Assembly: GCA_903910385.1 (NCBI GenBank)
Contig: CAIVZM010000056.1
Coordinates: 1-64,000 of the forward strand
Reading direction: 5' to 3'
DNA from: an uncultured Armatimonadota bacterium
GTDB lineage: Bacteria > Armatimonadota > Armatimonadia > Armatimonadales > Armatimonadaceae
Length of the DNA stretch: 64,000 bases
Position 1 is the first letter of the stretch; each line of letters opens with the position of its first letter. The notes below the pieces were generated by a model that was not told where the DNA came from, made no database searches, and was given only the letters and a program-made list of their open reading frames with translations. The position numbers and the translations under genes are program-made. This document shows, one piece after another, positions 1 to 64,000 of this stretch.

Positions 1-1
1 C

Positions 2-2011
<2,010 letters not shown>

Positions 2012-2067
2012 CGACTTCGGAATAAACGCTTCGGCGAGGTAATAACGCGACTCGCTCTGAGAAAAAA

Positions 2068-3654
2068 GTGAAAACGTTAAAAATCTACTTGAAGAGGATT
2101 CCGGCAGCAGGAATTCTGGCAATCATATCGCTCATGGGAATAACTCCTTCTTCCACTCTTGCGCAAACCGGCCCCACAGGCGCCATAAATGACAGCGCAT
2201 CTTACCGGGATGAGATCGCTCTCTGGCGTCAGAACCGGGAGGAAGGATTAAAGAAAGAGGGTGGGTGGCCCAGCGTCGCCGGACTGCACTGGCTTAAGGA
2301 AGGCGATAATGCTATCGGCGGAGGTGCGGGGAACGATTACGTGTTGCCCGCTGGTTCCGCCCCGGATAGGGTCGGGGTGATTATGTTACTCAATCGCCGC
2401 GCTTTCCTCAAAGTAGCGCCCGGCGTTACTGTCCATGTCAACGGTAACCCCTTCACAGACTCCGAACTCAAGACTGATGCGCAGGGAAAACCGGATAAGG
2501 TGACTCTCAACGATCTGGCGTTTACGGTGATCCAACGAGGCAAGCGCACTGGTATCCGTCTCTGGGACAACAACGCCCCGGCGCGTAAGAATTTCACCGG
2601 GTTGAAGTGGTATCCAACCGACAAAGCCTACCGCATCACGGCGAAGTTCGTCCCGTATGCGCCGCCGCGTAAAATGTCAATTCTGAATATTCTGGGGGAT
2701 ATGGAAGAGGGAGTCAGTCCCGGATATGTGACTTTTGTCCTGAAGGGGCAGGAATACCGTCTGGAGACGCAGAGCGAAGGCGATGAACTTTTTATCAACT
2801 TCAAGGATGAAACCAGCGGCAAAGAAACCTATCCGCCCGGTCGTTTCCTGTATGCTTCAAAACCGGTAAATGGGCAGGTCGTACTGGATTTCAATCGGGC
2901 GTATAACCCGCCCTGCGCCTTTACTGAGTTCGCCACCTGTCCCCTGCCACCGTCTCAAAATCGCTTGAAGGTTCGGATCGAGGCGGGTGAAAAGAAGTAC
3001 CATACGTCTGAAGATGATTTTGTCCCCACAGGGCAAACTATCCAGTTTGCGGATGAAGTCGCCGCATATCAAAAAGCCGATAGAGAAAATCCGCCGCGCA
3101 AAAATCAAATCCTGTTCATCGGTTCGAGCATCGTGCGTCAATGGACGAAAATCCCGGAACGGTTGGCGCCGCTCCCGGCATTCAATCGTGGCGTCGGCGG
3201 CTCCCGGACATGGGAAATCTTGCACTATGCCGACGAAATCGCTCTGCCGTATGAGCCTCGGATCATCGTCTACTATTGCGGTTCCAATGATATCAATTCT
3301 GGAGAGAAGCCCGAAGCGATTCTGGAGCGTTATCGCCAGTTCTCGGACAAAATCACGGAGCGATTGCCGGACACGACGGTTTATTTCCTCGCTATCTTTC
3401 GTGCGCCCCAGAAAAAAGACCGCTGGGAGATCGTCGATGCAACCAATCGTCTGGTGCGTGATTATTCTCTGAAAACGAAGAATCGGGCGTTTCTGGATGC
3501 GAACCCGGTCTTTTTCGATAAAAGCGGTCAACCGCTTCACGAGCTTTATCTGGCGGACGGTCTGCACTTCACCGGCGAGGCTTACGACAAACTTACCGCC
3601 TTTATAAAGCCGATTTTACAAAAAACGTGGGAAGCGAAGGCGCCCTCACGATAG
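2068..3654 (+). CDS. Secreted DUF1684-SGNH hydrolase fusion
   Basis: A 528-residue exported protein, probably an esterase. A signal peptide ends near residue 33 (TPSSTLAQ). Residues about 45-310 match the DUF1684 family: WRQNREEGLKKEGGWPSVAG start, conserved RFLYA segment, and the NRAYNPPCAFTEFATCPLPP end. Residues about 340-520 are an SGNH/GDSL-type hydrolase: block I is FIGSSIV (GSS rather than GDS), followed by RGVGGS, YCGSNDIN and the DGLHFT Asp/His pair. DUF1684 proteins usually stand alone, so the tandem is notable. The GTG at 2068 is the first in-frame start, and the signal peptide supports it, although the ribosome site is weak. The substrate cannot be read from the sequence; an ester on a sugar or lipid is a guess. 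Confidence 0.85.
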   Translation: MKTLKIYLKRIPAAGILAIISLMGITPSSTLAQTGPTGAINDSASYRDEIALWRQNREEGLKKEGGWPSVAGLHWLKEGDNAIGGGAGNDYVLPAGSAPDRVGVIMLLNRRAFLKVAPGVTVHVNGNPFTDSELKTDAQGKPDKVTLNDLAFTVIQRGKRTGIRLWDNNAPARKNFTGLKWYPTDKAYRITAKFVPYAPPRKMSILNILGDMEEGVSPGYVTFVLKGQEYRLETQSEGDELFINFKDETSGKETYPPGRFLYASKPVNGQVVLDFNRAYNPPCAFTEFATCPLPPSQNRLKVRIEAGEKKYHTSEDDFVPTGQTIQFADEVAAYQKADRENPPRKNQILFIGSSIVRQWTKIPERLAPLPAFNRGVGGSRTWEILHYADEIALPYEPRIIVYYCGSNDINSGEKPEAILERYRQFSDKITERLPDTTVYFLAIFRAPQKKDRWEIVDATNRLVRDYSLKTKNRAFLDANPVFFDKSGQPLHELYLADGLHFTGEAYDKLTAFIKPILQKTWEAKAPSR

Positions 3655-3674
3655 GCGACCAATTCTATCTCAGG

Positions 3675-3680
3675 TAACGT
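3675..3680 (+). promoter_or_regulatory. Candidate -10 element of a leaderless transcript
   Basis: TAACGT fits the TANNNT pattern and ends 7 nt before the ATG of the GNAT gene, so transcription would begin at or next to the start codon. It is weak on its own; the case rests on similar spacing at four other genes in this window. Confidence 0.3.
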
Positions 3681-3687
3681 AACAGGC

Positions 3688-4221
3688 ATGGCAGTAACCA
3701 TTTATCGGGCAAGCGCATCGGAGATTTTTCTGGCGGGAGGTCTCGGGGTTTTATTGCAGGATTGCGTCCACGGCGGAGCTTCGCTGGGCTTTCTGTCTCC
3801 CCTTTCTCTGGAAACGGCGCAACGATTCTGGGCAGACATTCTGGTATCGCTGGGAGATAAATGCTGGCTCTGGGTTGCAAGGGAGGGGGATACGGTGGTT
3901 GGCTCTGTCGTCCTTTCTCTCTGTGCGAAAGAAAACGGTCGTCATCGTGCCGAGGTTCAAAAACTTCTGGTGATGACTTCCCATCGCGGACAGGGAATCG
4001 CTTCACGGTTGATGGATGCTCTGGAATCCTGTGCCCGTACCCACAGACTGACGCTTCTATTTCTGGATACGGAAGCAGGGTCTGGCGCGGAATCGCTGTA
4101 CAAACGTCTCGACTGGACCCAGGTGGGAGAAATTCCCGATTACGCCGCCAATCCTGCGGGCGAACTCCACCCGACAGCGCTGTACTACAAGATTCTGACC
4201 TCCGACAAAAGCTCTGCGTAG
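3688..4221 (+). CDS. GNAT-family N-acetyltransferase
   Basis: A 177-residue cytoplasmic acetyltransferase using acetyl-CoA. The diagnostic acetyl-CoA binding loop is VMTSHRGQGIASRLMDALE (about residues 92-110), preceded by the AEVQKLLV strand and followed by LFLDTEAGSGAESLYKRL, as in single-domain GNATs. The acceptor substrate is unknown. There is no good Shine-Dalgarno sequence at the expected distance, but TAACGT lies 7 nt before the ATG, so the transcript may be leaderless. It sits convergent to the patatin gene. Confidence 0.85.
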   Translation: MAVTIYRASASEIFLAGGLGVLLQDCVHGGASLGFLSPLSLETAQRFWADILVSLGDKCWLWVAREGDTVVGSVVLSLCAKENGRHRAEVQKLLVMTSHRGQGIASRLMDALESCARTHRLTLLFLDTEAGSGAESLYKRLDWTQVGEIPDYAANPAGELHPTALYYKILTSDKSSA

Positions 4222-4243
4222 AGCAATGTTGTCCGTACATTTG

Positions 4244-6649
4244 TCAGTTCAAACGACCGATATTCACATAGAGCCGCTTCGTTCCCTTGCTTCCGAGGGC
4301 GAAACCGGCGGATACCGGACCAAAACGGGATGGCAGGATAGCGGCGATCTGTAGGTCTGTATAGTCGCCATGGCTACCATCGTCGCGCCGTGCGTTGACG
4401 GATTCGAGGTAGACCCCCAGATGTAGAGCGCCGCCGAGGAGCGTGGACTGGGGAGTCACCCGGTAGCGAATTCCGCCGCTGGCATAGCGATAACTGGTTC
4501 CGCGTAATTCGCCATAGGCGAGCGCCGTCATATTGTAAGGACCGCCCAGCAAAAATTGCTCCGGTTGCGGCGCGGCGCCGGAAAGCGTCCACCCTGACTT
4601 AAGCCCGGTCAGGATTGTGATACGCTGGGTCAGCGCCGCCGCGTAGGAAAGCGTCGCCTCCGATTTTGCGTAGCCGGATGTCTGCGGCGCCTGAAAGTAT
4701 TGCGCCGCACGTAGAGTAATATACGCTCCGCTCCGGGGCGTTACCGGATCATCCTGCGAATCCAGGATCCAGCGTCCGGTCACGCCGAAGACAGTTCCGC
4801 CCCCGCTCCGTCCGTATCGGGAAGCGGCGGGAACCGTGTAATCGCGATAGCCCATTTGTATCCCAATCCGTCCTTCCGCCGACTTGCCGAAAGTATGCCC
4901 GGCATCCAGTTGCAACATACTTTCACGAACGGAGTAATTAGCGCCGTTGCGTTCGTCCGTGGTCAGGTCACGCTGTTCTCTGTTATAGAAAGCTGAGGGG
5001 GCGATGAAGTTAAAAGAAGAGTTCAGCGGGCGGTAGTATTCCGCGCCCAGGTACGTCCGCGACCCCAGAATGACATCGCCACGAACCTCGCCGGACGCTT
5101 CCAGTCCCTCTCCGGTCTGGTTGTATCGTAAATGGACGAGCGATTGGGGAGAATTCGTCACGCCGGAACTCAATGCCGCCCCGACCAGAAAAAACGGCGG
5201 GCCATACGATTTGGGTTGCGCCCGAATCGCCAGAGTGGGTTGCCCCTCTACCGCGATGCTTCGATCGTACGCGATATTCTCAAACAGTCCTGCACCGTAA
5301 ATGCGGTTGATCCTGTGTTCCAGCGAAATGACTTCGGAGCTTTTGGGGATGGATGTAGTCAGCGTCTTGCCCAGAAAAGGTTCCAGTTGACGGTTCAGAG
5401 AAGCGCGCAGGTTGGCGCGTAGAGGAACTTTTTGGTCTTGTTCGGTAAAGACTAAACTGCGCGGAATGAATGCCCGCAGCCGGCGGCTTTCTTTGGCTTT
5501 TTGGTAGGTCGCCCAATCCTTTTCCGATAACTGGTATTTCAGAAGCGTATCGCGATTCTTTTCCGCCGCTGCTTCGCCCTGCGCCGCCAGACCGCGCCAC
5601 TCCGCAAAATTATCGATTCCGAACTTCGATACATCCGCTGTCAGGGGAATGCCGGTGATTCCCGGTGTGTTTTTCAGGCGTTCTAGGCTACGAACGGCGT
5701 TTTCGCCGGTAATGGCGTTGATCAGACGACTTACCACATCCACCGCATTCACCGGACGCTCCAATTTGAAAGGGGATGTCGCGACATTAGGTGGGGCGAC
5801 AGCGCCTGTCTCATTCCCCGGTTGCGCTTTATCCTGCAGTTGTACCGTGACCACGACGGATGGTTTCCAATTGGTCGTGTTTTCGTTGCCCGGCAACATC
5901 ACTGCAACCGGGAGGTTATCGAAAATGCCGCCGTCCAGTAGGGTCTGACCATCGCGGTAGATAGTCGTAAAGACGAAAGGAATGGCGATGGACGAGCGCA
6001 TCGCCAGTGACAGTGACCCGGAGTTGAACGTTACCGGACGAGCGGCGTCGATATCAGAGGCGATGCACCGAAAGGGTATCGGTAAATCATCGAATCGCAT
6101 GTTGTCCGGGTAAGGTAAGGTCGCCTGACTCAGTAACAGACCGATGTTCTGACCGGGGTTCAGTCCTGTGGTCGCGGCAAAACCCTTACCGAATTCCAGA
6201 TCATTCTGGAAGGTGCGGTAATCTTCGCGGCGGCGGAAATCGCGCAGGAGTTGGGGGGTCGTGGAGCGGAATAGTTCGTCCCAATCCACTGGCTTCAGCA
6301 GTTCTTCGATTTCCGGAACGCTCATGCCGGTGGCATAAAACCCCCCGACCAATGCCCCCATGCTCGTCCCGCTGAGGTAGTCCACGGGAATCCGGTGATT
6401 TTCCATCCAGCGCAGAACGCCCAGATGCGCGAATCCGTACGCGGCTCCCCCGCTGAGAACGACGCCGATCTTCGGACGCGTTGTTGCATCGGAGGTTGAC
6501 ATTGAAGACGGTTCCTGAGCCTGAGCGGTGTGAAGGCATTCGCTCCCCGGAATGCCGAAAAATAGCAAGCCCAGAAAAATCAGCGCACGAAGAAAGACGA
6601 TGCCTTTCCACAGACGCACAGAACCTAACGGATACGCGACAAAGTTCAT
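4244..6649 (-). CDS. Patatin-like phospholipase with POTRA and outer-membrane barrel
   Basis: An 801-residue exported protein of the PlpD/RssA-fusion type. The N-terminus carries a hydrophobic signal segment (residues about 17-45). The patatin domain follows with the oxyanion motif SGGAAYGFAHLG, nucleophile elbow GTSMG (Ser) and catalytic Asp in LLDGGIFDNLPV. A region around residues 400-475 (LFENIAYDRSIAVEGQPTL) looks like a POTRA domain. The last 320 residues are rich in alternating hydrophobic strands (FFLVGAALSSG ... LYVNIGRLN), as in surface-antigen/Omp85-type barrels. The family is known to be a type V-like secretion system in which the barrel carries its own lipase. It is followed convergently by the GNAT gene and has no obvious partner. 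Confidence 0.88.
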   Translation of the reverse strand: MNFVAYPLGSVRLWKGIVFLRALIFLGLLFFGIPGSECLHTAQAQEPSSMSTSDATTRPKIGVVLSGGAAYGFAHLGVLRWMENHRIPVDYLSGTSMGALVGGFYATGMSVPEIEELLKPVDWDELFRSTTPQLLRDFRRREDYRTFQNDLEFGKGFAATTGLNPGQNIGLLLSQATLPYPDNMRFDDLPIPFRCIASDIDAARPVTFNSGSLSLAMRSSIAIPFVFTTIYRDGQTLLDGGIFDNLPVAVMLPGNENTTNWKPSVVVTVQLQDKAQPGNETGAVAPPNVATSPFKLERPVNAVDVVSRLINAITGENAVRSLERLKNTPGITGIPLTADVSKFGIDNFAEWRGLAAQGEAAAEKNRDTLLKYQLSEKDWATYQKAKESRRLRAFIPRSLVFTEQDQKVPLRANLRASLNRQLEPFLGKTLTTSIPKSSEVISLEHRINRIYGAGLFENIAYDRSIAVEGQPTLAIRAQPKSYGPPFFLVGAALSSGVTNSPQSLVHLRYNQTGEGLEASGEVRGDVILGSRTYLGAEYYRPLNSSFNFIAPSAFYNREQRDLTTDERNGANYSVRESMLQLDAGHTFGKSAEGRIGIQMGYRDYTVPAASRYGRSGGGTVFGVTGRWILDSQDDPVTPRSGAYITLRAAQYFQAPQTSGYAKSEATLSYAAALTQRITILTGLKSGWTLSGAAPQPEQFLLGGPYNMTALAYGELRGTSYRYASGGIRYRVTPQSTLLGGALHLGVYLESVNARRDDGSHGDYTDLQIAAILPSRFGPVSAGFALGSKGTKRLYVNIGRLN

Positions 6650-6847
6650 CTTGAATCTGTGTTAGCCTGTTCTCATGACAACAATTTCCCCTGACCTATT
6701 CAACCCGATTTTACTCCGCTACACCCGATAACTCCCGGGTCAACTACCCTGAATGCTTGCGCTCTTACAGCCCTCTTAAGCAATGTCACCGTTACTGCCG
6801 TTACTCAGGAGCGCTCTGGAGGAACCGCGACGGAATCGGAACAGATT

Positions 6848-8260
6848 TTACCTTGCGCTCTTTTTCACTGGGGTTTCGCGGAGGGCGATGAGATGGCTCT
6901 GGGTGCGATAGTAGAGCGTCCCGGCGGAAAGGGCAGGGGTCGCCATGCAGACTTCGCCCATCGGGTTCGTGGCGAGAAGCTCGAATTTGGGGCCGGATTT
7001 TACCACATAGATATCGCCATCCTCGCTGGTGAAATAGATTTTGCCATCTCCAGCGATGACGGATGCCGTGAAGCCGGAGCGACCGGTTCCGAGGCGTTCC
7101 TCATAAACTTTTTTGCCCGTCTTCGCCTCAAAGCAGACCGCAATGCCGTTATCGCGGCAGATATACAGATAATCGCCGTAGACTAGCGGGGTCGGCATAT
7201 ACGATCCGTCGCGTCGCGAACTCCAGGCGACTCCTGCGTTCTCGGTGTCATCGCCTTTCAGAGAGATATCGCCGGCGGAATCCAGCTTGATTGCGTAAAT
7301 GGGCGACATGCTTCCGTGCGCATTGGTGATATAGGCGAGATTTCCGGCGACGACCGGGGTGGGCGCCGGAATATCCCCGCCGCCACGCAGTTTCCAGAGT
7401 TCGAGACCCGTCTCGGCATCGTAGCCACCGATGTGTTTCCACCCGTTGACAATGATCGTGGCGCGTCCGTTGACTTCCGCAATGGTGGGGGTCCCGAACG
7501 TGGGTACGTCGTCCCGTTTCGTGCGCCACTGTTCTCTGCCGTCCTTAAGGGAAAATGAGGCAAGAAAAGCATTCTGCTGTACATCTGCCTGAACGATGAC
7601 GGAACCATCATAAATGACCGGCGAGGACGCATATCCCCATTGCGCGTCCGGAACCTGATAGTAACCGGCATCGAGGACACCAAGATCCTTCTTCCATTGG
7701 AGATTTCCCTGCAAATCGTAGCAGTACATACCTTCCGAGCCGAAAAACGCGACGATTCTTCTGCCGTCAGTGGCGACGCTCGGGTTGGCGTTCGTGGATT
7801 TCGGATGACGTTTGATTTTGGGAACGCCGGTAGCGGCAACTTTTTCCCAGAGAATCTTACCCGTGTTTTTGTCGAGGCAGTAGACCTTGAACTGGTGGGA
7901 GGTGTCATCCTCGACGGGGGTGATATCGCCGTAGAGACCGACTTTGAGTGGGTCTTTCGCCTTGCCGCTGATAGCGGTAGTGATAAAGATTTTATCGCCC
8001 CAGAGAACAGGACTGGAATGGCCCAGACCGGGAATCGGCGTCTTCCAGAGAACGTTCACACTTTTTTCCACATCCCACTTCGTCGGGGTAGGAAAACCAT
8101 CTGCGACGCCGGAAGCGTATGCGCCGCGAAACTGCGGCCAGTTCCCCTGACTTATGTCCTTTTGCGCCGCCGTCTGTGCAAAAGTGAACCCGGCAAGCAT
8201 TGTTAACGTCCCTAGCGTCAGGGCGAATTTTAAGACGGAAACACGACAACTTTCCCCCAT
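6848..8260 (-). CDS. Secreted PQQ-like beta-propeller protein 1
   Basis: A 470-residue protein with a signal peptide (LALTLGT-type core ending at about FAQ, residue 29), followed by the entry motif [12 protein letters not shown]. The rest is a run of blades with the recurring 'Y.ldk.TGkilWek' signature ([39 protein letters not shown]). This places it in the PQQ-binding-like (PQQ_2/PQQ_3) propeller fold. The residues that hold PQQ and calcium in true quinoprotein alcohol dehydrogenases are not apparent, so an enzymatic role is doubtful; binding or scaffold roles are possible. It is transcribed away from the downstream propeller cluster and shares a dyad-containing promoter region with the prepilin-like gene. 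Confidence 0.88.
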
Positions 8261-8290
8261 TTTTTTTCGTAACTCCAGTAGTACAGTGAT

Positions 8291-8322
8291 AGCGCCGTGG
8301 AAAATTCCATTGCGTCGGCGCT
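8291..8322. promoter_or_regulatory. Nested inverted repeat between divergent genes
   Basis: AGCGCCG at 8291-8297 is matched by CGGCGCT at 8316-8322. Inside the arms lies the perfect 12-bp palindrome TGGAAAATTCCA (8298-8309). The element sits between the divergent propeller 1 and prepilin-like genes, as an operator or a 5' leader hairpin would. The sequence is seen directly; the regulatory role is inferred. Confidence 0.4.
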
Positions 8323-8405
8323 GTTATATGTCGCAACCGCCTATATTCCGCCTTCAGGCAGGAATTACGGCGAGTGAACGTCAAGATAAGCTTATGAGGT
8401 TCTGC

Positions 8406-9119
8406 ATGAATTATACGACACGGCGCCGCGCCGGATTTACGTTAATTGAATTACTTGTCGTTATCGCCATAATAGCGATACTCGCCGCCATCCTTTTTCC
8501 AGTTTTCGCACAGGCTCGTGAGAAGGCAAGGCAGACTTCCTGCCTTTCCAACGCCAAGCAATATGCGCTGGCAAATCTGATGTATATTCAGGACTACGAT
8601 GAGTCGTTTCCGATGTCGTCATATTTGAATGTCTCCTGTGTCGAGACTTTCTATTCGGTCGTTATGCCTTATGTCAAAAACGATCAGGTGACAAAGTGCC
8701 CCAGCGAACCGGAGGCGATCAAAATCTCTGACCTTGTTGGCGCTCCCTGTCCATCGACTCCTGCTTACACCAGCTACGTGGTCAATTCCGGACTTTTCGC
8801 AAACGGTTTTTATCCGGGAGTCTCCACCGTCAGTCTGGGACGGATCGGTCGTCCTGCGGAGACCATAATGTCTTACGATGGTAATGTCACCTTCGGCGCC
8901 GGGCCGGGAGAACAGATCCAACTGGTTCAGGCGCGACATACCGGAACATTTACCGCCAGCTTTACCGATGGCCACGTCAAAGCGGTGCAGGCGAAGGAAA
9001 CCGGGACAGCCCAGCAATTTACCGTCATGGGACCGGGAAAATCACTGAAGGTCTATACTATTGGCGCGAGCGGCGGCTTTTACGCCGGACAAACGGAATG
9101 TAAAGGACTGCCCGAATAA
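8406..9119 (+). CDS. Prepilin-like DUF1559 protein 1
   Basis: A type II/IV pseudopilin-like secreted protein of 237 residues. The start ATG at 8406 is chosen because TGAGGT lies 5 nt upstream and it gives a short basic leader before the class III prepilin cleavage site: [21 protein letters not shown]. The segment [19 protein letters not shown] and the closing histidine-to-DG element ([14 protein letters not shown]) are hallmarks of the DUF1559 family, which is greatly expanded in Planctomycetes and Armatimonadota. It should be cleaved and methylated by a prepilin peptidase (not in this window). The C-terminal domain's function is unknown. The open frame extends upstream to 8154 but that part overlaps the divergent gene and is not needed. 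Confidence 0.88.
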
Positions 9120-9196
9120 CTGAATAATCATCCCGGAGTGGGACGTCCGCATTACCCCTATTCTGTGAACATAGTTGCCGTGTGGAAGGAATATCG

Positions 9197-10465
9197 ATGC
9201 AAAGAAACCGGACAGCGACAGTCTTGATCTCGCTTGCAATCATCAGCGGATGGAGCGGTGTGAGTAGAGCGGATGATTACCCGCAGTGGCGTGGTCGAGA
9301 ACGGGATGGTCACGCACAAGAAAAAGGACTATTGAAAACCTGGCCCGAAGGCGGACCGAAGCTTCTCTGGAAGATCGAGGGAACAGGCGAAGGACATTCC
9401 ACCCCATCCGTTGCGAAGGGGCGAATCTACGGAATGGGTCTTCGAGACGGTGCGGAAATCGTCTGGGCTCTGGATGAAAAGACAGGGAAAGAAGTCTGGG
9501 CGAAAAAAATCGCCGATGAGATCCGTCTCAATGCGCCGCAGGGGGGATTCGGTTCCCGGGCGACGCCGACCGTCGATGGCGACCGAATCTATACGCTCGG
9601 TGTTGGCGGGGAACTGCTCTGCCTGAAGACAAAGGACGGAGAAATCGTCTGGCGCAAAAATCTGGTCATGGACTTTGGCGGGAATGTTCCGTCCTGGGGC
9701 TATAGCGAATCTCCTCTGGTAGATGGTGACAGAGTCATCGTGACTCCGGGAAGCGGGACTGCCACTATAGTGGCCCTGAACAAAAAGACGGGCGACACCC
9801 TCTGGAAATCACAGGTCGCCGACGGTAACGGCGTTTCCTACTCCTCCGCTATCGCCGCGAACTATGCTGGAAAGCGGCAGTATATCCAGTTCCTCACCGG
9901 GGCGGTTGTCGGAGTGGACGCCAGCACGGGCGCCACCTTGTGGTCATTCGCTTCTCCTGCGTGCCGACAGGGGATCAACTGTTCCACGCCGTTGTTTCAA
10001 AATGGTATGGTCTTTGCCGCATCCGCCTACCAGAACGGGGGGGCATTAGGAAAACTGTCCCAAAAAGAAGGCAAGATTGCGGTTGAAGAGGTCTATTTCT
10101 CCAAAGAAATGCAGAACCATCATGGCGGCATGGTGCTGGTGGATGGGTACCTTTACGGCTTTGACAACAGTAACCTTACCTGTCTGGAGTTTGCGACGGG
10201 CAAGATAATGTGGACGAACCGTAGCGTTGGAAAGGGTTCTGTCGCTTACGCGGATGGACTACTGTATTGTCGTAGCGAACGCGGACCAGTGGCGATTGTA
10301 GAAGCGAATCCGAAAGAATATGTCGAGAAGGGGCGATTGGAACAGCCCAACCGCAGTTCCGCCCCCTCCTGGCCGTATCCCGTCATCGCAAATGGCAAAC
10401 TTTATTTGCGTGATATGAATGCACTCCTCTGCTACGATGTCACGAATTCAGGAGGAGGGAAATAA
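9197..10465 (+). CDS. Secreted PQQ-like beta-propeller protein 2
   Basis: First gene of the long same-strand propeller cluster. The ATG at 9197 is preceded by GGAAGG at a good distance; the in-frame GTG at 9182 would put the ribosome site inside the gene. The 422-residue product has a signal peptide (ISLAIISGWSGVSRA) and the entry motif DDYPQWRGRERDGH, then repeated blades (WALDEKTGKEVWAKKI, CLKTKDGEIVWRKN, LNKKTGDTLWKS). It overlaps the next propeller gene by one base, which implies translational coupling. It is outer-surface or periplasmic; the ligand is unknown. Confidence 0.9.
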   Translation: MQRNRTATVLISLAIISGWSGVSRADDYPQWRGRERDGHAQEKGLLKTWPEGGPKLLWKIEGTGEGHSTPSVAKGRIYGMGLRDGAEIVWALDEKTGKEVWAKKIADEIRLNAPQGGFGSRATPTVDGDRIYTLGVGGELLCLKTKDGEIVWRKNLVMDFGGNVPSWGYSESPLVDGDRVIVTPGSGTATIVALNKKTGDTLWKSQVADGNGVSYSSAIAANYAGKRQYIQFLTGAVVGVDASTGATLWSFASPACRQGINCSTPLFQNGMVFAASAYQNGGALGKLSQKEGKIAVEEVYFSKEMQNHHGGMVLVDGYLYGFDNSNLTCLEFATGKIMWTNRSVGKGSVAYADGLLYCRSERGPVAIVEANPKEYVEKGRLEQPNRSSAPSWPYPVIANGKLYLRDMNALLCYDVTNSGGGK

Positions 10466-11592
10466 TGGCGGATTGGCCGCAGTGGCGTGGTCCTAATCGA
10501 AATGGCATTTCGGCGGAAACAGGACTCCTGTCCTCATTTCCCGCTGGCGGACCCCGCAAACTATGGTCGGCGAATGTCGGTTCCGGGTTTTCGACGGTCG
10601 CTATCAGCAAGGGACGAGCATTTACTCTGGGCAACTATCAGGAACAGGACTTCGTTTCCTGCCTGAACGCCCTGACCGGTAAAATTATCTGGGCATACAA
10701 GTATCCGCAGGGAGCGGGGGACTATAGCGGCCCACGCGCCACCCCCACCATCAATGCGGACAAAGTTTACACCTTTAGCCGCGAAGGTCTGGCGTTATGT
10801 CTGGATGCCGGGACGGGGAAAGTCCTGTGGCAAAAGAATATTGCGCAGGAAATCCGCTCTTCCGCCCCACGGTGGGGATATGCAGGCTCGCCGCTGATCG
10901 TGGGTAATCTTGTTATCTACAATGTCGGGACGGGGGGAGCGGCTCTGGATAAAAATACCGGGCGTACCGTCTGGACTTCTGGCGGCGAGGTGAGCGGGTA
11001 CGCTTCCCCGGTCGCCTTCACGGCGGGCAGCAAGAGCGGCGTGGCGATCTTTGGTAAGGACAGCCTCAAGGCGGTCGATCCGGGGAGTGGGCGAATCTTG
11101 TGGCAGTACCCCTGGCAGACCTCCTATGACGTGAACGCCGCCGCCCCGATCTTCTCCGGCGATTCCGTTTTCATCTCCTCCAATTATGGTAAGGGCGGTA
11201 GCGTCCTGCGTATCACCGGAGGGAAGCCGACGCCCGTCTGGGAAAACCGGAGCATGAAAAACCACTTTAACTCCTGCGTTCTGGTCGGCGGGACACTGTA
11301 CGGAAACGATGAAAATACCCTGAGGGGCATCGATTTCGCTACTGGTGCGGAACGCTGGAGCATGCGAGGAATGGATAAGGGCGGCCTGATCGCTGCGGAT
11401 GGCAAACTCATTGCATTGACCGGGCGCGGCGAGTTAACTCTGATTCGCGCCGTCCCTTCAGCGTTCACGGAGATCGGACGCGCCAAAATCCTGAGCGGCG
11501 ACTGCTGGGCGCATCCCGTTCTAGCGAATGGCTTGCTCTATTGCCGTAATCATGAAGGCAACCTTATCTGTCTGGATATGCGCAGAAGTTAA
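10465..11592 (+). CDS. PQQ-like beta-propeller protein 3, no signal peptide
   Basis: A 375-residue propeller that begins directly with the entry motif (MADWPQWRGPNRNG). No hydrophobic export signal precedes the first blade, unlike its neighbours. The start is secure: AGGAGGG lies 5-6 nt upstream, and TAATG joins it to the previous stop. Blades carry CLNALTGKIIWAYK, CLDAGTGKVLWQKN and LDKNTGRTVWTSG. Either it works in the cytoplasm, or it was once the second half of a double propeller together with protein 2 and is exported another way. The first is the simpler reading. Confidence 0.87.
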   Translation: MADWPQWRGPNRNGISAETGLLSSFPAGGPRKLWSANVGSGFSTVAISKGRAFTLGNYQEQDFVSCLNALTGKIIWAYKYPQGAGDYSGPRATPTINADKVYTFSREGLALCLDAGTGKVLWQKNIAQEIRSSAPRWGYAGSPLIVGNLVIYNVGTGGAALDKNTGRTVWTSGGEVSGYASPVAFTAGSKSGVAIFGKDSLKAVDPGSGRILWQYPWQTSYDVNAAAPIFSGDSVFISSNYGKGGSVLRITGGKPTPVWENRSMKNHFNSCVLVGGTLYGNDENTLRGIDFATGAERWSMRGMDKGGLIAADGKLIALTGRGELTLIRAVPSAFTEIGRAKILSGDCWAHPVLANGLLYCRNHEGNLICLDMRRS

Positions 11593-11643
11593 CGTATACA
11601 CTTACAATGGAAACTTCATCGGTAATCGTACCGGTGAAGGAAC

Positions 11644-13989
11644 GTGAATAGCGGCGTCTTGAAGGCATTGAGCGCCTGTAACGATATGAACATGCGAATA
11701 ATAACACGACGATTTTCCAACGGCGCCGGAGCGCTGGCATTGCTGGCGCTGGCGGCGTCCGCCGCCTCGGCGCAGGTGCGGGGATGGACGGATTGGCGCG
11801 GGCCGGAACAGACCGGAGTTTCACGCGAGACCGGACTGCCTGACAAATGGACGCTGAGCAATGGCAAGGAAAAAGGCGTCAACGATCTCTGGTCTTACCC
11901 CTTGTCCGGCGGAGGGACTCCGGTCGTCGCCAACGGTAAGGTGTACGCCTTCGGGTACTCCGGTCAGGGAGCGGATTTACAGGAAGCCCTCGTCTGTCTG
12001 GATGCCGAAACGGGCAAGAAGCGCTGGGAGCGGCGTTTCAACGATTACCTCAGTGATATCACCTATGACCGTTATGCAATCGGAAGCCCCTGTATCGACC
12101 CGGAAACGGGTAATGTGTATGTCCTGACTTCGGCGGGCGTCTTTGCCGCATTTACCGCGGATGGAAAACCGATATGGTCGCATCCGACGATGGAGGCCCT
12201 CGGTCGACTGACCTTCACCAACGGTCGTACGGGCGGCCCGGTCATCGAAAAAGACCTGGTCATTATTCGCGGTATCACTTCCAACTGGGGCGGTGAAGGC
12301 GCGGCGATGGACCGGCTTTACGCGTTCGATAAGAAAAGCGGTCAGATGGTCTGGTCGTGCAGTCCGGGTATCGCTCCGAAAGACAACTCTTTCGCCCGCC
12401 CGGTTTTTGCATACCGTAATGGCAAGCGCGTATTTTACACGGGCGCGGGCGACGGGAGCATGATCTGTGTCAATGCCCGCACGGGAGAACCCGTGTGGCG
12501 ATATCCGATTTCAGCGGGTGGCATGAACGCCTCCGTGATCCTGTACAAAGATACGGTGATCGCGATCCATGCGGATGAAAGTCTGGATTCCTCAACGGCG
12601 GGACGCATGACGTCCGTAAGAGTGAATGCCGAACCGAAACCCGCAGAAACCGGTCCTCCGATACTGGATCGGTCGGCGGAAGCCTGGCGCAATGATGAAC
12701 TGGCGGCGATTTCCAGTTCTCCTGTCCTCGTGGGAGACAGGATTTACCAGACGGTCAAAACAGGGCAACTCGACTGTATCAATGCCGCAACGGGCGAACC
12801 GATCTGGAGATACAAATTAGCCCCGGATCAACTGCATGCCTCTCCCCTTTATGCAGATGGAAAACTGTATGTCCCCATGCAAAATGGTACGTTCTTCATC
12901 GTTCGCCCGAATGATAAAGGCGTCGAGGAATTAGCGAAAGTGCAACTTGCGGGACGCTGTATCGGCGCCCCATCCGCATGGAACGGTAAGGTCTATGTCC
13001 ATTCCACGGAACGCCTGTATTGTTTCGGACGCAAGGGGAATAATCCCGGATTGCCACCGACCGTCGCTGAGGAGCCATACCCCAAGGCAGGGCCGACCGT
13101 CGCATTGCAAATTATTCCTTCGGAAGTGGCGCTGCGCCTCGGTGAAAAGGCGAAGTTTATCGTGCGCGGTATCGACTCCAACGGCTTTCCCACAGAAACG
13201 TTCGATACCGCAAAAGTCACCTGGGCAAAGTATGTTCCGCCAACCGCCCGCGTCAAGTCCGAAATGCAGGGCTCTTTCGATGCGAAGGGCGAACTCCTCG
13301 CGCAGGGGCGATCTGCAGGTGCATGGATGGGAGCGATAAACGGTATGAAAGGGACGATCCGTGGGCGCGTTCTGGCGCCGCTCCCGTATACCGAAGACTT
13401 TGAGAGTTTCGCCTTAACAGAGGCAAACCCCACCGCGCCTGATAGCAAATTCGCTTATCCGCCATTGCCCTGGATTGGGGCGCGGTTCAAGTTCGATATC
13501 GAAGATTTAGGCGGTAATAAAGTCTTCGCCAAAACGCTGGATAATATCGCTTTTCAACGTGCTACCGTCTTCTTCGGAGCGCCGGATGAGAAGAATTACA
13601 CCGTAGAGGCTGATGTAATGGCGGATGGTAGTCGTCGTAACCTCGGTACGGTTGGCGTTATCAACCAGCGTTATTACATCGTCCTGACTGGGAACGCGCA
13701 GGAACTGGAAGTCAACTCCAATCAGGAGCGTATCAAAGCGGTCACGCCGTTCAAGTGGCAACCCAAAACCTGGTATCGCTTGAAAACGCGCGTCGATGTG
13801 GCGAAAGATGGTTCCGGAGTCATTCGTGCCAAGGCATGGAAGAAGGGCGATCCGGAACCTGCCGCCTGGACTATCGAGGTTCCGCATAAGACAGCGCATC
13901 AGGAAGGCGCCCCCGGTCTGTTTGGCTTCGCGCCGCAGAGTTTATACAAGGTCTACATCGACAATATCTCGGTGACCCCGAACCAGTAG
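11644..13989 (+). CDS. Secreted PQQ-like propeller 4 with Ig-like and jelly-roll C-terminus
   Basis: At 781 residues this is the largest propeller of the cluster. A signal peptide (GALALLALAASAASA) precedes the entry motif WTDWRGPEQTGVSRETG. Propeller blades run to about residue 465. From about residue 480 an Ig-like segment (VALQIIPSEVALRLGEKAKF) follows. The last 200 residues, from EDFESFAL, resemble a concanavalin/DUF1080-type beta-jelly roll as seen in sugar-binding modules. The GTG at 11644 has AAGGA close upstream; ATGs at 11686 and 11692 are alternatives that still keep the signal peptide. It could be a surface carbohydrate-binding protein, which is an inference from the last module only. 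Confidence 0.85.
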   Translation: MNSGVLKALSACNDMNMRIITRRFSNGAGALALLALAASAASAQVRGWTDWRGPEQTGVSRETGLPDKWTLSNGKEKGVNDLWSYPLSGGGTPVVANGKVYAFGYSGQGADLQEALVCLDAETGKKRWERRFNDYLSDITYDRYAIGSPCIDPETGNVYVLTSAGVFAAFTADGKPIWSHPTMEALGRLTFTNGRTGGPVIEKDLVIIRGITSNWGGEGAAMDRLYAFDKKSGQMVWSCSPGIAPKDNSFARPVFAYRNGKRVFYTGAGDGSMICVNARTGEPVWRYPISAGGMNASVILYKDTVIAIHADESLDSSTAGRMTSVRVNAEPKPAETGPPILDRSAEAWRNDELAAISSSPVLVGDRIYQTVKTGQLDCINAATGEPIWRYKLAPDQLHASPLYADGKLYVPMQNGTFFIVRPNDKGVEELAKVQLAGRCIGAPSAWNGKVYVHSTERLYCFGRKGNNPGLPPTVAEEPYPKAGPTVALQIIPSEVALRLGEKAKFIVRGIDSNGFPTETFDTAKVTWAKYVPPTARVKSEMQGSFDAKGELLAQGRSAGAWMGAINGMKGTIRGRVLAPLPYTEDFESFALTEANPTAPDSKFAYPPLPWIGARFKFDIEDLGGNKVFAKTLDNIAFQRATVFFGAPDEKNYTVEADVMADGSRRNLGTVGVINQRYYIVLTGNAQELEVNSNQERIKAVTPFKWQPKTWYRLKTRVDVAKDGSGVIRAKAWKKGDPEPAAWTIEVPHKTAHQEGAPGLFGFAPQSLYKVYIDNISVTPNQ

Positions 13990-14086
13990 CGCAACGGGAA
14001 AGCCAAACATGAAATTTGCGCCTCTGGAGAGCGCCTTGCGCTCCCGGAGGACATTCAATAATGTAATCGTAGCCGCATCGAAATAG

Positions 14087-15802
14087 ATGAGAACAACCAT
14101 GAACCGAAAATATATAGCGTTCTGCGCCGTGATTGCGGCGGGCGTTTCTGCCGCGCCGGTAATCAGCCATGCGGCGGATTGGCCGTTCTGGGGGCGTTCG
14201 GCTTCCCGGAATATGGTCAGCGAAGAAAAAAATACGCCCGCCACATGGGAGGCTGGAAGATACAAATCGGGTAGCGAAGAAATTGACATGGCGACGACAA
14301 AAAACGTCAAATGGATCGCCAAGTTAGGCTCGCAGTCCTACGGGAACCCGACCATCGCCGGGGGCAAAATCTTCATCGGGACGAATAACGAGTCACCCCG
14401 TGACCCCCTCTATAAAGGCGACCGCGCTGTACTGCTCTGCCTTGACGAAAAAACGGGAAAGATGCTCTGGCAACTTCCGATCCCCAAATTAGGGACCGGT
14501 AAGGTCAGCGATTGGGAGTTTCTGGGGCTTTGCTCCTCACCTGCGGTCGAAGGCGACCGAGTTTATATCGTCACCAACCGCAATGAAGTTATGTGCCTCG
14601 ATGTCAACGGGCAGGCGAACGGGAACGATGGCGATTTCAAGGACGAAGCGAAGTACCTGACCGATAAAGGACAGAAACCGCAGGTATTAAAGCCCACGGA
14701 CGCCGATATCATCTGGAAATTCGATATGCGTGAAGAACTCGGCGTCTTCCCACACAATATTACCAACTGCGCCCCGCTGATTATCGGCAATAAGATTGTG
14801 GTCACCACATCCAACGGGGTCGACTGGACCCACACCAATATGCCCAATCCGAAAGCTCCGGCGTTGTGTATGCTGGATAAGAATACGGGCAAATACCTCG
14901 GGGAGGAAGCGTCCGGCGTTTCCTCGCGCACCCTGCACTCGAACTGGTCTTCCCCGGCGGGCGGAAAAGTCGGTGACAGAGATGTCATTCTATTCGGCGG
15001 CGGCGATGGTTTCCTCTATGGTCTCGATACCGCAACCGACGATAAAGACGGCGTCAATGTCCTTAAAGAACTCTGGAAGATCGATGCCAACCCGGCGGAT
15101 CGTCGCATGAAAGATGGCAAGCCGCTCAAGTACGCTACCTATGCAGGCCCCAGCGAAGTTATTGCGACCCCGGTCTATTACAACAATCGCGTTTATGTGC
15201 CTATCGGACAGGACCCGGAGCATGGCGAAGGATTGGGTAACTTCATCTGCATCGACGTCGCCACGGGCAAGAAGGTGTGGAATAACGACACGCTCCATCG
15301 ATCCCTTTCCACTCCGGCGATTGCCGACGGTCTGATCTATGTCTCGGACTTCAGCGGCTTTATCCATTGTCTGGATGCGGAGACGGGAAAAACCGTCTGG
15401 AAATTCGATACCCGAAGCCATATCTGGGGATCGCCGCTACTGGCGGATGGCAAAGTCTATGTCGGAACCGAAGATGGTGACCTGATTATGATAGCGGCAG
15501 GACGCACCATGAAAGAACTCGGTCGCGTCGATATGCGTTCGCCTGTGTATGCATCCCCCGTCATCACCAACGGGACCCTGTATATCGCTACCCCGACGCA
15601 TCTCTATGCCATCGGCGGTTCCGCCGTCGCCTCCGCATCTCCTGCCGCATCGCCTGCTAAAAAAGCGCAGAAGCAGGAATCTGTAGCCCAGATCGAGGCG
15701 CGGATGGCGGAGAACGCCCGGAAATTGCGTCAAGCGCATGATGTGCTGGTCTCGTGTAAGGCGCACGGGATATCAGAATACCGCCCTATCGCACAGCGGT
15801 AA
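14087..15802 (+). CDS. Secreted PQQ-like beta-propeller protein 5
   Basis: A 571-residue exported propeller: signal peptide IAFCAVIAAGVSAAPVISHA, then the altered entry motif ADWPFWGRSASRN. Blades include CLDEKTGKMLWQLP, CIDVATGKKVWNND and CLDAETGKTVWKFD. It is longer than proteins 2 and 3 because of inserts around residues 180-300, among them DWTHTNMPNPKAP. The C-terminus ends in an Ala/Pro/Ser linker and a short helical, charged tail (about residues 525-571). The overall length approaches that of quinoprotein alcohol dehydrogenases, so of all propellers here it is the one most worth testing for cofactor binding; I do not see the vicinal-cysteine pair of those enzymes. ATG 14099 is an alternative start. 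Confidence 0.86.
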   Translation: MRTTMNRKYIAFCAVIAAGVSAAPVISHAADWPFWGRSASRNMVSEEKNTPATWEAGRYKSGSEEIDMATTKNVKWIAKLGSQSYGNPTIAGGKIFIGTNNESPRDPLYKGDRAVLLCLDEKTGKMLWQLPIPKLGTGKVSDWEFLGLCSSPAVEGDRVYIVTNRNEVMCLDVNGQANGNDGDFKDEAKYLTDKGQKPQVLKPTDADIIWKFDMREELGVFPHNITNCAPLIIGNKIVVTTSNGVDWTHTNMPNPKAPALCMLDKNTGKYLGEEASGVSSRTLHSNWSSPAGGKVGDRDVILFGGGDGFLYGLDTATDDKDGVNVLKELWKIDANPADRRMKDGKPLKYATYAGPSEVIATPVYYNNRVYVPIGQDPEHGEGLGNFICIDVATGKKVWNNDTLHRSLSTPAIADGLIYVSDFSGFIHCLDAETGKTVWKFDTRSHIWGSPLLADGKVYVGTEDGDLIMIAAGRTMKELGRVDMRSPVYASPVITNGTLYIATPTHLYAIGGSAVASASPAASPAKKAQKQESVAQIEARMAENARKLRQAHDVLVSCKAHGISEYRPIAQR

Positions 15803-15830
15803 AGCGACGCTTACTGTGCTGAGGACTCTC

Positions 15831-15850
15831 CCCCTCGATCAATCGAGGGG
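15831..15850. repeat. Short inverted repeat before the DUF3311 gene
   Basis: CCCCTCGA, a 4-nt loop, then TCGAGGGG form an 8-bp perfect hairpin 42 nt before the DUF3311 start. No T-tract follows, so it is not a strong terminator. It might tune expression between propeller 5 and the transporter pair. Confidence 0.35.
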
Positions 15851-15891
15851 AAGAGCCACGGCGGAACCAAAGAAATTTGAAGGACTATCGC

Positions 15892-16176
15892 GTGAAATAT
15901 CTGATCGCCCTGTGGGTCGTTCTTGTCATCGCCTTACACCAGGACTTCTGGAACTGGACTAATAAAGCTCTCGTGTTCGGTTTCCTGCCTATCGGGCTCG
16001 CCTACCATGCGTGTTACTCGCTGGTAGCGTCCCTGACGATGTGGATGCTGGTAAGTTACCTGTGGCCTTCGGAGTTAGAGGATGGTGAAGGCTCCCACGA
16101 AGGGAAAAGCGGCGGAACCCTGTCTGTGAAGCCAGTTCCGGTCACATCCGCGCCGGGGGAGGGTAACCGACTATGA
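15892..16176 (+). CDS. DUF3311 small membrane protein (transporter partner)
   Basis: A 94-residue inner-membrane protein with two hydrophobic segments (YLIALWVVLVIALHQ and the LVASLTMWMLVSYLW region) joined by the conserved DFWNW / FGFLPIGLAYHACY stretch typical of DUF3311. Such proteins are commonly encoded directly before sodium:solute symporters, and here the gene overlaps the symporter start by 4 nt (ATGA). GTG 15892 is chosen because AAGGA lies 7 nt upstream; a TTG at 15877 is possible. The charged C-terminal tail is poorly conserved. It is likely an accessory or small subunit of the symporter. Confidence 0.82.
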   Translation: MKYLIALWVVLVIALHQDFWNWTNKALVFGFLPIGLAYHACYSLVASLTMWMLVSYLWPSELEDGEGSHEGKSGGTLSVKPVPVTSAPGEGNRL

Positions 16177-17807
16177 TTCCCGCAACAATCGTCTTTATCT
16201 ATCTGGCAATTGTCCTTTATATCGGTATTTTCGCTTTCCGGCGCGGAAGCAAGACGGGAGAGGATTTCTTCCTTGCCTCTCGCTCCCTGGGACCGGCGGT
16301 CTTTCTGCTGTCGCTATTTGGCACCAACATGACAGCGGTCGCTATTCTGGGAAGTTCGGGGTTTGCGTACCAACGCGGTATCGGCGTGTATGGTCTGATG
16401 GCGTCGTCATCTGGTGTGATTATTCCGCTCACGCTCTTTTTCATCGGCACGCGATTATGGGCGCTCGGTAAGAAGCACGGCCATATCACGCAGGTGCAGT
16501 ATCTTCGTGATCGCTGGGAGATGCAGGGTATCGGGACGTTCATTTTCGCCCTGACCGCTGTGATGCTCATACCGTACATCATTATCGGGGTCATGGGCGG
16601 CGGCACCACTCTGGAGACCATCAGCGGCGGACAGGTTCCCTATGCAGTGGGCGGCGGAATTGTAGCAGTCGTAGTCGCCTCCTATGTCTTTTTCGGAGGG
16701 ATGCGTGGAACCGCATGGGTGAACGCCTTCCAGACCATTCTCTTCCTGTGTTTCGGCGCGATTGCGTTTACCCTGATTGCGCGAAGCCTTGGCGGACTCG
16801 ATGTGACGATGCAACAGTTAGCGTCCAGTCCCAAAACGGCGCCGCTGTTGAGTCGCGAACGGATTCCCACCCCGGAATTCTTCTCCTATATGTTCATTCC
16901 GTTATCGTCTATCATGTTCCCCCATATCGCGATCATGTGTCTGACGGCGGAAAAAATCGGGCATTTCAAAAAGACCATTATCTTTTACCCGATCTGTATT
17001 ATGCTCATCTGGTTGCCATCGGTTTATCTGGGAGTCGTCGCCGCTTCGCAATATCCCAATCTGACGCCGGGACAGGCGAATGATGTCATTATTCGCCTGC
17101 TGACGGACAAGACCAGTGTCGTAGTCGCCGGTATTCTGGGCGCGGGCATTATGGCGTGCGTTATGGCGTCCGACAGTCAGATTCTGGCGCTCTCCACCAT
17201 GTTTACGGAAGACTTGTTCGCTTACTATGGCGGTCGGAAAAAGTTCGGTCCGGGAGCGGAAGTCTGGGCGGGTCGCGCTTTTATCGTCCTAATCGGCGTC
17301 GTTTCTTATCTGATTGCGCTGGAACTCAAGGACAAGGCGAACATCTTTGACCTTGCCGTGCGATTCGCCTTCTCTGGATTCGCGGCGCTGTCTCCCATTA
17401 TGCTCGCCGCGTTGTTCTGGAAGCGAAGCACGAAATGGGGAGCGTTAGCGGCGGCGGGTTGGGTGCTGTTTTCCGTTCTGGGAAACTGGTACCTCACCGC
17501 AATCAGCGATTCTATCGCGCCCAAACCGCCTGCGGCGGCGAAACCCGCCGTTGTGGGAGAACCCGCTAACCCTGCCGCTCCTCCGGCAGTGGGTCGTCCG
17601 CCTAAACCCGCGCCTCCCGTGCAGATTTACCCGGCGCTCGGCAATATGTTCTTGCGCGGCCCGACCAACGTCACCGTGTACGGCTTCCTGCCCGTCATGC
17701 CGATGGTATTGATTTCCGGTCTGCTCATGTGGCTGGTTTCGCTGGCGACCCCGCCGCCTTCACAGGCGACCATTGATAAATACTTCCCTCCTCGAAATAA
17801 GAGGTGA
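16173..17807 (+). CDS. Sodium:solute symporter (SSS family)
   Basis: A 544-residue polytopic inner-membrane transporter. The N-terminal TM helix is followed by FFLASRSLGPAVFLLSLFGTNM, the SSS sodium-site region, and FVFFGGMRGTAWVNAFQ-type sequence in the middle. About a dozen further hydrophobic segments follow. It should take up a small organic solute, often a carboxylate, together with sodium. An unusual Ala/Pro-rich loop (residues about 450-490) separates the last two membrane segments. It is translationally coupled to the DUF3311 gene. Its position just before acid-activating and reducing enzymes suggests the imported compound is their substrate; this is an inference. Confidence 0.9.
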   Translation: MIPATIVFIYLAIVLYIGIFAFRRGSKTGEDFFLASRSLGPAVFLLSLFGTNMTAVAILGSSGFAYQRGIGVYGLMASSSGVIIPLTLFFIGTRLWALGKKHGHITQVQYLRDRWEMQGIGTFIFALTAVMLIPYIIIGVMGGGTTLETISGGQVPYAVGGGIVAVVVASYVFFGGMRGTAWVNAFQTILFLCFGAIAFTLIARSLGGLDVTMQQLASSPKTAPLLSRERIPTPEFFSYMFIPLSSIMFPHIAIMCLTAEKIGHFKKTIIFYPICIMLIWLPSVYLGVVAASQYPNLTPGQANDVIIRLLTDKTSVVVAGILGAGIMACVMASDSQILALSTMFTEDLFAYYGGRKKFGPGAEVWAGRAFIVLIGVVSYLIALELKDKANIFDLAVRFAFSGFAALSPIMLAALFWKRSTKWGALAAAGWVLFSVLGNWYLTAISDSIAPKPPAAAKPAVVGEPANPAAPPAVGRPPKPAPPVQIYPALGNMFLRGPTNVTVYGFLPVMPMVLISGLLMWLVSLATPPPSQATIDKYFPPRNKR

Positions 17808-17810
17808 AAT

Positions 17811-17996
17811 ATGGCGTTGCGATCTTCCGCCTGTGTTCTTATTCTGGTGGCGGCATCAATCGGCGCCACCGCTCAAGCTGACCGGGTGGATGATGTCGCT
17901 TGCCTTGAACTCATGCGTCAGAACATACCTGACCAATCGCGTCAGCTATCGGGAGTAAGCTGTAATAATTTTTGCGTCCCTCGCCGGGGAAGATAA
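17811..17996 (+). pseudogene. Remnant of a secreted serine hydrolase (beta-lactamase family)
   Basis: A 61-codon frame with a good ribosome site (GAGGTGA) and signal peptide (ACVLILVAASIGATAQA). After the cleavage site, RVDDVACLELMRQNIP resembles the beginning of class C beta-lactamase-like hydrolases ('kvDdfvraeMkrqnIPGlSlaVv'). The resemblance fades at the place where the conserved GlSlAVv strand should be, and the frame stops soon after. There is no SxxK motif. It looks like a gene cut short by deletion, leaving only the export signal and first helix. A functional small secreted peptide cannot be excluded. It starts 3 nt after the symporter stop. Confidence 0.5.
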
Positions 17997-18060
17997 GATT
18001 GCCTGTTTCGGCGTGCGACCTGAATAAGCATCGGTGAATCAGAAATTAGTTAGGACTGTA

Positions 18061-19152
18061 ATGAAAAACGAAGTGACAGAGGAAGCGGTATCGCAAGCCA
18101 CAACCGCTTTGGACGCCCATGTACGTGAGATTATTGCGTGGCATTTTTCGCCCGAGACAGGTTCACCGTTCTGGCTGGATTGGGCGAAGACCGCTGATTT
18201 CGATCCGTTGACCGAAGTGAAATCCTTTGCGGATATTCGGAAATTTCCGCACTTTCAGGATGAATGGCTACGCGACGAGCAAAACGAGCGCTGGATTCCG
18301 AAGGCTTATACCGGAAGGCCGTTTATTGTCTTCGAGACCGGCGGCACGACCGGAATGCCCAAGCAACGTATCGGGTGGGAAGACCATCTGCGGGACTATG
18401 AGGAGTTTTCTGAGTATCTGGATGCGGAATTCCCCGGCTCCTTTCCCAGAGGCGCGAACTGGCTGATGCTGGGGCCGACCGGGCCGCGCCGTTTGCGTCT
18501 TTCCATCGAACATCTGGCGCATGTCCGGGGCGGTTCCTGTTACCATGTCGACCTCGATCCCCGCTGGGTGAAACGCCTGATCGCGGAAAAGGATTTCGAG
18601 ACCGCCAAACGCTACAAGAAGCATGTGGTCGAACAGGGCGCGACCATCCTCAAGAACCGCAAAGTAGGATGTATCTTCACCACTCCCCTGTTGCTGGAAG
18701 CGCTGGATGAATTTGTTACCGTGCCAGATGCTGGGGTCAAAGGAGTCTTCTGCGGCGGGACACAAATGACCCCGCAGACCGTCCGTTTCCTGAGCGAGGA
18801 AGTCCTCGATAACCGGGCGGCGTTCGTACCGACCTACGGCAATACGCTGATGGGACTTGCCTGTTCACGCCCGCTGACCCCGGAGGACAAGTACAGCATC
18901 ACCTACCATGCCCCCCAGCCCCGCGCCGCCCTGCGCGTCGTCAACCCGAACGATACGACTGAGACGGTAGGCTACGGCGAATGGGGACGCGTCGAACTGA
19001 CGACATTGACAAAAGAATTCTTTATGCCGCGCTTTCTGGAACGTGACGAGGCAATCCGCCGAGAACCGTTCGGACGCTTCGCATGGGACGGCGTCGGCGA
19101 AGTGCGACCTTTTGGCGCACTGGAAACTAAAGCGATTGAAGGCGTTTATTGA
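18061..19152 (+). CDS. LuxE/PaaK-like acyl-activating enzyme
   Basis: A 363-residue adenylate-forming enzyme. The ATP/AMP loop FETGGTTGMPKQR lies at about residues 90-105. Downstream are LMLGPTGPRR, FCGGTQMTPQT (expected in LuxE/PaaK-type proteins near the substrate site), the PTYGNTLMGLAC adenine-binding segment and a C-terminal GRFAWDGVGEVR element like the hinge 'GRtdD'. The length fits LuxE acyl-protein synthetases better than full ANL ligases, as there is no large C-terminal lid domain. It should activate a carboxylic acid to acyl-AMP. ATG 18061 has TAGGA 5 nt upstream; GTG 18034 is an alternative. The partner reductase follows after 60 nt. Confidence 0.72.
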   Translation: MKNEVTEEAVSQATTALDAHVREIIAWHFSPETGSPFWLDWAKTADFDPLTEVKSFADIRKFPHFQDEWLRDEQNERWIPKAYTGRPFIVFETGGTTGMPKQRIGWEDHLRDYEEFSEYLDAEFPGSFPRGANWLMLGPTGPRRLRLSIEHLAHVRGGSCYHVDLDPRWVKRLIAEKDFETAKRYKKHVVEQGATILKNRKVGCIFTTPLLLEALDEFVTVPDAGVKGVFCGGTQMTPQTVRFLSEEVLDNRAAFVPTYGNTLMGLACSRPLTPEDKYSITYHAPQPRAALRVVNPNDTTETVGYGEWGRVELTTLTKEFFMPRFLERDEAIRREPFGRFAWDGVGEVRPFGALETKAIEGVY

Positions 19153-19212
19153 ACGCCCTCAGACTAGACAGGCTTCCCGTTCTACATAGATAGAACTTAG
19201 AGAGTCAGGAAA

Positions 19213-20643
19213 ATGGCTATTCAGATACCTATACTTCGGCGTGGAACGCCGTATGACAGCATCGATAAAAATCCGGTCAAGAGCGTTCGGACAGGTGAAT
19301 TGGTCGCAGAGGTCAGTCAGGCGAACGCGGCGATGATCCGCCGTGATATGCGGAAGACGTCGCGAGCGGAGTTGCGAGCGGTTCCCACCTCCCGACTTCT
19401 GGAAATTTCCGCTGAAGCGGGAAAATTGTTTATGAATGAGACGTTGCCACTCGCCAACGGGCAAACGCAAACGCCGCAGGAATATATCGATATACTTTCG
19501 GAAACCTCCGGACTGCCCCATTCGCTGGTCAGGCGGAATATGGGCAAGATTTATCAGGTCTTCGCTGAGATGCCGACCATTCTCAAAGGGTTGACACGCG
19601 GCATGGATCTGTCCGTGATCGATAACGGGAGCGGCGAACAGGCGGGCGTCCCGGTCAGTTTCTTTGCGGTGACGGACGCTCTGGGTGTCGTGTTGCCGTC
19701 CAATTCCCCCGGCGTGAACTCACTATGGATGCCTGCTATCGCCTTGCAGGTTCCGGTCGTGCTGAAACCGGGCAAAGATGAACCCTGGTCGCCGTGGCGT
19801 ATCGTGCAGGCGTTCATTGCGGCGGGTTGCCCCCCGGAAGCGTTCTCGTTCTACCCCACCGACCACGAAGGCAGCGCCGCCATTATGGATGTGTGCAGTC
19901 GCGCCCTGATTTTCGGCGACCAGTCCACGGTCGAGCGCTATGCCTCGAACCCGGCGGTGCAGGCGCACGGCCCTGGGTGGAGCAAAGTCATTATCGGCGA
20001 GGATTGCATCGAGGAATGGCCTGAGTATGTCGATATTATCGCCGCATCTATTGCCGAGAATGGGGGGCGTTCCTGTATCAACGCGTCCGCTGTGGTCGTT
20101 CCACGATACGCCGATCAAATCGCGGATGCGGTAGCGAAGAAGTTAGCGGAAATAACGCCCCGCGCCGCCACCGATCCGGACGCGATCCTCTCCGGGTTCG
20201 CCAACCCGGCAATGGCGGAACGTATGAACTCCGCTGTTTCAGAAGGTCTGAAAACCCCCGGCGCGGAGGAAGTCACCGCGAAATACCGCCCCGCCGGAAT
20301 CAGCGACCGTCTGACCCATAGGGATGGCTCCACCTATCTGCTCCCGACCCTTGTCCACTGCGCGAATTTTGACCATCCGCTGGCGAATCGGGAATTTATG
20401 TTCCCCTACGCTTCCATCGTCGAAGTTCCGCAGGCGGAAATGGCAGGGAAAATGGGCTATTCGCTGGTGGTTACCGCCATTACCCGCGACGAAAAATTCC
20501 TGCGTGATTTGATGGCTTCGTCCCATGTGGAGCGCCTGAACATCGGACCGCTTCCCACCACCCGTGTGCAATGGGACCAGCCCCATGAGGGTAACCTTTT
20601 CGAATTCCTGTATCGACGACGATCCATTCAATGGGCGAAATAA
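19213..20643 (+). CDS. Aldehyde dehydrogenase-fold acyl reductase (LuxC-like)
   Basis: A 476-residue NAD(P)-dependent enzyme of the aldehyde dehydrogenase fold. The catalytic cysteine is Cys288 in ENGGRSCINAS. The nucleotide-binding part shows VVLPSNSPGVNSLWMPAIAL and PVVLKPGKDEPWSP. The absence of a clear general-base Glu motif ('ELGGK') and the divergent N-terminal half point to LuxC-like acyl-CoA/acyl-enzyme reductases rather than aldehyde oxidisers. Together with the upstream acyl-activating enzyme it would convert an acid to an aldehyde. Both enzymes are cytoplasmic. The direction and substrate are inferred from the neighbourhood, not from specificity residues. Confidence 0.75.
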   Translation: MAIQIPILRRGTPYDSIDKNPVKSVRTGELVAEVSQANAAMIRRDMRKTSRAELRAVPTSRLLEISAEAGKLFMNETLPLANGQTQTPQEYIDILSETSGLPHSLVRRNMGKIYQVFAEMPTILKGLTRGMDLSVIDNGSGEQAGVPVSFFAVTDALGVVLPSNSPGVNSLWMPAIALQVPVVLKPGKDEPWSPWRIVQAFIAAGCPPEAFSFYPTDHEGSAAIMDVCSRALIFGDQSTVERYASNPAVQAHGPGWSKVIIGEDCIEEWPEYVDIIAASIAENGGRSCINASAVVVPRYADQIADAVAKKLAEITPRAATDPDAILSGFANPAMAERMNSAVSEGLKTPGAEEVTAKYRPAGISDRLTHRDGSTYLLPTLVHCANFDHPLANREFMFPYASIVEVPQAEMAGKMGYSLVVTAITRDEKFLRDLMASSHVERLNIGPLPTTRVQWDQPHEGNLFEFLYRRRSIQWAK

Positions 20644-20680
20644 ATCGCCCGGACAGATTTCAGGTTAAAGGACAATACTA

Positions 20681-22135
20681 TTGAGTAACGAATTACCCCG
20701 AACGTCACCGGAGGCGCAGGGAATACATTCTGAGGGCATCGTATCGTTTCTGGATAGCATCACGGAAAATCCGGGCGAATTGCATTCGCTCATTGTCGCC
20801 CGGCATGGAAACATCGTCGCGGAGGGGTACTGGAAACCCTACTCAGCGGACCGTCAACACCTGTTGTACTCGTTGAGCAAAAGCTTTACGTCCACGGCGG
20901 CGGGCTTCGCGGTTCAGGAAGGTTTCCTTTCACTGGATGATGCGGTCATCTCTTTCTTTCCGGACGATCTTCCGGCGGAAATATCGCCCAACCTCGCGGC
21001 GATGAAGGTGCGCCATCTGTTGATGATGGGAACGGGACATGAGAATGAGCCATCGTTCTGGCAATGTCCGGATGATAACTGGGCGAAGCATTTTCTGGCG
21101 ACCCCCGTTCAGCGTGAACCCGGAACGCACTTCCTGTACAATACTGCCGCCACCTACATGGTCTCTGCTATTGTAAAGAAGGCGACCGGTCTTGACATGG
21201 TCGAATTCCTGAAGCCTCGCCTCTTTGTTCCGCTGGATATAAGGGAACCCGTCACCGAGCGTTGCCCTCGTGGCATTCCGTTCGGTGGTTCCGGTCTGTA
21301 CCTGACCACCAACGATATCGCCAAATTCGGGCAGTTATATCTGCAAAAAGGCATCTGGAACGGTGAACGCCTCCTCTCAGAGGAGTGGGTGGACACCGCA
21401 ACTTCCAAACAAATTTCCAACGGCGATGGCGGCGAAAATGAGTGGGGTCAGGGTTATGGCTTCCAGTTCTGGCGTTGTCGGCACAATGCCTACCGGGGCG
21501 ACGGGGCGTTCGGGCAATATTGCCTCGTCATGCCTGACCAGGATGCCGTAATCTCCATTACAAGCGGCGTTCCCGATATGGGACGGATTCTCAACCTCAT
21601 CTGGGAGCATATACTGCCCGCAATGCAATCCGCCCCTCTGGCCACTTCTCCGGAAGCCGAGGGGAAGTTGCGCCAACGTCTGGAAAGCCGGGCAATCATC
21701 GCGCCGGAAGGAGCGACTTCTTCCCCGATAGCGGAACAGGCAACCGGAAAGACGTTCCATTTCCCGGAGAACGACCAAAAAATCCATAGCGCCCGAATCG
21801 ACTTTGCGAACGATTCCGCCACGTTGCTTATCCATGACCAGCAAGGGGAGCATTCTCTCGAAATCGGTATTGGAAACTGGCGCGAAAGCGAAACCACTTT
21901 CTTGATGGATCGCCTCTGGGGCAATCGTTCCCCGTTCCAGACGGCGACAATCGCCGGAAAGGGGGCATGGACGGACGAGCATACTTTCACAGCGAAATTA
22001 TGCCTCCTTTCCACGCCCTCCTGCCCGACTTTCATTTTCGCCTTTACGGACGGCAAAATTTCCCTTGCTGTTAAGGGCAATATTGGTTTCGGTCCGGCAG
22101 AGCATGCAGAGATTGTAGGAAGCGAAGGCGGTTAA
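20681..22135 (+). CDS. Serine hydrolase, class C beta-lactamase family
   Basis: A 484-residue protein with the SxxK motif SLSK (Ser64, Lys67) in HLLYSLSKSFTS, catalytic tyrosine in FLYNTAAT (Tyr153) and the usual GGSGLYLTTNDIAKFGQLYLQ segment. It belongs to the beta-lactamase/D-aminopeptidase/esterase group. There is no export signal, so it acts in the cytoplasm, unlike most relatives. The TTG start is supported by AAAGGA 8 nt upstream. Standing between the acyl reductase and the alcohol dehydrogenase, it may release or load the acyl substrate, a place held by an acyltransferase (LuxD) in lux operons. That comparison is an inference. Confidence 0.85.
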   Translation: MSNELPRTSPEAQGIHSEGIVSFLDSITENPGELHSLIVARHGNIVAEGYWKPYSADRQHLLYSLSKSFTSTAAGFAVQEGFLSLDDAVISFFPDDLPAEISPNLAAMKVRHLLMMGTGHENEPSFWQCPDDNWAKHFLATPVQREPGTHFLYNTAATYMVSAIVKKATGLDMVEFLKPRLFVPLDIREPVTERCPRGIPFGGSGLYLTTNDIAKFGQLYLQKGIWNGERLLSEEWVDTATSKQISNGDGGENEWGQGYGFQFWRCRHNAYRGDGAFGQYCLVMPDQDAVISITSGVPDMGRILNLIWEHILPAMQSAPLATSPEAEGKLRQRLESRAIIAPEGATSSPIAEQATGKTFHFPENDQKIHSARIDFANDSATLLIHDQQGEHSLEIGIGNWRESETTFLMDRLWGNRSPFQTATIAGKGAWTDEHTFTAKLCLLSTPSCPTFIFAFTDGKISLAVKGNIGFGPAEHAEIVGSEGG

Positions 22136-22212
22136 GATGTCCCGATTGCGCCGGACGGAAATATCGGCTGCCCGGCGCGATTCCGGGTTCCGTGACTGGG
22201 AACGTTAGAGAA

Positions 22213-23346
22213 ATGATGACACTTTCCCCTTTCGATTTTGAACTGCGTACCCGTATCGTTTCGGGCGAAGGCGTGTCGGCACAGGTGGGGGAACTGGCGC
22301 GAGAACTCGGCGGACAACGAGCATTACTGGTAACCGATGCCGGGATTGTGATGGCGGGACATGCAGAGAAAGCGCAGGCGGCGCTGGAGAGATCGGATGT
22401 CGCCTGTGCGGTTTTCGATACCGTTCAGGAAAATCCTACTACCGATGATATCGATGCCTGTGTTGCGGCGGCGCGACTGATTGACGCTGATATTTTGATC
22501 GCTCTGGGCGGCGGAAGCGCAATAGATACCGCCAAGGGAGCGAATTTCCTTCTGACTAACGGCAGGCGGATGGCGGATTACCGGGGTGATGGGAAAGCGA
22601 CACAGGAAATGCTACCTCTGATCGCGATTCCCACGACTGCCGGGACGGGGAGTGAGGTGCAACGGTTCGCATTGATTTCCGATGCGGAAACCCATCAAAA
22701 GATGGCATGCGGCGACGTAAAAGCGACGCCGAGAATCGCTCTGCTCGACCCTGAATTAACGGTTTCCTGCCCCCGTTCCGTGACGGCGAACGCCGGAATA
22801 GATGCGCTCGCTCATGCCGTCGAGACGGCGGTCACACGCACGGCAAACCCGGTTTCGCAGATGTATTCCCGGGAGGCGTATCGATTGATTGCGCCTCATC
22901 TACCGCAAGTCCTCCGCGATCCCGACGATCTCAAGGTGCGGGGAGCTATGCTTCTGGGCGCGACTTTTGCGGGACTAGCGATTGAAAATTCTATGCTCGG
23001 TGCCGCGCATGCGGCGGCAAATCCGTTGACAGCCCGGTTCGGCGTCGTTCACGGTCAAGCAGTGGCTGTTATGCTGGTGCATATCGTTCGCTTCAATGCC
23101 GAAATCCCGGCAGTAAAATCGGCGTATGAGGAGTTGGCTGGTTCGGTATCGAACCTTCTTGCCGTTATCGAAAAAAATATTGACGATGCCGAACTTCCGG
23201 TAAGTCTTTCCGTTTTCGGTATCGTTGAAGCTGATATTCCCGCCCTTGCTGTAAGCGCGGCGGAACAATGGACAGCGGCCCACAACCCGCGACCCGTATC
23301 CGTAACGGATTTTGAAGCGCTGTACCGAAAGGCGTTGATGCGATAA
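22213..23346 (+). CDS. Iron-containing alcohol dehydrogenase
   Basis: A 377-residue group III alcohol dehydrogenase. NAD(P)-binding GGGSAIDTAKG and the IAIPTTAGTGSE loop are clear. Metal ligands lie in DALAHAVE and in HAAANPLTARFGVVHGQAVA. It should interconvert an aldehyde and an alcohol in the cytoplasm. The likely role here is to reduce the aldehyde made by the preceding acyl reductase, or to run the path backwards as alcohol oxidation. The ATG at 22213 follows GTTAGAGAA; GTG 22192 is an alternative giving seven more residues. The family's N-terminal domain is complete. Confidence 0.9.
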   Translation: MMTLSPFDFELRTRIVSGEGVSAQVGELARELGGQRALLVTDAGIVMAGHAEKAQAALERSDVACAVFDTVQENPTTDDIDACVAAARLIDADILIALGGGSAIDTAKGANFLLTNGRRMADYRGDGKATQEMLPLIAIPTTAGTGSEVQRFALISDAETHQKMACGDVKATPRIALLDPELTVSCPRSVTANAGIDALAHAVETAVTRTANPVSQMYSREAYRLIAPHLPQVLRDPDDLKVRGAMLLGATFAGLAIENSMLGAAHAAANPLTARFGVVHGQAVAVMLVHIVRFNAEIPAVKSAYEELAGSVSNLLAVIEKNIDDAELPVSLSVFGIVEADIPALAVSAAEQWTAAHNPRPVSVTDFEALYRKALMR

Positions 23347-23430
23347 GCGTGCGTATACGATAGGCGGCATCGTCATGGCGCAGGCGAGTGCAGAAGCTTT
23401 CGCCACAGGAACAACAGGAGCGACTGGAAA

Positions 23431-24774
23431 ATGAAGGCGAGAACGATTTTCGGTGTCCTCTATGCAATATCTGCGTTGCTAATGAGTGGAGCGGCATCAG
23501 CGCAGGATTGGCCGCACTGGCGAGGACCCAATCATAACGGTGCGACCATAGCGAAGGGACTGCCGGAGAAATTTTCCCCGACCCAGAGCGTCAAGTGGAC
23601 GGTAGATTTACCGGGACCTTCAGCAGCGACGCCCGCCATTGTGGGCGACAATATCTATGTATCGAGCGTCGACGAAAAAGCCAACGCACTGCTCGCCCTC
23701 TGTTTCGATCGTAAGACCGGAAAACTGAAATGGCGTCAATCTGTAGGAAGCGGGTATCGTCCGGCGAATCAGGGCGAGGTTATTCGAATGGACGACCGTA
23801 GCAACTATGCCTCGCCGTCTCCTATCGCCGATACGAAGCGTGTTTTCTTCTTTTACGGTAATGGCGACCTTGCCGCCTTTACGCCCGGCGGCGCGAAACT
23901 CTGGGCGCGTAATATTCAGAAAGAATATGGCGACTTTGCGTTCGGCTGGACTTTCTCCAGTAGCCCGTTACTGTACAACGGGACGCTTTATCTGCAAATA
24001 CTGCAGCGTGATGAACCTGTCAGCGGGCGCGGGAAGAACAATGCCCCTTCCTTCCTGCTTGCCTTGCGCCCTGATACTGGTGCGGAACTCTGGCGTCAGG
24101 AACGAAAAAGCGATGCTCATATGGAGTCACGCGAGGCGTTCAGTAGTCCTATCCCCTACACGCATAAAGGTCGTAAGGAAATCATCATTGCAGGCGGTGA
24201 TGTCATTACTGGGCATGACCCGTCCAATGGCAAAGAACTCTGGCGATGGGGAACATGGAATGAAGGCCATCGTGAGACTTACTGGCGTCTGGTTCCGTCA
24301 CCGGTTGCCGGAGCTGGCGTCGCTCTGGTCGCCGCGCCGAAGCGGCAACCCGTATATGCCGCCAAACTGGGCGGGAACGGCGATCTGGGCGGAGCGGGAC
24401 TAGCATGGAATAGCGATATTCGTGGCCCGATATCCTGCGATGTGCCAACCCCCTTGTTTATGGACGGCCGTTTCTATGTGGTCAGCGATGTCCGAAAAGC
24501 CGTGTCTTGTGTCGAACCGGAAACGGGAAAAATCCTGTGGACGACGCCGATACCAGGTCGCTCAGCTTGCTGGTCGTCTCCTACAGGCGCCGATGGCAAA
24601 ATCTATTCCATGAATCTGGACGGGACTGTCTTCGTTTTTGACGCCGCGACCGGGCGGTTACTTGCCGAGAACCCGATGGCGCCTGATGGCGCAGACCTTC
24701 GTTCCAGTATCGCGGTTGCCTATAACAATCTGTTTATCCGGACGAATGACAAACTCTATTGTCTGGGAAAGTAG
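23431..24774 (+). CDS. Secreted PQQ-like beta-propeller protein 6
   Basis: A 447-residue exported propeller: signal peptide (LYAISALLMSGAASA), then QDWPHWRGPNHNGATIAKGLPEK-type entry and blades such as FDRKTGKLKWRQSV, LRPDTGAELWRQE and VEPETGKILWTTP. It is the first of three propellers that close the cluster and starts 84 nt after the alcohol dehydrogenase with an AGGAG site. Sequence and size are closest to protein 1 at the far end of the region, as judged by the entry motif and the shared 'gdlg.aglaWnsdirg' type segment before the last blades (compare [16 protein letters not shown] in protein 1). Confidence 0.9.
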   Translation: MKARTIFGVLYAISALLMSGAASAQDWPHWRGPNHNGATIAKGLPEKFSPTQSVKWTVDLPGPSAATPAIVGDNIYVSSVDEKANALLALCFDRKTGKLKWRQSVGSGYRPANQGEVIRMDDRSNYASPSPIADTKRVFFFYGNGDLAAFTPGGAKLWARNIQKEYGDFAFGWTFSSSPLLYNGTLYLQILQRDEPVSGRGKNNAPSFLLALRPDTGAELWRQERKSDAHMESREAFSSPIPYTHKGRKEIIIAGGDVITGHDPSNGKELWRWGTWNEGHRETYWRLVPSPVAGAGVALVAAPKRQPVYAAKLGGNGDLGGAGLAWNSDIRGPISCDVPTPLFMDGRFYVVSDVRKAVSCVEPETGKILWTTPIPGRSACWSSPTGADGKIYSMNLDGTVFVFDAATGRLLAENPMAPDGADLRSSIAVAYNNLFIRTNDKLYCLGK

Positions 24775-24777
24775 TTC

Positions 24778-26079
24778 ATGATGTGGTGTGATTTCAGGAC
24801 GGATAAGAGCGGTAGGAAAACCGCTTATGCAGCTCTTTATGCCGGAGCGTTCCTTGCCCTGTCGGATGCGCTGGGGACGAACGCCGCCTATGCACAGGAT
24901 TTCCCCCAGTGGCGCGGAGCGAAGCGGGATGGCGTCGTGACCGGGTTTGTCGCCCCATCAGCATGGCCGGAAAAGCTGGAGCAGGGATGGCGGATCACGG
25001 TTGGGGAGGGGCATTCCTCGCCGATTGTCGCCGGGGACTCCGTCTATATCTTTGCACGCGAAGGCGACAATGAGATCATGCGCCGCCTGCGTCTTTCGGA
25101 CGGTAAGGAAATCTGGCGAGACTCCTACCTCGCTCCCTATGTGATGAACCCGGCAGCCTCCGGACATGGTAAGGGGCCGAAAGCGACTCCTGTCTTATCC
25201 GCCGGTCACGTTTTCACCTTTGGCATCAGCGGAATTCTGACCGGGTACGATGCTTCGAGCGGAAAAATCCTCTGGCGTAAAACCTTCGCCCCACCTTATA
25301 AAACGAGCGCCCCCGACTTCGGTACGACTTCTTCTCCTCTGGTAGAAAAGAACCTCGTCATCGCCCATGTCGGCGGGACAGAAGATGGGGCGTTGACCGC
25401 CTTTGATGTGAAGACCGGCGCGGAACGCTGGAAGTGGTCGGGCGATTCCCCTGCCTACGCTTCCCCTATTGCAGTAACGCTGGATGGCGTCCGGCAAATT
25501 ATCACGCAGACCAAAGCGAATTGCGTTTCTCTGGATGCCGCTACTGGAAAACTGTTGTGGAAAATGCCGTTTACCACGCCTTATGACCAGAATTCGATTA
25601 CCCCTGTGGTATCGGGTCCACTGGTGATCTTTGGCGGTCTGCAAAAGCCGACATTCGCCATCAAGCCAACACGGGACGGCGCAAATTGGAAAATTGAAAA
25701 TGTCTGGGAAGCGCGAGACGTTCCGCTTTATATGAGTTCCCCGGTTCTGAACGGTCTGCTCTATGGCATGTCTGCGAAGCGATCCGGTCAGATGTTTTCT
25801 CTCGATCCAGCGACGGGGAAAGTTCTCTGGACGGACGAGGGGCGCGTGGGGGACAATGCCTCACTATGGAGCGCCGGTTCGAACATTCTAGCGCTAACGA
25901 CAAATTCCGATTTGTTCGTTTATCAGAAAGCGGGCAATACTCTCAAGCCTGTGGCGAAGTACGCCGTCGCAGAAACGCCCGTCTGGGCAAGCCCGGCAAT
26001 CGTTCGCAATGGATTTCTGGTCAAGGATGAGAAAAACCTTACCCTGTGGCAGATTCCCGTTCGGAGTGTGTCACGGTGA
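24778..26079 (+). CDS. Secreted PQQ-like beta-propeller protein 7
   Basis: A 433-residue exported propeller. A long basic N-region and hydrophobic core (AALYAGAFLALSDALG) precede AYAQDFPQWRGAKRDGV. Blades show YDASSGKILWRKTF, FDVKTGAERWKWSG and LDAATGKLLWKMP. It starts 3 nt after the stop of protein 6 and overlaps the start of protein 8 (GTGA), so the three are probably co-translated. No catalytic residues are evident; a ligand-binding or assembly role outside the membrane is possible. Confidence 0.9.
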   Translation: MMWCDFRTDKSGRKTAYAALYAGAFLALSDALGTNAAYAQDFPQWRGAKRDGVVTGFVAPSAWPEKLEQGWRITVGEGHSSPIVAGDSVYIFAREGDNEIMRRLRLSDGKEIWRDSYLAPYVMNPAASGHGKGPKATPVLSAGHVFTFGISGILTGYDASSGKILWRKTFAPPYKTSAPDFGTTSSPLVEKNLVIAHVGGTEDGALTAFDVKTGAERWKWSGDSPAYASPIAVTLDGVRQIITQTKANCVSLDAATGKLLWKMPFTTPYDQNSITPVVSGPLVIFGGLQKPTFAIKPTRDGANWKIENVWEARDVPLYMSSPVLNGLLYGMSAKRSGQMFSLDPATGKVLWTDEGRVGDNASLWSAGSNILALTTNSDLFVYQKAGNTLKPVAKYAVAETPVWASPAIVRNGFLVKDEKNLTLWQIPVRSVSR

Positions 26080-27134
26080 GGATAGCGCAGGAAAGCCCTG
26101 CGGATGCGCTCTTGCGAACATTACGGCAGGCGCCGGGGAAACTGAATCTGCCTTTGAAGCTGCTGTGGCGATTCAAGACCGGGGCGCCGATTTCCTCCGC
26201 TCCGATCGTGCAAAATGACCGGGTGTGTATCGGCTCTGAGGACGGGAAAATCTACGCGGTCAGCGCCGACAGCGGCAAGCCGATCTGGTCGTTCAAAACT
26301 GGTGGAGAAATTCAGGCTCCGGTGAAAGCCGTTCGTGAGAATGTTTACATCGGCTCGTCCGATGGGACGATGTATGCCCTGAACTCCGTTACCGGAAAAC
26401 CGCTCTGGAAATTCATGACCGAAGACAAAATCCTCGGAGGAGCGAACGCCGCGCCGACCTCCGATGGTAAATCGATGTATCTCATTTTCGGCGGATACGA
26501 TAACTTCTGCTATTGCCTGAACGCGGTGGCCGGGAAGTTGCTCTGGAAATATTCCACCGAGAACTATATCAACGGGACTCCGGCGATCTCCGGAGAACGG
26601 GTCGTCTTCGGTGGGTGCGATGGACTTCTTCATGTAGTCAATCTGGTGACCGGTAAAGGCATTCGCAAAATCGAGGCGGGGGAGTATGTCGCCGGTTCCG
26701 TCACGATCGAGGGAGACCGCGCTTATCTTGGGCACTATGGAAATGCCGTCATTTGCGCTGACTTGAACACGGGGAAAATCATCTGGACATACCGAGATCG
26801 CGGATTTCCCTATTTTTCCACACCTGCAATCGCCGGAAATCGCGTGGTGATTGGCGGCCGTGACAAACAAATTCACTGTATCGATAAAACTTCCGGCGTC
26901 AATCTCTGGCGCGTTCGCACCAAGGGGAAGGCGGATTCATCCCCCGTCATTGTCGATGGCAAGGTCGTTATCGGCTCCGAGGATGGGCGTCTCTACATTC
27001 TCAATCTCGCAGACGGTAAAGAATTATGGACGTATGAAGTCGGTCGTCCGGTCATGAGTTCGCCCTATGTGGTAGGCGGCATCATTTATATTGGCGCGGA
27101 TGATGGTCACCTTTACGCGTTCGGCAAGCGGTAG
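26076..27134 (+). CDS. PQQ-like beta-propeller protein 8, no signal peptide
   Basis: A propeller of 352 residues translated from GTG 26076, which overlaps the previous stop as GTGA; GGAGTG lies about 8 nt upstream. There is no export signal and no 'PQWRG' entry motif: after 28 residues the first blade starts (LLWRFKTGAPISSAPIV). Seven or eight very regular blades follow, each with 'G..dG.lyalna.tGk.lWkf' (for example IGSSDGTMYALNSVTGKPLWKF). Such regular cytoplasm-like propellers resemble BamB or kinase-associated propellers. It is the last gene of the continuous cluster. Confidence 0.88.
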   Translation: MRIAQESPADALLRTLRQAPGKLNLPLKLLWRFKTGAPISSAPIVQNDRVCIGSEDGKIYAVSADSGKPIWSFKTGGEIQAPVKAVRENVYIGSSDGTMYALNSVTGKPLWKFMTEDKILGGANAAPTSDGKSMYLIFGGYDNFCYCLNAVAGKLLWKYSTENYINGTPAISGERVVFGGCDGLLHVVNLVTGKGIRKIEAGEYVAGSVTIEGDRAYLGHYGNAVICADLNTGKIIWTYRDRGFPYFSTPAIAGNRVVIGGRDKQIHCIDKTSGVNLWRVRTKGKADSSPVIVDGKVVIGSEDGRLYILNLADGKELWTYEVGRPVMSSPYVVGGIIYIGADDGHLYAFGKR

Positions 27135-27237
27135 GGTGGCGATGGTGAAGGGTTACCCGGTAAATCCGTCGTTTTGCGGATGAAACCTTGCGCTGTTTAC
27201 GGTACAAGTTCTGTGAAACTTACCGGAAGGCAGGCAG

Positions 27238-27561
27238 ATGTTCAATAACCTACCGATCATTTTACTGTGCGCCGCGATGATTGTCGTTGTCGCTCTCGGA
27301 GCGTTCGATTCAGGGAAACACTACCTGGCGAATCTGCGACAGCCTATGACTGAAGCATCGGCGCGGATCGTTTCCCGGCGCATTCAGGAAGATGCTGGCG
27401 GAGGATGGACTCCCGCTCAGGCGCATTTTGTGACTTTCGCGACGGAAAATGGCGAGTGGCGCGAGTTCGCCGTTCCGGAAGCCGAATTCGCTCATCTTGC
27501 GGATGGCGCTTCCGGCACTTTGAAATTCAGGGGTGAGTGGTATCAGGGCTTCCACGCCTGA
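27238..27561 (+). CDS. DUF2500 family membrane-anchored protein
   Basis: A 107-residue protein with one N-terminal membrane helix (IILLCAAMIVVVALGAF) and a small beta domain: ARIVSRRI ... YFVTF-like HFVTFATENGEWREFAVPE and GTLKFRGEWYQGF. This arrangement fits DUF2500, a family of unknown function. A good ribosome site (GGAAGG) precedes the ATG. It is 103 nt past the propeller cluster and may not belong to it. Confidence 0.7.
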   Translation: MFNNLPIILLCAAMIVVVALGAFDSGKHYLANLRQPMTEASARIVSRRIQEDAGGGWTPAQAHFVTFATENGEWREFAVPEAEFAHLADGASGTLKFRGEWYQGFHA

Positions 27562-27628
27562 TGACGCTCCTAAATGACGCTTCCAAGCGTTGCTCGCCCT
27601 CTCTTCACAGTGGAAATCAGGAAATCCG

Positions 27629-28981
27629 CTACGCTTTGGGTTCGGTCATTTCGGCAAGCGGTCGACGGCTCCGTGTCCAGGCGGGCATAAACGGTATCAA
27701 AATTCCGCCCAGTATCGTGAATATCAGGCCGAAAATGAGGGAGGCGTTCCAGCCATAAGTGACGGAATGCCCGTGCTTGGGACCGAAAAAATCATAGATG
27801 AAGTTGCCGAAGATGCCGGAAAAGACTCCCGCCAGCGTAATTGTCGCCATGACTAGCCCGTAAATCGCGCCTTCCAATCCCTTCGGGGCAGCCCGTGCCG
27901 CCAGTGTATTCAGGCATAGAGTATAGATAATACCAACCATAGCCCATAGAAACATAAAATAAGGAGCGGTTGATTCACTGCGTATAGCCAGCTGGCACGG
28001 ATAAATCAAGCAGTCCATCAGCCAGGCGCCCAGAACCAGCGAAACCACCGGCAAGCGACGGGAAACCAGCGCAAACAGCCCCATCCCCGCCAGTGCTCCC
28101 GCCGATGTCCATCGCCCAAGGTCGCCGATGAATTGTTTGGAAAAATGAAGCCCGTCGGTGAAATAGTAGAGCGCATTGGGGCCGGGAGTCACAATCAGAT
28201 AAAAAATAAAACCGACCAGTGCCCATAGTCCGGGCGACTTGAGCGATTCTTGCAGGGTCGATCGGTTATTTTCCTCACGCTCCCGTTGCGCCTGTAATCG
28301 CTGGCGATGCTCTTCGTCAGTCTCTGTCGCGCTTTTCGAAGGGCTTACCCGTTTATCGGGAAGCAAGAACGCCAGGGGCAGAGTCAACAACGAGAGTGCC
28401 GCCGCCGTTCCGTAAGTGCGTTGGTACGACCAGTTCTGTGCAACGAAGCCGCCAAGATGGCTGGTATAGGCGAGGCTCAGAGCATAAGGAATGAAGATGA
28501 TAAGGGATTGCAAACGTCCAAACATCCCTGTCGCATTGCCGATTTCTACCATCGATGCGTTGATAATGACTCCGGCGAAAACCGTGAACAATCCTGTCAA
28601 TACAAGCAAGACAGAAACCATGACCAGACTGTAGCCCGGCATAAATGCCATGCCAAGGTGCGCCAGCGTATGAACCAGAATACCCATCAGGTAGTAAGAG
28701 CGACGATGATAACCGAGGAAGGGGCGCAAATCCGCCCAAGCTCCCATGAAGGGTTGTAAATAAGCGGGGATATTGAGTACGAGCGCCAGTGTCGCCAGGC
28801 CGCTGGCGCTCAGACCCAGTTCTTCCTTGAAAAGAAACTGTGTCTTTTCTCCGGTAATCGCGCCGTTGATCGTTCCTAGAATCGCGCTCATGCCCAGAAG
28901 GAGAGTGATACGAATCAGGGGAGTGAGCGTCCAACCAGTTTTCCGGTTCGGGGGAATGCCCCCCTCTGTGATCTCGTCCAT
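27629..28981 (-). CDS. MFS transporter
   Basis: A 450-residue inner-membrane transporter with about twelve hydrophobic segments and a central charged cytoplasmic loop (about residues 215-240, SATETDEEHRQRLQAQRERE). Helix-2 loop motif GAWADLRPFLGYHRRSYY resembles the 'G.laDr.g.RR' signature and the BT1/PucC-like subgroup. The substrate is unknown. It is convergent with the DUF2500 gene and lies downstream of the hydroxyacid dehydrogenase on the opposite side of a 117-nt gap. Confidence 0.85.
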   Translation of the reverse strand: MDEITEGGIPPNRKTGWTLTPLIRITLLLGMSAILGTINGAITGEKTQFLFKEELGLSASGLATLALVLNIPAYLQPFMGAWADLRPFLGYHRRSYYLMGILVHTLAHLGMAFMPGYSLVMVSVLLVLTGLFTVFAGVIINASMVEIGNATGMFGRLQSLIIFIPYALSLAYTSHLGGFVAQNWSYQRTYGTAAALSLLTLPLAFLLPDKRVSPSKSATETDEEHRQRLQAQREREENNRSTLQESLKSPGLWALVGFIFYLIVTPGPNALYYFTDGLHFSKQFIGDLGRWTSAGALAGMGLFALVSRRLPVVSLVLGAWLMDCLIYPCQLAIRSESTAPYFMFLWAMVGIIYTLCLNTLAARAAPKGLEGAIYGLVMATITLAGVFSGIFGNFIYDFFGPKHGHSVTYGWNASLIFGLIFTILGGILIPFMPAWTRSRRPLAEMTEPKA

Positions 28982-29098
28982 TGTCTATCAATTCCACCTT
29001 CGAATTAACGCTGTACAGGAATCGATACCGTTGAGCGAATGCCTGTATACCGCATTTACTTCAAAACGTGGCGAACAGGCATAATAGTTCCGCGCCCG

Positions 29099-30079
29099 TC
29101 AATAACCGAGGTCTTTACTGACAAGATTGGTCGGAGAATCATTCCGCTGAAGGCGTTCTATCTGGGTTGCGACAAGGCGGGCGAAACGCGGCCAGTATTC
29201 CGGGGTATTACCTCCGACATGGGGAGTGATAATACAATTGGGCAGTTCCCAGAACGGCGAATCGGGCGGTAGTGGCTCTTCCGGAAAGACATCGAGACCC
29301 GCGCCGGCAAGCCATCCGTTCTTCAACGCCCTATAGACCCAAGCAGGATCGATCAGATCGCCGCGCCCGATATTGAACAGATAAGTTCCTTTACGCAGAA
29401 TCTCTATCTCATCCTCGCCGAATATCATACGGGTGGAGTTCGTCAGGGGCAGGGCTAGTACGATAAAGTCCGATGACAAAATCAAATCGTGATACTGGAT
29501 ATGCGAAAGCAAAACATCGATTCCTTCGGTCGGTTTGGAGGGATCGCGGCGCGTCCCCACCGTCTTCATGCCAAGACCCTGGCAACGCTTTCCGATAGCC
29601 TGCCCGATAACACCAGTTCCTACAATGCCGACTGTCTTGCCTTCTAATTCGAATTGGGCGTCCAGAATCGCCTTTCGCGCTTCCCAATCCCGGTTCTGCT
29701 GGGCAACGAATGACTGGGGCAGTCCTCGTGCGAAGGCGAGCATCAGGGAGAGGACATGTTCGGCGGCGGAAGCGGAGTGAATGCCCGCTCCGGTAGAGAC
29801 GGCGATGCCATTGGCGAACAACTCCGGATATAGTTTCCCGTCGACTCCGGCGCTCCAGAACTGAACCCATTTCAATTGTTGCGCCGCCGCCCGCATATTC
29901 GGCGGAAAAGACCCGCATAGGACGCCGTCCGCCGTTCCCAGCATCTCGGTAAGGTTCGGTGCGTCGGGAGAAATGCGCGTCAGGTTTACCGAATTACCAA
30001 AGGGTGCAAGAGATTCCTGTAATGCCTCTTCAAGCGCATTGTCGTTAGAGATGCAGACCAGATTAAGGAGCGTAGCCAT
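29099..30079 (-). CDS. D-2-hydroxyacid dehydrogenase
   Basis: A 326-residue NAD(P)-dependent oxidoreductase of the D-isomer-specific 2-hydroxyacid dehydrogenase family. The Rossmann motif is TVGIVGTGVIGQAIGKR; the catalytic triad appears as Arg in FNIGRGDLI's preceding helix region (ALPLTNSTR), Glu in DVFPEEPL and His in ITPHVGGN. Substrates are 2-oxo acids such as glyoxylate, pyruvate or phosphonate analogues; which one cannot be told. The start codon has a TACACT element 6 nt upstream rather than a clear ribosome site. Confidence 0.88.
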   Translation of the reverse strand: MATLLNLVCISNDNALEEALQESLAPFGNSVNLTRISPDAPNLTEMLGTADGVLCGSFPPNMRAAAQQLKWVQFWSAGVDGKLYPELFANGIAVSTGAGIHSASAAEHVLSLMLAFARGLPQSFVAQQNRDWEARKAILDAQFELEGKTVGIVGTGVIGQAIGKRCQGLGMKTVGTRRDPSKPTEGIDVLLSHIQYHDLILSSDFIVLALPLTNSTRMIFGEDEIEILRKGTYLFNIGRGDLIDPAWVYRALKNGWLAGAGLDVFPEEPLPPDSPFWELPNCIITPHVGGNTPEYWPRFARLVATQIERLQRNDSPTNLVSKDLGY

Positions 30080-30085
30080 AGCGAT

Positions 30086-30091
30086 AGTGTA
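30086..30091 (-). promoter_or_regulatory. Candidate -10 element of a leaderless transcript
   Basis: On the minus strand TACACT is followed by 6 nt and the ATG of the hydroxyacid dehydrogenase. The spacing leaves no room for an untranslated leader. Confidence 0.35.
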
Positions 30092-30157
30092 CCCTTTTTC
30101 TCATTCCCTCATCGATTCGGGATGTAATGATTCTCCGGGCGGAGATGCGCAGGGAGA

Positions 30158-31225
30158 TTAAAGGGCGCGAATCGCCGCTTTGGCATCTGCGACAGTGTCA
30201 GGAGCCACCAGAATGCCCGTAGCTCCAGCGCCCAGCGCAAAGCGAAGACCTTCCAGATTCTCCGCCAGTGCGACATACAGCGGGGGTAGCCCAAAGAAAG
30301 CGCCAAGTTCCGTATCAGCTAGGCTGTCGATAGAGTTCAGGAGGACGGCGTCGAATGCAGGGAGGTCAGGCTCGGTCAGGTCGGAGACATTGGCGACCAG
30401 CGACGGTAGGGCAAGCGTTTCACCGGTTTCCGCATTCTCACGCGCCGTATCGAGGCGGCCTTCCAGATAGGCCCGGAAATCACCGGCGGATTGCGGCAGA
30501 GATTCGGGAGCAAATGCCAGACGCAACCGACAGTGTGCGGCAAGCCGGAAGTAGGTGGGCAGATCGGTCTCGCTGAAGTCGGCATACAGGACAACATCGC
30601 CGCCGCCCAGCGGGGCGAGCGCAGTAAGGAAATCCTGCTCTGCGGCGGCATCCCACCACGGGGCTAACAGGTCACCGAACGGCTCAATGGCTACGCCATC
30701 AACTCCTCCGGCAATCGCTTCCATCAACTCGCTACGATAGCTGATGGACGCCCATACCCTGACTTCATGCCCGGTCTGCGTGGTTGCCGCTGTGTGCTGG
30801 GAACCGATCAAAAAGCGTGGTCGTTCCTGTTCCGCCTGCAACGCGACAAGGAATTGCGGAGTGGGGTTCGGCCAGACAATTCCCTTTTCCGGGTCTGCTG
30901 CGATCAGGGCTCCTTCAAACGCAGTCGTCAAAATCCCCGGAACGCCGGTAATCATCGGGAGATTTAGTCCAGGCGGGATTTCTTCGTCCTTCTCTCCGAT
31001 AATGGCGGTCAATTCCAAACCCGGCGGTAGCGGTAAGGAAAGCGCATGAACGGCGCTGGAAGCGACAAGAGCGATACCGAGCGACTCTGCGCCTCGTCTG
31101 GTCAGGCGGAAAGCTTCTGTTAACAGGGAAGACGACAGAGTCAATCTGCCCTCGTTATCCGAGACGATGGCGACCCGGGCGTAGAATATCGCGCCGCCAT
31201 TTCCGCTTCCGCGCAGTTCTTCCAT
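30158..31225 (-). CDS. Degenerate PTS enzyme I / PEP-utilising-like protein
   Basis: A 355-residue protein I cannot assign firmly. Residues about 85-125 (GLNLPMITGVPGILTTAFEG ... DPEKGIVWPNP) read like the phosphohistidine swivelling domain of PEP-utilising enzymes, but the loop that carries the phosphorylated His (GGxTSH) is absent. What follows resembles the enzyme I TIM barrel: ASISYRSELMEAIAGGVDGVAIEP corresponds to 'AniG...A...GAdGiGL.RTE', and the end (GAGATGILVAPDTVADAKAAIRAL-type) to the closing 'LGv..lSv.p..i..vk..ir.l'. The RTE, PEP-binding Arg and catalytic Cys motifs are missing. It is probably a non-catalytic paralogue, perhaps a sensor or binding protein. Confidence 0.45.
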   Translation of the reverse strand: MEELRGSGNGGAIFYARVAIVSDNEGRLTLSSSLLTEAFRLTRRGAESLGIALVASSAVHALSLPLPPGLELTAIIGEKDEEIPPGLNLPMITGVPGILTTAFEGALIAADPEKGIVWPNPTPQFLVALQAEQERPRFLIGSQHTAATTQTGHEVRVWASISYRSELMEAIAGGVDGVAIEPFGDLLAPWWDAAAEQDFLTALAPLGGGDVVLYADFSETDLPTYFRLAAHCRLRLAFAPESLPQSAGDFRAYLEGRLDTARENAETGETLALPSLVANVSDLTEPDLPAFDAVLLNSIDSLADTELGAFFGLPPLYVALAENLEGLRFALGAGATGILVAPDTVADAKAAIRAL

Positions 31226-31237
31226 AGTTCCGTTTTC

Positions 31238-31289
31238 CTGAACGTCTTCGCTGAGGCGTTTTTCTGAACGTCTTCGTTGAGGCGTTTTT
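31238..31289. repeat. Tandem 26-bp direct repeat with hairpins
   Basis: Two adjacent 26-bp copies (31238-31263 and 31264-31289) differ at one base. Each starts CTGAACGTCTTCG and ends GAGGCGTTTTT. Each can fold as AACGTCT/AGGCGTT with a 6-nt loop. On the plus strand each is followed by T's like a small terminator, but the flanking genes lie on the minus strand. There the pair sits between the LptA-like stop and the enzyme I-like start. Confidence 0.6.
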
Positions 31290-31301
31290 CTAAGCTACTT
31301 T

Positions 31302-32177
31302 TTAAGGCGCCGGGGCGGGCGGGAGATTGCTGGGGCTGGGAGCGGAATCGTCCAGTTCATCCACGTTGGAAACCCCGCTGCCATTGATCGCTTTGAAGGG
31401 AATCTCCGCTCCCTCACGGTAGTTCAAGATCACTTTCGTCGCTTTTCCCTTATCGCCGTCCGTGGTCGTCCATTGAACGTTCTGATCCAGAGTGATGACT
31501 TCATTTTTGGTATCGATCAATATTTTGTCGGCGGTTACGGTGCGATTTTTCTGGCGGACGGTCAGGTTACCGGTCAGGATTCCCTTACCGGAGCGCCAGT
31601 TATAATCTCCCTTTTCACAGGTGATAGTCGCCGGTGAATCAAACTGCCGTCGTGCCGACCCCTGTGGCGCGTTCGCATCTTGTGGGCGCGGGCGGATAAT
31701 CATGACCAGACTTCCTCGCGCCTGCGCATCACGTGTGTTGAAGTAGACTGTCCCGGTGTTAGCGGTCAAATCGGCGTCATCCGTTTTGAGGTTGAATTTT
31801 CCGGGAGATGAGGCGATTTTGGTGGCGCGATTATACAACGCCTTCTCGGTGGTCAGATAGGCATCCGGGGAGCGAAACCAGACGGCGTACTGCATCATAA
31901 TAATTTCGCCCTGCGAGGTTATATGGTTTTCCGCATACCCATTTCCGTACTGCACTTTCCCCTTCACAGCGGACGGTGGCGCGGAAGAGGCGGGAGTCGT
32001 CGCAGACGATGTCACCACCGACGCGGAAAGAGGGGGCAATGATACTTTTAAAGGCGTTTGAGACGCTTTTGGAGTGGGACGTGGCGCCGGGGGGGATGGC
32101 GGTTGCGCCGCCAGCGTAGTGCACAGAGAAATGCCGCATACCCCGGCGATAGTCGCCGCACGAACGATTCTTCTCAT
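31302..32177 (-). CDS. LptA/OstA-like periplasmic protein
   Basis: A 291-residue exported protein: signal peptide (GVCGISLCTTLAAQ), a Pro/Ser/Ala-rich linker to about residue 70, then a repetitive beta domain (TTEKALYNRATKIASS, LTANTGTVYFNTRDAQARG, GILTGNLTVRQKNRTVTADK) like OstA/LptA bridge proteins that carry lipopolysaccharide across the periplasm. It overlaps the upstream LptC-like gene by 4 nt. The pair supports a diderm envelope. No LptB/F/G gene is in the window. Confidence 0.75.
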   Translation of the reverse strand: MRRIVRAATIAGVCGISLCTTLAAQPPSPPAPRPTPKASQTPLKVSLPPLSASVVTSSATTPASSAPPSAVKGKVQYGNGYAENHITSQGEIIMMQYAVWFRSPDAYLTTEKALYNRATKIASSPGKFNLKTDDADLTANTGTVYFNTRDAQARGSLVMIIRPRPQDANAPQGSARRQFDSPATITCEKGDYNWRSGKGILTGNLTVRQKNRTVTADKILIDTKNEVITLDQNVQWTTTDGDKGKATKVILNYREGAEIPFKAINGSGVSNVDELDDSAPSPSNLPPAPAP

Positions 32178-32815
32178 GGCGTCAAACCCTGCAAAGACGG
32201 CAAAGCTGACATCAAGCTATCGTTGGTATCGTCCAGTGTCGTCTCCCCGGTCATATTTTTTATCGAATAGTTCCACGTTTTGAGATCGATCTGCAATTGT
32301 TCCCCCTGAACAAAACTATCGCCGTAAGCTAACCGCACCCGGTCGGGGCAGGATACGGTTTTCGCTCCCACGTTCCATACCACCTGATTCGTCTCGAAAC
32401 GCACTTCCGGTACGGCGGACTGGGGATCACCCTTCAGTAGCGCTTTCAGATTGCCAGCGACCGTCAGGACTTTAGGCGGATCGACATAAGACGCCGTCGC
32501 CGCTGTCAGAGTCGCTCGCGTCACCCCCTCCCGGATAAGAACGGCATTGACATTACCAGAAAAATCCAGCCGGTCGCGCAGGCGAGACGAATCCAACCGA
32601 TCCGCCTTCAGTACCCATGCCGGTTGATTATCCTTTCGTCCGCGGATGGTCAGGCGTTCCAATCGCAGGTTGACATTGGGCGGGAGCATCTGACCGATGG
32701 CAGGAATTCCGGCAATGGTGCGGTAGCTCTGCGCATAGCGGAGCGCTATCGCCGTCCCCGCAACCAGCAGGACTGCGGCGCACCAGAGAAGAATTCGTTG
32801 AGCCTGTTCAGACAT
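32174..32815 (-). CDS. LptC-like inner-membrane-anchored protein
   Basis: A 213-residue protein with a single N-terminal membrane helix (ILLWCAAVLLVAGTAIAL) and a periplasmic beta domain: LERLTIRGRKDNQPAWVLKA, DFSGNVNAVLI, VRFETNQVVWNV. This organisation is that of LptC, which passes lipopolysaccharide from LptBFG to LptA. Gene order and the 4-nt overlap with the LptA-like gene agree. Sequence identity to characterised LptC cannot be judged by eye. Confidence 0.7.
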   Translation of the reverse strand: MSEQAQRILLWCAAVLLVAGTAIALRYAQSYRTIAGIPAIGQMLPPNVNLRLERLTIRGRKDNQPAWVLKADRLDSSRLRDRLDFSGNVNAVLIREGVTRATLTAATASYVDPPKVLTVAGNLKALLKGDPQSAVPEVRFETNQVVWNVGAKTVSCPDRVRLAYGDSFVQGEQLQIDLKTWNYSIKNMTGETTLDDTNDSLMSALPSLQGLTP

Positions 32816-32904
32816 AATATGTCAGCGTTTCGTTATTCCTTACGGAAATAGAAACATAATGTTCGCCGGAGACGAAAAAGAAACCGCTGGCGAAAAGAAA
32901 CAGC

Positions 32905-32940
32905 GACGCCCCCCGCCGCCAATGCGGTCGGGGGGCGTTC
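32905..32940 (-). terminator. Rho-independent terminator of the lipoprotein gene
   Basis: A GC-rich stem of about 14 bp (ACGCCCCCCG-CCGC pairing with GCGG-CGGGGGGCGT) with a 4-nt loop lies about 40 nt beyond the lipoprotein stop. On the minus strand it is followed by a T-rich stretch (GCTGTTTCTTTT). Confidence 0.6.
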
Positions 32941-32980
32941 TGGGCTGTACTCGGAATTTCCGATACTGTTGATTCAAGAC

Positions 32981-33502
32981 TCAGGGGAAAATCGGCGGCG
33001 GCGGCGCGCTACTGCTCGTAAACACGCTCACATTGCCGACATTATAATTCTGTGCGGCTTCCAGAGCCGGAATAGGCGCGCCCTGTGACCGAATGCGATA
33101 CGCTTGAGATCCGACCGTGCCGTAATCGTAGAGCGAAAGCGAACCGGAACCGGTGACTTTCAATGTTTGCGTCCCGATTCGGGAGGCGACGCGAATATTG
33201 AAAGCGCCATCCGCGCCGGTGGTGACCGGTGTGACGCTACCGTATTGCACGACTGCGCCCGGCAACGGTAACCCGTTAGCGGAATCGACGACTGTTCCCC
33301 GAACAAAGGCGTCATCCGCTCCGCCCGACGGATTACCGCCATTGTTACCCGGTGAAGAGGACGATGAACCGCCCCCGCACCCGGCGGCGACAAGAAGGAA
33401 CAGGGAAGCGATAAGCGCGGCTATAAATCCCAGGAAGCGACCGTTACGAGCGCCGCCGCCCGCCGCGCTCTTCCGGGCCTGTCCGCCGAAAGTCATAAAC
33501 AA
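32981..33502 (-). CDS. Lipoprotein with carboxypeptidase-regulatory-like domain
   Basis: A small predicted lipoprotein. The signal peptide ends in the lipobox LVAAGC, followed by GGGSSSSS and a Gly/Asn-rich linker. The remaining 115 residues (RGTVVDSANGLPLPGAVVQYG ... GADGAFNIRVASRIGTQTLKV) form a typical CarboxypepD_reg-like beta-sandwich. The TTG at 33502 is chosen because GAGGAGG lies 7 nt upstream; ATG 33496 and GTG 33535 are alternatives. It is surface or periplasmic, probably structural or binding. It is divergent from the next gene. Confidence 0.75.
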   Translation of the reverse strand: MFMTFGGQARKSAAGGGARNGRFLGFIAALIASLFLLVAAGCGGGSSSSSPGNNGGNPSGGADDAFVRGTVVDSANGLPLPGAVVQYGSVTPVTTGADGAFNIRVASRIGTQTLKVTGSGSLSLYDYGTVGSQAYRIRSQGAPIPALEAAQNYNVGNVSVFTSSSAPPPPIFP

Positions 33503-33731
33503 GTCAAATCCTCCTCGAAATACCGATGCCCCCACGCCAACTCGCCGCTTTTTCCGTTACTGTTTAGCGTCGGGACGGGGAACGAGGTCGCTCGATTATA
33601 CCGAAAACCATCTGCGCGACGCAACCGCCGCTGACGTTGCTAAGTTTAGACCAATGACTCGGTATTTCCTTCATTCAGAATGCGCCCTATGAAGGATAGT
33701 TCCCGGGCGGCGTCGAAACGGGAAAGGCTTT

Positions 33732-34442
33732 ATGACTATGAATGCACAAAATTATCGATGGGCGGCGGCTTTTGTTGTCGGGGCTTTCCTATGGAATGCC
33801 ATCGCGAACGTGGGAAACGCCATCCCGCCGCCGCCGTCGGATGTGCAAAAGACACTGAATGAAATCGGCGATCTCGAACTGATTCAATCGCTCAGCGCTC
33901 TCAAACTGACAGCGACACAGATTCAACGACTCAACAAACCGCTGAAGGAAATCCTCGCGGGCGGCGACGGACAGCGCAAAATGGATTATGAGGCGGTTCG
34001 ATCTATCGCTGCAGATGTCGCTAAAGCGCGGGAAGCGGCGCTGAATGGCGAACCCGTTCCGGCGGAAGTGACGGCGAAAGTGCAGAAAACGTCCGATGCG
34101 TCGAGCGCTCGTTACGAAGCGGTAAAGAAAAGCGCGGTGACCACCGTTACCGCCGCCGCGAGCGCTATCCTGACGGACACGCAAAAAGATGAAATCGTTA
34201 CACAGGTAACCAAGGCGCTCGGGCGTAAACCGATCCCGCGTGAGTTCGCCCGTAAACCCAATCTCGCGCCGCCGGATCAGGTGCGCGAACTGGCTCTCGC
34301 AATTTACGCCGAGCGACTCCTGATAATGGAACGCATCCCTGAAATCCTGAGCAAACTCAAACCCGCCCCGGAAACGGAAAAGAGCGGGACGAACAAGCCC
34401 GCAGACGCTCCCGAAAAAGCGACAAATGCAGGAATGCCGTGA
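33732..34442 (+). CDS. Exported helical protein of unknown function
   Basis: I do not recognise this 236-residue protein. A signal peptide (AAFVVGAFLWNAIANVGNA) is followed by a mostly helical, charged and Ala-rich chain with repeated KTLNEIGDLELIQSLSALKL and ILTDTQKDEIVTQVTKAL segments, then a Pro/Glu/Lys-rich tail (PAPETEKSGTNKPADAPEK). The 'LTxxQixrL...' spacing recalls periplasmic Spy/CpxP-like helical proteins, but this is only a resemblance. AAAGG lies 5 nt before the ATG. Its stop overlaps the MFS transporter start as GTGA, so the two are co-translated. Confidence 0.7.
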   Translation: MTMNAQNYRWAAAFVVGAFLWNAIANVGNAIPPPPSDVQKTLNEIGDLELIQSLSALKLTATQIQRLNKPLKEILAGGDGQRKMDYEAVRSIAADVAKAREAALNGEPVPAEVTAKVQKTSDASSARYEAVKKSAVTTVTAAASAILTDTQKDEIVTQVTKALGRKPIPREFARKPNLAPPDQVRELALAIYAERLLIMERIPEILSKLKPAPETEKSGTNKPADAPEKATNAGMP

Positions 34443-35770
34443 CCGCCGTAAACGCTGAGGAAAACGATCATCGTCCCCCGCATGCCAGATGGAACTTCCG
34501 AATGCTGGTGGGGGATGTCTCCTTTTTCTTTATCGGCATCTCCTTTCTGGATACCTCGACGGCGCTTCCTGCGGCAGTGAGCGACCTAGGCGGTAGCGCA
34601 ACCTATCTGGGTATCTTGCTTGCCGTGCGTCAGGCAGGGTACTTTCTCCCACAACTTTTCGTTGGGCATTATTTACGAGGCGCAAAACGCCTGTTGCCGT
34701 TTCTAGTGCAGGTCGCCTTCTGGGGACGTATCGGGTACTTTCCCGCCGCCGCCGCTTTTTATTTTTATGGCAAGACGAACCCCGCTCTGGCGCTGGCGGT
34801 GTTAATGATCGTTTACGCTATTTCCTGGATTGGCGATGGCATGGGCGGCGTTCCCTGGATGACCATCGTCGGCAGAGCGATTCCTGCCCGGGAGCGGGGA
34901 AAGATGTTCGCCTGGACGCAGGTCATCTCCGCCCTGAGCCGATTTGGCGTCGCTGCTGTCGTAGGAACTTTACTGGCGCAAAAATGGGTGGCTTTTCCTG
35001 GTAATATCGCCTTATTGACGCTTCTGTGCGCAATTGGTCTGATGATTTCCTGGGGGTTTCTTGCTTCTATACGGGAACCGCCCGCACCCACATCCGAAGA
35101 CGGCGAGGAAATAACGCACGAGGATGATTCCATCAGTATCGGCGAGTATATGCGCCGACTCCCTCTCAAATTCCGGGAACGCCCCGACTTTGCGTTACTG
35201 GCTGCCACCCAGGTTCTGGCGACGGCGTCCGGAGCCTGTATGCCGTTTCTGGTCACCTACGCCAGTAATGCGCGATTGCCTGATAATCTGCCTGCGACGC
35301 TGAATTTTCTCAGAGATGGCGGCCTGCCGGGAATATTTCTGGCGACACAGACTCTGGGCTTGTTGCTTTTCGCCGCTGTCTGGGGAAATATCAGTGACCG
35401 ACTGGGGCCGCGCACCGCACTACGCGGCGTTATGTGCCTCGGTTTGATGTGTCCTCTGCTGGCGCTGGCGGGCGGTCTTACCGGCGTCGGTTTGCCGCTG
35501 TTTCTGCTTGCCTATTTTTGCTATGGCGCAGCGCAGGATGGCTGGATCATGGTCACTAACTATCTGCTGGAGGCGGTGCCCAAACGCGAACAGTCCGTCT
35601 ATATCGGCCTGATGAACGCCGCCTCCGCGCCTTCGCTACTGTTTCCGTTCGCTGCGGGATTGATTGTTCGCTGGGTCAACGCGGAAATGATGTTCATTTC
35701 CGCCGCCGTTCTGCTTGCCGCAGGGTTTATCGCCGCATCGCGTCTGCCGGAAACGCGCCGAAAATCCTGA
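34439..35770 (+). CDS. MFS transporter
   Basis: A 443-residue inner-membrane protein of the major facilitator superfamily with about twelve hydrophobic segments; typical elements are GVPWMTIVGRAIPARERGKM after helix 4 and WGNISDRLGPRTALRG between helices 8 and 9. A charged central loop (EDGEEITHEDD) splits the halves. The GTG start overlaps the preceding stop. The substrate is unknown. The coupled helical exported protein could be its partner. Confidence 0.85.
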   Translation: MTAVNAEENDHRPPHARWNFRMLVGDVSFFFIGISFLDTSTALPAAVSDLGGSATYLGILLAVRQAGYFLPQLFVGHYLRGAKRLLPFLVQVAFWGRIGYFPAAAAFYFYGKTNPALALAVLMIVYAISWIGDGMGGVPWMTIVGRAIPARERGKMFAWTQVISALSRFGVAAVVGTLLAQKWVAFPGNIALLTLLCAIGLMISWGFLASIREPPAPTSEDGEEITHEDDSISIGEYMRRLPLKFRERPDFALLAATQVLATASGACMPFLVTYASNARLPDNLPATLNFLRDGGLPGIFLATQTLGLLLFAAVWGNISDRLGPRTALRGVMCLGLMCPLLALAGGLTGVGLPLFLLAYFCYGAAQDGWIMVTNYLLEAVPKREQSVYIGLMNAASAPSLLFPFAAGLIVRWVNAEMMFISAAVLLAAGFIAASRLPETRRKS

Positions 35771-35793
35771 TATACGATAAAATCATTATTAAG

Positions 35794-36861
35794 ATGATTT
35801 CCGACTCCTCCCTGAATTTTCTGAAAACCCTGCTCGCTACTCCGTCACCCTCCGGCTTTGAACGTGAGATTCGCGGCAAAATCGCCGACTACGTCGCTCC
35901 CTTCGCCGATACCGTGACAACGGATGCGCTGGGGAATCTGATCGCCTGCATCAACCCTTCCGGTTCTCCCCGGATTATGTTGCAGGGGCATATGGACGAA
36001 CTCGGAGTTATTATTGTCCATATATCGGATGATGGCTGTTGCTACTTCAAGCCTATCGGGGGATGGGATACTGCCGTTTTGATCGGACAGCGGGTGAGCG
36101 TTCACACAAGAGGTGGCATCATTTCGGGCGTTATCGGTCGTAAGCCCATCCACCTGATGACGGCGGACGAAAAGGGAAAGGGCGGCGATATTTACGATCT
36201 CTGGATCGATATTGGCGCCACCGGCGGAAAAGATGAAGTCAAGGCGGCGGGCGTCCGTGTCGGTGACCCAGCCACCATTGAGTATGGTATGACTCCCCTT
36301 CTCGGAGACCGCATCGCTGCACGCGCCCTGGATAACCGCATCGGCGCCTGGATTGTTATGGAGGCGCTCCGTCGTGTGAAGGAACGTCATCCATCGGCGG
36401 CGGTTTACGCTGTCGCGACGGTGCAGGAAGAAATCGGACTACGTGGGGCGGGCGTTTCCGCTTACGGCATCGCTCCGGATCTGGGAATCGCGGTGGACGT
36501 GACCTTCGCTTCGGATATGCCGGGTACGGACAAGCGTCGTGTCGGCGATATCAAGATCGGCGGCGGCCCAACCATCAGCCGGGGCGCGTTTTGCAATCGC
36601 CCGCTGGCAGATCGTCTCGAATCGATTGCCGAAGAACACGGTCTGCTCTTTCAGTATGAAGCAAGCCCCGGAAGTACAGGGACGGATGCCGATGCGATTC
36701 AGAATAGCCGCGCCGGAATTGCGACCGGTGTCGTAGGAATCCCGCTTCGCTATATGCATACCCCCTGTGAAATCATTTCGCTAACGGACGCCGATAATGC
36801 GGCGGAACTTCTGGCGTTGACCTGCGCTTCCCTTTCTATAAACGACGACTGGACGCCGTGA
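35794..36861 (+). CDS. M42-family metallo-aminopeptidase
   Basis: A 355-residue cytoplasmic dinuclear zinc/cobalt peptidase of the M42 (glutamyl aminopeptidase, FrvX/YsdC-like) family. Metal ligands are seen in QGHMDELG (His, Asp), RALDNRIGAW (bridging Asp), VQEEIGLRGAG (Glu pair: general base and ligand), AVDVTFASD (Asp) and RYMHTPCE (His). The N-terminal ATPSPSGFE segment is also typical. It trims N-terminal residues from peptides, and members often form 12-subunit tetrahedra. Its stop overlaps the lnt start (GTGA). Confidence 0.93.
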   Translation: MISDSSLNFLKTLLATPSPSGFEREIRGKIADYVAPFADTVTTDALGNLIACINPSGSPRIMLQGHMDELGVIIVHISDDGCCYFKPIGGWDTAVLIGQRVSVHTRGGIISGVIGRKPIHLMTADEKGKGGDIYDLWIDIGATGGKDEVKAAGVRVGDPATIEYGMTPLLGDRIAARALDNRIGAWIVMEALRRVKERHPSAAVYAVATVQEEIGLRGAGVSAYGIAPDLGIAVDVTFASDMPGTDKRRVGDIKIGGGPTISRGAFCNRPLADRLESIAEEHGLLFQYEASPGSTGTDADAIQNSRAGIATGVVGIPLRYMHTPCEIISLTDADNAAELLALTCASLSINDDWTP

Positions 36862-38438
36862 AATCTGTTTTGTCGCCCGGAATCGCTCTGGCGTTCATTT
36901 CCGGTGCGTTAGCGGCATCAAGTTTCGCTCCGCTCCGGTGGTGGTGGCTGGCATGGCTCGCTCTTGCACCATTATATGTCGCTCTGAATGTCGCAATGAA
37001 TGGGCAAGTTCGTATCTTGCGAAGCGCAGGTATCGGTTTTTCCTTTGGTCTTGGCTTGTTTCTGGTTGGGATGTACTGGATGACGGAAGTTGGCTTCTTT
37101 GCATGGCCGACCCTTTCTCTCATTCAGGCAGTCCCTTTCGCCCTGTTCGGTGCGGCGTTCGGTTTTCTGAACAAATCCAGCGAAGATCGTGCCGTTACCG
37201 GTGGGCTGGCATTCCTTTTGCGTCCTGTTCTGTTCGCTTCACTTTACGTCCTGCTGGAATGGGGGCGAACGCAGGGTAAATACGCCTTCCCCTGGTTCCC
37301 ATTAGCGGCGACTCAGGTCAGTGTCCCGGCTCTCCTGCAAATTATCTCTGTCACCGGGCAGTGGGGATTGACGTTCGCTATCGCTCTGTGCGGCGCTCTG
37401 GTCGGGGAGGCGCACTTACGCCGCTTCCTTGCCTGGTCGGCGGCGCTGCAACCGATGGCGATAGCGGTCGCTCTTTTCGCCCTGGTCGGTATTTTTGGTG
37501 AGGTGCGCTTATGGTGGGTTCGGGATTGGCTGAGAGATGAAAGTGATCAACCAGTTCTCCGGGTTGGTATCACCCAGTACGGTCAGGGAACCGGTGATGA
37601 TATCTTCGATGTGTATCAGCAATTGTCTCGTCGTCTGGTAACTGCCCCGGATTCCGAGCGATCGCCTGTCCTGATTCTATGGCCGGAAGGAGTCGCGCCA
37701 CCGGATATCAGGAACAACTTTTATCCCCGTGAGACGTTGACGCAGTTCGCCCGTTCGTCAAGAGTATCCCTACTGATAGGCAGTGACGCTCTAGACAACA
37801 GGGGGCGATACACCAGCGCTGTACTGATCGATGATCGTGGACAGATCGCCGGAAGATATGACAAGATACAACTCGTGCCCATGGGCGAGTTTTTTCTATT
37901 CCGTCCTCTGCTTAAAATGGTGACGGACAGATATATTCCGGAAGAAGACAAAGTTGCGGGCGATAAACCCGGAGTCCTGAATGTTCCCCGGTCACCGCTT
38001 CCCTCCGCCAGAGCGGGAACGATTATCTGCTATGAAAGCGCATTCCCCAACCGGGTACGCACTACGGTCGCCGCCGGGGCGCAATGTATCACGCTCATTA
38101 CTGACGATGAAACTTTTGGCACAACGGCAGGGCCGTATCAGCACGCCGATTTTGCAGTCTTGCGGGCGGTGGAAACCTATCGTTATCTGATCCGCGCCGC
38201 ACATACCGGCACATCGCGCATTATAGACCCGACAGGGAACATCATGAAATCACTGCCCCTGATGGAACGTGGCGTTCTGACCGGAGATATTATTCTGCGC
38301 GACGACATAACCTTTTATGTCCGATGGGGTGACTGGCTGGTATTCCTCTGCGGCGGCATGGTCGCCGCCGCAGTAATCTATCGCTTTTCCGGTAGGAAAA
38401 CCGGGTGGGCTACCCGCAATCCCGATCTTCCTGCCTGA
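36858..38438 (+). CDS. lnt: Apolipoprotein N-acyltransferase
   Basis: A 526-residue inner-membrane enzyme that N-acylates the terminal cysteine of lipoproteins. The N-terminal half has about seven hydrophobic segments (SSFAPLRWWWLAWLALAPL first, typical of Lnt). The periplasmic nitrilase domain has all three catalytic residues: Glu in LILWPEG, Lys in YDKIQLVPMGEFF and Cys in IICYESAFP. A last membrane helix (DWLVFLCGGMVAAAVIY) closes the protein. Its presence fits the diderm envelope and the several predicted lipoproteins in the window. Confidence 0.93.
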   Translation: MKSVLSPGIALAFISGALAASSFAPLRWWWLAWLALAPLYVALNVAMNGQVRILRSAGIGFSFGLGLFLVGMYWMTEVGFFAWPTLSLIQAVPFALFGAAFGFLNKSSEDRAVTGGLAFLLRPVLFASLYVLLEWGRTQGKYAFPWFPLAATQVSVPALLQIISVTGQWGLTFAIALCGALVGEAHLRRFLAWSAALQPMAIAVALFALVGIFGEVRLWWVRDWLRDESDQPVLRVGITQYGQGTGDDIFDVYQQLSRRLVTAPDSERSPVLILWPEGVAPPDIRNNFYPRETLTQFARSSRVSLLIGSDALDNRGRYTSAVLIDDRGQIAGRYDKIQLVPMGEFFLFRPLLKMVTDRYIPEEDKVAGDKPGVLNVPRSPLPSARAGTIICYESAFPNRVRTTVAAGAQCITLITDDETFGTTAGPYQHADFAVLRAVETYRYLIRAAHTGTSRIIDPTGNIMKSLPLMERGVLTGDIILRDDITFYVRWGDWLVFLCGGMVAAAVIYRFSGRKTGWATRNPDLPA

Positions 38439-38464
38439 CGATACTGTGGATGTGATCCGCAAAT

Positions 38465-39370
38465 CTATAACAGGCCGTACTCCGTCAGGGCGGATTTCAC
38501 GACCGTTTGCTCCAGTTCGCTCAGATCGACCAGAGGCAGGCGAACGCCGCCGCAGTTCTGACCTATAAGCGCAAGGGCATGCTTTACCGGGGCGGGAGAG
38601 GGCGCGGAGAAGATAGCGCGGGTCAATGGCAGGGTCTTCAGAAAAATCTGCGTTGCTTCCGAGGCGTTCCCCGAAAACCATGCCCGGTTCAATGCCGCAA
38701 AATCCGGGGAGACGACGTGAGAAATAACGGAGATGACCCCGCATCCTCCCAGAGCCAGCGTCGAGAGGTAACTGCCATCATCGCCGGAATAGATCAAGAA
38801 ATCGTCGCCAGTCAGACGGGCGATCTCGCCTATTTGCGCCATGTTACCTGACGCTTCTTTCGTCCCGATAATATTAGTGCAATCCGATGCGAGGCGAGCG
38901 GTGGTTGAGGCCTCGATGTTGGTGATGGTGCGACCCGGTACATTGTATAAAATGACCGGAAGCGGCGCGACCGCTTCCGCAATCGCGCGGAAATGCTGGT
39001 ACAACCCTTCCTGCGAGGGTTTATTGTAGTAAGGCGCAACGGAGAGAATGCCTCCTGCGCCCGCTTCCGCCGAACGGACGGCAAGTTCCACCACTTCCGC
39101 CGTATTGTTGCCGCCTGCTCCCGCAACCACTTTATCCCGTCCAATAGCGTGAACTATTGTGGAGACGAGTTGCACTTTTTCGTCCGCGGAAGTCGTCGGC
39201 GATTCGCCGGTTGTGCCGTTGATAACAAGAGCGTCATTTCCCTGCGAAAGCAACCACTGCGCCAATTCCGCCGCACGATCATATCGGATCGCGCCGGAAG
39301 CATCGAAGGGGGTTACCATCGCCGTCATAAGAGAACCAAAGTGGGCGTTTGCGCCCCGTAAAGTCGCCAT
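38465..39370 (-). CDS. dapA: 4-hydroxy-tetrahydrodipicolinate synthase
   Basis: A 301-residue cytoplasmic enzyme that condenses pyruvate with aspartate semialdehyde, the first step of the diaminopimelate/lysine branch. Motifs: NGTTGESPTTS (phosphate-loop-like strand), YNVPGRT with the catalytic Tyr, and the Schiff-base lysine in IIGTKEASGN. The usual length is kept. It lies 8 nt after asd and in the same cluster as dapB, so three pathway genes are together on the minus strand. Confidence 0.95.
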   Translation of the reverse strand: MATLRGANAHFGSLMTAMVTPFDASGAIRYDRAAELAQWLLSQGNDALVINGTTGESPTTSADEKVQLVSTIVHAIGRDKVVAGAGGNNTAEVVELAVRSAEAGAGGILSVAPYYNKPSQEGLYQHFRAIAEAVAPLPVILYNVPGRTITNIEASTTARLASDCTNIIGTKEASGNMAQIGEIARLTGDDFLIYSGDDGSYLSTLALGGCGVISVISHVVSPDFAALNRAWFSGNASEATQIFLKTLPLTRAIFSAPSPAPVKHALALIGQNCGGVRLPLVDLSELEQTVVKSALTEYGLL

Positions 39371-39378
39371 ATCTATTC

Positions 39379-40407
39379 CTATCTTGCGCCCTTTACGGCG
39401 TTTCTATCGATGAGTAGTTGGGCAATCTGAAAACCATTGAGGGCGGCTCCCTTGAGAATTTGGTCGCCGCTGAGAAACATATCCAGCGCATTCGGGTGGC
39501 TGATATCCTCGCGAATACGTCCGACGAAAACCTCGTCCCTGCCGGAAGCGTCCAGCGGCATCGGGAAGATATTGCGCTCCCGATCATCAATTACAATGAC
39601 GCCAGGAAAGGCAGCAAGGGCTTCGGTCGCTTCCGCGACAGTCGGTCGCTGATCCGCAAATTCCAGGTTGACGCTTTCCGAATGGGCGCGGGCGATAGGA
39701 ACGCGGATGCAGGTTGCGGTGACGGCGAGATTCGGTTCGTGAAGAATCTTTCGCGTCTCCTTGACCATTTTGCGTTCTTCCTCATTGTAACCGGAATCAT
39801 CAATCGCCGTGTTGTGCGAAAATAGATTGTTGGCGATCTGATGGGGAAAGACTTCTCGGACGATGGATTCGCCCGCTAGATGCGCCCGGTTCTGTTTTTC
39901 CAATTCGACAATGCCAGAAGCTCCCGCGCCGCTGACCGCCTGATAGGTAGAGACTACCACGCGCCGCACCGGCCATCGGCGATGCAGGGGGGCAAGAGCC
40001 ATCAAAAGGATGATCGTCGAGCAGTTAGGATTGGCAATAATTCCATGATGAGTGACCGCATCATCCGGGTTGACTTCCGGGACGATCAGCGGAACTTCGG
40101 GGTCCATGCGAAACGCGGAGGAATTGTCGATCACGACTGCGCCTGCCTCCGCCGCAATGGGGCCGAATTGCCGGGAACGCGATCCGCCCGCCGAAAAAAA
40201 CGCGATATCGACGCCTTTAAAGGAATCTTCTTTCAGTTCTTCGACTGTTAGATCCTGATTCTTGAACCGGATCTTCTTGCCGACAGAGCGCTCAGACGCC
40301 AGCAGTTTTAGCGAAGCCAGTGGAAAATCTCGCGTTTCCAGAAGTTGTAAAAACTCCGCCCCAACCGCACCCGTCGCCCCTGCGATGGCGACATGATAAC
40401 CGACCAT
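39379..40407 (-). CDS. asd: Aspartate-semialdehyde dehydrogenase
   Basis: A 342-residue NADPH-dependent enzyme that makes aspartate semialdehyde from aspartyl phosphate. Seen are the nucleotide loop AGATGAVGAEFLQLL, the FFSAGGSRS segment, active-site Cys in IIANPNCSTI, QAVSGAGASG and the His/Arg region RVPIARAHSES. It feeds dapA (8 nt downstream) and threonine/methionine synthesis. It follows the sensor kinase gene after 88 nt. Confidence 0.95.
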   Translation of the reverse strand: MVGYHVAIAGATGAVGAEFLQLLETRDFPLASLKLLASERSVGKKIRFKNQDLTVEELKEDSFKGVDIAFFSAGGSRSRQFGPIAAEAGAVVIDNSSAFRMDPEVPLIVPEVNPDDAVTHHGIIANPNCSTIILLMALAPLHRRWPVRRVVVSTYQAVSGAGASGIVELEKQNRAHLAGESIVREVFPHQIANNLFSHNTAIDDSGYNEEERKMVKETRKILHEPNLAVTATCIRVPIARAHSESVNLEFADQRPTVAEATEALAAFPGVIVIDDRERNIFPMPLDASGRDEVFVGRIREDISHPNALDMFLSGDQILKGAALNGFQIAQLLIDRNAVKGAR

Positions 40408-40495
40408 TTCTTGCTGTTTGCCTCTCTGAGAGCGGATTTCCGGCGGATGTGGGCGTTCGATTGGTTCAAACCGCCCGAACCGGAACGCATCTCTA

Positions 40496-43291
40496 CTAAT
40501 CCAGTATATTCTTAACCGTGGTTCCCAGAGCGCTCAGAGGCAACGGCCCTGCTCCCAGAGGAGGAAGCGTCGTGATCGTTCCCTGTAACGCTTCAGGATT
40601 GGTTACCAGAATGACGGAAAGCCGCTCGCCGGGGTTTTGCCGCAATAATCGCGTTATCCATTCCCCTGCCTGCGTGTCCGGAGCCGATTGAGAATCTATT
40701 ACGATCAAATCCGGGAAGACGCCGCCCAGAGCTTTGTCCGCTTCCGCCGGCGCATCCGCTACGGTAACGATTGTATCCCGGAAATCGCTGGTCGCCTCAC
40801 GAACGGCGCGCGCCAGATTGGCGTCCCCGACGACGACGACAGCAATATTCCCTCGTTCGCCTTTGAGGGCGGCATGAACGGTTTCCTTCAGATCGGGGTA
40901 ATCATCCCTCCGTGGCAGTACCGCAATCATATCCACAAGATCCGCCTGCCCCGATCCGATGCGCGGCATGATGAACGCCAGCGGAATAGACGCGATTTCC
41001 GGGCGGGCGCGTAGTGATTGTAAAAGCGCCATGGCATCTAATTCTGGCGTCAGAGGGTTCAGCAGAATGATGTCAGGGTGTAAACTGCGCGCGCGGCGCA
41101 GAGCGTCCGCCGCGTTGGTGGCGTTCGTCGCTACCACTCCTTTACGGCGCAATTCGTGGCTCAGGCGATGTAATGCCCCGGTATTCCCATCGATAATCAA
41201 TGCCAGATACTGACCTTCCGCTTCAGTGGCGCTGACGACTCCATCAGTAGAGCAGGGCAGAGTGAACCAGAAGCGACTCCCCACTCCTGGCTCCGATTCC
41301 ACCCAGATGCTGCCGCCCAATCTATCCAGAATCGCTTTGGTAATGGCAAGACCAAGCCCGGTGCCGCCGGTCTCGCGAGTCGTAGAGTTGTCCGCCCGGA
41401 AAAAGCGCTGGAAGAGTTGTCGCTGTTCGTTCACAGAAAGACCTATTCCCGTATCCTCGATACAGGTAGTGACAAAATCATGTGCGAACTCAATGTGAAC
41501 GGTGACTTTACCCCCGTTCGGTGTGTATTTGATGCCGTTGGAAATCAGGTTCACCAGAACCTGAGTAATTCTATCGGCGTCACCGGAGACGGCAGGATGT
41601 GGTGACTGGGTTCCGCCCGTGACGAACAGCGTCAGGGAAATTTCCTTTTTCGCCGCTTCCTGTTGCATCATCTTGACAGCCTGTTCCGCCAGAGAGACAT
41701 AATCTACGGAGACCGTCTGTATATCCATTTTTCCCGACTCGATGCGAGCGATATCCAGTATGTCGTTGATCAGGGCGTGCAGTCGGCGAGCGCTGTCCTG
41801 CACCATTGTCAGGAATTCCGTTTGAACTTCATTCAGTTCGCCGGTCTGTCCGCTGACCATCAGGTCGACATAGCCCTTGATCGCCGTCAACGGGGTGCGT
41901 AGTTCGTGGGAGACCATCGATACGAATTCCGTCTTCATACGATCCGCCTGCGTCTCGCGGGTGACATCCCGGAAAACGAAAATCCGCCCCATCAACTCGC
42001 TATCGCCGCCGTCGCTGGAATCACGGCGCACCGGGGCGGTGTACATGCGTAAAACCCGTGGCGTCGGCTCCAGCATTTCCAGTGATTCATCGGCGGCGGC
42101 GGTCGGATCGGCAATCAATCGTTCCAGTCGTTCCCGGACTGCGGTGCGATCAGTAAACCGTGAAACCAGCAGAGGCGCCGCCTGCGGGAAGGATTGGTCC
42201 AGCAGTAAGTCGCCATCGACGCCGAATAAATCGGTAAATTTTTGATTGACGACCGAAAACGCTCCGGTACGATCCAGCAGGATGATGCCGTCATTGGTGG
42301 CGTTCAATACGGCTGCGATGCGCTGATTCAACGAGCCAAGCGTGTCGTTTTGAGCGCGGAGCATCGTCTCCCGTTGCCCGATAGTACGCGCCATGCGGAC
42401 GAACGCCCGCTGCAAATCGCCGATTTCGTCATTGGGCGTTTCCTGTGCGCTGGATTGTTGCACCAGGAGGACGCCACGCCCCTGTTCCAGTTCCCGGGTC
42501 GCTTCGGTCAATTCTTCCAGAGGGCGCGTGATCGCCAGAGCCAGAGAACGCCCCACCAGAAGGGTAAGGAGTAATGCTCCCGCAGGAATCACGATCGAGG
42601 TCACGGTTCGCATCACTTCGGCGCCGCGACTTCGTTCCAGTGACCGCTGTTGCGCTTTCTCCGCAAGGTCTGTCAGGACATTCAGGTTCTTCTTCACACT
42701 GACGAAACGGGTGCGGGTGGAAGCGCTGGCAGCCATCGCCTGCGGCGATCCCGGTTTACGTTCCAATCGACGGGCTGAGGAGTAGGTTATTGAATACCAC
42801 TGACGAAAGACGGCATCGAATTCCTTGAGGACATCCTTCATCCGTGGCGTGCCGGATACTTCCAGCGATTCCGTCAATTGTTGTGTCAACAAGGTGACCT
42901 TGATTCGTTCCTCACGGAATTGTGATAGCGCATCCTCATCGGAACTCAGAAAATACTCCCGCGCCGCCGCTTCCGCGTTGTTGGCGTCCTGCGCCATTTC
43001 CCGCACCCGTGTGGTCAACGCCATAGCTGTCCGGTATTCGGAAACGTAACTGCCAAAATACGACCACAGCAACAGCGGAATGAGAAACCCGGCAAGCAGT
43101 AATACGGTCAGCGGTAACACGTAAAACAGCATTAATTTTTGCGCCAATCGTCGACGCGGCAGTTCTTTCTGAGTCGGTGCGTTTGGAACTTCCATCGGAA
43201 GCGATTCAACTGAGGCGGTTTCCAACTGGGAGTCGCTTTCGGCGGGTTCAGTGGAGCGCGTCGGCGGTGACACGGCAGGGGCGGGGGACAT
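40496..43291 (-). CDS. Hybrid sensor histidine kinase with two receiver-like domains
   Basis: A 931-residue membrane kinase. TM1 is at about 53-80, an extracytoplasmic four-helix CHASE3-like region runs to about 228, and TM2 is at about 229-254, followed by HAMP (255-310), PAS (about 322-445), HisKA with His462 in SMVSHELRTPLTA, and HATPase_c with N580-type NLISNGIKYTPNG and ETGGTGLGLAI. Two receiver-like domains follow (about 694-805 and 814-925). In the first the phosphoacceptor position is Asn745 (IILLNPLTPE); the second keeps Asp866 (LIVIDSQ) but lacks the conserved early acidic pair. It sits between dapB (3 nt) and asd, an odd place for a sensor kinase. Confidence 0.92.
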   Translation of the reverse strand: MSPAPAVSPPTRSTEPAESDSQLETASVESLPMEVPNAPTQKELPRRRLAQKLMLFYVLPLTVLLLAGFLIPLLLWSYFGSYVSEYRTAMALTTRVREMAQDANNAEAAAREYFLSSDEDALSQFREERIKVTLLTQQLTESLEVSGTPRMKDVLKEFDAVFRQWYSITYSSARRLERKPGSPQAMAASASTRTRFVSVKKNLNVLTDLAEKAQQRSLERSRGAEVMRTVTSIVIPAGALLLTLLVGRSLALAITRPLEELTEATRELEQGRGVLLVQQSSAQETPNDEIGDLQRAFVRMARTIGQRETMLRAQNDTLGSLNQRIAAVLNATNDGIILLDRTGAFSVVNQKFTDLFGVDGDLLLDQSFPQAAPLLVSRFTDRTAVRERLERLIADPTAAADESLEMLEPTPRVLRMYTAPVRRDSSDGGDSELMGRIFVFRDVTRETQADRMKTEFVSMVSHELRTPLTAIKGYVDLMVSGQTGELNEVQTEFLTMVQDSARRLHALINDILDIARIESGKMDIQTVSVDYVSLAEQAVKMMQQEAAKKEISLTLFVTGGTQSPHPAVSGDADRITQVLVNLISNGIKYTPNGGKVTVHIEFAHDFVTTCIEDTGIGLSVNEQRQLFQRFFRADNSTTRETGGTGLGLAITKAILDRLGGSIWVESEPGVGSRFWFTLPCSTDGVVSATEAEGQYLALIIDGNTGALHRLSHELRRKGVVATNATNAADALRRARSLHPDIILLNPLTPELDAMALLQSLRARPEIASIPLAFIMPRIGSGQADLVDMIAVLPRRDDYPDLKETVHAALKGERGNIAVVVVGDANLARAVREATSDFRDTIVTVADAPAEADKALGGVFPDLIVIDSQSAPDTQAGEWITRLLRQNPGERLSVILVTNPEALQGTITTLPPLGAGPLPLSALGTTVKNILD

Positions 43292-43294
43292 AAC

Positions 43295-44044
43295 TTAGAG
43301 AATATTCTCCAGACCGATCACTAACCCCTGTAACGCGGAGGCGCGACGGATAGCAAGGAGCGTTCCCGGCATGAAAGAGAGACGGTCGATTGAATCGTGT
43401 CGCAGGGAAAGCCGTTGCCCTTGCCCACCAAAAATTACTTCCTGAGAAGCGACAAATCCGGGCAAGCGAATGGAGTGTATCGGAATATCTCCTGCCGCTC
43501 GTCCGCCTCTTGCTCCTGCACAGCTTTCGAAAGCATCAGCGGGAGGCGCAATCGGCGTTCCCTCTCGCGCAACTGCGATCATTTCCGCTGTACGCGCCGC
43601 TGTGCCGGAAGGAGCGTCTTTTTTACGCTCGTGATGCATCTCGATGATTTCGACATCGGGCAAATAGCGAGCGGCAGTCGCAGCAAACTGCATTAACAGC
43701 ACCGCCCCGAGTGCGAAGTTTGGCGCGATGAGACAACCCGTCTCCTGCGCGGCGCACAGCGTCCGTATCTCCTCCAGATCGTCGTCGGTAATTCCGGTGG
43801 TTCCGACAATCGGCGTCACCCGCTGCTGTAATGCCGCCCGGATATTGGTCATCACGGATTCCGGTGTGGTGAGTTCGACTAGGACATCCGGCTTCGCGCT
43901 TTTCAGCGTCTCGGTAATATTATCGTCGCGTGTCAGGGTGGCGACCAGAACCATATCCTCTGCGCCAGAGACGGCTTTGACTGCCTCGGTTCCCATGCGT
44001 CCCCTCGCCCCGGCAATCGCCACCCGAATCGGCGTCACGCTCAC
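43295..44044 (-). CDS. dapB: 4-hydroxy-tetrahydrodipicolinate reductase
   Basis: A 249-residue NAD(P)H-dependent reductase for the second step of the diaminopimelate branch. Markers: VAIAGARGRMG nucleotide loop, VGTTGITDDD, APNFALGAVLL, the diagnostic EMHHERKKDAPSGTA with catalytic His/Lys, and a closing HDSIDRLSFMPGTLLAIR. It overlaps the upstream M16 peptidase by 4 nt and precedes the sensor kinase by 3 nt, so these three are clearly one transcript. Confidence 0.95.
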   Translation of the reverse strand: MSVTPIRVAIAGARGRMGTEAVKAVSGAEDMVLVATLTRDDNITETLKSAKPDVLVELTTPESVMTNIRAALQQRVTPIVGTTGITDDDLEEIRTLCAAQETGCLIAPNFALGAVLLMQFAATAARYLPDVEIIEMHHERKKDAPSGTAARTAEMIAVAREGTPIAPPADAFESCAGARGGRAAGDIPIHSIRLPGFVASQEVIFGGQGQRLSLRHDSIDRLSFMPGTLLAIRRASALQGLVIGLENIL

Positions 44045-45321
44045 TCGCCGCCCTCTTCCTCACCCTCAGGCTTGGTGACGCCATTGAAGGGACCGACGGC
44101 GGCGATAGCGTATTCCGCTGGATTTTCGGGGAAAATGGATCCCGCCACGCGGTGGACATCCGCTAACGTCACTTTGTCGATCAATGCTGTGACTTCAGAC
44201 ATCGGAATAACGCGGTCATAATAGACTTCCGATTTTCCAATCCGGTTCATGCGTGAAGACATCGATTCCTGCGCCATGATCAATGCGCCCCGGAATTGAT
44301 TCTTCGCCCGATTAAGTTCGGCTTCCGTCACGCCATCACGGCGTACTTTATCGAATTCTCCCTGCGCCAGTTCAAGACACTGTTCGTAGGTATCCGGGGA
44401 AGTGCCCCCGTAGGCGACAAAGTACCCGCCTTCGCGGTGCGTTGCGGAGTACGAACCGACGGAATAAGCAAGCCCGCGCTTCTCGCGGATTTCCTGAAAC
44501 AGGCGGGAGCCCATCGAACCGCCCAGAATGGCATCCATCAACGCCAGAGCGTAGCGATCCTCATCGAACTGTCCGTAGCCTTTGGTGCCGATACAGAAAT
44601 TGACCTGTTCGGTCGGTCGGGCGTACTCGAACCTTTTGGCGGTTACGGGCGGTCGGGCGTCGCCAGGAGTAGGAGAACCGCCTTTGAGGTCGCCCAGAGC
44701 GTTACTTACCAGATCGACCACCTGAGCATGTTCCATATTGCCCGCGACAGAAACGATGACGCTTCCGGGGCCATAGTACTTGCTCATGTAAGAGCGCAAT
44801 TCTTCGGGCGTCAAGCCATCAACCACTTCCGCCAGCCCGATAACGGACTTACCGAGCGGATGATCGGGGAAGATCGTCTCCGCGAACAGATCGTGCACCA
44901 GATCATCCGGGTCATCTTCGCGGCGCTTGATCTCTTCCAGAACGACCTTGCGTTCCCGTGTCGTCTCTTCCGGATCGAACAGGGAATGGGCGTACATATC
45001 GGTGAGGATATCGACTGCCAGCGGCAAGTGCTCGGAGAGCGCTCGCGCATAGTAGCAGGTGTATTCCTTGTCCGTGAAGGCGTTCAGGTAACCCCCAACC
45101 GCATCCATATCATCGGCGATCTGCTTGGCGGACGGACGCTTTTCCGTGCCCTTGAACAGCATGTGTTCCAGAAAGTGGGAGATGCCGCGATGGGAATCAT
45201 CTTCGTAGCGTGATCCGGTAGCGACCCAGATACCGACCGACACCGACTGCACATATCCGACATGTTCGGTAACCACCCGCACACCGTTGGGCAGGATCGT
45301 TTTCTTAATATCTTCAATCAT
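44041..45321 (-). CDS. M16-family zinc metallopeptidase
   Basis: A 426-residue peptidase of the pitrilysin/processing-peptidase family. The inverted zinc motif is HFLEH (His49, Glu52, His53 from the chosen start), with the third ligand Glu in VVLEEIKRREDDP. The C-terminal half has the usual MSSRMNRIGKSEVYYDRVI. The start is taken at ATG 45321 because homologues begin '..kttLpNGlrvv.e'; a longer frame reaches 45426 but its extra 35 residues look random. M16 genes beside dap genes are also known elsewhere, so this neighbourhood is not special. It could process peptides of the SKFDPIP genes just upstream, though nothing shows it. Confidence 0.92.
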   Translation of the reverse strand: MIEDIKKTILPNGVRVVTEHVGYVQSVSVGIWVATGSRYEDDSHRGISHFLEHMLFKGTEKRPSAKQIADDMDAVGGYLNAFTDKEYTCYYARALSEHLPLAVDILTDMYAHSLFDPEETTRERKVVLEEIKRREDDPDDLVHDLFAETIFPDHPLGKSVIGLAEVVDGLTPEELRSYMSKYYGPGSVIVSVAGNMEHAQVVDLVSNALGDLKGGSPTPGDARPPVTAKRFEYARPTEQVNFCIGTKGYGQFDEDRYALALMDAILGGSMGSRLFQEIREKRGLAYSVGSYSATHREGGYFVAYGGTSPDTYEQCLELAQGEFDKVRRDGVTEAELNRAKNQFRGALIMAQESMSSRMNRIGKSEVYYDRVIPMSEVTALIDKVTLADVHRVAGSIFPENPAEYAIAAVGPFNGVTKPEGEEEGGE

Positions 45322-45341
45322 AAAAAAAGAAGCCCTCACGC

Positions 45342-45358
45342 TGTCATTATTAATGACA
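45342..45358. promoter_or_regulatory. 17-bp inverted repeat upstream of the M16 gene
   Basis: TGTCATT-ATT-AATGACA is a perfect 7-bp dyad with a 3-nt centre, ending 21 nt before the M16 start. Its size and position fit an operator for a dimeric repressor of the M16-dapB-kinase transcript. Role inferred. Confidence 0.4.
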
Positions 45359-45464
45359 ACGCAAGAGCATCTTACCGTATCCTTAGCCCTCGCGCCGTGA
45401 GAAGAACAACTCGTCCTCCGATGCAAAGGAGCTAAAAGCTATTGAGAACGAACTGATTTTCTCG

Positions 45465-46010
45465 TTAGACCACTTCGATTACCGCAACAATAGCGGCGCC
45501 TGCATAGCCCGGATCGCTGTTGTCTTTATCCGTAAAAGTAAGTTCGACAAGAACATCCTGACCCTTCCACCAGATACTTGCCGGAATAGTTAATGGTTCC
45601 AGAGATATAGGGGATAGGGTTATATCCAGTGAATAAATATAACCCGCGCTCGATTGTCCGATGAAGATAGGAGTCACATCCTCACCTTCCTGCGTTAATA
45701 GGCTCTCCCATCCACCCGGGTTGAACCGACGGACGCTATAATGTAGGAGATCGTCCCCGTCCAGTTCTTCTGGCAGTACAAACACGCACTCTGCGTGATA
45801 AGAAACTACGCTCGTTTCAGGTTTTGCTCCTTCAGGCAGTTTAATTCCTGGAAAGAGCAAGTCGGCGCTGGATTTTGGCGTTACTGGAATAGGATCAAAC
45901 TTGGAGGTCGCCGCGAAATCAGAATCCGCTAACCCTGCAAAGCGATTGCGCTGGCGTTTCGGTTGGTCGGTCACCTGATTGTCGGGCGTTGCTGAAGATG
46001 CATCATCCAT
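45465..46010 (-). CDS. SKFDPIP-motif protein 1 (unknown function)
   Basis: I do not recognise this 181-residue protein. The polar, Asp/Ser/Arg-rich N-terminus has no signal peptide. At residues 36-42 it has SKFDPIP, shared exactly with the next two genes. A Pro/Ser-rich linker follows, then a beta-rich domain (ECVFVLPEELDGDD, GYIYSLDITLSPISLEPLTI). The end, VLVELTFTDKDNSDPGYAGA, aligns with the end of protein 2 (VVIILTFRASDGKFKIGSA). GGAG stands 7 nt before the ATG. The DNA looks more AT-rich than the adjoining dap genes. The three tandem copies suggest duplication of one ancestral gene. Confidence 0.75.
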   Translation of the reverse strand: MDDASSATPDNQVTDQPKRQRNRFAGLADSDFAATSKFDPIPVTPKSSADLLFPGIKLPEGAKPETSVVSYHAECVFVLPEELDGDDLLHYSVRRFNPGGWESLLTQEGEDVTPIFIGQSSAGYIYSLDITLSPISLEPLTIPASIWWKGQDVLVELTFTDKDNSDPGYAGAAIVAVIEVV

Positions 46011-46094
46011 TTCTTTACTCCATTAGTTTCTGTGCTTGACTAAGCGCTCGTTTATGTAACCATTAAGGTTTTTTATGAAAGTTGTAATTCTGTC

Positions 46095-46568
46095 CTAATA
46101 AGGAGGAAATACGACTGCAGATCCAATCTTGAATTTTCCGTCACTGGCTCTGAAAGTCAGAATGATAACGACAGGACATCCTGAAGCAAAAGTAGCGGGC
46201 AGATTGTTAATTTGCCAGGCTCTTGTTGGTCCTCCAACAAAGGTCGCCGTTCCTGTAGAAATCAGCGCCCCGTTCAGGGAAGTTCCATCAAAGTTCAGAG
46301 GCAAGGCAACATAAGTGATGACCGCTCCGGTTGCAGGCGCGATACTAAAAGTTCCTTTAGCCGTCCATGGCGCAGGGACTGCCGCTATGTCGATATTGTC
46401 TGGTTGCTCCCCCGGTTCAAGTTGTGGGTCAGCGACGGATAAACCTGGAGTTACCTGAAGATTGGAAGGGATAGGGTCAAACTTTGACACGATATCTCTG
46501 ATAAACGGATCGCCTGCGACACCGGGCTTTTCGTAATCAGATGTGGTATCTGGTGACAAATCACTCAT
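46095..46568 (-). CDS. SKFDPIP-motif protein 2 (unknown function)
   Basis: A 157-residue paralogue of protein 1. From ATG 46568 (AAGGAAA about 7 nt upstream; the frame opens earlier at 46616 without a better site) the N-terminus is MSDLSPDTTSDYEKPG. SKFDPIP is at residues 28-34, then a Pro/Glu-rich linker (TPGLSVADPQLEPGEQPD). The C-terminal 100 residues are beta-rich with many Thr, Val, Ala and Gly (GTFSIAPATGAVITYVALPL), ending in IGSAVVFPPY. There is no export signal or membrane segment. The fold looks like a small beta-sandwich, but I know no family for it. Confidence 0.75.
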   Translation of the reverse strand: MSDLSPDTTSDYEKPGVAGDPFIRDIVSKFDPIPSNLQVTPGLSVADPQLEPGEQPDNIDIAAVPAPWTAKGTFSIAPATGAVITYVALPLNFDGTSLNGALISTGTATFVGGPTRAWQINNLPATFASGCPVVIILTFRASDGKFKIGSAVVFPPY

Positions 46569-46658
46569 AATAGTTTCCTTTTTCTCATTCCCGTCATTAA
46601 CGGGATTCGTTGTCAAATGCTATAGTGCACTCTATTGACGCGAAACGTCCGCTTTTTA

Positions 46659-47069
46659 CTACAAGGCTACCAGTTGACCGGCGCAGAATCCGACGAAGAA
46701 TCTCTGCTCCTCGGGGTCTCCGGGATGCCAATTGGGATTGCGAATCCATACTGTCACGCGGACGGAGACGGCCTCCGTTGCGTATATGGTCAGGGTAAAG
46801 TTATTGCCGCTCGCCGGACTGATATTTCGGATAAACGTAATGCGACGACTGCCATTATGGTCGCCGGCATTATCGACATCCTGAAGATCGATAGCATGAA
46901 CGCCGACTCGAATCGCGCCACGTGGAACATCACGCCCCTGAGTATCGATCAGGAAGGACGCCTGTCGTGTACGGTCGCCGAAGGGGCGATTTATGACTGT
47001 TCCTGGCCCTACGGGTGGACTACCCGGAATGGGACGGATCGGAATGGGATCAAACTTACTGATTGCCAA
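46659..47069 (-). CDS. SKFDPIP-motif protein 3 (unknown function)
   Basis: The third and most divergent member. TTG 47069 is preferred as start: AGGAG lies exactly 7 nt upstream, giving MAISKFDPIPIRPIPGSPPV, a 136-residue protein with the motif at its very N-terminus. A GTG at 47147 would add 26 residues and place the motif at residue 30, as in the paralogues, but its ribosome site is only 1 nt away. After a Pro-rich stretch the protein is beta-rich (ASFLIDTQGRDVP, RRITFIRNISPASGNNFTLTIY). The C-terminus (VTVWIRNPNWHPGDPEE) differs from the other two. Confidence 0.65.
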   Translation of the reverse strand: MAISKFDPIPIRPIPGSPPVGPGTVINRPFGDRTRQASFLIDTQGRDVPRGAIRVGVHAIDLQDVDNAGDHNGSRRITFIRNISPASGNNFTLTIYATEAVSVRVTVWIRNPNWHPGDPEEQRFFVGFCAGQLVAL

Positions 47070-47393
47070 TCGAATTCTCCTGTTAACAGACAGAGAATGC
47101 GCGGGAAACTCCGTAACTGTAGTCGTGAAGTCCGCTTCAGCAAACACTCTCCTGTAATAAATTCAAATCCGTTTAGAAAAGCGAGGCGATCTTTATTAAT
47201 CGCGAGGATGGGTGAAGTCTCCGCATTGAGACATTGCTCTGATTTATCAGGCGAAGCACAACAGGTGTTGAGGGAAACGCAGGTGATTTCTTTTCCATTT
47301 GAGACCTTCCTTTATTCATAAACGAGGCTGACAATTATCTTCTGATGGTTAAGAACAAATGTTATAAAGGAGAGCGAACCAGATAGTCAGGCG
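47070..47393. other. Gap between the regulator and SKFDPIP gene 3
   Basis: Apart from the 41-codon frame, this 324-nt stretch is AT-rich and holds no terminator I can see. It probably contains the promoter of the three SKFDPIP genes, but no convincing -35/-10 pair stands out. Confidence 0.4.
47173..47298 (-). CDS. Possible 41-residue peptide upstream of the SKFDPIP genes
   Basis: An ATG at 47298 has a strong ribosome site (AAGGAAGG, 6 nt spacing) and opens a 41-codon frame: MEKKSPAFPSTPVVLRLINQ and a basic C-terminal half (RRLHPSSRLIKIASLF). It does not contain SKFDPIP. It may be a short peptide or leader for the three genes below it, or the decayed start of a fourth copy. The strength of the ribosome site is the only evidence. 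Confidence 0.35.
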   Translation of the reverse strand: MEKKSPAFPSTPVVLRLINQSNVSMRRLHPSSRLIKIASLF

Positions 47394-50096
47394 TTAACCA
47401 GCCGCTCGTTCCATAACTTGCTCTATCTTCATCAGGCTACCCAGCTTTTCCTTTTGCTTGAACACTTCTTTTCCGATTTTTTCACAGATTATTTGTATGA
47501 TTTTGTTCAATTCGTTGCTATCTTCCTGATTCCTTGGTGACTCTGTATGTAAACGCATGGCGGAAGCGGCGCCGTACAGGACGGCGGCATCGTCCCAGCG
47601 TTCTTCGCCGGCGACAATTATCGTCAGGAACTCTACCGCTTCTGTGATACCGTCCCGGTACTCAATCTGATGGCGAATCCGTAGCGATTCCATGACCGCT
47701 TCCCGGGCTTTTACCAATTCGCCCATGCCTCTCCAACCGCTGGCCATATTGTAGAGAGCCTGTGCACCTGCGAGGGAGTTGCCCATTCGCTGATGGATTG
47801 CCAGCGATTCCTGAGAGAATTCGATAAGTTTCTGAAATTCATTCCGTCGCTCTGCCAGCACGCCCAGATTATTGAGAACGCTGGCGGTTTGCGCCTCGTT
47901 TCCAATCCGGCGATATCCGGACAGGCTATCCATGAGGTACTGCTCGGAGGCATCCAGATCCTGTTTATAACCAGCGATGCTGCCTAAATTACTTTGCAGC
48001 TTGGCAATAGCAGCCTCGTCATTCAGACTTCGATACAGAGCGATCGCTTCTGAAAAACGGTGTTGCGCTTCCTCAAGACGACCTGCCTGCCAGTAGAGGA
48101 TTCCGGCGGCGTTCCGAGCCTCGGCCCGAAGCGAGGCAAGAGTGATAGGGGACTGGTCGTCAACCGAAAGAAAGTGTTCGACCCATTGAATGCCTTCCCG
48201 CAGATAACCCCGCGTTCGCCAGTACCAGAATAGAGAGGAGATCAGGGTCAACCCACAGGTGATATTTGTGCAGGAGGCGAAACAGGATCGTAGATTTTCC
48301 ATTTCCCTGTCCGCCATCTGCATCGCAATGCGCATGGCATCGCCGTGACGTTTGCCGGTCAGGTCTTGTTTCAGGGATGTCGCCCACTGGATGAAGTAAT
48401 CGCGGTGCTTTGTGCGAAGTTCCTCGTACTCGCTGCGCTCTTTCAGGATTTCCAAAGCGAATTCCCGTATGGTTTGTAGGAGATGGTAGCGTTTGCCGTT
48501 AGGCTCGTCCTCTGTCTCAATCAACGATTTTCTCAGCAGACGTGTCAGAGAGGACAGGGCATCATCTACGGGGGCGCCTTCACATACTTCCTCCACTGCT
48601 TCCAGAGTAAATCCGTTATTGAAGATCGAGAGGCGGCGTAGCAGAACCCGTTCCGCTTCGGTCAACAAGTCCAGACTGTACGCGATAGTCGCTCGCAGAG
48701 TACGGTGGCGGTCGGGCAGACTGCGGTCATCGCCGGAGGATGTCGGGAAACGGTATCGTCCTTTGTGATGCATGCGCTCTTCCATCTGTTCCGGGGTCAG
48801 CGCATCCGCCCACGAGGCCATCAGTCTGACCGCAAGGGGCATTCCATCGAGCGTACGACAGATACGGGTGACCGCAAAGACATTTTCGCTGTTAATGGAG
48901 AACGAGGGCGACTTCAAGCGGGCGTACAGTACGAACAGGCGCACCGAATCATAAGCCATCAGCGCTTTTGGATTGGTCAATTCCTGAGGAGGGACAGGAA
49001 GGGGGCGCACGGGGTAGAGCGCTTCCCCGCTAATACTCAGCGATTCCCGACTGGTCGCCAGAATACTGAGATCTTTGCAGGACTGAAGCAGACCAGAGGC
49101 GAACTCCGCCGCCGCCGCCACCAAATGCTCGCAATTATCCAGAATCAGCAGGACACGATGATGCAATAGATACTCTGTGATTTGTTGCGCCAACGGCGCA
49201 TCGCCTTCCTGCTCAATATTCAATGTGGAAGCGACAACCCGTCCGATGGATTCGGCTTCATTACTGTGCGACAGATCAATGAACCAGACGCCATCGGGAA
49301 ATTTGCGTAAAAAACGGTCTGCAACATGCAATGCAAGCCGTGTCTTGCCGCAACCGCCCGCTCCCGTCAATGTCACCAGAGGATAGGAAAGGACACGCTG
49401 GCGAATTTCCTCCGTCTCCATTTCTCTGCCTACCAAATGCGCTAACTGGTGGGGCAGATTATTAGGGACGATATCGGTCGGGCGTAAAGGAGGGAAATTG
49501 GCGGGAAGGTCGGGGTGCGCTATCTGAAAGAGGCGGTCAGCAAGATCAATGTCTCGCAATTTATGCTCGCCAATATCCTGCAGGACAGCTCCCTCAGGAA
49601 GCCGGGAACGCACCAAATCCGCCGTGTCGTTGGTAATAATGATCTGACCGCCATGAATGGTTTCAACCAGACGGGACGCCTTCGTCGGAGTCAGACCGAT
49701 ATAGAGACCGTTTCTTTCCTCCGTCGCGCCGGCATGGATTGCCATCCGCACCCGGAGCGGAATCGCGTTAGCCTCATCAACAAAAACAGTCTGTAATACG
49801 CGTTGCGCCTCAAATGCCGCCTGGACGGCTGCGGAGGGATCTGTGAAGGCGACTTTGACTCCATCGCCGACCGATTGGAAGAGATCGCCACCAAAGGTTT
49901 CCGTTGCCTTCTGGAGAATATCGTCGTGACGCGCATGGGCGCGACGCATGCCCTGGGGATAGTGTTGAGCATGACCTGTGCTGTTTTCGATGTCCGTAAA
50001 GAGGAACGCGATGATGCGATCATTGCTGGCATCGGTGTCTGTGCCTCTGATCGCGCCTCTTTCTGGCTCTATGTCAGTTTCAATATCCGCATCCAT
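47394..50096 (-). CDS. Cyclase-like / NB-ARC ATPase / TPR regulator
   Basis: A 900-residue cytoplasmic regulator. Residues about 27-195 form a class III nucleotide-cyclase homology domain (FLFTDIENSTG with Asp35, SVGDGVKVAF with Asp78). The transition-state Asn of the usual 'VNxAARL' is Thr138 here (PTKASRL), so catalysis is doubtful. Residues about 220-480 are an NB-ARC/STAND ATPase: VGREMETEE, P-loop GAGGCGKT (245-252), Walker B LLILDNCEH (Asp320), SILATSRESL sensor. From about 600 on there are TPR-like repeats (ARNAAGILYWQAGRLEEAQ, ASVLNNLGVLAERRNEFQK). No DNA-binding domain is seen. It is likely an ATP-switched signalling scaffold for the neighbouring SKFDPIP genes. Confidence 0.9.
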   Translation of the reverse strand: MDADIETDIEPERGAIRGTDTDASNDRIIAFLFTDIENSTGHAQHYPQGMRRAHARHDDILQKATETFGGDLFQSVGDGVKVAFTDPSAAVQAAFEAQRVLQTVFVDEANAIPLRVRMAIHAGATEERNGLYIGLTPTKASRLVETIHGGQIIITNDTADLVRSRLPEGAVLQDIGEHKLRDIDLADRLFQIAHPDLPANFPPLRPTDIVPNNLPHQLAHLVGREMETEEIRQRVLSYPLVTLTGAGGCGKTRLALHVADRFLRKFPDGVWFIDLSHSNEAESIGRVVASTLNIEQEGDAPLAQQITEYLLHHRVLLILDNCEHLVAAAAEFASGLLQSCKDLSILATSRESLSISGEALYPVRPLPVPPQELTNPKALMAYDSVRLFVLYARLKSPSFSINSENVFAVTRICRTLDGMPLAVRLMASWADALTPEQMEERMHHKGRYRFPTSSGDDRSLPDRHRTLRATIAYSLDLLTEAERVLLRRLSIFNNGFTLEAVEEVCEGAPVDDALSSLTRLLRKSLIETEDEPNGKRYHLLQTIREFALEILKERSEYEELRTKHRDYFIQWATSLKQDLTGKRHGDAMRIAMQMADREMENLRSCFASCTNITCGLTLISSLFWYWRTRGYLREGIQWVEHFLSVDDQSPITLASLRAEARNAAGILYWQAGRLEEAQHRFSEAIALYRSLNDEAAIAKLQSNLGSIAGYKQDLDASEQYLMDSLSGYRRIGNEAQTASVLNNLGVLAERRNEFQKLIEFSQESLAIHQRMGNSLAGAQALYNMASGWRGMGELVKAREAVMESLRIRHQIEYRDGITEAVEFLTIIVAGEERWDDAAVLYGAASAMRLHTESPRNQEDSNELNKIIQIICEKIGKEVFKQKEKLGSLMKIEQVMERAAG

Positions 50097-50179
50097 AATT
50101 AATGATCGTCCTTATTATGACATACCAGCAACTTTTTCTACAATACCAGTTTACTATAATATCGCTTGGGACATAACGA

Positions 50180-50208
50180 TTGACAAACGACCATACGAAA
50201 ACTACACG
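50180..50208 (+). promoter_or_regulatory. Weak sigma70-type promoter for the small membrane gene
   Basis: A consensus -35 (TTGACA, 50180-50185) is followed after 17 nt by TACACG (50203-50208), a poor -10. It lies 42 nt before the small membrane protein gene in AT-rich DNA that also must hold the regulator's promoter on the other strand. Confidence 0.3.
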
Positions 50209-50250
50209 GCAAACTGTTGCATATTATTGCAATTTCGCATACAACAGGTC

Positions 50251-50505
50251 ATGACGGATGCTACGTATCAATGGTTGCGATTGGCGGTCTATGTGGTCGG
50301 CATACCGATTATTATCGTCCTGCTTCTCCAATCGGCGCGAAAAGTTCGCGCCATTCGGGAATTGGACGCCCGTCTCAAGGCGGAAGAGGAAGCCCGACGA
50401 GCGCAGGGAATCGTGGAAGACCCGCAGATGGCCTTCGCACGCTTATTTGCCGAAGAGGAAAAGAAAAAGCCTGTTTCAAGGCGTGGCGAGAACTCGCGAG
50501 GGTGA
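50251..50505 (+). CDS. Small membrane-anchored coiled-coil protein
   Basis: An 84-residue protein from ATG 50251: one membrane helix (LAVYVVGIPIIIVLLLQ) then a charged helical tail likely to form a coiled coil (AIRELDARLKAEEEARRAQ) and a basic end. The upstream open frame to 49978 overlaps the divergent regulator and is not used. The ribosome site (CAGG close to the ATG) is weak. The 3' end overlaps the convergent esterase gene by 30 nt. Its function is not known; such proteins can be membrane adaptors. Confidence 0.55.
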   Translation: MTDATYQWLRLAVYVVGIPIIIVLLLQSARKVRAIRELDARLKAEEEARRAQGIVEDPQMAFARLFAEEEKKKPVSRRGENSRG

Positions 50506-51516
50506 CGGTGTTGGCAGGGGCATCTTCGAAGGTCTGACCGGCGCATTTTTTACCATTGTCTCCAGCCAGAGTAAAGTTTCATTCATCATCGTTGTCGGGT
50601 CCGGGATATGTCCGCCGGTTAGTTCGAGACGCTTCTTGACGCCTTTTACCGCCGTGTAAAGCGCACGGGCGCAATCCGCCGGGACAATGGTGTCCTGTGC
50701 GCCATGGATAAGGAATAAAGCCTGCGGTGACGATTCCGCTAACGCCGCCGCCGGATCTACATCTTGCAATTCACGCTCAATCACTGAGGCGTTGTCGCCT
50801 GTCCGGTACGCTTTCGCCCAGGGATGTTGCGATGTCGTCAGTAACTTTCCCCAGTCGCCGCCTGCTGACCAGAGAACCACGCCCCGTAAACGTGGCTCAT
50901 CCGCAGAAAGAACGCCGCCGATAATACCACCCAACGAGATGCCCAGAAAGCCGGAACGGTTCGCCTCTATTTCCGGACGCTGCGCCAGAAAGTCCAGACC
51001 TCGACGTAAATCAGCAATCGTTTGACCTATCGCCAGACGCAATTCGGATCGATCAAGGCGATCCAGCGGTTTGCCATGAATACCAGGGCGTTCGCCATGA
51101 CCAGCGATATCGAGCGCCAGACTGGCATAGCCGCGCCGCGCCAGAGCGACGCCCAGAATGCTCATGTCTTCCTTGCGTCCGCCTAACCCGTGCAATAGAA
51201 GAATCGCCGGGGCTTTGCCTTGCCGCTTGACGGGTATTGTCAGCAATGCAGGAACGGTTGCGCCCTCGCCGCCTTTATAGGTAACTCGGTAAGTGTAAGC
51301 CTGTGCGGGAGGATCCGCCGGGTTGAATTCGGGAGTCACGCGGGCGTCGAGCGGTGCGGAAGAATCGTAGCGAATGCCTCCTCGTGTCGTTCGATTATCT
51401 GGCGTCGCTCTGGTGACGCCGTCTCCATGAACGCATCCAACGGCGAAAAAAGCGAGCAAACTAAAAAACGCCAAACGACGGAAACAGGAACCGAGGCTTA
51501 GAACACGGAAGTACAC
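50476..51516 (-). CDS. Alpha/beta hydrolase lipoprotein (acyl esterase-like)
   Basis: A 346-residue predicted lipoprotein: signal peptide with lipobox FAVGC (about residue 28), then an alpha/beta-hydrolase of the dienelactone hydrolase/acetyl-xylan-esterase type. Motifs: LLLHGLGGRKEDM (oxyanion region), nucleophile elbow GISLGG, acid in LIHGAQDTIVP and His in LTGGHIPD. It should hydrolyse esters at the outer or inner membrane surface. The start is a GTG with TATACT 6 nt upstream and no ribosome site. It diverges from the TPM gene. Confidence 0.85.
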   Translation of the reverse strand: MYFRVLSLGSCFRRLAFFSLLAFFAVGCVHGDGVTRATPDNRTTRGGIRYDSSAPLDARVTPEFNPADPPAQAYTYRVTYKGGEGATVPALLTIPVKRQGKAPAILLLHGLGGRKEDMSILGVALARRGYASLALDIAGHGERPGIHGKPLDRLDRSELRLAIGQTIADLRRGLDFLAQRPEIEANRSGFLGISLGGIIGGVLSADEPRLRGVVLWSAGGDWGKLLTTSQHPWAKAYRTGDNASVIERELQDVDPAAALAESSPQALFLIHGAQDTIVPADCARALYTAVKGVKKRLELTGGHIPDPTTMMNETLLWLETMVKNAPVRPSKMPLPTPSPSRVLATP

Positions 51517-51522
51517 AGGTAT

Positions 51523-51528
51523 AGTATA
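51523..51528 (-). promoter_or_regulatory. Candidate -10 element of a leaderless transcript
   Basis: TATACT on the minus strand is 6 nt from the GTG start of the esterase lipoprotein, and there is no purine-rich ribosome site in between. The match to TATAAT is five of six. Confidence 0.45.
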
Positions 51529-51705
51529 TCGGAATCAGAAGACGAAATCGCGCACGATGCACCCCCGGTTGGCGCCGGAGGGATTGCCTGAGCGCAACGA
51601 AATGCCGCGCGATGTGTCTGTAATATGGGTCGGTAACGACTTTCCTTCGAAAACAAAGAAATGGATATACCATTGAGGAAGCGACAGTTAAGGAGCGGAA
51701 TCAAG

Positions 51706-53706
51706 ATGACAATGTCGGGGAGCGGCGGTACAGGTAATGCCCTATCGACCCTCAAAATAGTTCGAGCTTTTACAAGGGGGGTGGCTGCTGTCGTCGTAGC
51801 GCTTTTGCTGACGGTGATGGCGTTCGCAGGTCCTTACGAAGACGCCGAAGCGCGGTATCGCGCCGGAGACTATCGTGGCGCTCTCGCTCTGCTACAGCAG
51901 GCGCAACAGCTAACTCCCGACGATCCCCGCGTTTACGCGGCGCAGGGAAAGACCTATCGGCGTCTCAACGACAATGCCGCCGCCGTTCAGGCGTATAGCG
52001 AAGTCCTGCGCCTTGATCCCCGCTTGAACTCTATCAAAGATAAACAGGGGTTCCTAAAAGCTTATCAGCAACTCGGCGGTAAGATTCCCGCGCAAACAGG
52101 ATCTTCCGGGACGGCGGGATCGCAGAGGGGTGGGGACGCCTCACTGCTGGTCAACGCTTTAGCGGGGGAGGATGTCTATGTGGTTCCTACCCTGATGGGA
52201 AGCGTAGACAAGAACGCGATTGCGGCGGAGATCGAGGCGGCTCGTCCCACATCCATCAAAGTATTGGTCGTTCAGGGCCTTGGCCCCTATCCGTCCCGCG
52301 AGGCGATGGCGGATGATTTACGCCGTCGATTGGATATGCCTTCCAATGGCATTGTGATCATAGCGACCCCACGCGGGGTCAGCGCCTCTAGCGCCAGCCT
52401 GTCACGCAGTCAGTTTGAAGAAGCCTTTCAGAAAGCCGGAATTGACCAGGCGAAAGCTCGTGGCGGACTTACCGCCGCAATTGTCGCCGCCATCGACTCG
52501 GTCACGGGCAAGCAGGTATCCGAACGACGACGCGCCAACGGTAACGCGGTGGGTCTTATCGGGGCGGGCTTGCTGGGCGTCGGTGGATTCCTGGGCTACC
52601 GGGCGTACCGAAAGCGCAAAGCGATTGCCGATGCGAAAGAATCGGTCGAACCGATCCGTCGTCGTGTGCTGGAGCATCTTTCCTACGCGGACGGTTACCT
52701 CGACCTGTTACCCAAAGGTGAGGATGGCGAAGAAGCGAAACGCCTGCGAGCTTCCGCCTTTGAGAAGTTCGATACCGCCAATGGCGTCCTGAAAAACGCC
52801 ACAAACCCGGAAGATATTCGCAAGGCGGCGCCCCTGCTGGAACGCGCCGAGGCGGAAATGCTCGATTGCCGCAAGGCGATTGACCGGGCGACAGGCGGTA
52901 CGGGCGTGGTTATGGGACTTTCCGAAATGCCTGACCTTTCCACAACCACAACGCGAGGGCAACATTACCTGCGCACGGAGGAACTCCGGACGGAGAGCGA
53001 ACGCCGTGCGATGCAGGAGGAGATAGAGAGCATCCCGCCGGATCAGCGGGGAGTCTCCTTCTTCTCCGGGCAGCCCTTGCCCGCTTCCGAACTGGTTCCT
53101 GTGACTCTGGTCATTCAGGGACAAAAACGGACGGTCATGGCATCCCGCGAAGAAGCCGCCGCAATCGCACGGGGCGAAACTCCCCAGATTCGCGCTTTCC
53201 GTGATGAGTCCGGAAACTATGTGCCGTGGTATGAGCGGCGCGATTACGACCCGTATCGCGATTATTATGGCAACCGGGGGATGTTCTCCGGTACGGACTT
53301 TATCAGCCTGTACCTGCTGAGTCAGATGATGGGACCCGGACTCTACGGAGGCTACGGCCCCTGGGGCTACGGCGGCTACGGATGGGGAATGCCCACTCCT
53401 CCCCCGACGTGGGGCGGTTGGGGCTACGGTGGCTATGGTTACGGCGGTTATGGCGGAAGCTACGGTGGCGGTTACGACAATGGCTCCTCTGGCTATGCGC
53501 CCGAACCGCAATACGACGCCACCCCAGAAAATGCCGGAGGGTTCGATTTCTTCGGCACGACGCAGAGCGAGCAGGGCGGATTCGACGGCGGGAGCGACGA
53601 TAACTCCGGCGGTTGGTTCGGAGGCGGGGGAGACTCCGGTGGCTTCGACCTCGGTGGAGGCGGCGATGTCGGCGGCGGCGACTTCGGCGGCGGCGGCGAC
53701 TGGTAA
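51706..53706 (+). CDS. TPR-TPM domain protein with glycine-rich tail
   Basis: A 666-residue protein from ATG 51706 (AAGGAG about 9 nt upstream; an earlier ATG at 51661 lacks a site). A membrane/signal helix (GVAAVVVALLLTVMAFAG) is followed by two TPR-like repeats (AEARYRAGDYRGALALLQQA). A TPM-like domain comes next (SIKVLVVQGLGPYPSREAM, NGIVIIATPRGVSA). A second membrane helix (LIGAGLLGVGGFLGYRAY) precedes a helical cytoplasmic or periplasmic region. The last 130 residues are almost all Gly, Tyr, Trp, Asp and Ser (GGYGWGMPTPPPTWGGWGYG, ending in GGGDFGGGGDW). TPM proteins act in photosystem or membrane-protein maintenance; the exact role here is unknown. Confidence 0.8.
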   Translation: MTMSGSGGTGNALSTLKIVRAFTRGVAAVVVALLLTVMAFAGPYEDAEARYRAGDYRGALALLQQAQQLTPDDPRVYAAQGKTYRRLNDNAAAVQAYSEVLRLDPRLNSIKDKQGFLKAYQQLGGKIPAQTGSSGTAGSQRGGDASLLVNALAGEDVYVVPTLMGSVDKNAIAAEIEAARPTSIKVLVVQGLGPYPSREAMADDLRRRLDMPSNGIVIIATPRGVSASSASLSRSQFEEAFQKAGIDQAKARGGLTAAIVAAIDSVTGKQVSERRRANGNAVGLIGAGLLGVGGFLGYRAYRKRKAIADAKESVEPIRRRVLEHLSYADGYLDLLPKGEDGEEAKRLRASAFEKFDTANGVLKNATNPEDIRKAAPLLERAEAEMLDCRKAIDRATGGTGVVMGLSEMPDLSTTTTRGQHYLRTEELRTESERRAMQEEIESIPPDQRGVSFFSGQPLPASELVPVTLVIQGQKRTVMASREEAAAIARGETPQIRAFRDESGNYVPWYERRDYDPYRDYYGNRGMFSGTDFISLYLLSQMMGPGLYGGYGPWGYGGYGWGMPTPPPTWGGWGYGGYGYGGYGGSYGGGYDNGSSGYAPEPQYDATPENAGGFDFFGTTQSEQGGFDGGSDDNSGGWFGGGGDSGGFDLGGGGDVGGGDFGGGGDW

Positions 53707-54092
53707 TCTCCCGTGCCACTGATGATAAATTGGTAAGACCGGGGCGGACAGATTGTCTGCCCCGGTTTCTTTTCAAGCGTTTTGACTATTCGGAAGCAGT
53801 TCGTAACTCTTCAATATAAATGTGCTTATTACTGTGCCAGTAAGATAAATGACATGCAAACCGACCTGTAATTGTCAAATCTCGTTCCGATCAAGTACCA
53901 AATCTCGATCCGACCTTTTTACGATGCGGCCCGCTCCTCCTGTAACTACCTCGCGCAATGCCGGGAATGGGGACGTCGGTTGAGAGTCGCATTGTCTCTG
54001 ATTTACGCCGCTGGCAGGTCAATTGGCGCTCCTGACTGTCCGCCGTCACATCTAATTTTTTACTGTCTTCGCGGGTTTCTGGCGTTATTTTT
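53707..54092. other. Non-coding gap between the TPM gene and xylB
   Basis: It holds the terminator above and a near-repeat (AAATCTCGTTCCGATC and AAATCTCGATCCGACC at about 53877-53921). A 97-codon frame here has low-complexity, unconvincing sequence and no ribosome site. I see nothing else. Confidence 0.5.
53737..53773 (+). terminator. Terminator of the TPM gene
   Basis: The stem ACCGGGGCGGACA/TGTCTGCCCCGGT (one G-T pair) has a short loop and is followed by TTCTTTTC, 31 nt beyond the TPM stop. Confidence 0.75.
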
Positions 54093-55595
54093 TTACTGGC
54101 TGATTCGCGCCGCTTCGGAAAAGGCGGGCTTCAGCGCCGGGTACAGGGATTTGTACAGGGCGTGATAGGGCGCATAGGCAGCCGTTTGCGCTAAATTCGG
54201 TCGGGTTTCATCGGCGGTTCGCAGGGTGGCGGCGCAGGCTTCCGGTACGCTGGCATAAGCGCCGGTTCCTACCGCCGCAAGCAACGCCGCGCCGAAAGCG
54301 GAACCTTCCTCGACATTCATTTGAAAAAGGGATTTGCCCAGCACATCGGCGATTATCTGACGCCAGAGCGCAGACTTCGCGCCGCCTCCGATAGCGCGGA
54401 TTTCGACCGCCGGGGCTTTCGCTTCGTCCAGCAGACCGAACAGGTCTTTGAAGGCGTAGGCGACGCCTTCCAGAACGGCGCGGGCGAACCAGTCCTGTGT
54501 TCCACGACGGGTCGCGCCAAAGAAGACGCCACGGGCATCGGGATCAAAATAAGGATTGCGCTCACCGGACAGATAGGGCAGGAACATCAAGCCTTCACAG
54601 CCTGCCGGGGCGGACGCGGCGCCCGCCGTGATTTCGTCGTAACTGCGCTCCGGGGCGAAGGTATCTTTGTACCATTCAAAACTTCCCGCCGCGGAGATAA
54701 CGCATCCCATGACGTGCCACTTGCCCGGAACGGCGTGACAGAAGGTCTGTATGGCTTCCGGCGCGAAACTAGCCTCATCCAGATGTGCGAAAACGACCCC
54801 GGAAGTCCCTATAGACAGGGAAACTTCCCCTGCCTGTACAACCCCGCAACCTACGGCGCCCGCCGCTTGATCGCTCCCGCCACCAACTACCGGAGTTCCC
54901 ACCGCAAGACCTGTCAGCGCAGCCGCTTCCGCTGTGACCGTTCCTAAGACTTCGGGTGATTCGTAAACTTTTGGGAGCCATTCGCTCGGAATCGAAAGCG
55001 CGGACAGCATTTCCGGCGACCAGTTTCGTCGACGGACATCCAGAAGCGAAGTTCCTGAAGCATCCGAGACTTCTGTCGCATACTCGCCGGTCAGTTTATA
55101 GCGGATGTAATCTTTCGGAAGAAGGATCTGTGCAATCTTCTCGTAGATGTGCGGTTCATTCTTTCGTACCCAGAGAATTTTCGGAGCGGTAAAGGAGGTG
55201 AAAATAGGTTGCCCGATGGTGGCGTAAAGTTTCTCTTTGCCGCCAATCGCTTCCGTGATTTCGGCGCACTCCGCTCCCGTACGTGAGTCGCACCAGAGCA
55301 ATGCCGGGCGCAGGACATGACCTTGAGAATCCAGAAAGACCGAGCCATGCATCTGTCCGGTCAACCCGATACCGCCGATATCCGCTCCTTGAATACCCGC
55401 TTTTTTCAGCACAGAGGGAATGACCGCCTGCGCCGCCCGCCACCAGTCCGAATCGGGATGTTGCTCCGCCCATTGTGGTCGGGGAGTCGAGAGCGAGTAT
55501 TCCACCGTATCGACAGCGACAACTTTACCAGTTTCGTCAATGATGACTGCTTTTGTGCCGCTGGTGCCGGTATCTACACCTAAAAAATAGGGCAT
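54093..55595 (-). CDS. xylB: Xylulokinase
   Basis: A 500-residue FGGY-family sugar kinase that phosphorylates D-xylulose. The ATG at 55595 has AGGAG 7-8 nt upstream and starts the canonical YFLGVDTGTSGTKAVIIDE; the frame opens 12 codons earlier. Markers: IGLTGQMHGSVFLD (xylulokinase-typical QMHG), LWCDSRT, catalytic Asp in VGGGSDQAAGAVG and the C-terminal AIGGGAKSALWRQIIAD. Length and motifs are those of XylB. No xylose isomerase or transporter is adjacent, so it stands alone here. Confidence 0.93.
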   Translation of the reverse strand: MPYFLGVDTGTSGTKAVIIDETGKVVAVDTVEYSLSTPRPQWAEQHPDSDWWRAAQAVIPSVLKKAGIQGADIGGIGLTGQMHGSVFLDSQGHVLRPALLWCDSRTGAECAEITEAIGGKEKLYATIGQPIFTSFTAPKILWVRKNEPHIYEKIAQILLPKDYIRYKLTGEYATEVSDASGTSLLDVRRRNWSPEMLSALSIPSEWLPKVYESPEVLGTVTAEAAALTGLAVGTPVVGGGSDQAAGAVGCGVVQAGEVSLSIGTSGVVFAHLDEASFAPEAIQTFCHAVPGKWHVMGCVISAAGSFEWYKDTFAPERSYDEITAGAASAPAGCEGLMFLPYLSGERNPYFDPDARGVFFGATRRGTQDWFARAVLEGVAYAFKDLFGLLDEAKAPAVEIRAIGGGAKSALWRQIIADVLGKSLFQMNVEEGSAFGAALLAAVGTGAYASVPEACAATLRTADETRPNLAQTAAYAPYHALYKSLYPALKPAFSEAARISQ

Positions 55596-55727
55596 GGTTC
55601 TATCTCCTGAATATTGTAAGACAAACTTCACCGTTTGATTCCGCTATTCCTACTCTACGTTTTTTGATTGCCTGGAGTCCTCCACTCTCTGATGTCCCCA
55701 GCTGAATTGTTGGGCGTGCGTATGACG

Positions 55728-55733
55728 TATAAT
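55728..55733 (+). promoter_or_regulatory. Perfect -10 element of a probable leaderless transcript
   Basis: TATAAT lies 8 nt before the ATG at 55742; TTGTTG lies 15 nt further upstream as a possible -35. No Shine-Dalgarno sequence fits in the gap. It is the best of five such cases in the window. Confidence 0.6.
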
Positions 55734-55741
55734 GCGGATAC

Positions 55742-56656
55742 ATGAAAAAAGTCGTCTCTCTATCACTTGGGTCTTCCCGCCGTGACAAGACGGTAACGGA
55801 AGAAATACTGGGTGAAACATTCTCGATTTCCCGCGTCGGCGTGGATGGCGACGAGAAGAAATTCGTTGAGAAACTGGCGACGCTCGATGGGACGGTGGAC
55901 GCTATTGGATTCGGTGGCATGGATCGGTATGTTTATGCCGATAATGGGCGAAGGTATGAGTTCGCCGCATCACGCCGCCTTCTTGCCGGGGCGAAGAAAA
56001 CGCCCGTCGTTGATGGTAGCGGATTGAAGAACACGCTGGAGCGAGAAGCGGTGCAGTGGTTGGCGGATAATGGGATCGTCGACTTCAAACGCTCTAAAAC
56101 GCTGATGGTCTGTGGCGTTGACCGATTCGGAATGAGCGACGCACTGGCGGCGCAGGGCGGAACCGTCTACTTCGGGGATTTGCTGTTCGCTCTGGAATTG
56201 CCCTTCGTTCTGCATTCCCGAGAATCGCATCGTCGGGTCGCTCGTCTCCTGTTGCCGTTAATCGTACAGATGCCGCTATCCATGCTCTACCCGACCGGGG
56301 AAAAGCAAAATGCCATCACCCCCAAACCCGCTTACACGAAGTGGTACGAGTGGGCGGATGTTATCGCAGGCGACTTTCTGTATATCCGTCGTTATCTCCC
56401 GACCGCCGAAAGTAAGGCGTTGCAGGGAAAAATTATTCTCACCAACACCACGACGTCGGACGATGCGCAGGAACTCCGAAGCCGGGGAGCGCGTCTGCTC
56501 ATTACAACAACCCCGAACTTTGACGGCCGCTCCTTCGGGACTAACGTTATGGAGGCGCTCTGTGTCGCCGCCAATAATGGCAGGGAAATGACGCCGGAAG
56601 CGTACGCGGAAACGTTGAAAAAGCTCGGATGGAAACCGACCGTAAAGGAACTGTGA
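55742..56656 (+). CDS. Dehydrogenase-like protein (quinate 5-dehydrogenase-type family)
   Basis: A 304-residue protein with start KKVVSLSLGSSRRDKTV, followed by VDAIGFGGMDRYVYADNGRRYEF and TPVVDGSGLKN. From memory this family is labelled 'quinate 5-dehydrogenase' in genome annotations, but I see no classical GxGxxG loop and the label may be wrong. It stands 75 nt before the acyl-ACP-reductase-like gene on the same strand, and the two are probably co-transcribed. The last part (ARLLITTTPNFDGRSFGTNV) is well conserved in character. Expression is probably from the near-perfect TATAAT just ahead of the ATG. Confidence 0.55.
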   Translation: MKKVVSLSLGSSRRDKTVTEEILGETFSISRVGVDGDEKKFVEKLATLDGTVDAIGFGGMDRYVYADNGRRYEFAASRRLLAGAKKTPVVDGSGLKNTLEREAVQWLADNGIVDFKRSKTLMVCGVDRFGMSDALAAQGGTVYFGDLLFALELPFVLHSRESHRRVARLLLPLIVQMPLSMLYPTGEKQNAITPKPAYTKWYEWADVIAGDFLYIRRYLPTAESKALQGKIILTNTTTSDDAQELRSRGARLLITTTPNFDGRSFGTNVMEALCVAANNGREMTPEAYAETLKKLGWKPTVKEL

Positions 56657-56731
56657 CGTTATGAACGGTGGGACTCTAATTACCGGACTGCAAAAGGGCG
56701 CGATGTCTGTGACTGTCTGCAAGGGGTTCAA

Positions 56732-57823
56732 ATGAAGAAGTTTGCGTTTATCATTCACCCGATCAATGTTCGCCGGGATGTCGCACGTAAATATCCGGTA
56801 GCGAAGTACCTGCCGGAATCCCTGGTTGCGCTGGCGATGCCCTATATCCCGGTAAAAGTCGCGTCTCATATCACCGGTATCCGTTCGGAAGGTACGGGCG
56901 CAGAGATCGAGGGGTGGTTTATCGGTTGCCCGCTCACCCCGACTCAGCTGCTATCGATGCCGACCGAGGATGTTTATAAGCGACTGGTTCGATGCGGCAA
57001 AATCGCAGAAGATCTGGGGGCTGGCATTATTGGGCTTGGCGCTTTGACTTCAGTTGTGGGCGACGGTGGTATCACGATTGCGGAACGTCTCAATATTGCG
57101 GTCACTACTGGTAACTCCTATACCGTTGCGACGGCGGTGGAAGGGGCGAAGCGCGGCGCTGCCTTAATGGGAACGCAAATGCATGAGGCGAATGTCGCTA
57201 TCGTCGGCGCGGCGGGCAGTATCGGGCATACTTGCGCTGTAATGCTGGCGCGAGATGCGAAAAGCATTACCTTGGTCGGCCGCAATGTGGAGCGCCTCGC
57301 TCCGGTCGCTGCCGAAGTCGCTGCGCGGAACCCGAACGTGACCGTTACCGGCGATGTCCGAGAGGGACTGAAAAACGCCGATGTCGTGTTGACAGTCACT
57401 TCAGCGGTGGATGCGGTAATTCTGCCGGAACACCTGAAATCGGGCGCAGTCGTCTGCGATGTCGCCCGCCCCCGTGATGTTTCGGTGCGCGTTGCAAAAG
57501 AGCGTAAGGACGTACTGGTAATCGAAGGCGGCGTCGTTGCGGTTCCGGGAGATGTTGATTTTCGTTTCGATTTCGGATTTCCAGCAAAAACGGCATATGC
57601 CTGTATGTCTGAGACGATGATGCTGGCGTTGGAAGCCGCCGAGACCGGGGTCTATGAATCCTTTACCTTGGGAAAAACGGTCAGCGCTATGCAGGCGGAA
57701 ACCACTCAGCAATGGGCGCACAAGCATGGCTTCCGTCTGGCAGGTTTCCGCTCATTTGAGACGGACGTCAAGGATGAGACTATCGCCGCCGTTCGCAAAG
57801 CCGCTGGTAGGGCTCCCAAATAA
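56732..57823 (+). CDS. Long-chain acyl-ACP reductase-like NAD(P) dehydrogenase
   Basis: A 363-residue protein that resembles the cyanobacterial acyl-ACP reductase (AAR), which makes fatty aldehydes. Corresponding parts: FIIHPINVRRDVARK at the start, GLGALTSVVGDGGITIAE, the TTGNSYTVATAVEGAKRG helix, Rossmann loop VAIVGAAGSIGHTCAVMLAR, the VIEGGVVAVPGDVDF turn and a HGFRLAGF end. The cysteine position of AAR could not be aligned safely by eye. No aldehyde-deformylating oxygenase is adjacent, so the aldehyde, if made, goes elsewhere. AAGGGG stands 5 nt before the ATG. Confidence 0.65.
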   Translation: MKKFAFIIHPINVRRDVARKYPVAKYLPESLVALAMPYIPVKVASHITGIRSEGTGAEIEGWFIGCPLTPTQLLSMPTEDVYKRLVRCGKIAEDLGAGIIGLGALTSVVGDGGITIAERLNIAVTTGNSYTVATAVEGAKRGAALMGTQMHEANVAIVGAAGSIGHTCAVMLARDAKSITLVGRNVERLAPVAAEVAARNPNVTVTGDVREGLKNADVVLTVTSAVDAVILPEHLKSGAVVCDVARPRDVSVRVAKERKDVLVIEGGVVAVPGDVDFRFDFGFPAKTAYACMSETMMLALEAAETGVYESFTLGKTVSAMQAETTQQWAHKHGFRLAGFRSFETDVKDETIAAVRKAAGRAPK

Positions 57824-57827
57824 ACAA

Positions 57828-57866
57828 AAACGCCCCTGCCGGGAATGCCGGTACGGGCGTTTAACA
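57828..57866 (+). terminator. Terminator of the acyl-ACP-reductase-like gene
   Basis: AAACGCCCCTGCCGG pairs with CCGGTACGGGCGTTT around a 5-nt loop, directly after the stop codon. The T-tract is short (TTTAAC). Confidence 0.65.
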
Positions 57867-57894
57867 TCTCCCCGAAGGGATATTTTATGAGAGG

Positions 57895-57965
57895 CTCCCG
57901 GACAAGGATTCGAACCTCGGTTTTCAGGGCCAGAACCTGACGTGCTGCCGCTGCACCATCCGGGA
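57895..57965 (-). tRNA. tRNA-Gln (CTG)
   Basis: A 71-nt cloverleaf on the minus strand: acceptor TCCCGGA/TCCGGGA, D arm GTGC/GCAC, anticodon stem TCAGG/CCTGA with loop TTCTGGC (anticodon CTG, reads CAG) and T loop TTCGAAT. The CCA end is not encoded. Confidence 0.93.
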
Positions 57966-58148
57966 ACAGAGAACCAGACAGCTTTATATCACGCTACAGG
58001 AATTCGGGCAAGGAAAAGCGCCATTCGCGGTGGCGTCAGAAATGACAGAAACCATGGAGATTTTTGATTTTTTCTGTGGTTTAAAAGTGTGACCGAACCC
58101 CTCGCCTCTTTCCTGAAATTATCACGCATGATATAATCCGTCCGAAGC

Positions 58149-58222
58149 GCCTTCGTAGCTCAGTGGATTAGAGCATCGGTCTTCGGAACCGAGTGTCAGG
58201 GGTTCGAGTCCCTTCGAAGGCA
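58149..58222 (+). tRNA. tRNA-Arg (TCG)
   Basis: A 74-nt cloverleaf: acceptor GCCTTCG/CGAAGGC, D arm beginning GCTC, anticodon stem TCGGT/ACCGA with loop CTTCGGA (anticodon TCG, reads CGA) and T loop TTCGAGT. CCA is not encoded. A strong terminator follows after 32 nt. Confidence 0.93.
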
Positions 58223-58254
58223 TCCTGCCCAAGAGATGCGGCATATTTTGACAG

Positions 58255-58298
58255 CGGCGGGAGGAGCGATGGAACCATTGCTCCTCCCGCCGTTTTTG
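58255..58298 (+). terminator. Strong terminator after tRNA-Arg
   Basis: A perfect 13-bp stem (CGGCGGGAGGAGC/GCTCCTCCCGCCG, 12-nt loop) followed by TTTTTGT. It may also help end the convergent prepilin-like gene. Confidence 0.9.
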
Positions 58299-58307
58299 TC
58301 GTTTATA

Positions 58308-59045
58308 CTACAGGCTGAAGCGAAGATATTCGCTGTCCTTGAGCCCACCGCTGAAGGTTCCATCCGACTTTTTATCGCGCTTGCGCCATCGTGCATGACC
58401 ATCGGTGGCAGCGAAGTTGAATCCGCCCGTATGACGGGGATTGCCGTCATCGAAAAAGTTTTTGGCGGCATCCCGGCTTCCCGTCAGCCAGGCGATCTCA
58501 TGGCGCTCCGGGTGCAAAGTTTCATCCGGTTCCGTTGCGGTCGGCCAGCCGTCCAGAAGCATGACGACTTCCGCCGGTCTTTCGATAGAGGCAAAAGGCG
58601 CGAAAGAGGCTCCCGCATGCTCTCCGTTGACATCCTTCACATCGTTGAACGCGTAATTGTACGTGAATTCCAGAATCACGCCATTGGGGAAACCGGCTCG
58701 CGGATCGGTCTTGGGATCGCTACGCTGAATCTTGAGGCTCTCGGAGGGGCACTGCTGTATACCATCATTCTTCAGATAGGAGGCAATGGCATCCGCCCAC
58801 TGGTATTCGGGACTGTTCGGCGTATCGTCCCCGTACTCGGTTCCGGGCAGAGTCTCGTCATAATCCTGTGCGTACATCAGTGTCGCCAGGCTGATTTGCT
58901 TGACATTGGATAGGCAGGAAGCGGAACGCGCTTTCTCTCTCGCCTGAGCGAAGACCGGAAAAAGAATCGCAGCAAGAATGGCGATAATTGCGATAACAAC
59001 CAGTAATTCAATAAGCGTGAAAGCGCGACGTATACACAGAGACAT
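58308..59045 (-). CDS. Prepilin-like DUF1559 protein 2
   Basis: A 245-residue pseudopilin-like protein with an almost identical leader to the first ([20 protein letters not shown], then [19 protein letters not shown]) and the closing H-to-DG element ([17 protein letters not shown]). The middle includes [12 protein letters not shown], typical of the family. The C-terminal domain differs from protein 1, so they are not recent duplicates. GGAG lies 7 nt before the ATG. Its 5' region carries a TTGACA promoter. It is exported and probably assembled or released by a type II/IV-like machine not present here. Confidence 0.9.
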
Positions 59046-59117
59046 TACTTACTCCATCATACTTAACATTATCATTATTGACGATAATTTAAATCGGCGA
59101 TATAAATGATCGGTAAT

Positions 59118-59146
59118 AGGTTAACATGGCAAAGAGGCAATGTCAA
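59118..59146 (-). promoter_or_regulatory. Sigma70-type promoter of prepilin-like gene 2
   Basis: On the minus strand TTGACA (59146-59141), a 17-nt spacer and TAACCT (59123-59118). The leader would be about 65 nt and includes a small dyad (ATTATC ... GATAAT, 59068-59088). Confidence 0.45.
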
Positions 59147-59305
59147 GTAGCGCTGATGAAATTCGTTTCGTATTAGTCCTGTCGTCCTGCAATCACTGAA
59201 TCTGTGAGAACTCTCAATTTTACAAGGAACCATTAGTCGTGTTATAGCGATGAACAGGAAGGCGATGTTGCGTCGGTTTTCCTGCGATGCGCCTGGAGGA
59301 ATGCA

Positions 59306-60349
59306 ATGAATATCAGTTTTTTCAGAATCGGCAGTCTACTCACGGGGGCAGTGGCTTTGCTGTCAGGGATGAATCATCCTGGGGCATCTTATGCAGCTCC
59401 CCCCGCGCCGGGTACGTATCATGAAGTCGCCCGCTACCCTCTGGGGGGCGATGGCTTCTGGGATTATCTCACCTGTGATTCCGCAGGCAAGCGTGTATTT
59501 ATCACTCGTGGAAGCCATGTACAGGTCATCAACTCTGAGAATGGCTCCCTGCTGGGTGATATTCAGGGAGTCAAGGGATGCCATGGTGTGGCTCTCGCGC
59601 CGGAGTTCAAGACGGGCTATATCAGTAGTGGCGGTGATGATTCTGTTGTCACATTCGATATGAAAACGCTGAAAGTCACCGGGACTATCCCCGTTGGTAA
59701 ACGGCCTGACGCAATTCTATACGAACCGTTTACAAAGCGCATCTTTACATTCAATGCGGGAACACAGGATACCACCGCTATCGACGCCGCTACCGGAAAA
59801 GTGATTGGCAGCATTCCGCTGGGAGGTAAGCCAGAATTCGCTCAATCGGATGGCAAGGGGAAAGTTTTTGTCAATATTGAAGATAAAAGTGAGATAATCG
59901 CCTTTGATCCGAAGACCCTGACCGTTCTCTCGCATATGCCGCTCGCTCCGGGCGAGGAACCGACAGGTCTTGCGCTGGACGGTAAGAACCATCGTCTCTT
60001 CGCTTCCTGCGGCAATAAATTAGCGGCTGTCGTAGATGTCAACAATGGCAAATTGATCGCGACGCCCACTATAGGGGAAGGGTCGGACGCCGCCGCCTTC
60101 GATCCGGGAACCGGTTACGCCTTTACCTCGAACGGACAGGCAGGAACGCTGAGCGTTATCACGCCCAATGTGCATAATACGTTCGATGTGACTACAATCA
60201 AGACGCTCAAAGGCGCACGGACGATGACGCTTGATCCCGCTACCCACAAAATCTATCTGGCGACGGCGAATTTCATGCCCCCCGCCGCCGGAGAACGACG
60301 CCCGGGCATGGTTCCCGGCAGTTTCGTGATTGTCGTCTATGCTCCCTAA
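59306..60349 (+). CDS. Secreted YncE-type beta-propeller protein
   Basis: A 347-residue exported protein: signal peptide (LLTGAVALLSGMNHPGASYA), then seven short blades of the YVTN/YncE type (VFITRGSHVQVINSENGSLL, VVTFDMKTLKVTGTIPVGKRPDA, TTAIDAATGKVIGSIPLGGKPE). These differ from the PQQ-like propellers of the 7-27 kb region in blade length and in the 'vg..P.g' turns. The function is unknown; members of this fold bind DNA or other surfaces. GGAGGA stands 5 nt before the ATG. It ends before a large hairpin shared with the convergent glycosyltransferase. Confidence 0.85.
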   Translation: MNISFFRIGSLLTGAVALLSGMNHPGASYAAPPAPGTYHEVARYPLGGDGFWDYLTCDSAGKRVFITRGSHVQVINSENGSLLGDIQGVKGCHGVALAPEFKTGYISSGGDDSVVTFDMKTLKVTGTIPVGKRPDAILYEPFTKRIFTFNAGTQDTTAIDAATGKVIGSIPLGGKPEFAQSDGKGKVFVNIEDKSEIIAFDPKTLTVLSHMPLAPGEEPTGLALDGKNHRLFASCGNKLAAVVDVNNGKLIATPTIGEGSDAAAFDPGTGYAFTSNGQAGTLSVITPNVHNTFDVTTIKTLKGARTMTLDPATHKIYLATANFMPPAAGERRPGMVPGSFVIVVYAP

Positions 60350-60370
60350 GTCATACGGATAATTTTGGAT

Positions 60371-60420
60371 AAGGAACAGCGGCGGGAAGCATCTCTATCC
60401 CGCCGCTGTTCCTTATTTCC
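60371..60420. terminator. Bidirectional terminator hairpin
   Basis: A perfect 17-bp stem (AAGGAACAGCGGCGGGA and its complement, 60371-60387 and 60398-60414) with a 10-nt loop lies between the convergent YncE-type and GT39 genes. TTATTTCC follows on the plus strand. Confidence 0.8.
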
Positions 60421-60481
60421 CGATGTGGAGAGAGTTCATCATGATAGTCCTTCGGTAAAAGCGATGGCGGGTGAATATCTC

Positions 60482-62005
60482 TTACCAGCCATCCCAGTAA
60501 AGGTTGGGGTCATAGCCTTTAAAATCACGACAGAGATAGAGGCGCCAGGTCTTGACTGCGCCGATAAAGCCGGGGCGTCGGACAGTGATATCCGCCAATC
60601 GCTCGACGGAAGCGAAGCTTTTCCGGGCGATTTCTACAGACTCCGGTTTATCCGCATCCAGACAGAGTACGGCGTTCTGACCGATGAGCGTCTCTGGTTG
60701 GGTCCAGAACATATACTGGTCGCGCCGCGTGGCGAAATAGAGTTCGTGCGTTTCTGGTTGATCCGGCAGATAAAACGCCAGCAAGGAGGGAACACGATAG
60801 TTGATTCCCGCCAGAAACACCGGTTTTCCTTCAACTTCCAGCTTCTCCCGCGCCGTCTGCACCTGTCGCATCACTTCGGACCATCCGTATGTTTCATTCG
60901 CTTTTTGCCCTAATTCCGCGTTGACGCGCACCCCGAGCGAGGTCACCGCTGTGGGAAAAAGCAAAACGAGGCACATCACCGCCGACAGACCTGTTGCGAC
61001 CCAGACAAAAATGCGCAGACCGCGCCGCTCCCAACCGGAAGCGAACATTCCGGCGGTCGCCATCAGCCCGACCATGTGCAGGGGCGCGGGCCAGTTCGCC
61101 TCCATACGCGATTTGAGCGCGATATAGAGGCAGATGCCAAAGATGGGCGTGGTGAATGCGGTCAGGAAACGGTTGGTATCGTTCTTGGTAACACTCCGCG
61201 TCGCCCAAAAAATCGCCGTCAGTTCCGCCAGCCAGAGCAAAGGCCCCACGACAATCGCCTGACCACCCAGAAAATCCCCCAGAAAGCGCAATGTTTTCCC
61301 GCCGCTACCGCGCCCCGTTAGCGCCTGAGCATGCAGAATCGTTGTCCATCCGTTCTGGAGACTCCAGAAGATGACTGGTGAATAGACAAGCATAGCAAGC
61401 AGAAATGCCAGATAGGGGTGTGGCGTCGTAAGGTGGCGACGAAAATTCGGGGAGATCAGCAGGAAGAGCAGGACGCAGGGAGCGAACAGCCACATCGTCA
61501 ACTTGCATAAAGCGCCAAGTCCGACGCAAAGCCCCACTATATACCAGCCCGACTCTCGATTATTCTGAACAGTCACCGTCACGGCATAGAGGCCTGCTGT
61601 CCAGAAGAAAATCTGCGGATTGTCGTAAGTAGCGATAATCCCGCCGACCAGTAGCAAAGGTGCAACGGTCAGGAGAATCACAGTCAAAAATGCGGCGCGA
61701 TCACCCAGCCAGCGCCGAGCGGTCAGGAATGCCAGCCAACCGGTTCCAGCGGCGAGGCATGCCCCGACAAAACGGATGCCGAGCGGCGTATTGCCGAAAA
61801 GCGTCGTTCCCAAGCGTATCAGATAGGCGTGACCCGGTCCCTGATCGAAGTAGGAGAGGGCGAGTCGGCGGCTCCATTGCCAGTAGTACGCTTCATCGGG
61901 GGCTAACTCCGAAAACGCGGCGTAGATCAACCGAAACCCGAGCATCCCGATAATCAAGGCGACTGCGATTCGTTCTATCGGGATGCGGTTAGGGGTTTCC
62001 TTCAT
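60482..62005 (-). CDS. GT39-type membrane glycosyltransferase
   Basis: A 507-residue inner-membrane protein of the ArnT/PMT superfamily. The first loop has the catalytic acidic motif ELAPDEAYYWQWSRRL, then YFDQGPGHAYLIRLG as in GT39 (PMT_2) proteins. About ten to eleven hydrophobic segments follow, and a C-terminal periplasmic domain of about 150 residues (KLEVEGKPVFLAGINYR ...). It would move a sugar from a polyprenyl-phosphate donor to lipid A, protein or another acceptor in the periplasm. It is 29 nt from the LolA-like gene upstream, with which it may be co-transcribed. Confidence 0.87.
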   Translation of the reverse strand: MKETPNRIPIERIAVALIIGMLGFRLIYAAFSELAPDEAYYWQWSRRLALSYFDQGPGHAYLIRLGTTLFGNTPLGIRFVGACLAAGTGWLAFLTARRWLGDRAAFLTVILLTVAPLLLVGGIIATYDNPQIFFWTAGLYAVTVTVQNNRESGWYIVGLCVGLGALCKLTMWLFAPCVLLFLLISPNFRRHLTTPHPYLAFLLAMLVYSPVIFWSLQNGWTTILHAQALTGRGSGGKTLRFLGDFLGGQAIVVGPLLWLAELTAIFWATRSVTKNDTNRFLTAFTTPIFGICLYIALKSRMEANWPAPLHMVGLMATAGMFASGWERRGLRIFVWVATGLSAVMCLVLLFPTAVTSLGVRVNAELGQKANETYGWSEVMRQVQTAREKLEVEGKPVFLAGINYRVPSLLAFYLPDQPETHELYFATRRDQYMFWTQPETLIGQNAVLCLDADKPESVEIARKSFASVERLADITVRRPGFIGAVKTWRLYLCRDFKGYDPNLYWDGW

Positions 62006-62034
62006 TTGGTCATTGACACAGAGAAACGTCAGAA

Positions 62035-62784
62035 CTAAATCTCAAACAATCGACCATCGACGCCTTCGTTGATCTTGATATTGTCGATTGACTGCGCAAC
62101 TCCCATCTTACCCTCGCGATTGTATATCTCGATACGGGTCGGAATCCAGATGCCGGGCTTGATCTGCTTGACGTTGATATTGTGTATTTCCTTCTGGAAC
62201 ACGTTATCGCCGTTATAGGAAATCCGTTTTTCGATGATGGACGTTTTGGGATTGACCCAGACGATCTCATGGGAACCGTTGGTGGAATCACGTTGAACCA
62301 GCTTGAAAACTCTCAGATTCCCTTCAGCCTTCTGATATTTGGCTTCCCAGTCTGTCAGGAGCCAGTCACGAGAGAAAATGCCCAGATCGAGCAGGCTTTG
62401 CTTTTGACCGGGTTGTCCTCGGGTATCGAGCGTTTTGGAGATGCCGATAACATTGAACGACTTTTTGTCGCCATTGTAAATCATTTTTCCCGAAAAGCCG
62501 GAAATCTTTCCCTCGAAACGTGCCTTGTTCGGAAACTGGTAATACATTTCCATACGGCGTCCGCTGTAGGTCGTCGCGAACGATCCGCCGATTTTTTTCA
62601 GTTCCGCCCGGTCGGTCTCCTGAATGTTGAGCTGGGCGGACATATCCTTGATCTTGTCCGTCCATATTTCTTCCGCTGTGGGTTCTGTCGCTTGCGCCAT
62701 ACCGGTCAGCATCAAGGTGACAACGGCGCAGGCGACGCTCCAACGGAAGCCTGTCATATTTTGCAGAGAGGTTATCAGTCTCAT
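62035..62784 (-). CDS. LolA-like outer-membrane lipoprotein-sorting protein
   Basis: A 249-residue exported protein: signal peptide (SVACAVVTLMLTGMAQA), followed by a beta-rich domain typical of LolA-like proteins: MEMYYQFPNKARFEGKISGF, KMIYNGDKKSF, IVWVNPKTSIIEKRISYNGD, IWIPTRIEIYNREGKM. It may ferry lipoproteins or lipids across the periplasm. The window also encodes lnt and several lipoproteins. The exact LolA identity is uncertain as this fold has many relatives. Confidence 0.75.
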   Translation of the reverse strand: MRLITSLQNMTGFRWSVACAVVTLMLTGMAQATEPTAEEIWTDKIKDMSAQLNIQETDRAELKKIGGSFATTYSGRRMEMYYQFPNKARFEGKISGFSGKMIYNGDKKSFNVIGISKTLDTRGQPGQKQSLLDLGIFSRDWLLTDWEAKYQKAEGNLRVFKLVQRDSTNGSHEIVWVNPKTSIIEKRISYNGDNVFQKEIHNINVKQIKPGIWIPTRIEIYNREGKMGVAQSIDNIKINEGVDGRLFEI

Positions 62785-62813
62785 TCTTCGTTCATTTCCT
62801 GGTAGTCGGAGTA

Positions 62814-63500
62814 TTAAAGTTCCGACTGCCTATAGCGAAAGCGCGTTGCCGCCGTTTCTGGCGCTAAAGCGACGCCGCGCTGTAAGTCCGTGTTCAACCG
62901 CTGTAAATCCTGTGCGGTATCGATGTCGTACCAGGGTGGCAATGTCGCGATTTGGATTGCCGCCGTCTGAGCCGCCTTCATTGTTTCTGCGAAGGTGTCC
63001 GGATGACTCCAGGGAATGTTTTCAAACAATTCCCTGCGTACCGTTCTGAGTCCGACCAGATAGTATCCGCCATCATCGGTCGGACCTATCGTCGCTTCGG
63101 CGCCCGCTTCCAATCTTCCGAAAGCTTCCTGTACAAAGCAAAGAGGAAGATGCGGCAAATCGCTTCCCACAAGACAGACGGCCTCGAACCCTGATTTCAG
63201 GCCCTGCTCCAGAATATTTACCATGCGCTCCCCGAGTGAGTTCCCCGACTGTGGGAAAATGGGCAAGCCCTGCGCCTCGTGGGGAAGAGCGCTGGCGTCA
63301 CCATCGAGCGCAATCCATACGGTCGCTTGCAATGCGGGATTTGTGGCGGTGCGAAGAAGATCGGTCAGAAAGGCGAAGGCTAATTTCTCGCCGCTATCGG
63401 GTGAGAAGTCGGTCGTTAACCGTGTCTTCGCCCTGCCTGCCACCGGAGCCTTTGTTGTAATAATCAGCAATCGCCGCGTCTGATCTGCACTTTTCCTCAT
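62814..63500 (-). CDS. TIGR04282-type glycosyl/nucleotidyl transferase
   Basis: A 228-residue GT-A-fold protein: LLIITTKAPVAGRAKTRL nucleotide-binding start, CLVGSDLPHLP with the metal Asp, and IGPTDDGGYYLVGLR. This pattern is that of the DUF2064/TIGR04282 'transferase 1' family, related to CofC and seen in arsenosugar or rSAM-linked clusters. None of those partners is visible here. TATAGT lies 8 nt before the ATG, and no ribosome site is present, so it may be leaderless. Confidence 0.85.
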   Translation of the reverse strand: MRKSADQTRRLLIITTKAPVAGRAKTRLTTDFSPDSGEKLAFAFLTDLLRTATNPALQATVWIALDGDASALPHEAQGLPIFPQSGNSLGERMVNILEQGLKSGFEAVCLVGSDLPHLPLCFVQEAFGRLEAGAEATIGPTDDGGYYLVGLRTVRRELFENIPWSHPDTFAETMKAAQTAAIQIATLPPWYDIDTAQDLQRLNTDLQRGVALAPETAATRFRYRQSEL

Positions 63501-63508
63501 GTTAGTTG

Positions 63509-63514
63509 ACTATA
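63509..63514 (-). promoter_or_regulatory. Candidate -10 element of a leaderless transcript
   Basis: TATAGT on the minus strand is followed by 8 nt and the ATG of the TIGR04282-type gene; the interval is CAACTAAC, without a ribosome site. Confidence 0.45.
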
Positions 63515-63575
63515 GTATCGGATTTGTTAGTCCATTCGACTGCACGGCGGGGCTATCGGTTCGATTAATTTTTGA

Positions 63576-64000
63576 CTAATTCATCGCTTCCAGGACATCG
63601 TCCACCGACACCGTGAAAAAACTGCTGGCGTAGTCGCTCATGGCGTAAGGCACGATCAGTTCACGACCATGGATAACGCCGCCGCAGGAATAGACCACAT
63701 TTGGGACATACCCTTCACGTTCTTGCGCATTAGGGGAGAGGATTGGTTCCCGCGTGCGTCCCAGTACCTTACCCGGGTCATTTTTATCCAGCAAAAAGGC
63801 GCCGATAGAATATTTGCGCATCGCGCCGACGCCATGACTGAGCACAAGCCATCCTTCATCGATTTCTATCGGAGATCCGCAATTGCCTAGCTGAACGAAC
63901 TCCCAGGGGTAAGTCGGTTTCAGCAAGATTTGCTTCGTGTACCAGAAGTGCAGGGAATCGGAATACATCAGATAGATATTTTCATTGTCCTGTCGGGAAA
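63576..64000 (-). CDS. GH130-family glycoside phosphorylase/hydrolase (5' part missing)
   Basis: The frame is open to the window end; codons before the first ATG (63968) already fit the family (QDNENIYLMYSDSLHFWYT). Visible are GNCGSPIEIDEGWLVLSHGV with the catalytic-site region, and GRTREPILSPNAQEREGYVP, VVYSCGGVIHGRELIVPYAM, which are typical of GH130 beta-mannoside phosphorylases. Only the C-terminal 140 or so residues are in the window. It would release mannose 1-phosphate or mannose from beta-mannosides in the cytoplasm. Confidence 0.87.
   Translation of the reverse strand, partial: SRQDNENIYLMYSDSLHFWYTKQILLKPTYPWEFVQLGNCGSPIEIDEGWLVLSHGVGAMRKYSIGAFLLDKNDPGKVLGRTREPILSPNAQEREGYVPNVVYSCGGVIHGRELIVPYAMSDYASSFFTVSVDDVLEAMN

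Follow-up and report, generated by a model that had tools for sequence, protein, structure and literature searches.

Three consecutive genes on the minus strand of a contig from an uncultured Armatimonadota bacterium each encode the peptide SKFDPIP, once and without a substitution, within flanks that have diverged. What holds this peptide constant, and what might it do? The locus lies in the 64,000-nt stretch of DNA analysed here (the window), and the initial annotation, which had described three tandem genes with this exact motif, was right in this and in their coordinates. The features follow one another on the minus strand in this order, ending at the ATG of an M16 peptidase gene (45321):

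47394 to 50096, minus strand: STAND regulator of 900 aa, cyclase-like/NB-ARC/TPR, probably the first gene of the unit
47173 to 47298, minus strand: uncertain 41-codon ORF with an SD, between the regulator and protein 3, read from the sequence
46659 to 47069, minus strand: orphan protein 3, 136 aa from a TTG (MAISKFDPIP...), with AGGAG at 47081-47077, 7 nt before the TTG
47040 to 47060, minus strand: SKFDPIP codons of protein 3, AGT AAG TTT GAT CCC ATT CCG
46095 to 46568, minus strand: orphan protein 2, 157 aa, ATG start, with SD AAGGA at 46580-46576
46467 to 46487, minus strand: SKFDPIP codons of protein 2, TCA AAG TTT GAC CCT ATC CCT
45465 to 46010, minus strand: orphan protein 1, 181 aa, ATG start, with SD GGAG at 46021-46018, 7 nt before the ATG; laid out as a disordered N-tail, SKFDPIP, a linker and a C-terminal domain
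45885 to 45905, minus strand: SKFDPIP codons of protein 1, TCC AAG TTT GAT CCT ATT CCA
45332 to 45368, minus strand: strong hairpin of 17 pairs with a T-run (within 45321-45373), a candidate terminator that abuts the M16 peptidase ATG

An SD can be read at the identical 7-nt spacing ahead of all three small genes. Protein 2 starts at ATG 46568 and not at TTG 46616. For protein 3 the TTG at 47069 is the most likely start, because it is preceded by AGGAG at the 7-nt spacing also found in proteins 1 and 2; the SD spacing of the alternative start, GTG 47147, is poor. The locus is AT-richer than its surroundings, as first proposed, with a G+C of 0.49-0.51 in 1-kb windows between 45 and 48 kb compared with 0.55-0.58 over most of the window, and the GC3 of the small genes is 0.41-0.54 against 0.58-0.65. 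Their codon bias is weak, with a per-codon score of about 0 to 0.06 versus 0.12 for the regulator. This combination of lowered G+C and weak codon bias is what would be expected of young or acquired genes. The weak bias would also suit spurious ORFs, as would a competing plus-strand ORF across protein 3, although in protein 1 the top codon score lies in the annotated frame. That the ORFs are spurious or the shared motif a coincidence is nevertheless extremely improbable, given their proper SD sites, the synonymous-only change described below and the computed chance expectation of about 2e-10 for an exact 7-mer common to all three proteins. For SKFDPIP in the whole proteome the computed expectation is about 0.001.

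The codons of the motif show that the SKFDPIP peptide is under purifying selection. Over its 21 nt the three copies differ pairwise at 4, 5 and 7 sites, and every one of these differences is synonymous (serine TCC/TCA/AGT, aspartate GAT/GAC/GAT, first proline CCT/CCT/CCC, isoleucine ATT/ATC/ATT, last proline CCA/CCT/CCG), with both the TCN and the AGY classes of serine codon in use. If the changes were placed at random, the peptide would stay intact with p about 1e-3 for 4 changes and 1.6e-4 for 5 changes. The peptide, and not the DNA, is therefore the conserved unit. We also considered a DNA repeat or a recent gene conversion, which does not fit synonymous differences at 4, 5 and 7 sites; the 20-nt repeat underlying the motif is just 80-85% identical between copies. 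These data support the original proposal that the motif, set in diverged flanks, serves for recognition or interaction and is maintained by selection.

What surrounds the motif has changed almost freely. The N-tails are acidic to neutral, and the linker described as Pro-rich is so to a moderate extent, proline making up 14, 14 and 21% of the 28 residues after the motif. No hydrophobic segment, signal peptide or membrane helix was found in proteins 1-3, which are therefore probably cytosolic. Outside the motif the three have diverged beyond pairwise detection: the C-terminal domains are not detectably alike (shuffle p 0.28-0.86, hhalign probability below 1%), and proteins 1 and 2 share a weak C-terminal pattern, GxxVxxxLTFxxxD...GxAxV. 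Proteins 1-3 may form one paralogous family. No significant match was obtained for any of them in the Pfam, NCBIfam, PHROGs and PADLOC profiles or among the PDB sequences, so the early remark that no family is known with this signature holds across every library searched. The three genes are thus real, their motif is selected, and their products are orphan proteins without a known family.

The annotation had further assigned each protein a beta-rich C-terminal domain, which is supported by a usable model in protein 2 only. The C-terminal 95-100 aa or so of protein 2 were modelled by AlphaFold2 from the single sequence as all-beta with seven strands; the best of the five models had pLDDT 73 and pTM 0.63. 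Since the remaining four reached a pLDDT of just 38-53, we take this fold as a moderate result. The domain is predicted to be an Ig/FnIII-like beta-sandwich; Foldseek returned many Ig/FnIII-like domains, none of them specific (best E 1.1e-3, TM about 0.4-0.6), as for a probably general fold without a specific relative. For protein 1, the model from the three-row alignment had pLDDT 40 and its fold is not usable. A beta-sandwich in protein 2 would agree with SKFDPIP having a structural role within the protein itself, for instance as an N-terminal strand or clasp that packs on the beta domain or as a link between subunits, with no external partner, and paralogues often retain one structural core. 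We consider this unlikely. The domain on which such an element would pack is not detectably conserved among the three proteins, which makes an external partner likelier than a structural function within a single conserved fold.

Is the motif used elsewhere? Relatives of proteins 1-3 were sought in a further 290 genomes from the phylum, where matches were at chance level only, and in viral contigs, scanned with each of the three proteins; neither search found one. Searches of phages and plasmids with protein 1, and of plasmids also with the cassette DNA, gave no match. A GTDB scan for [AI][TVI]SKFDPIP produced 14 pattern matches and no relative. The exact DNA pattern for SKFDPIP with a TCN serine matched 98 GTDB stretches, and all 80 readable matches lay in proteins with no relationship to these or in short open frames with no resemblance, which rules against SKFDPIP as a widespread signature; among 100 relatives the motif was matched twice, in an unrelated protein or out of frame. 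Outside this locus, then, its position is random and the proteins that contain it are unrelated, the very outcome that the initial annotation had named as counting against such a signature. This random placement indicates that SKFDPIP is private to this locus. The core KFDPIP was not found in the literature searched.

Four further proteins with KFDPIP are encoded in the same genome, where 0.02 would be expected per proteome by chance. Three carry it as CHDHKFDPIP and look like the DUF1549/DUF1553 type; the stretch is presumably part of that family's own motif. The fourth is the redox regulator Rex, which begins MSIMLKFDPIP (L058:6370-7086; own genome C65:118369-119085), and the tail bearing KFDPIP is absent from the Rex of relatives. 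The occurrence in Rex may be chance, or Rex may use the tag as well, which would hint that the same partner recognises it.

Cargo proteins are often built with different C-terminal domains behind one N-terminal motif that all of them share. From its N-terminal position SKFDPIP could accordingly direct the loading or export of three different cargo domains by a secretion or injection machine, or target them to a protein shell. The layout of proteins 1-3 resembles that of such cargo, and they have no Sec-type signal. However, Rex is the only other protein of the genome with the motif core close to its N-terminus, and none of the genes next to the cassette was recognised as belonging to a secretion system or a shell, which leaves this explanation with a low probability. 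Encapsulin targeting peptides and secretion signals are likewise single short motifs in otherwise different proteins, but no gene for a shell or for secretion was recognised next to these three, and SKFDPIP is not known in such systems. A second likeness is to the FxSxx-COOH/HaaA cyclophane RiPP systems (FxsT, HaaT), where a TPR/NB-ARC protein likewise neighbours small genes that share a short conserved motif. Here, in contrast, the regulator scores far below the NCBIfam equivalog cut-offs (55.0/300 and 84.9/1125 bits), and no maturase-like gene was seen around the cassette on reading the ORFs, of which proteins 1-3 and the regulator were scanned with HMMs. The small precursors of these systems have a C-terminal core, whereas here the motif lies towards the N-terminus of proteins that are 136-181 aa long, at least one of them with a predicted folded domain.

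Several features suggest that the small genes belong to one transcription unit with the regulator: the same strand, the equal 7-nt SD spacing and the T-run hairpin after the last gene. Against this stands the gap between regulator and protein 3, 324 nt long, or 246 nt if the GTG start is used. The hairpin may terminate the small-gene unit or regulate the M16 peptidase as an attenuator; no Rfam match was found at the locus. The M16 gene next door and the position of the motif between a variable N-tail and the linker raise the possibility of a processing site, where a protease cutting at or next to SKFDPIP would release the beta domain at the C-terminus or a peptide from the N-terminus. Yet the M16-dapB-kinase block is retained in most of the family and order members examined, and the small-gene cassette was not found beside it in these relatives. 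Since the block is kept where the small genes are absent, the M16 peptidase does not serve them specifically. In protein 3, moreover, probably just three residues precede the motif, so that a cut there would remove almost nothing, and processing appears to us a doubtful explanation. The genes upstream of M16 vary among the seven relatives examined, and this side is therefore a variable junction.

The large NB-ARC/TPR regulator reported beside the small genes was confirmed by Pfam (NB-ARC 35.7, cut-off 23.5; TPR_12 51.9, cut-off 30.1). It clearly belongs to the AfsR/STAND-type regulators with a class III cyclase-like domain, which are expanded in the phylum, although no other member examined has small SKFDPIP proteins alongside. 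The Pfam score of its cyclase-like domain is below the cut-off. The metal-binding Asp residues are retained (FTDIE, VGDG), but PTK stands where most relatives have LNR/VNR; because the catalytic Asn is thus replaced by Thr, the domain has probably lost its activity and would be a pseudo-cyclase. The regulator family is large, with members in 123 of the 291 genomes of the phylum at E <= 1e-60. In one genome of the same bacterial family (G005), 93 first-look cyclase-like/NB-ARC/TPR candidates were counted versus 12 in the genome of the window, a strong lineage expansion.

It had been asked whether copies of the motif cluster with such regulators. The association does not generalise: no SKFDPIP tandem set was found beside regulator homologues at the approximately 40 loci of relatives examined, and the two nearest homologues in the same genome (31-35% identity) have no SKFDPIP neighbours. 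The link to the regulator may therefore be mere adjacency. A further proposal, which we regard as quite unlikely, is that SKFDPIP is a ligand tag read by the neighbouring NLR-like STAND protein, the beta domains serving as interchangeable bait or effector modules in a private sensor-ligand or sensor-effector system.

We tentatively favour, at somewhat short of an even chance, a lineage-specific operon of three fast-diverging paralogues in which SKFDPIP docks on one common partner, the STAND protein being a possible candidate. Docking is favoured by the presence of one exact 7-mer in three neighbouring genes, whose codons for it differ by synonymous changes alone. The regulator would be followed in this transcription unit by three small soluble proteins, whose genes may have been born by duplication and be co-transcribed. 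In each protein a probably disordered N-tail would lead into the invariant SKFDPIP, followed by a linker that contains proline and by a C-terminal beta domain that diverges fast. The motif would act as a short linear docking element through which three domains, each with its own specificity, are brought to the same partner. Judged by adjacency, the TPR/NB-ARC protein of the same unit would be the most economical candidate for that partner.

One short peptide has here been held fixed while the rest of three neighbouring proteins diverged beyond recognition. The case is a clean one, and SKFDPIP probably marks the site at which these orphan proteins make a functional interaction. A bait of seven residues offers a direct handle for finding the partner, and if this were the STAND protein, it would reveal what one member of a large, unexplained family of armatimonad regulators senses.

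Two other groups of paralogues were noted. Near one regulator homologue, two tandem small paralogues (L094:13213-13509 and 13838-14167) share NPLETP, GTLRYAKA and RRLDWYELGVI. Within the window itself, at 9128-15799 and 23347-26076, several neighbouring genes have N-terminal motifs of the DWPQWRG/DWPHWRG type and, judged by reading alone, are probably PQQ/BamB-like beta-propeller paralogues.
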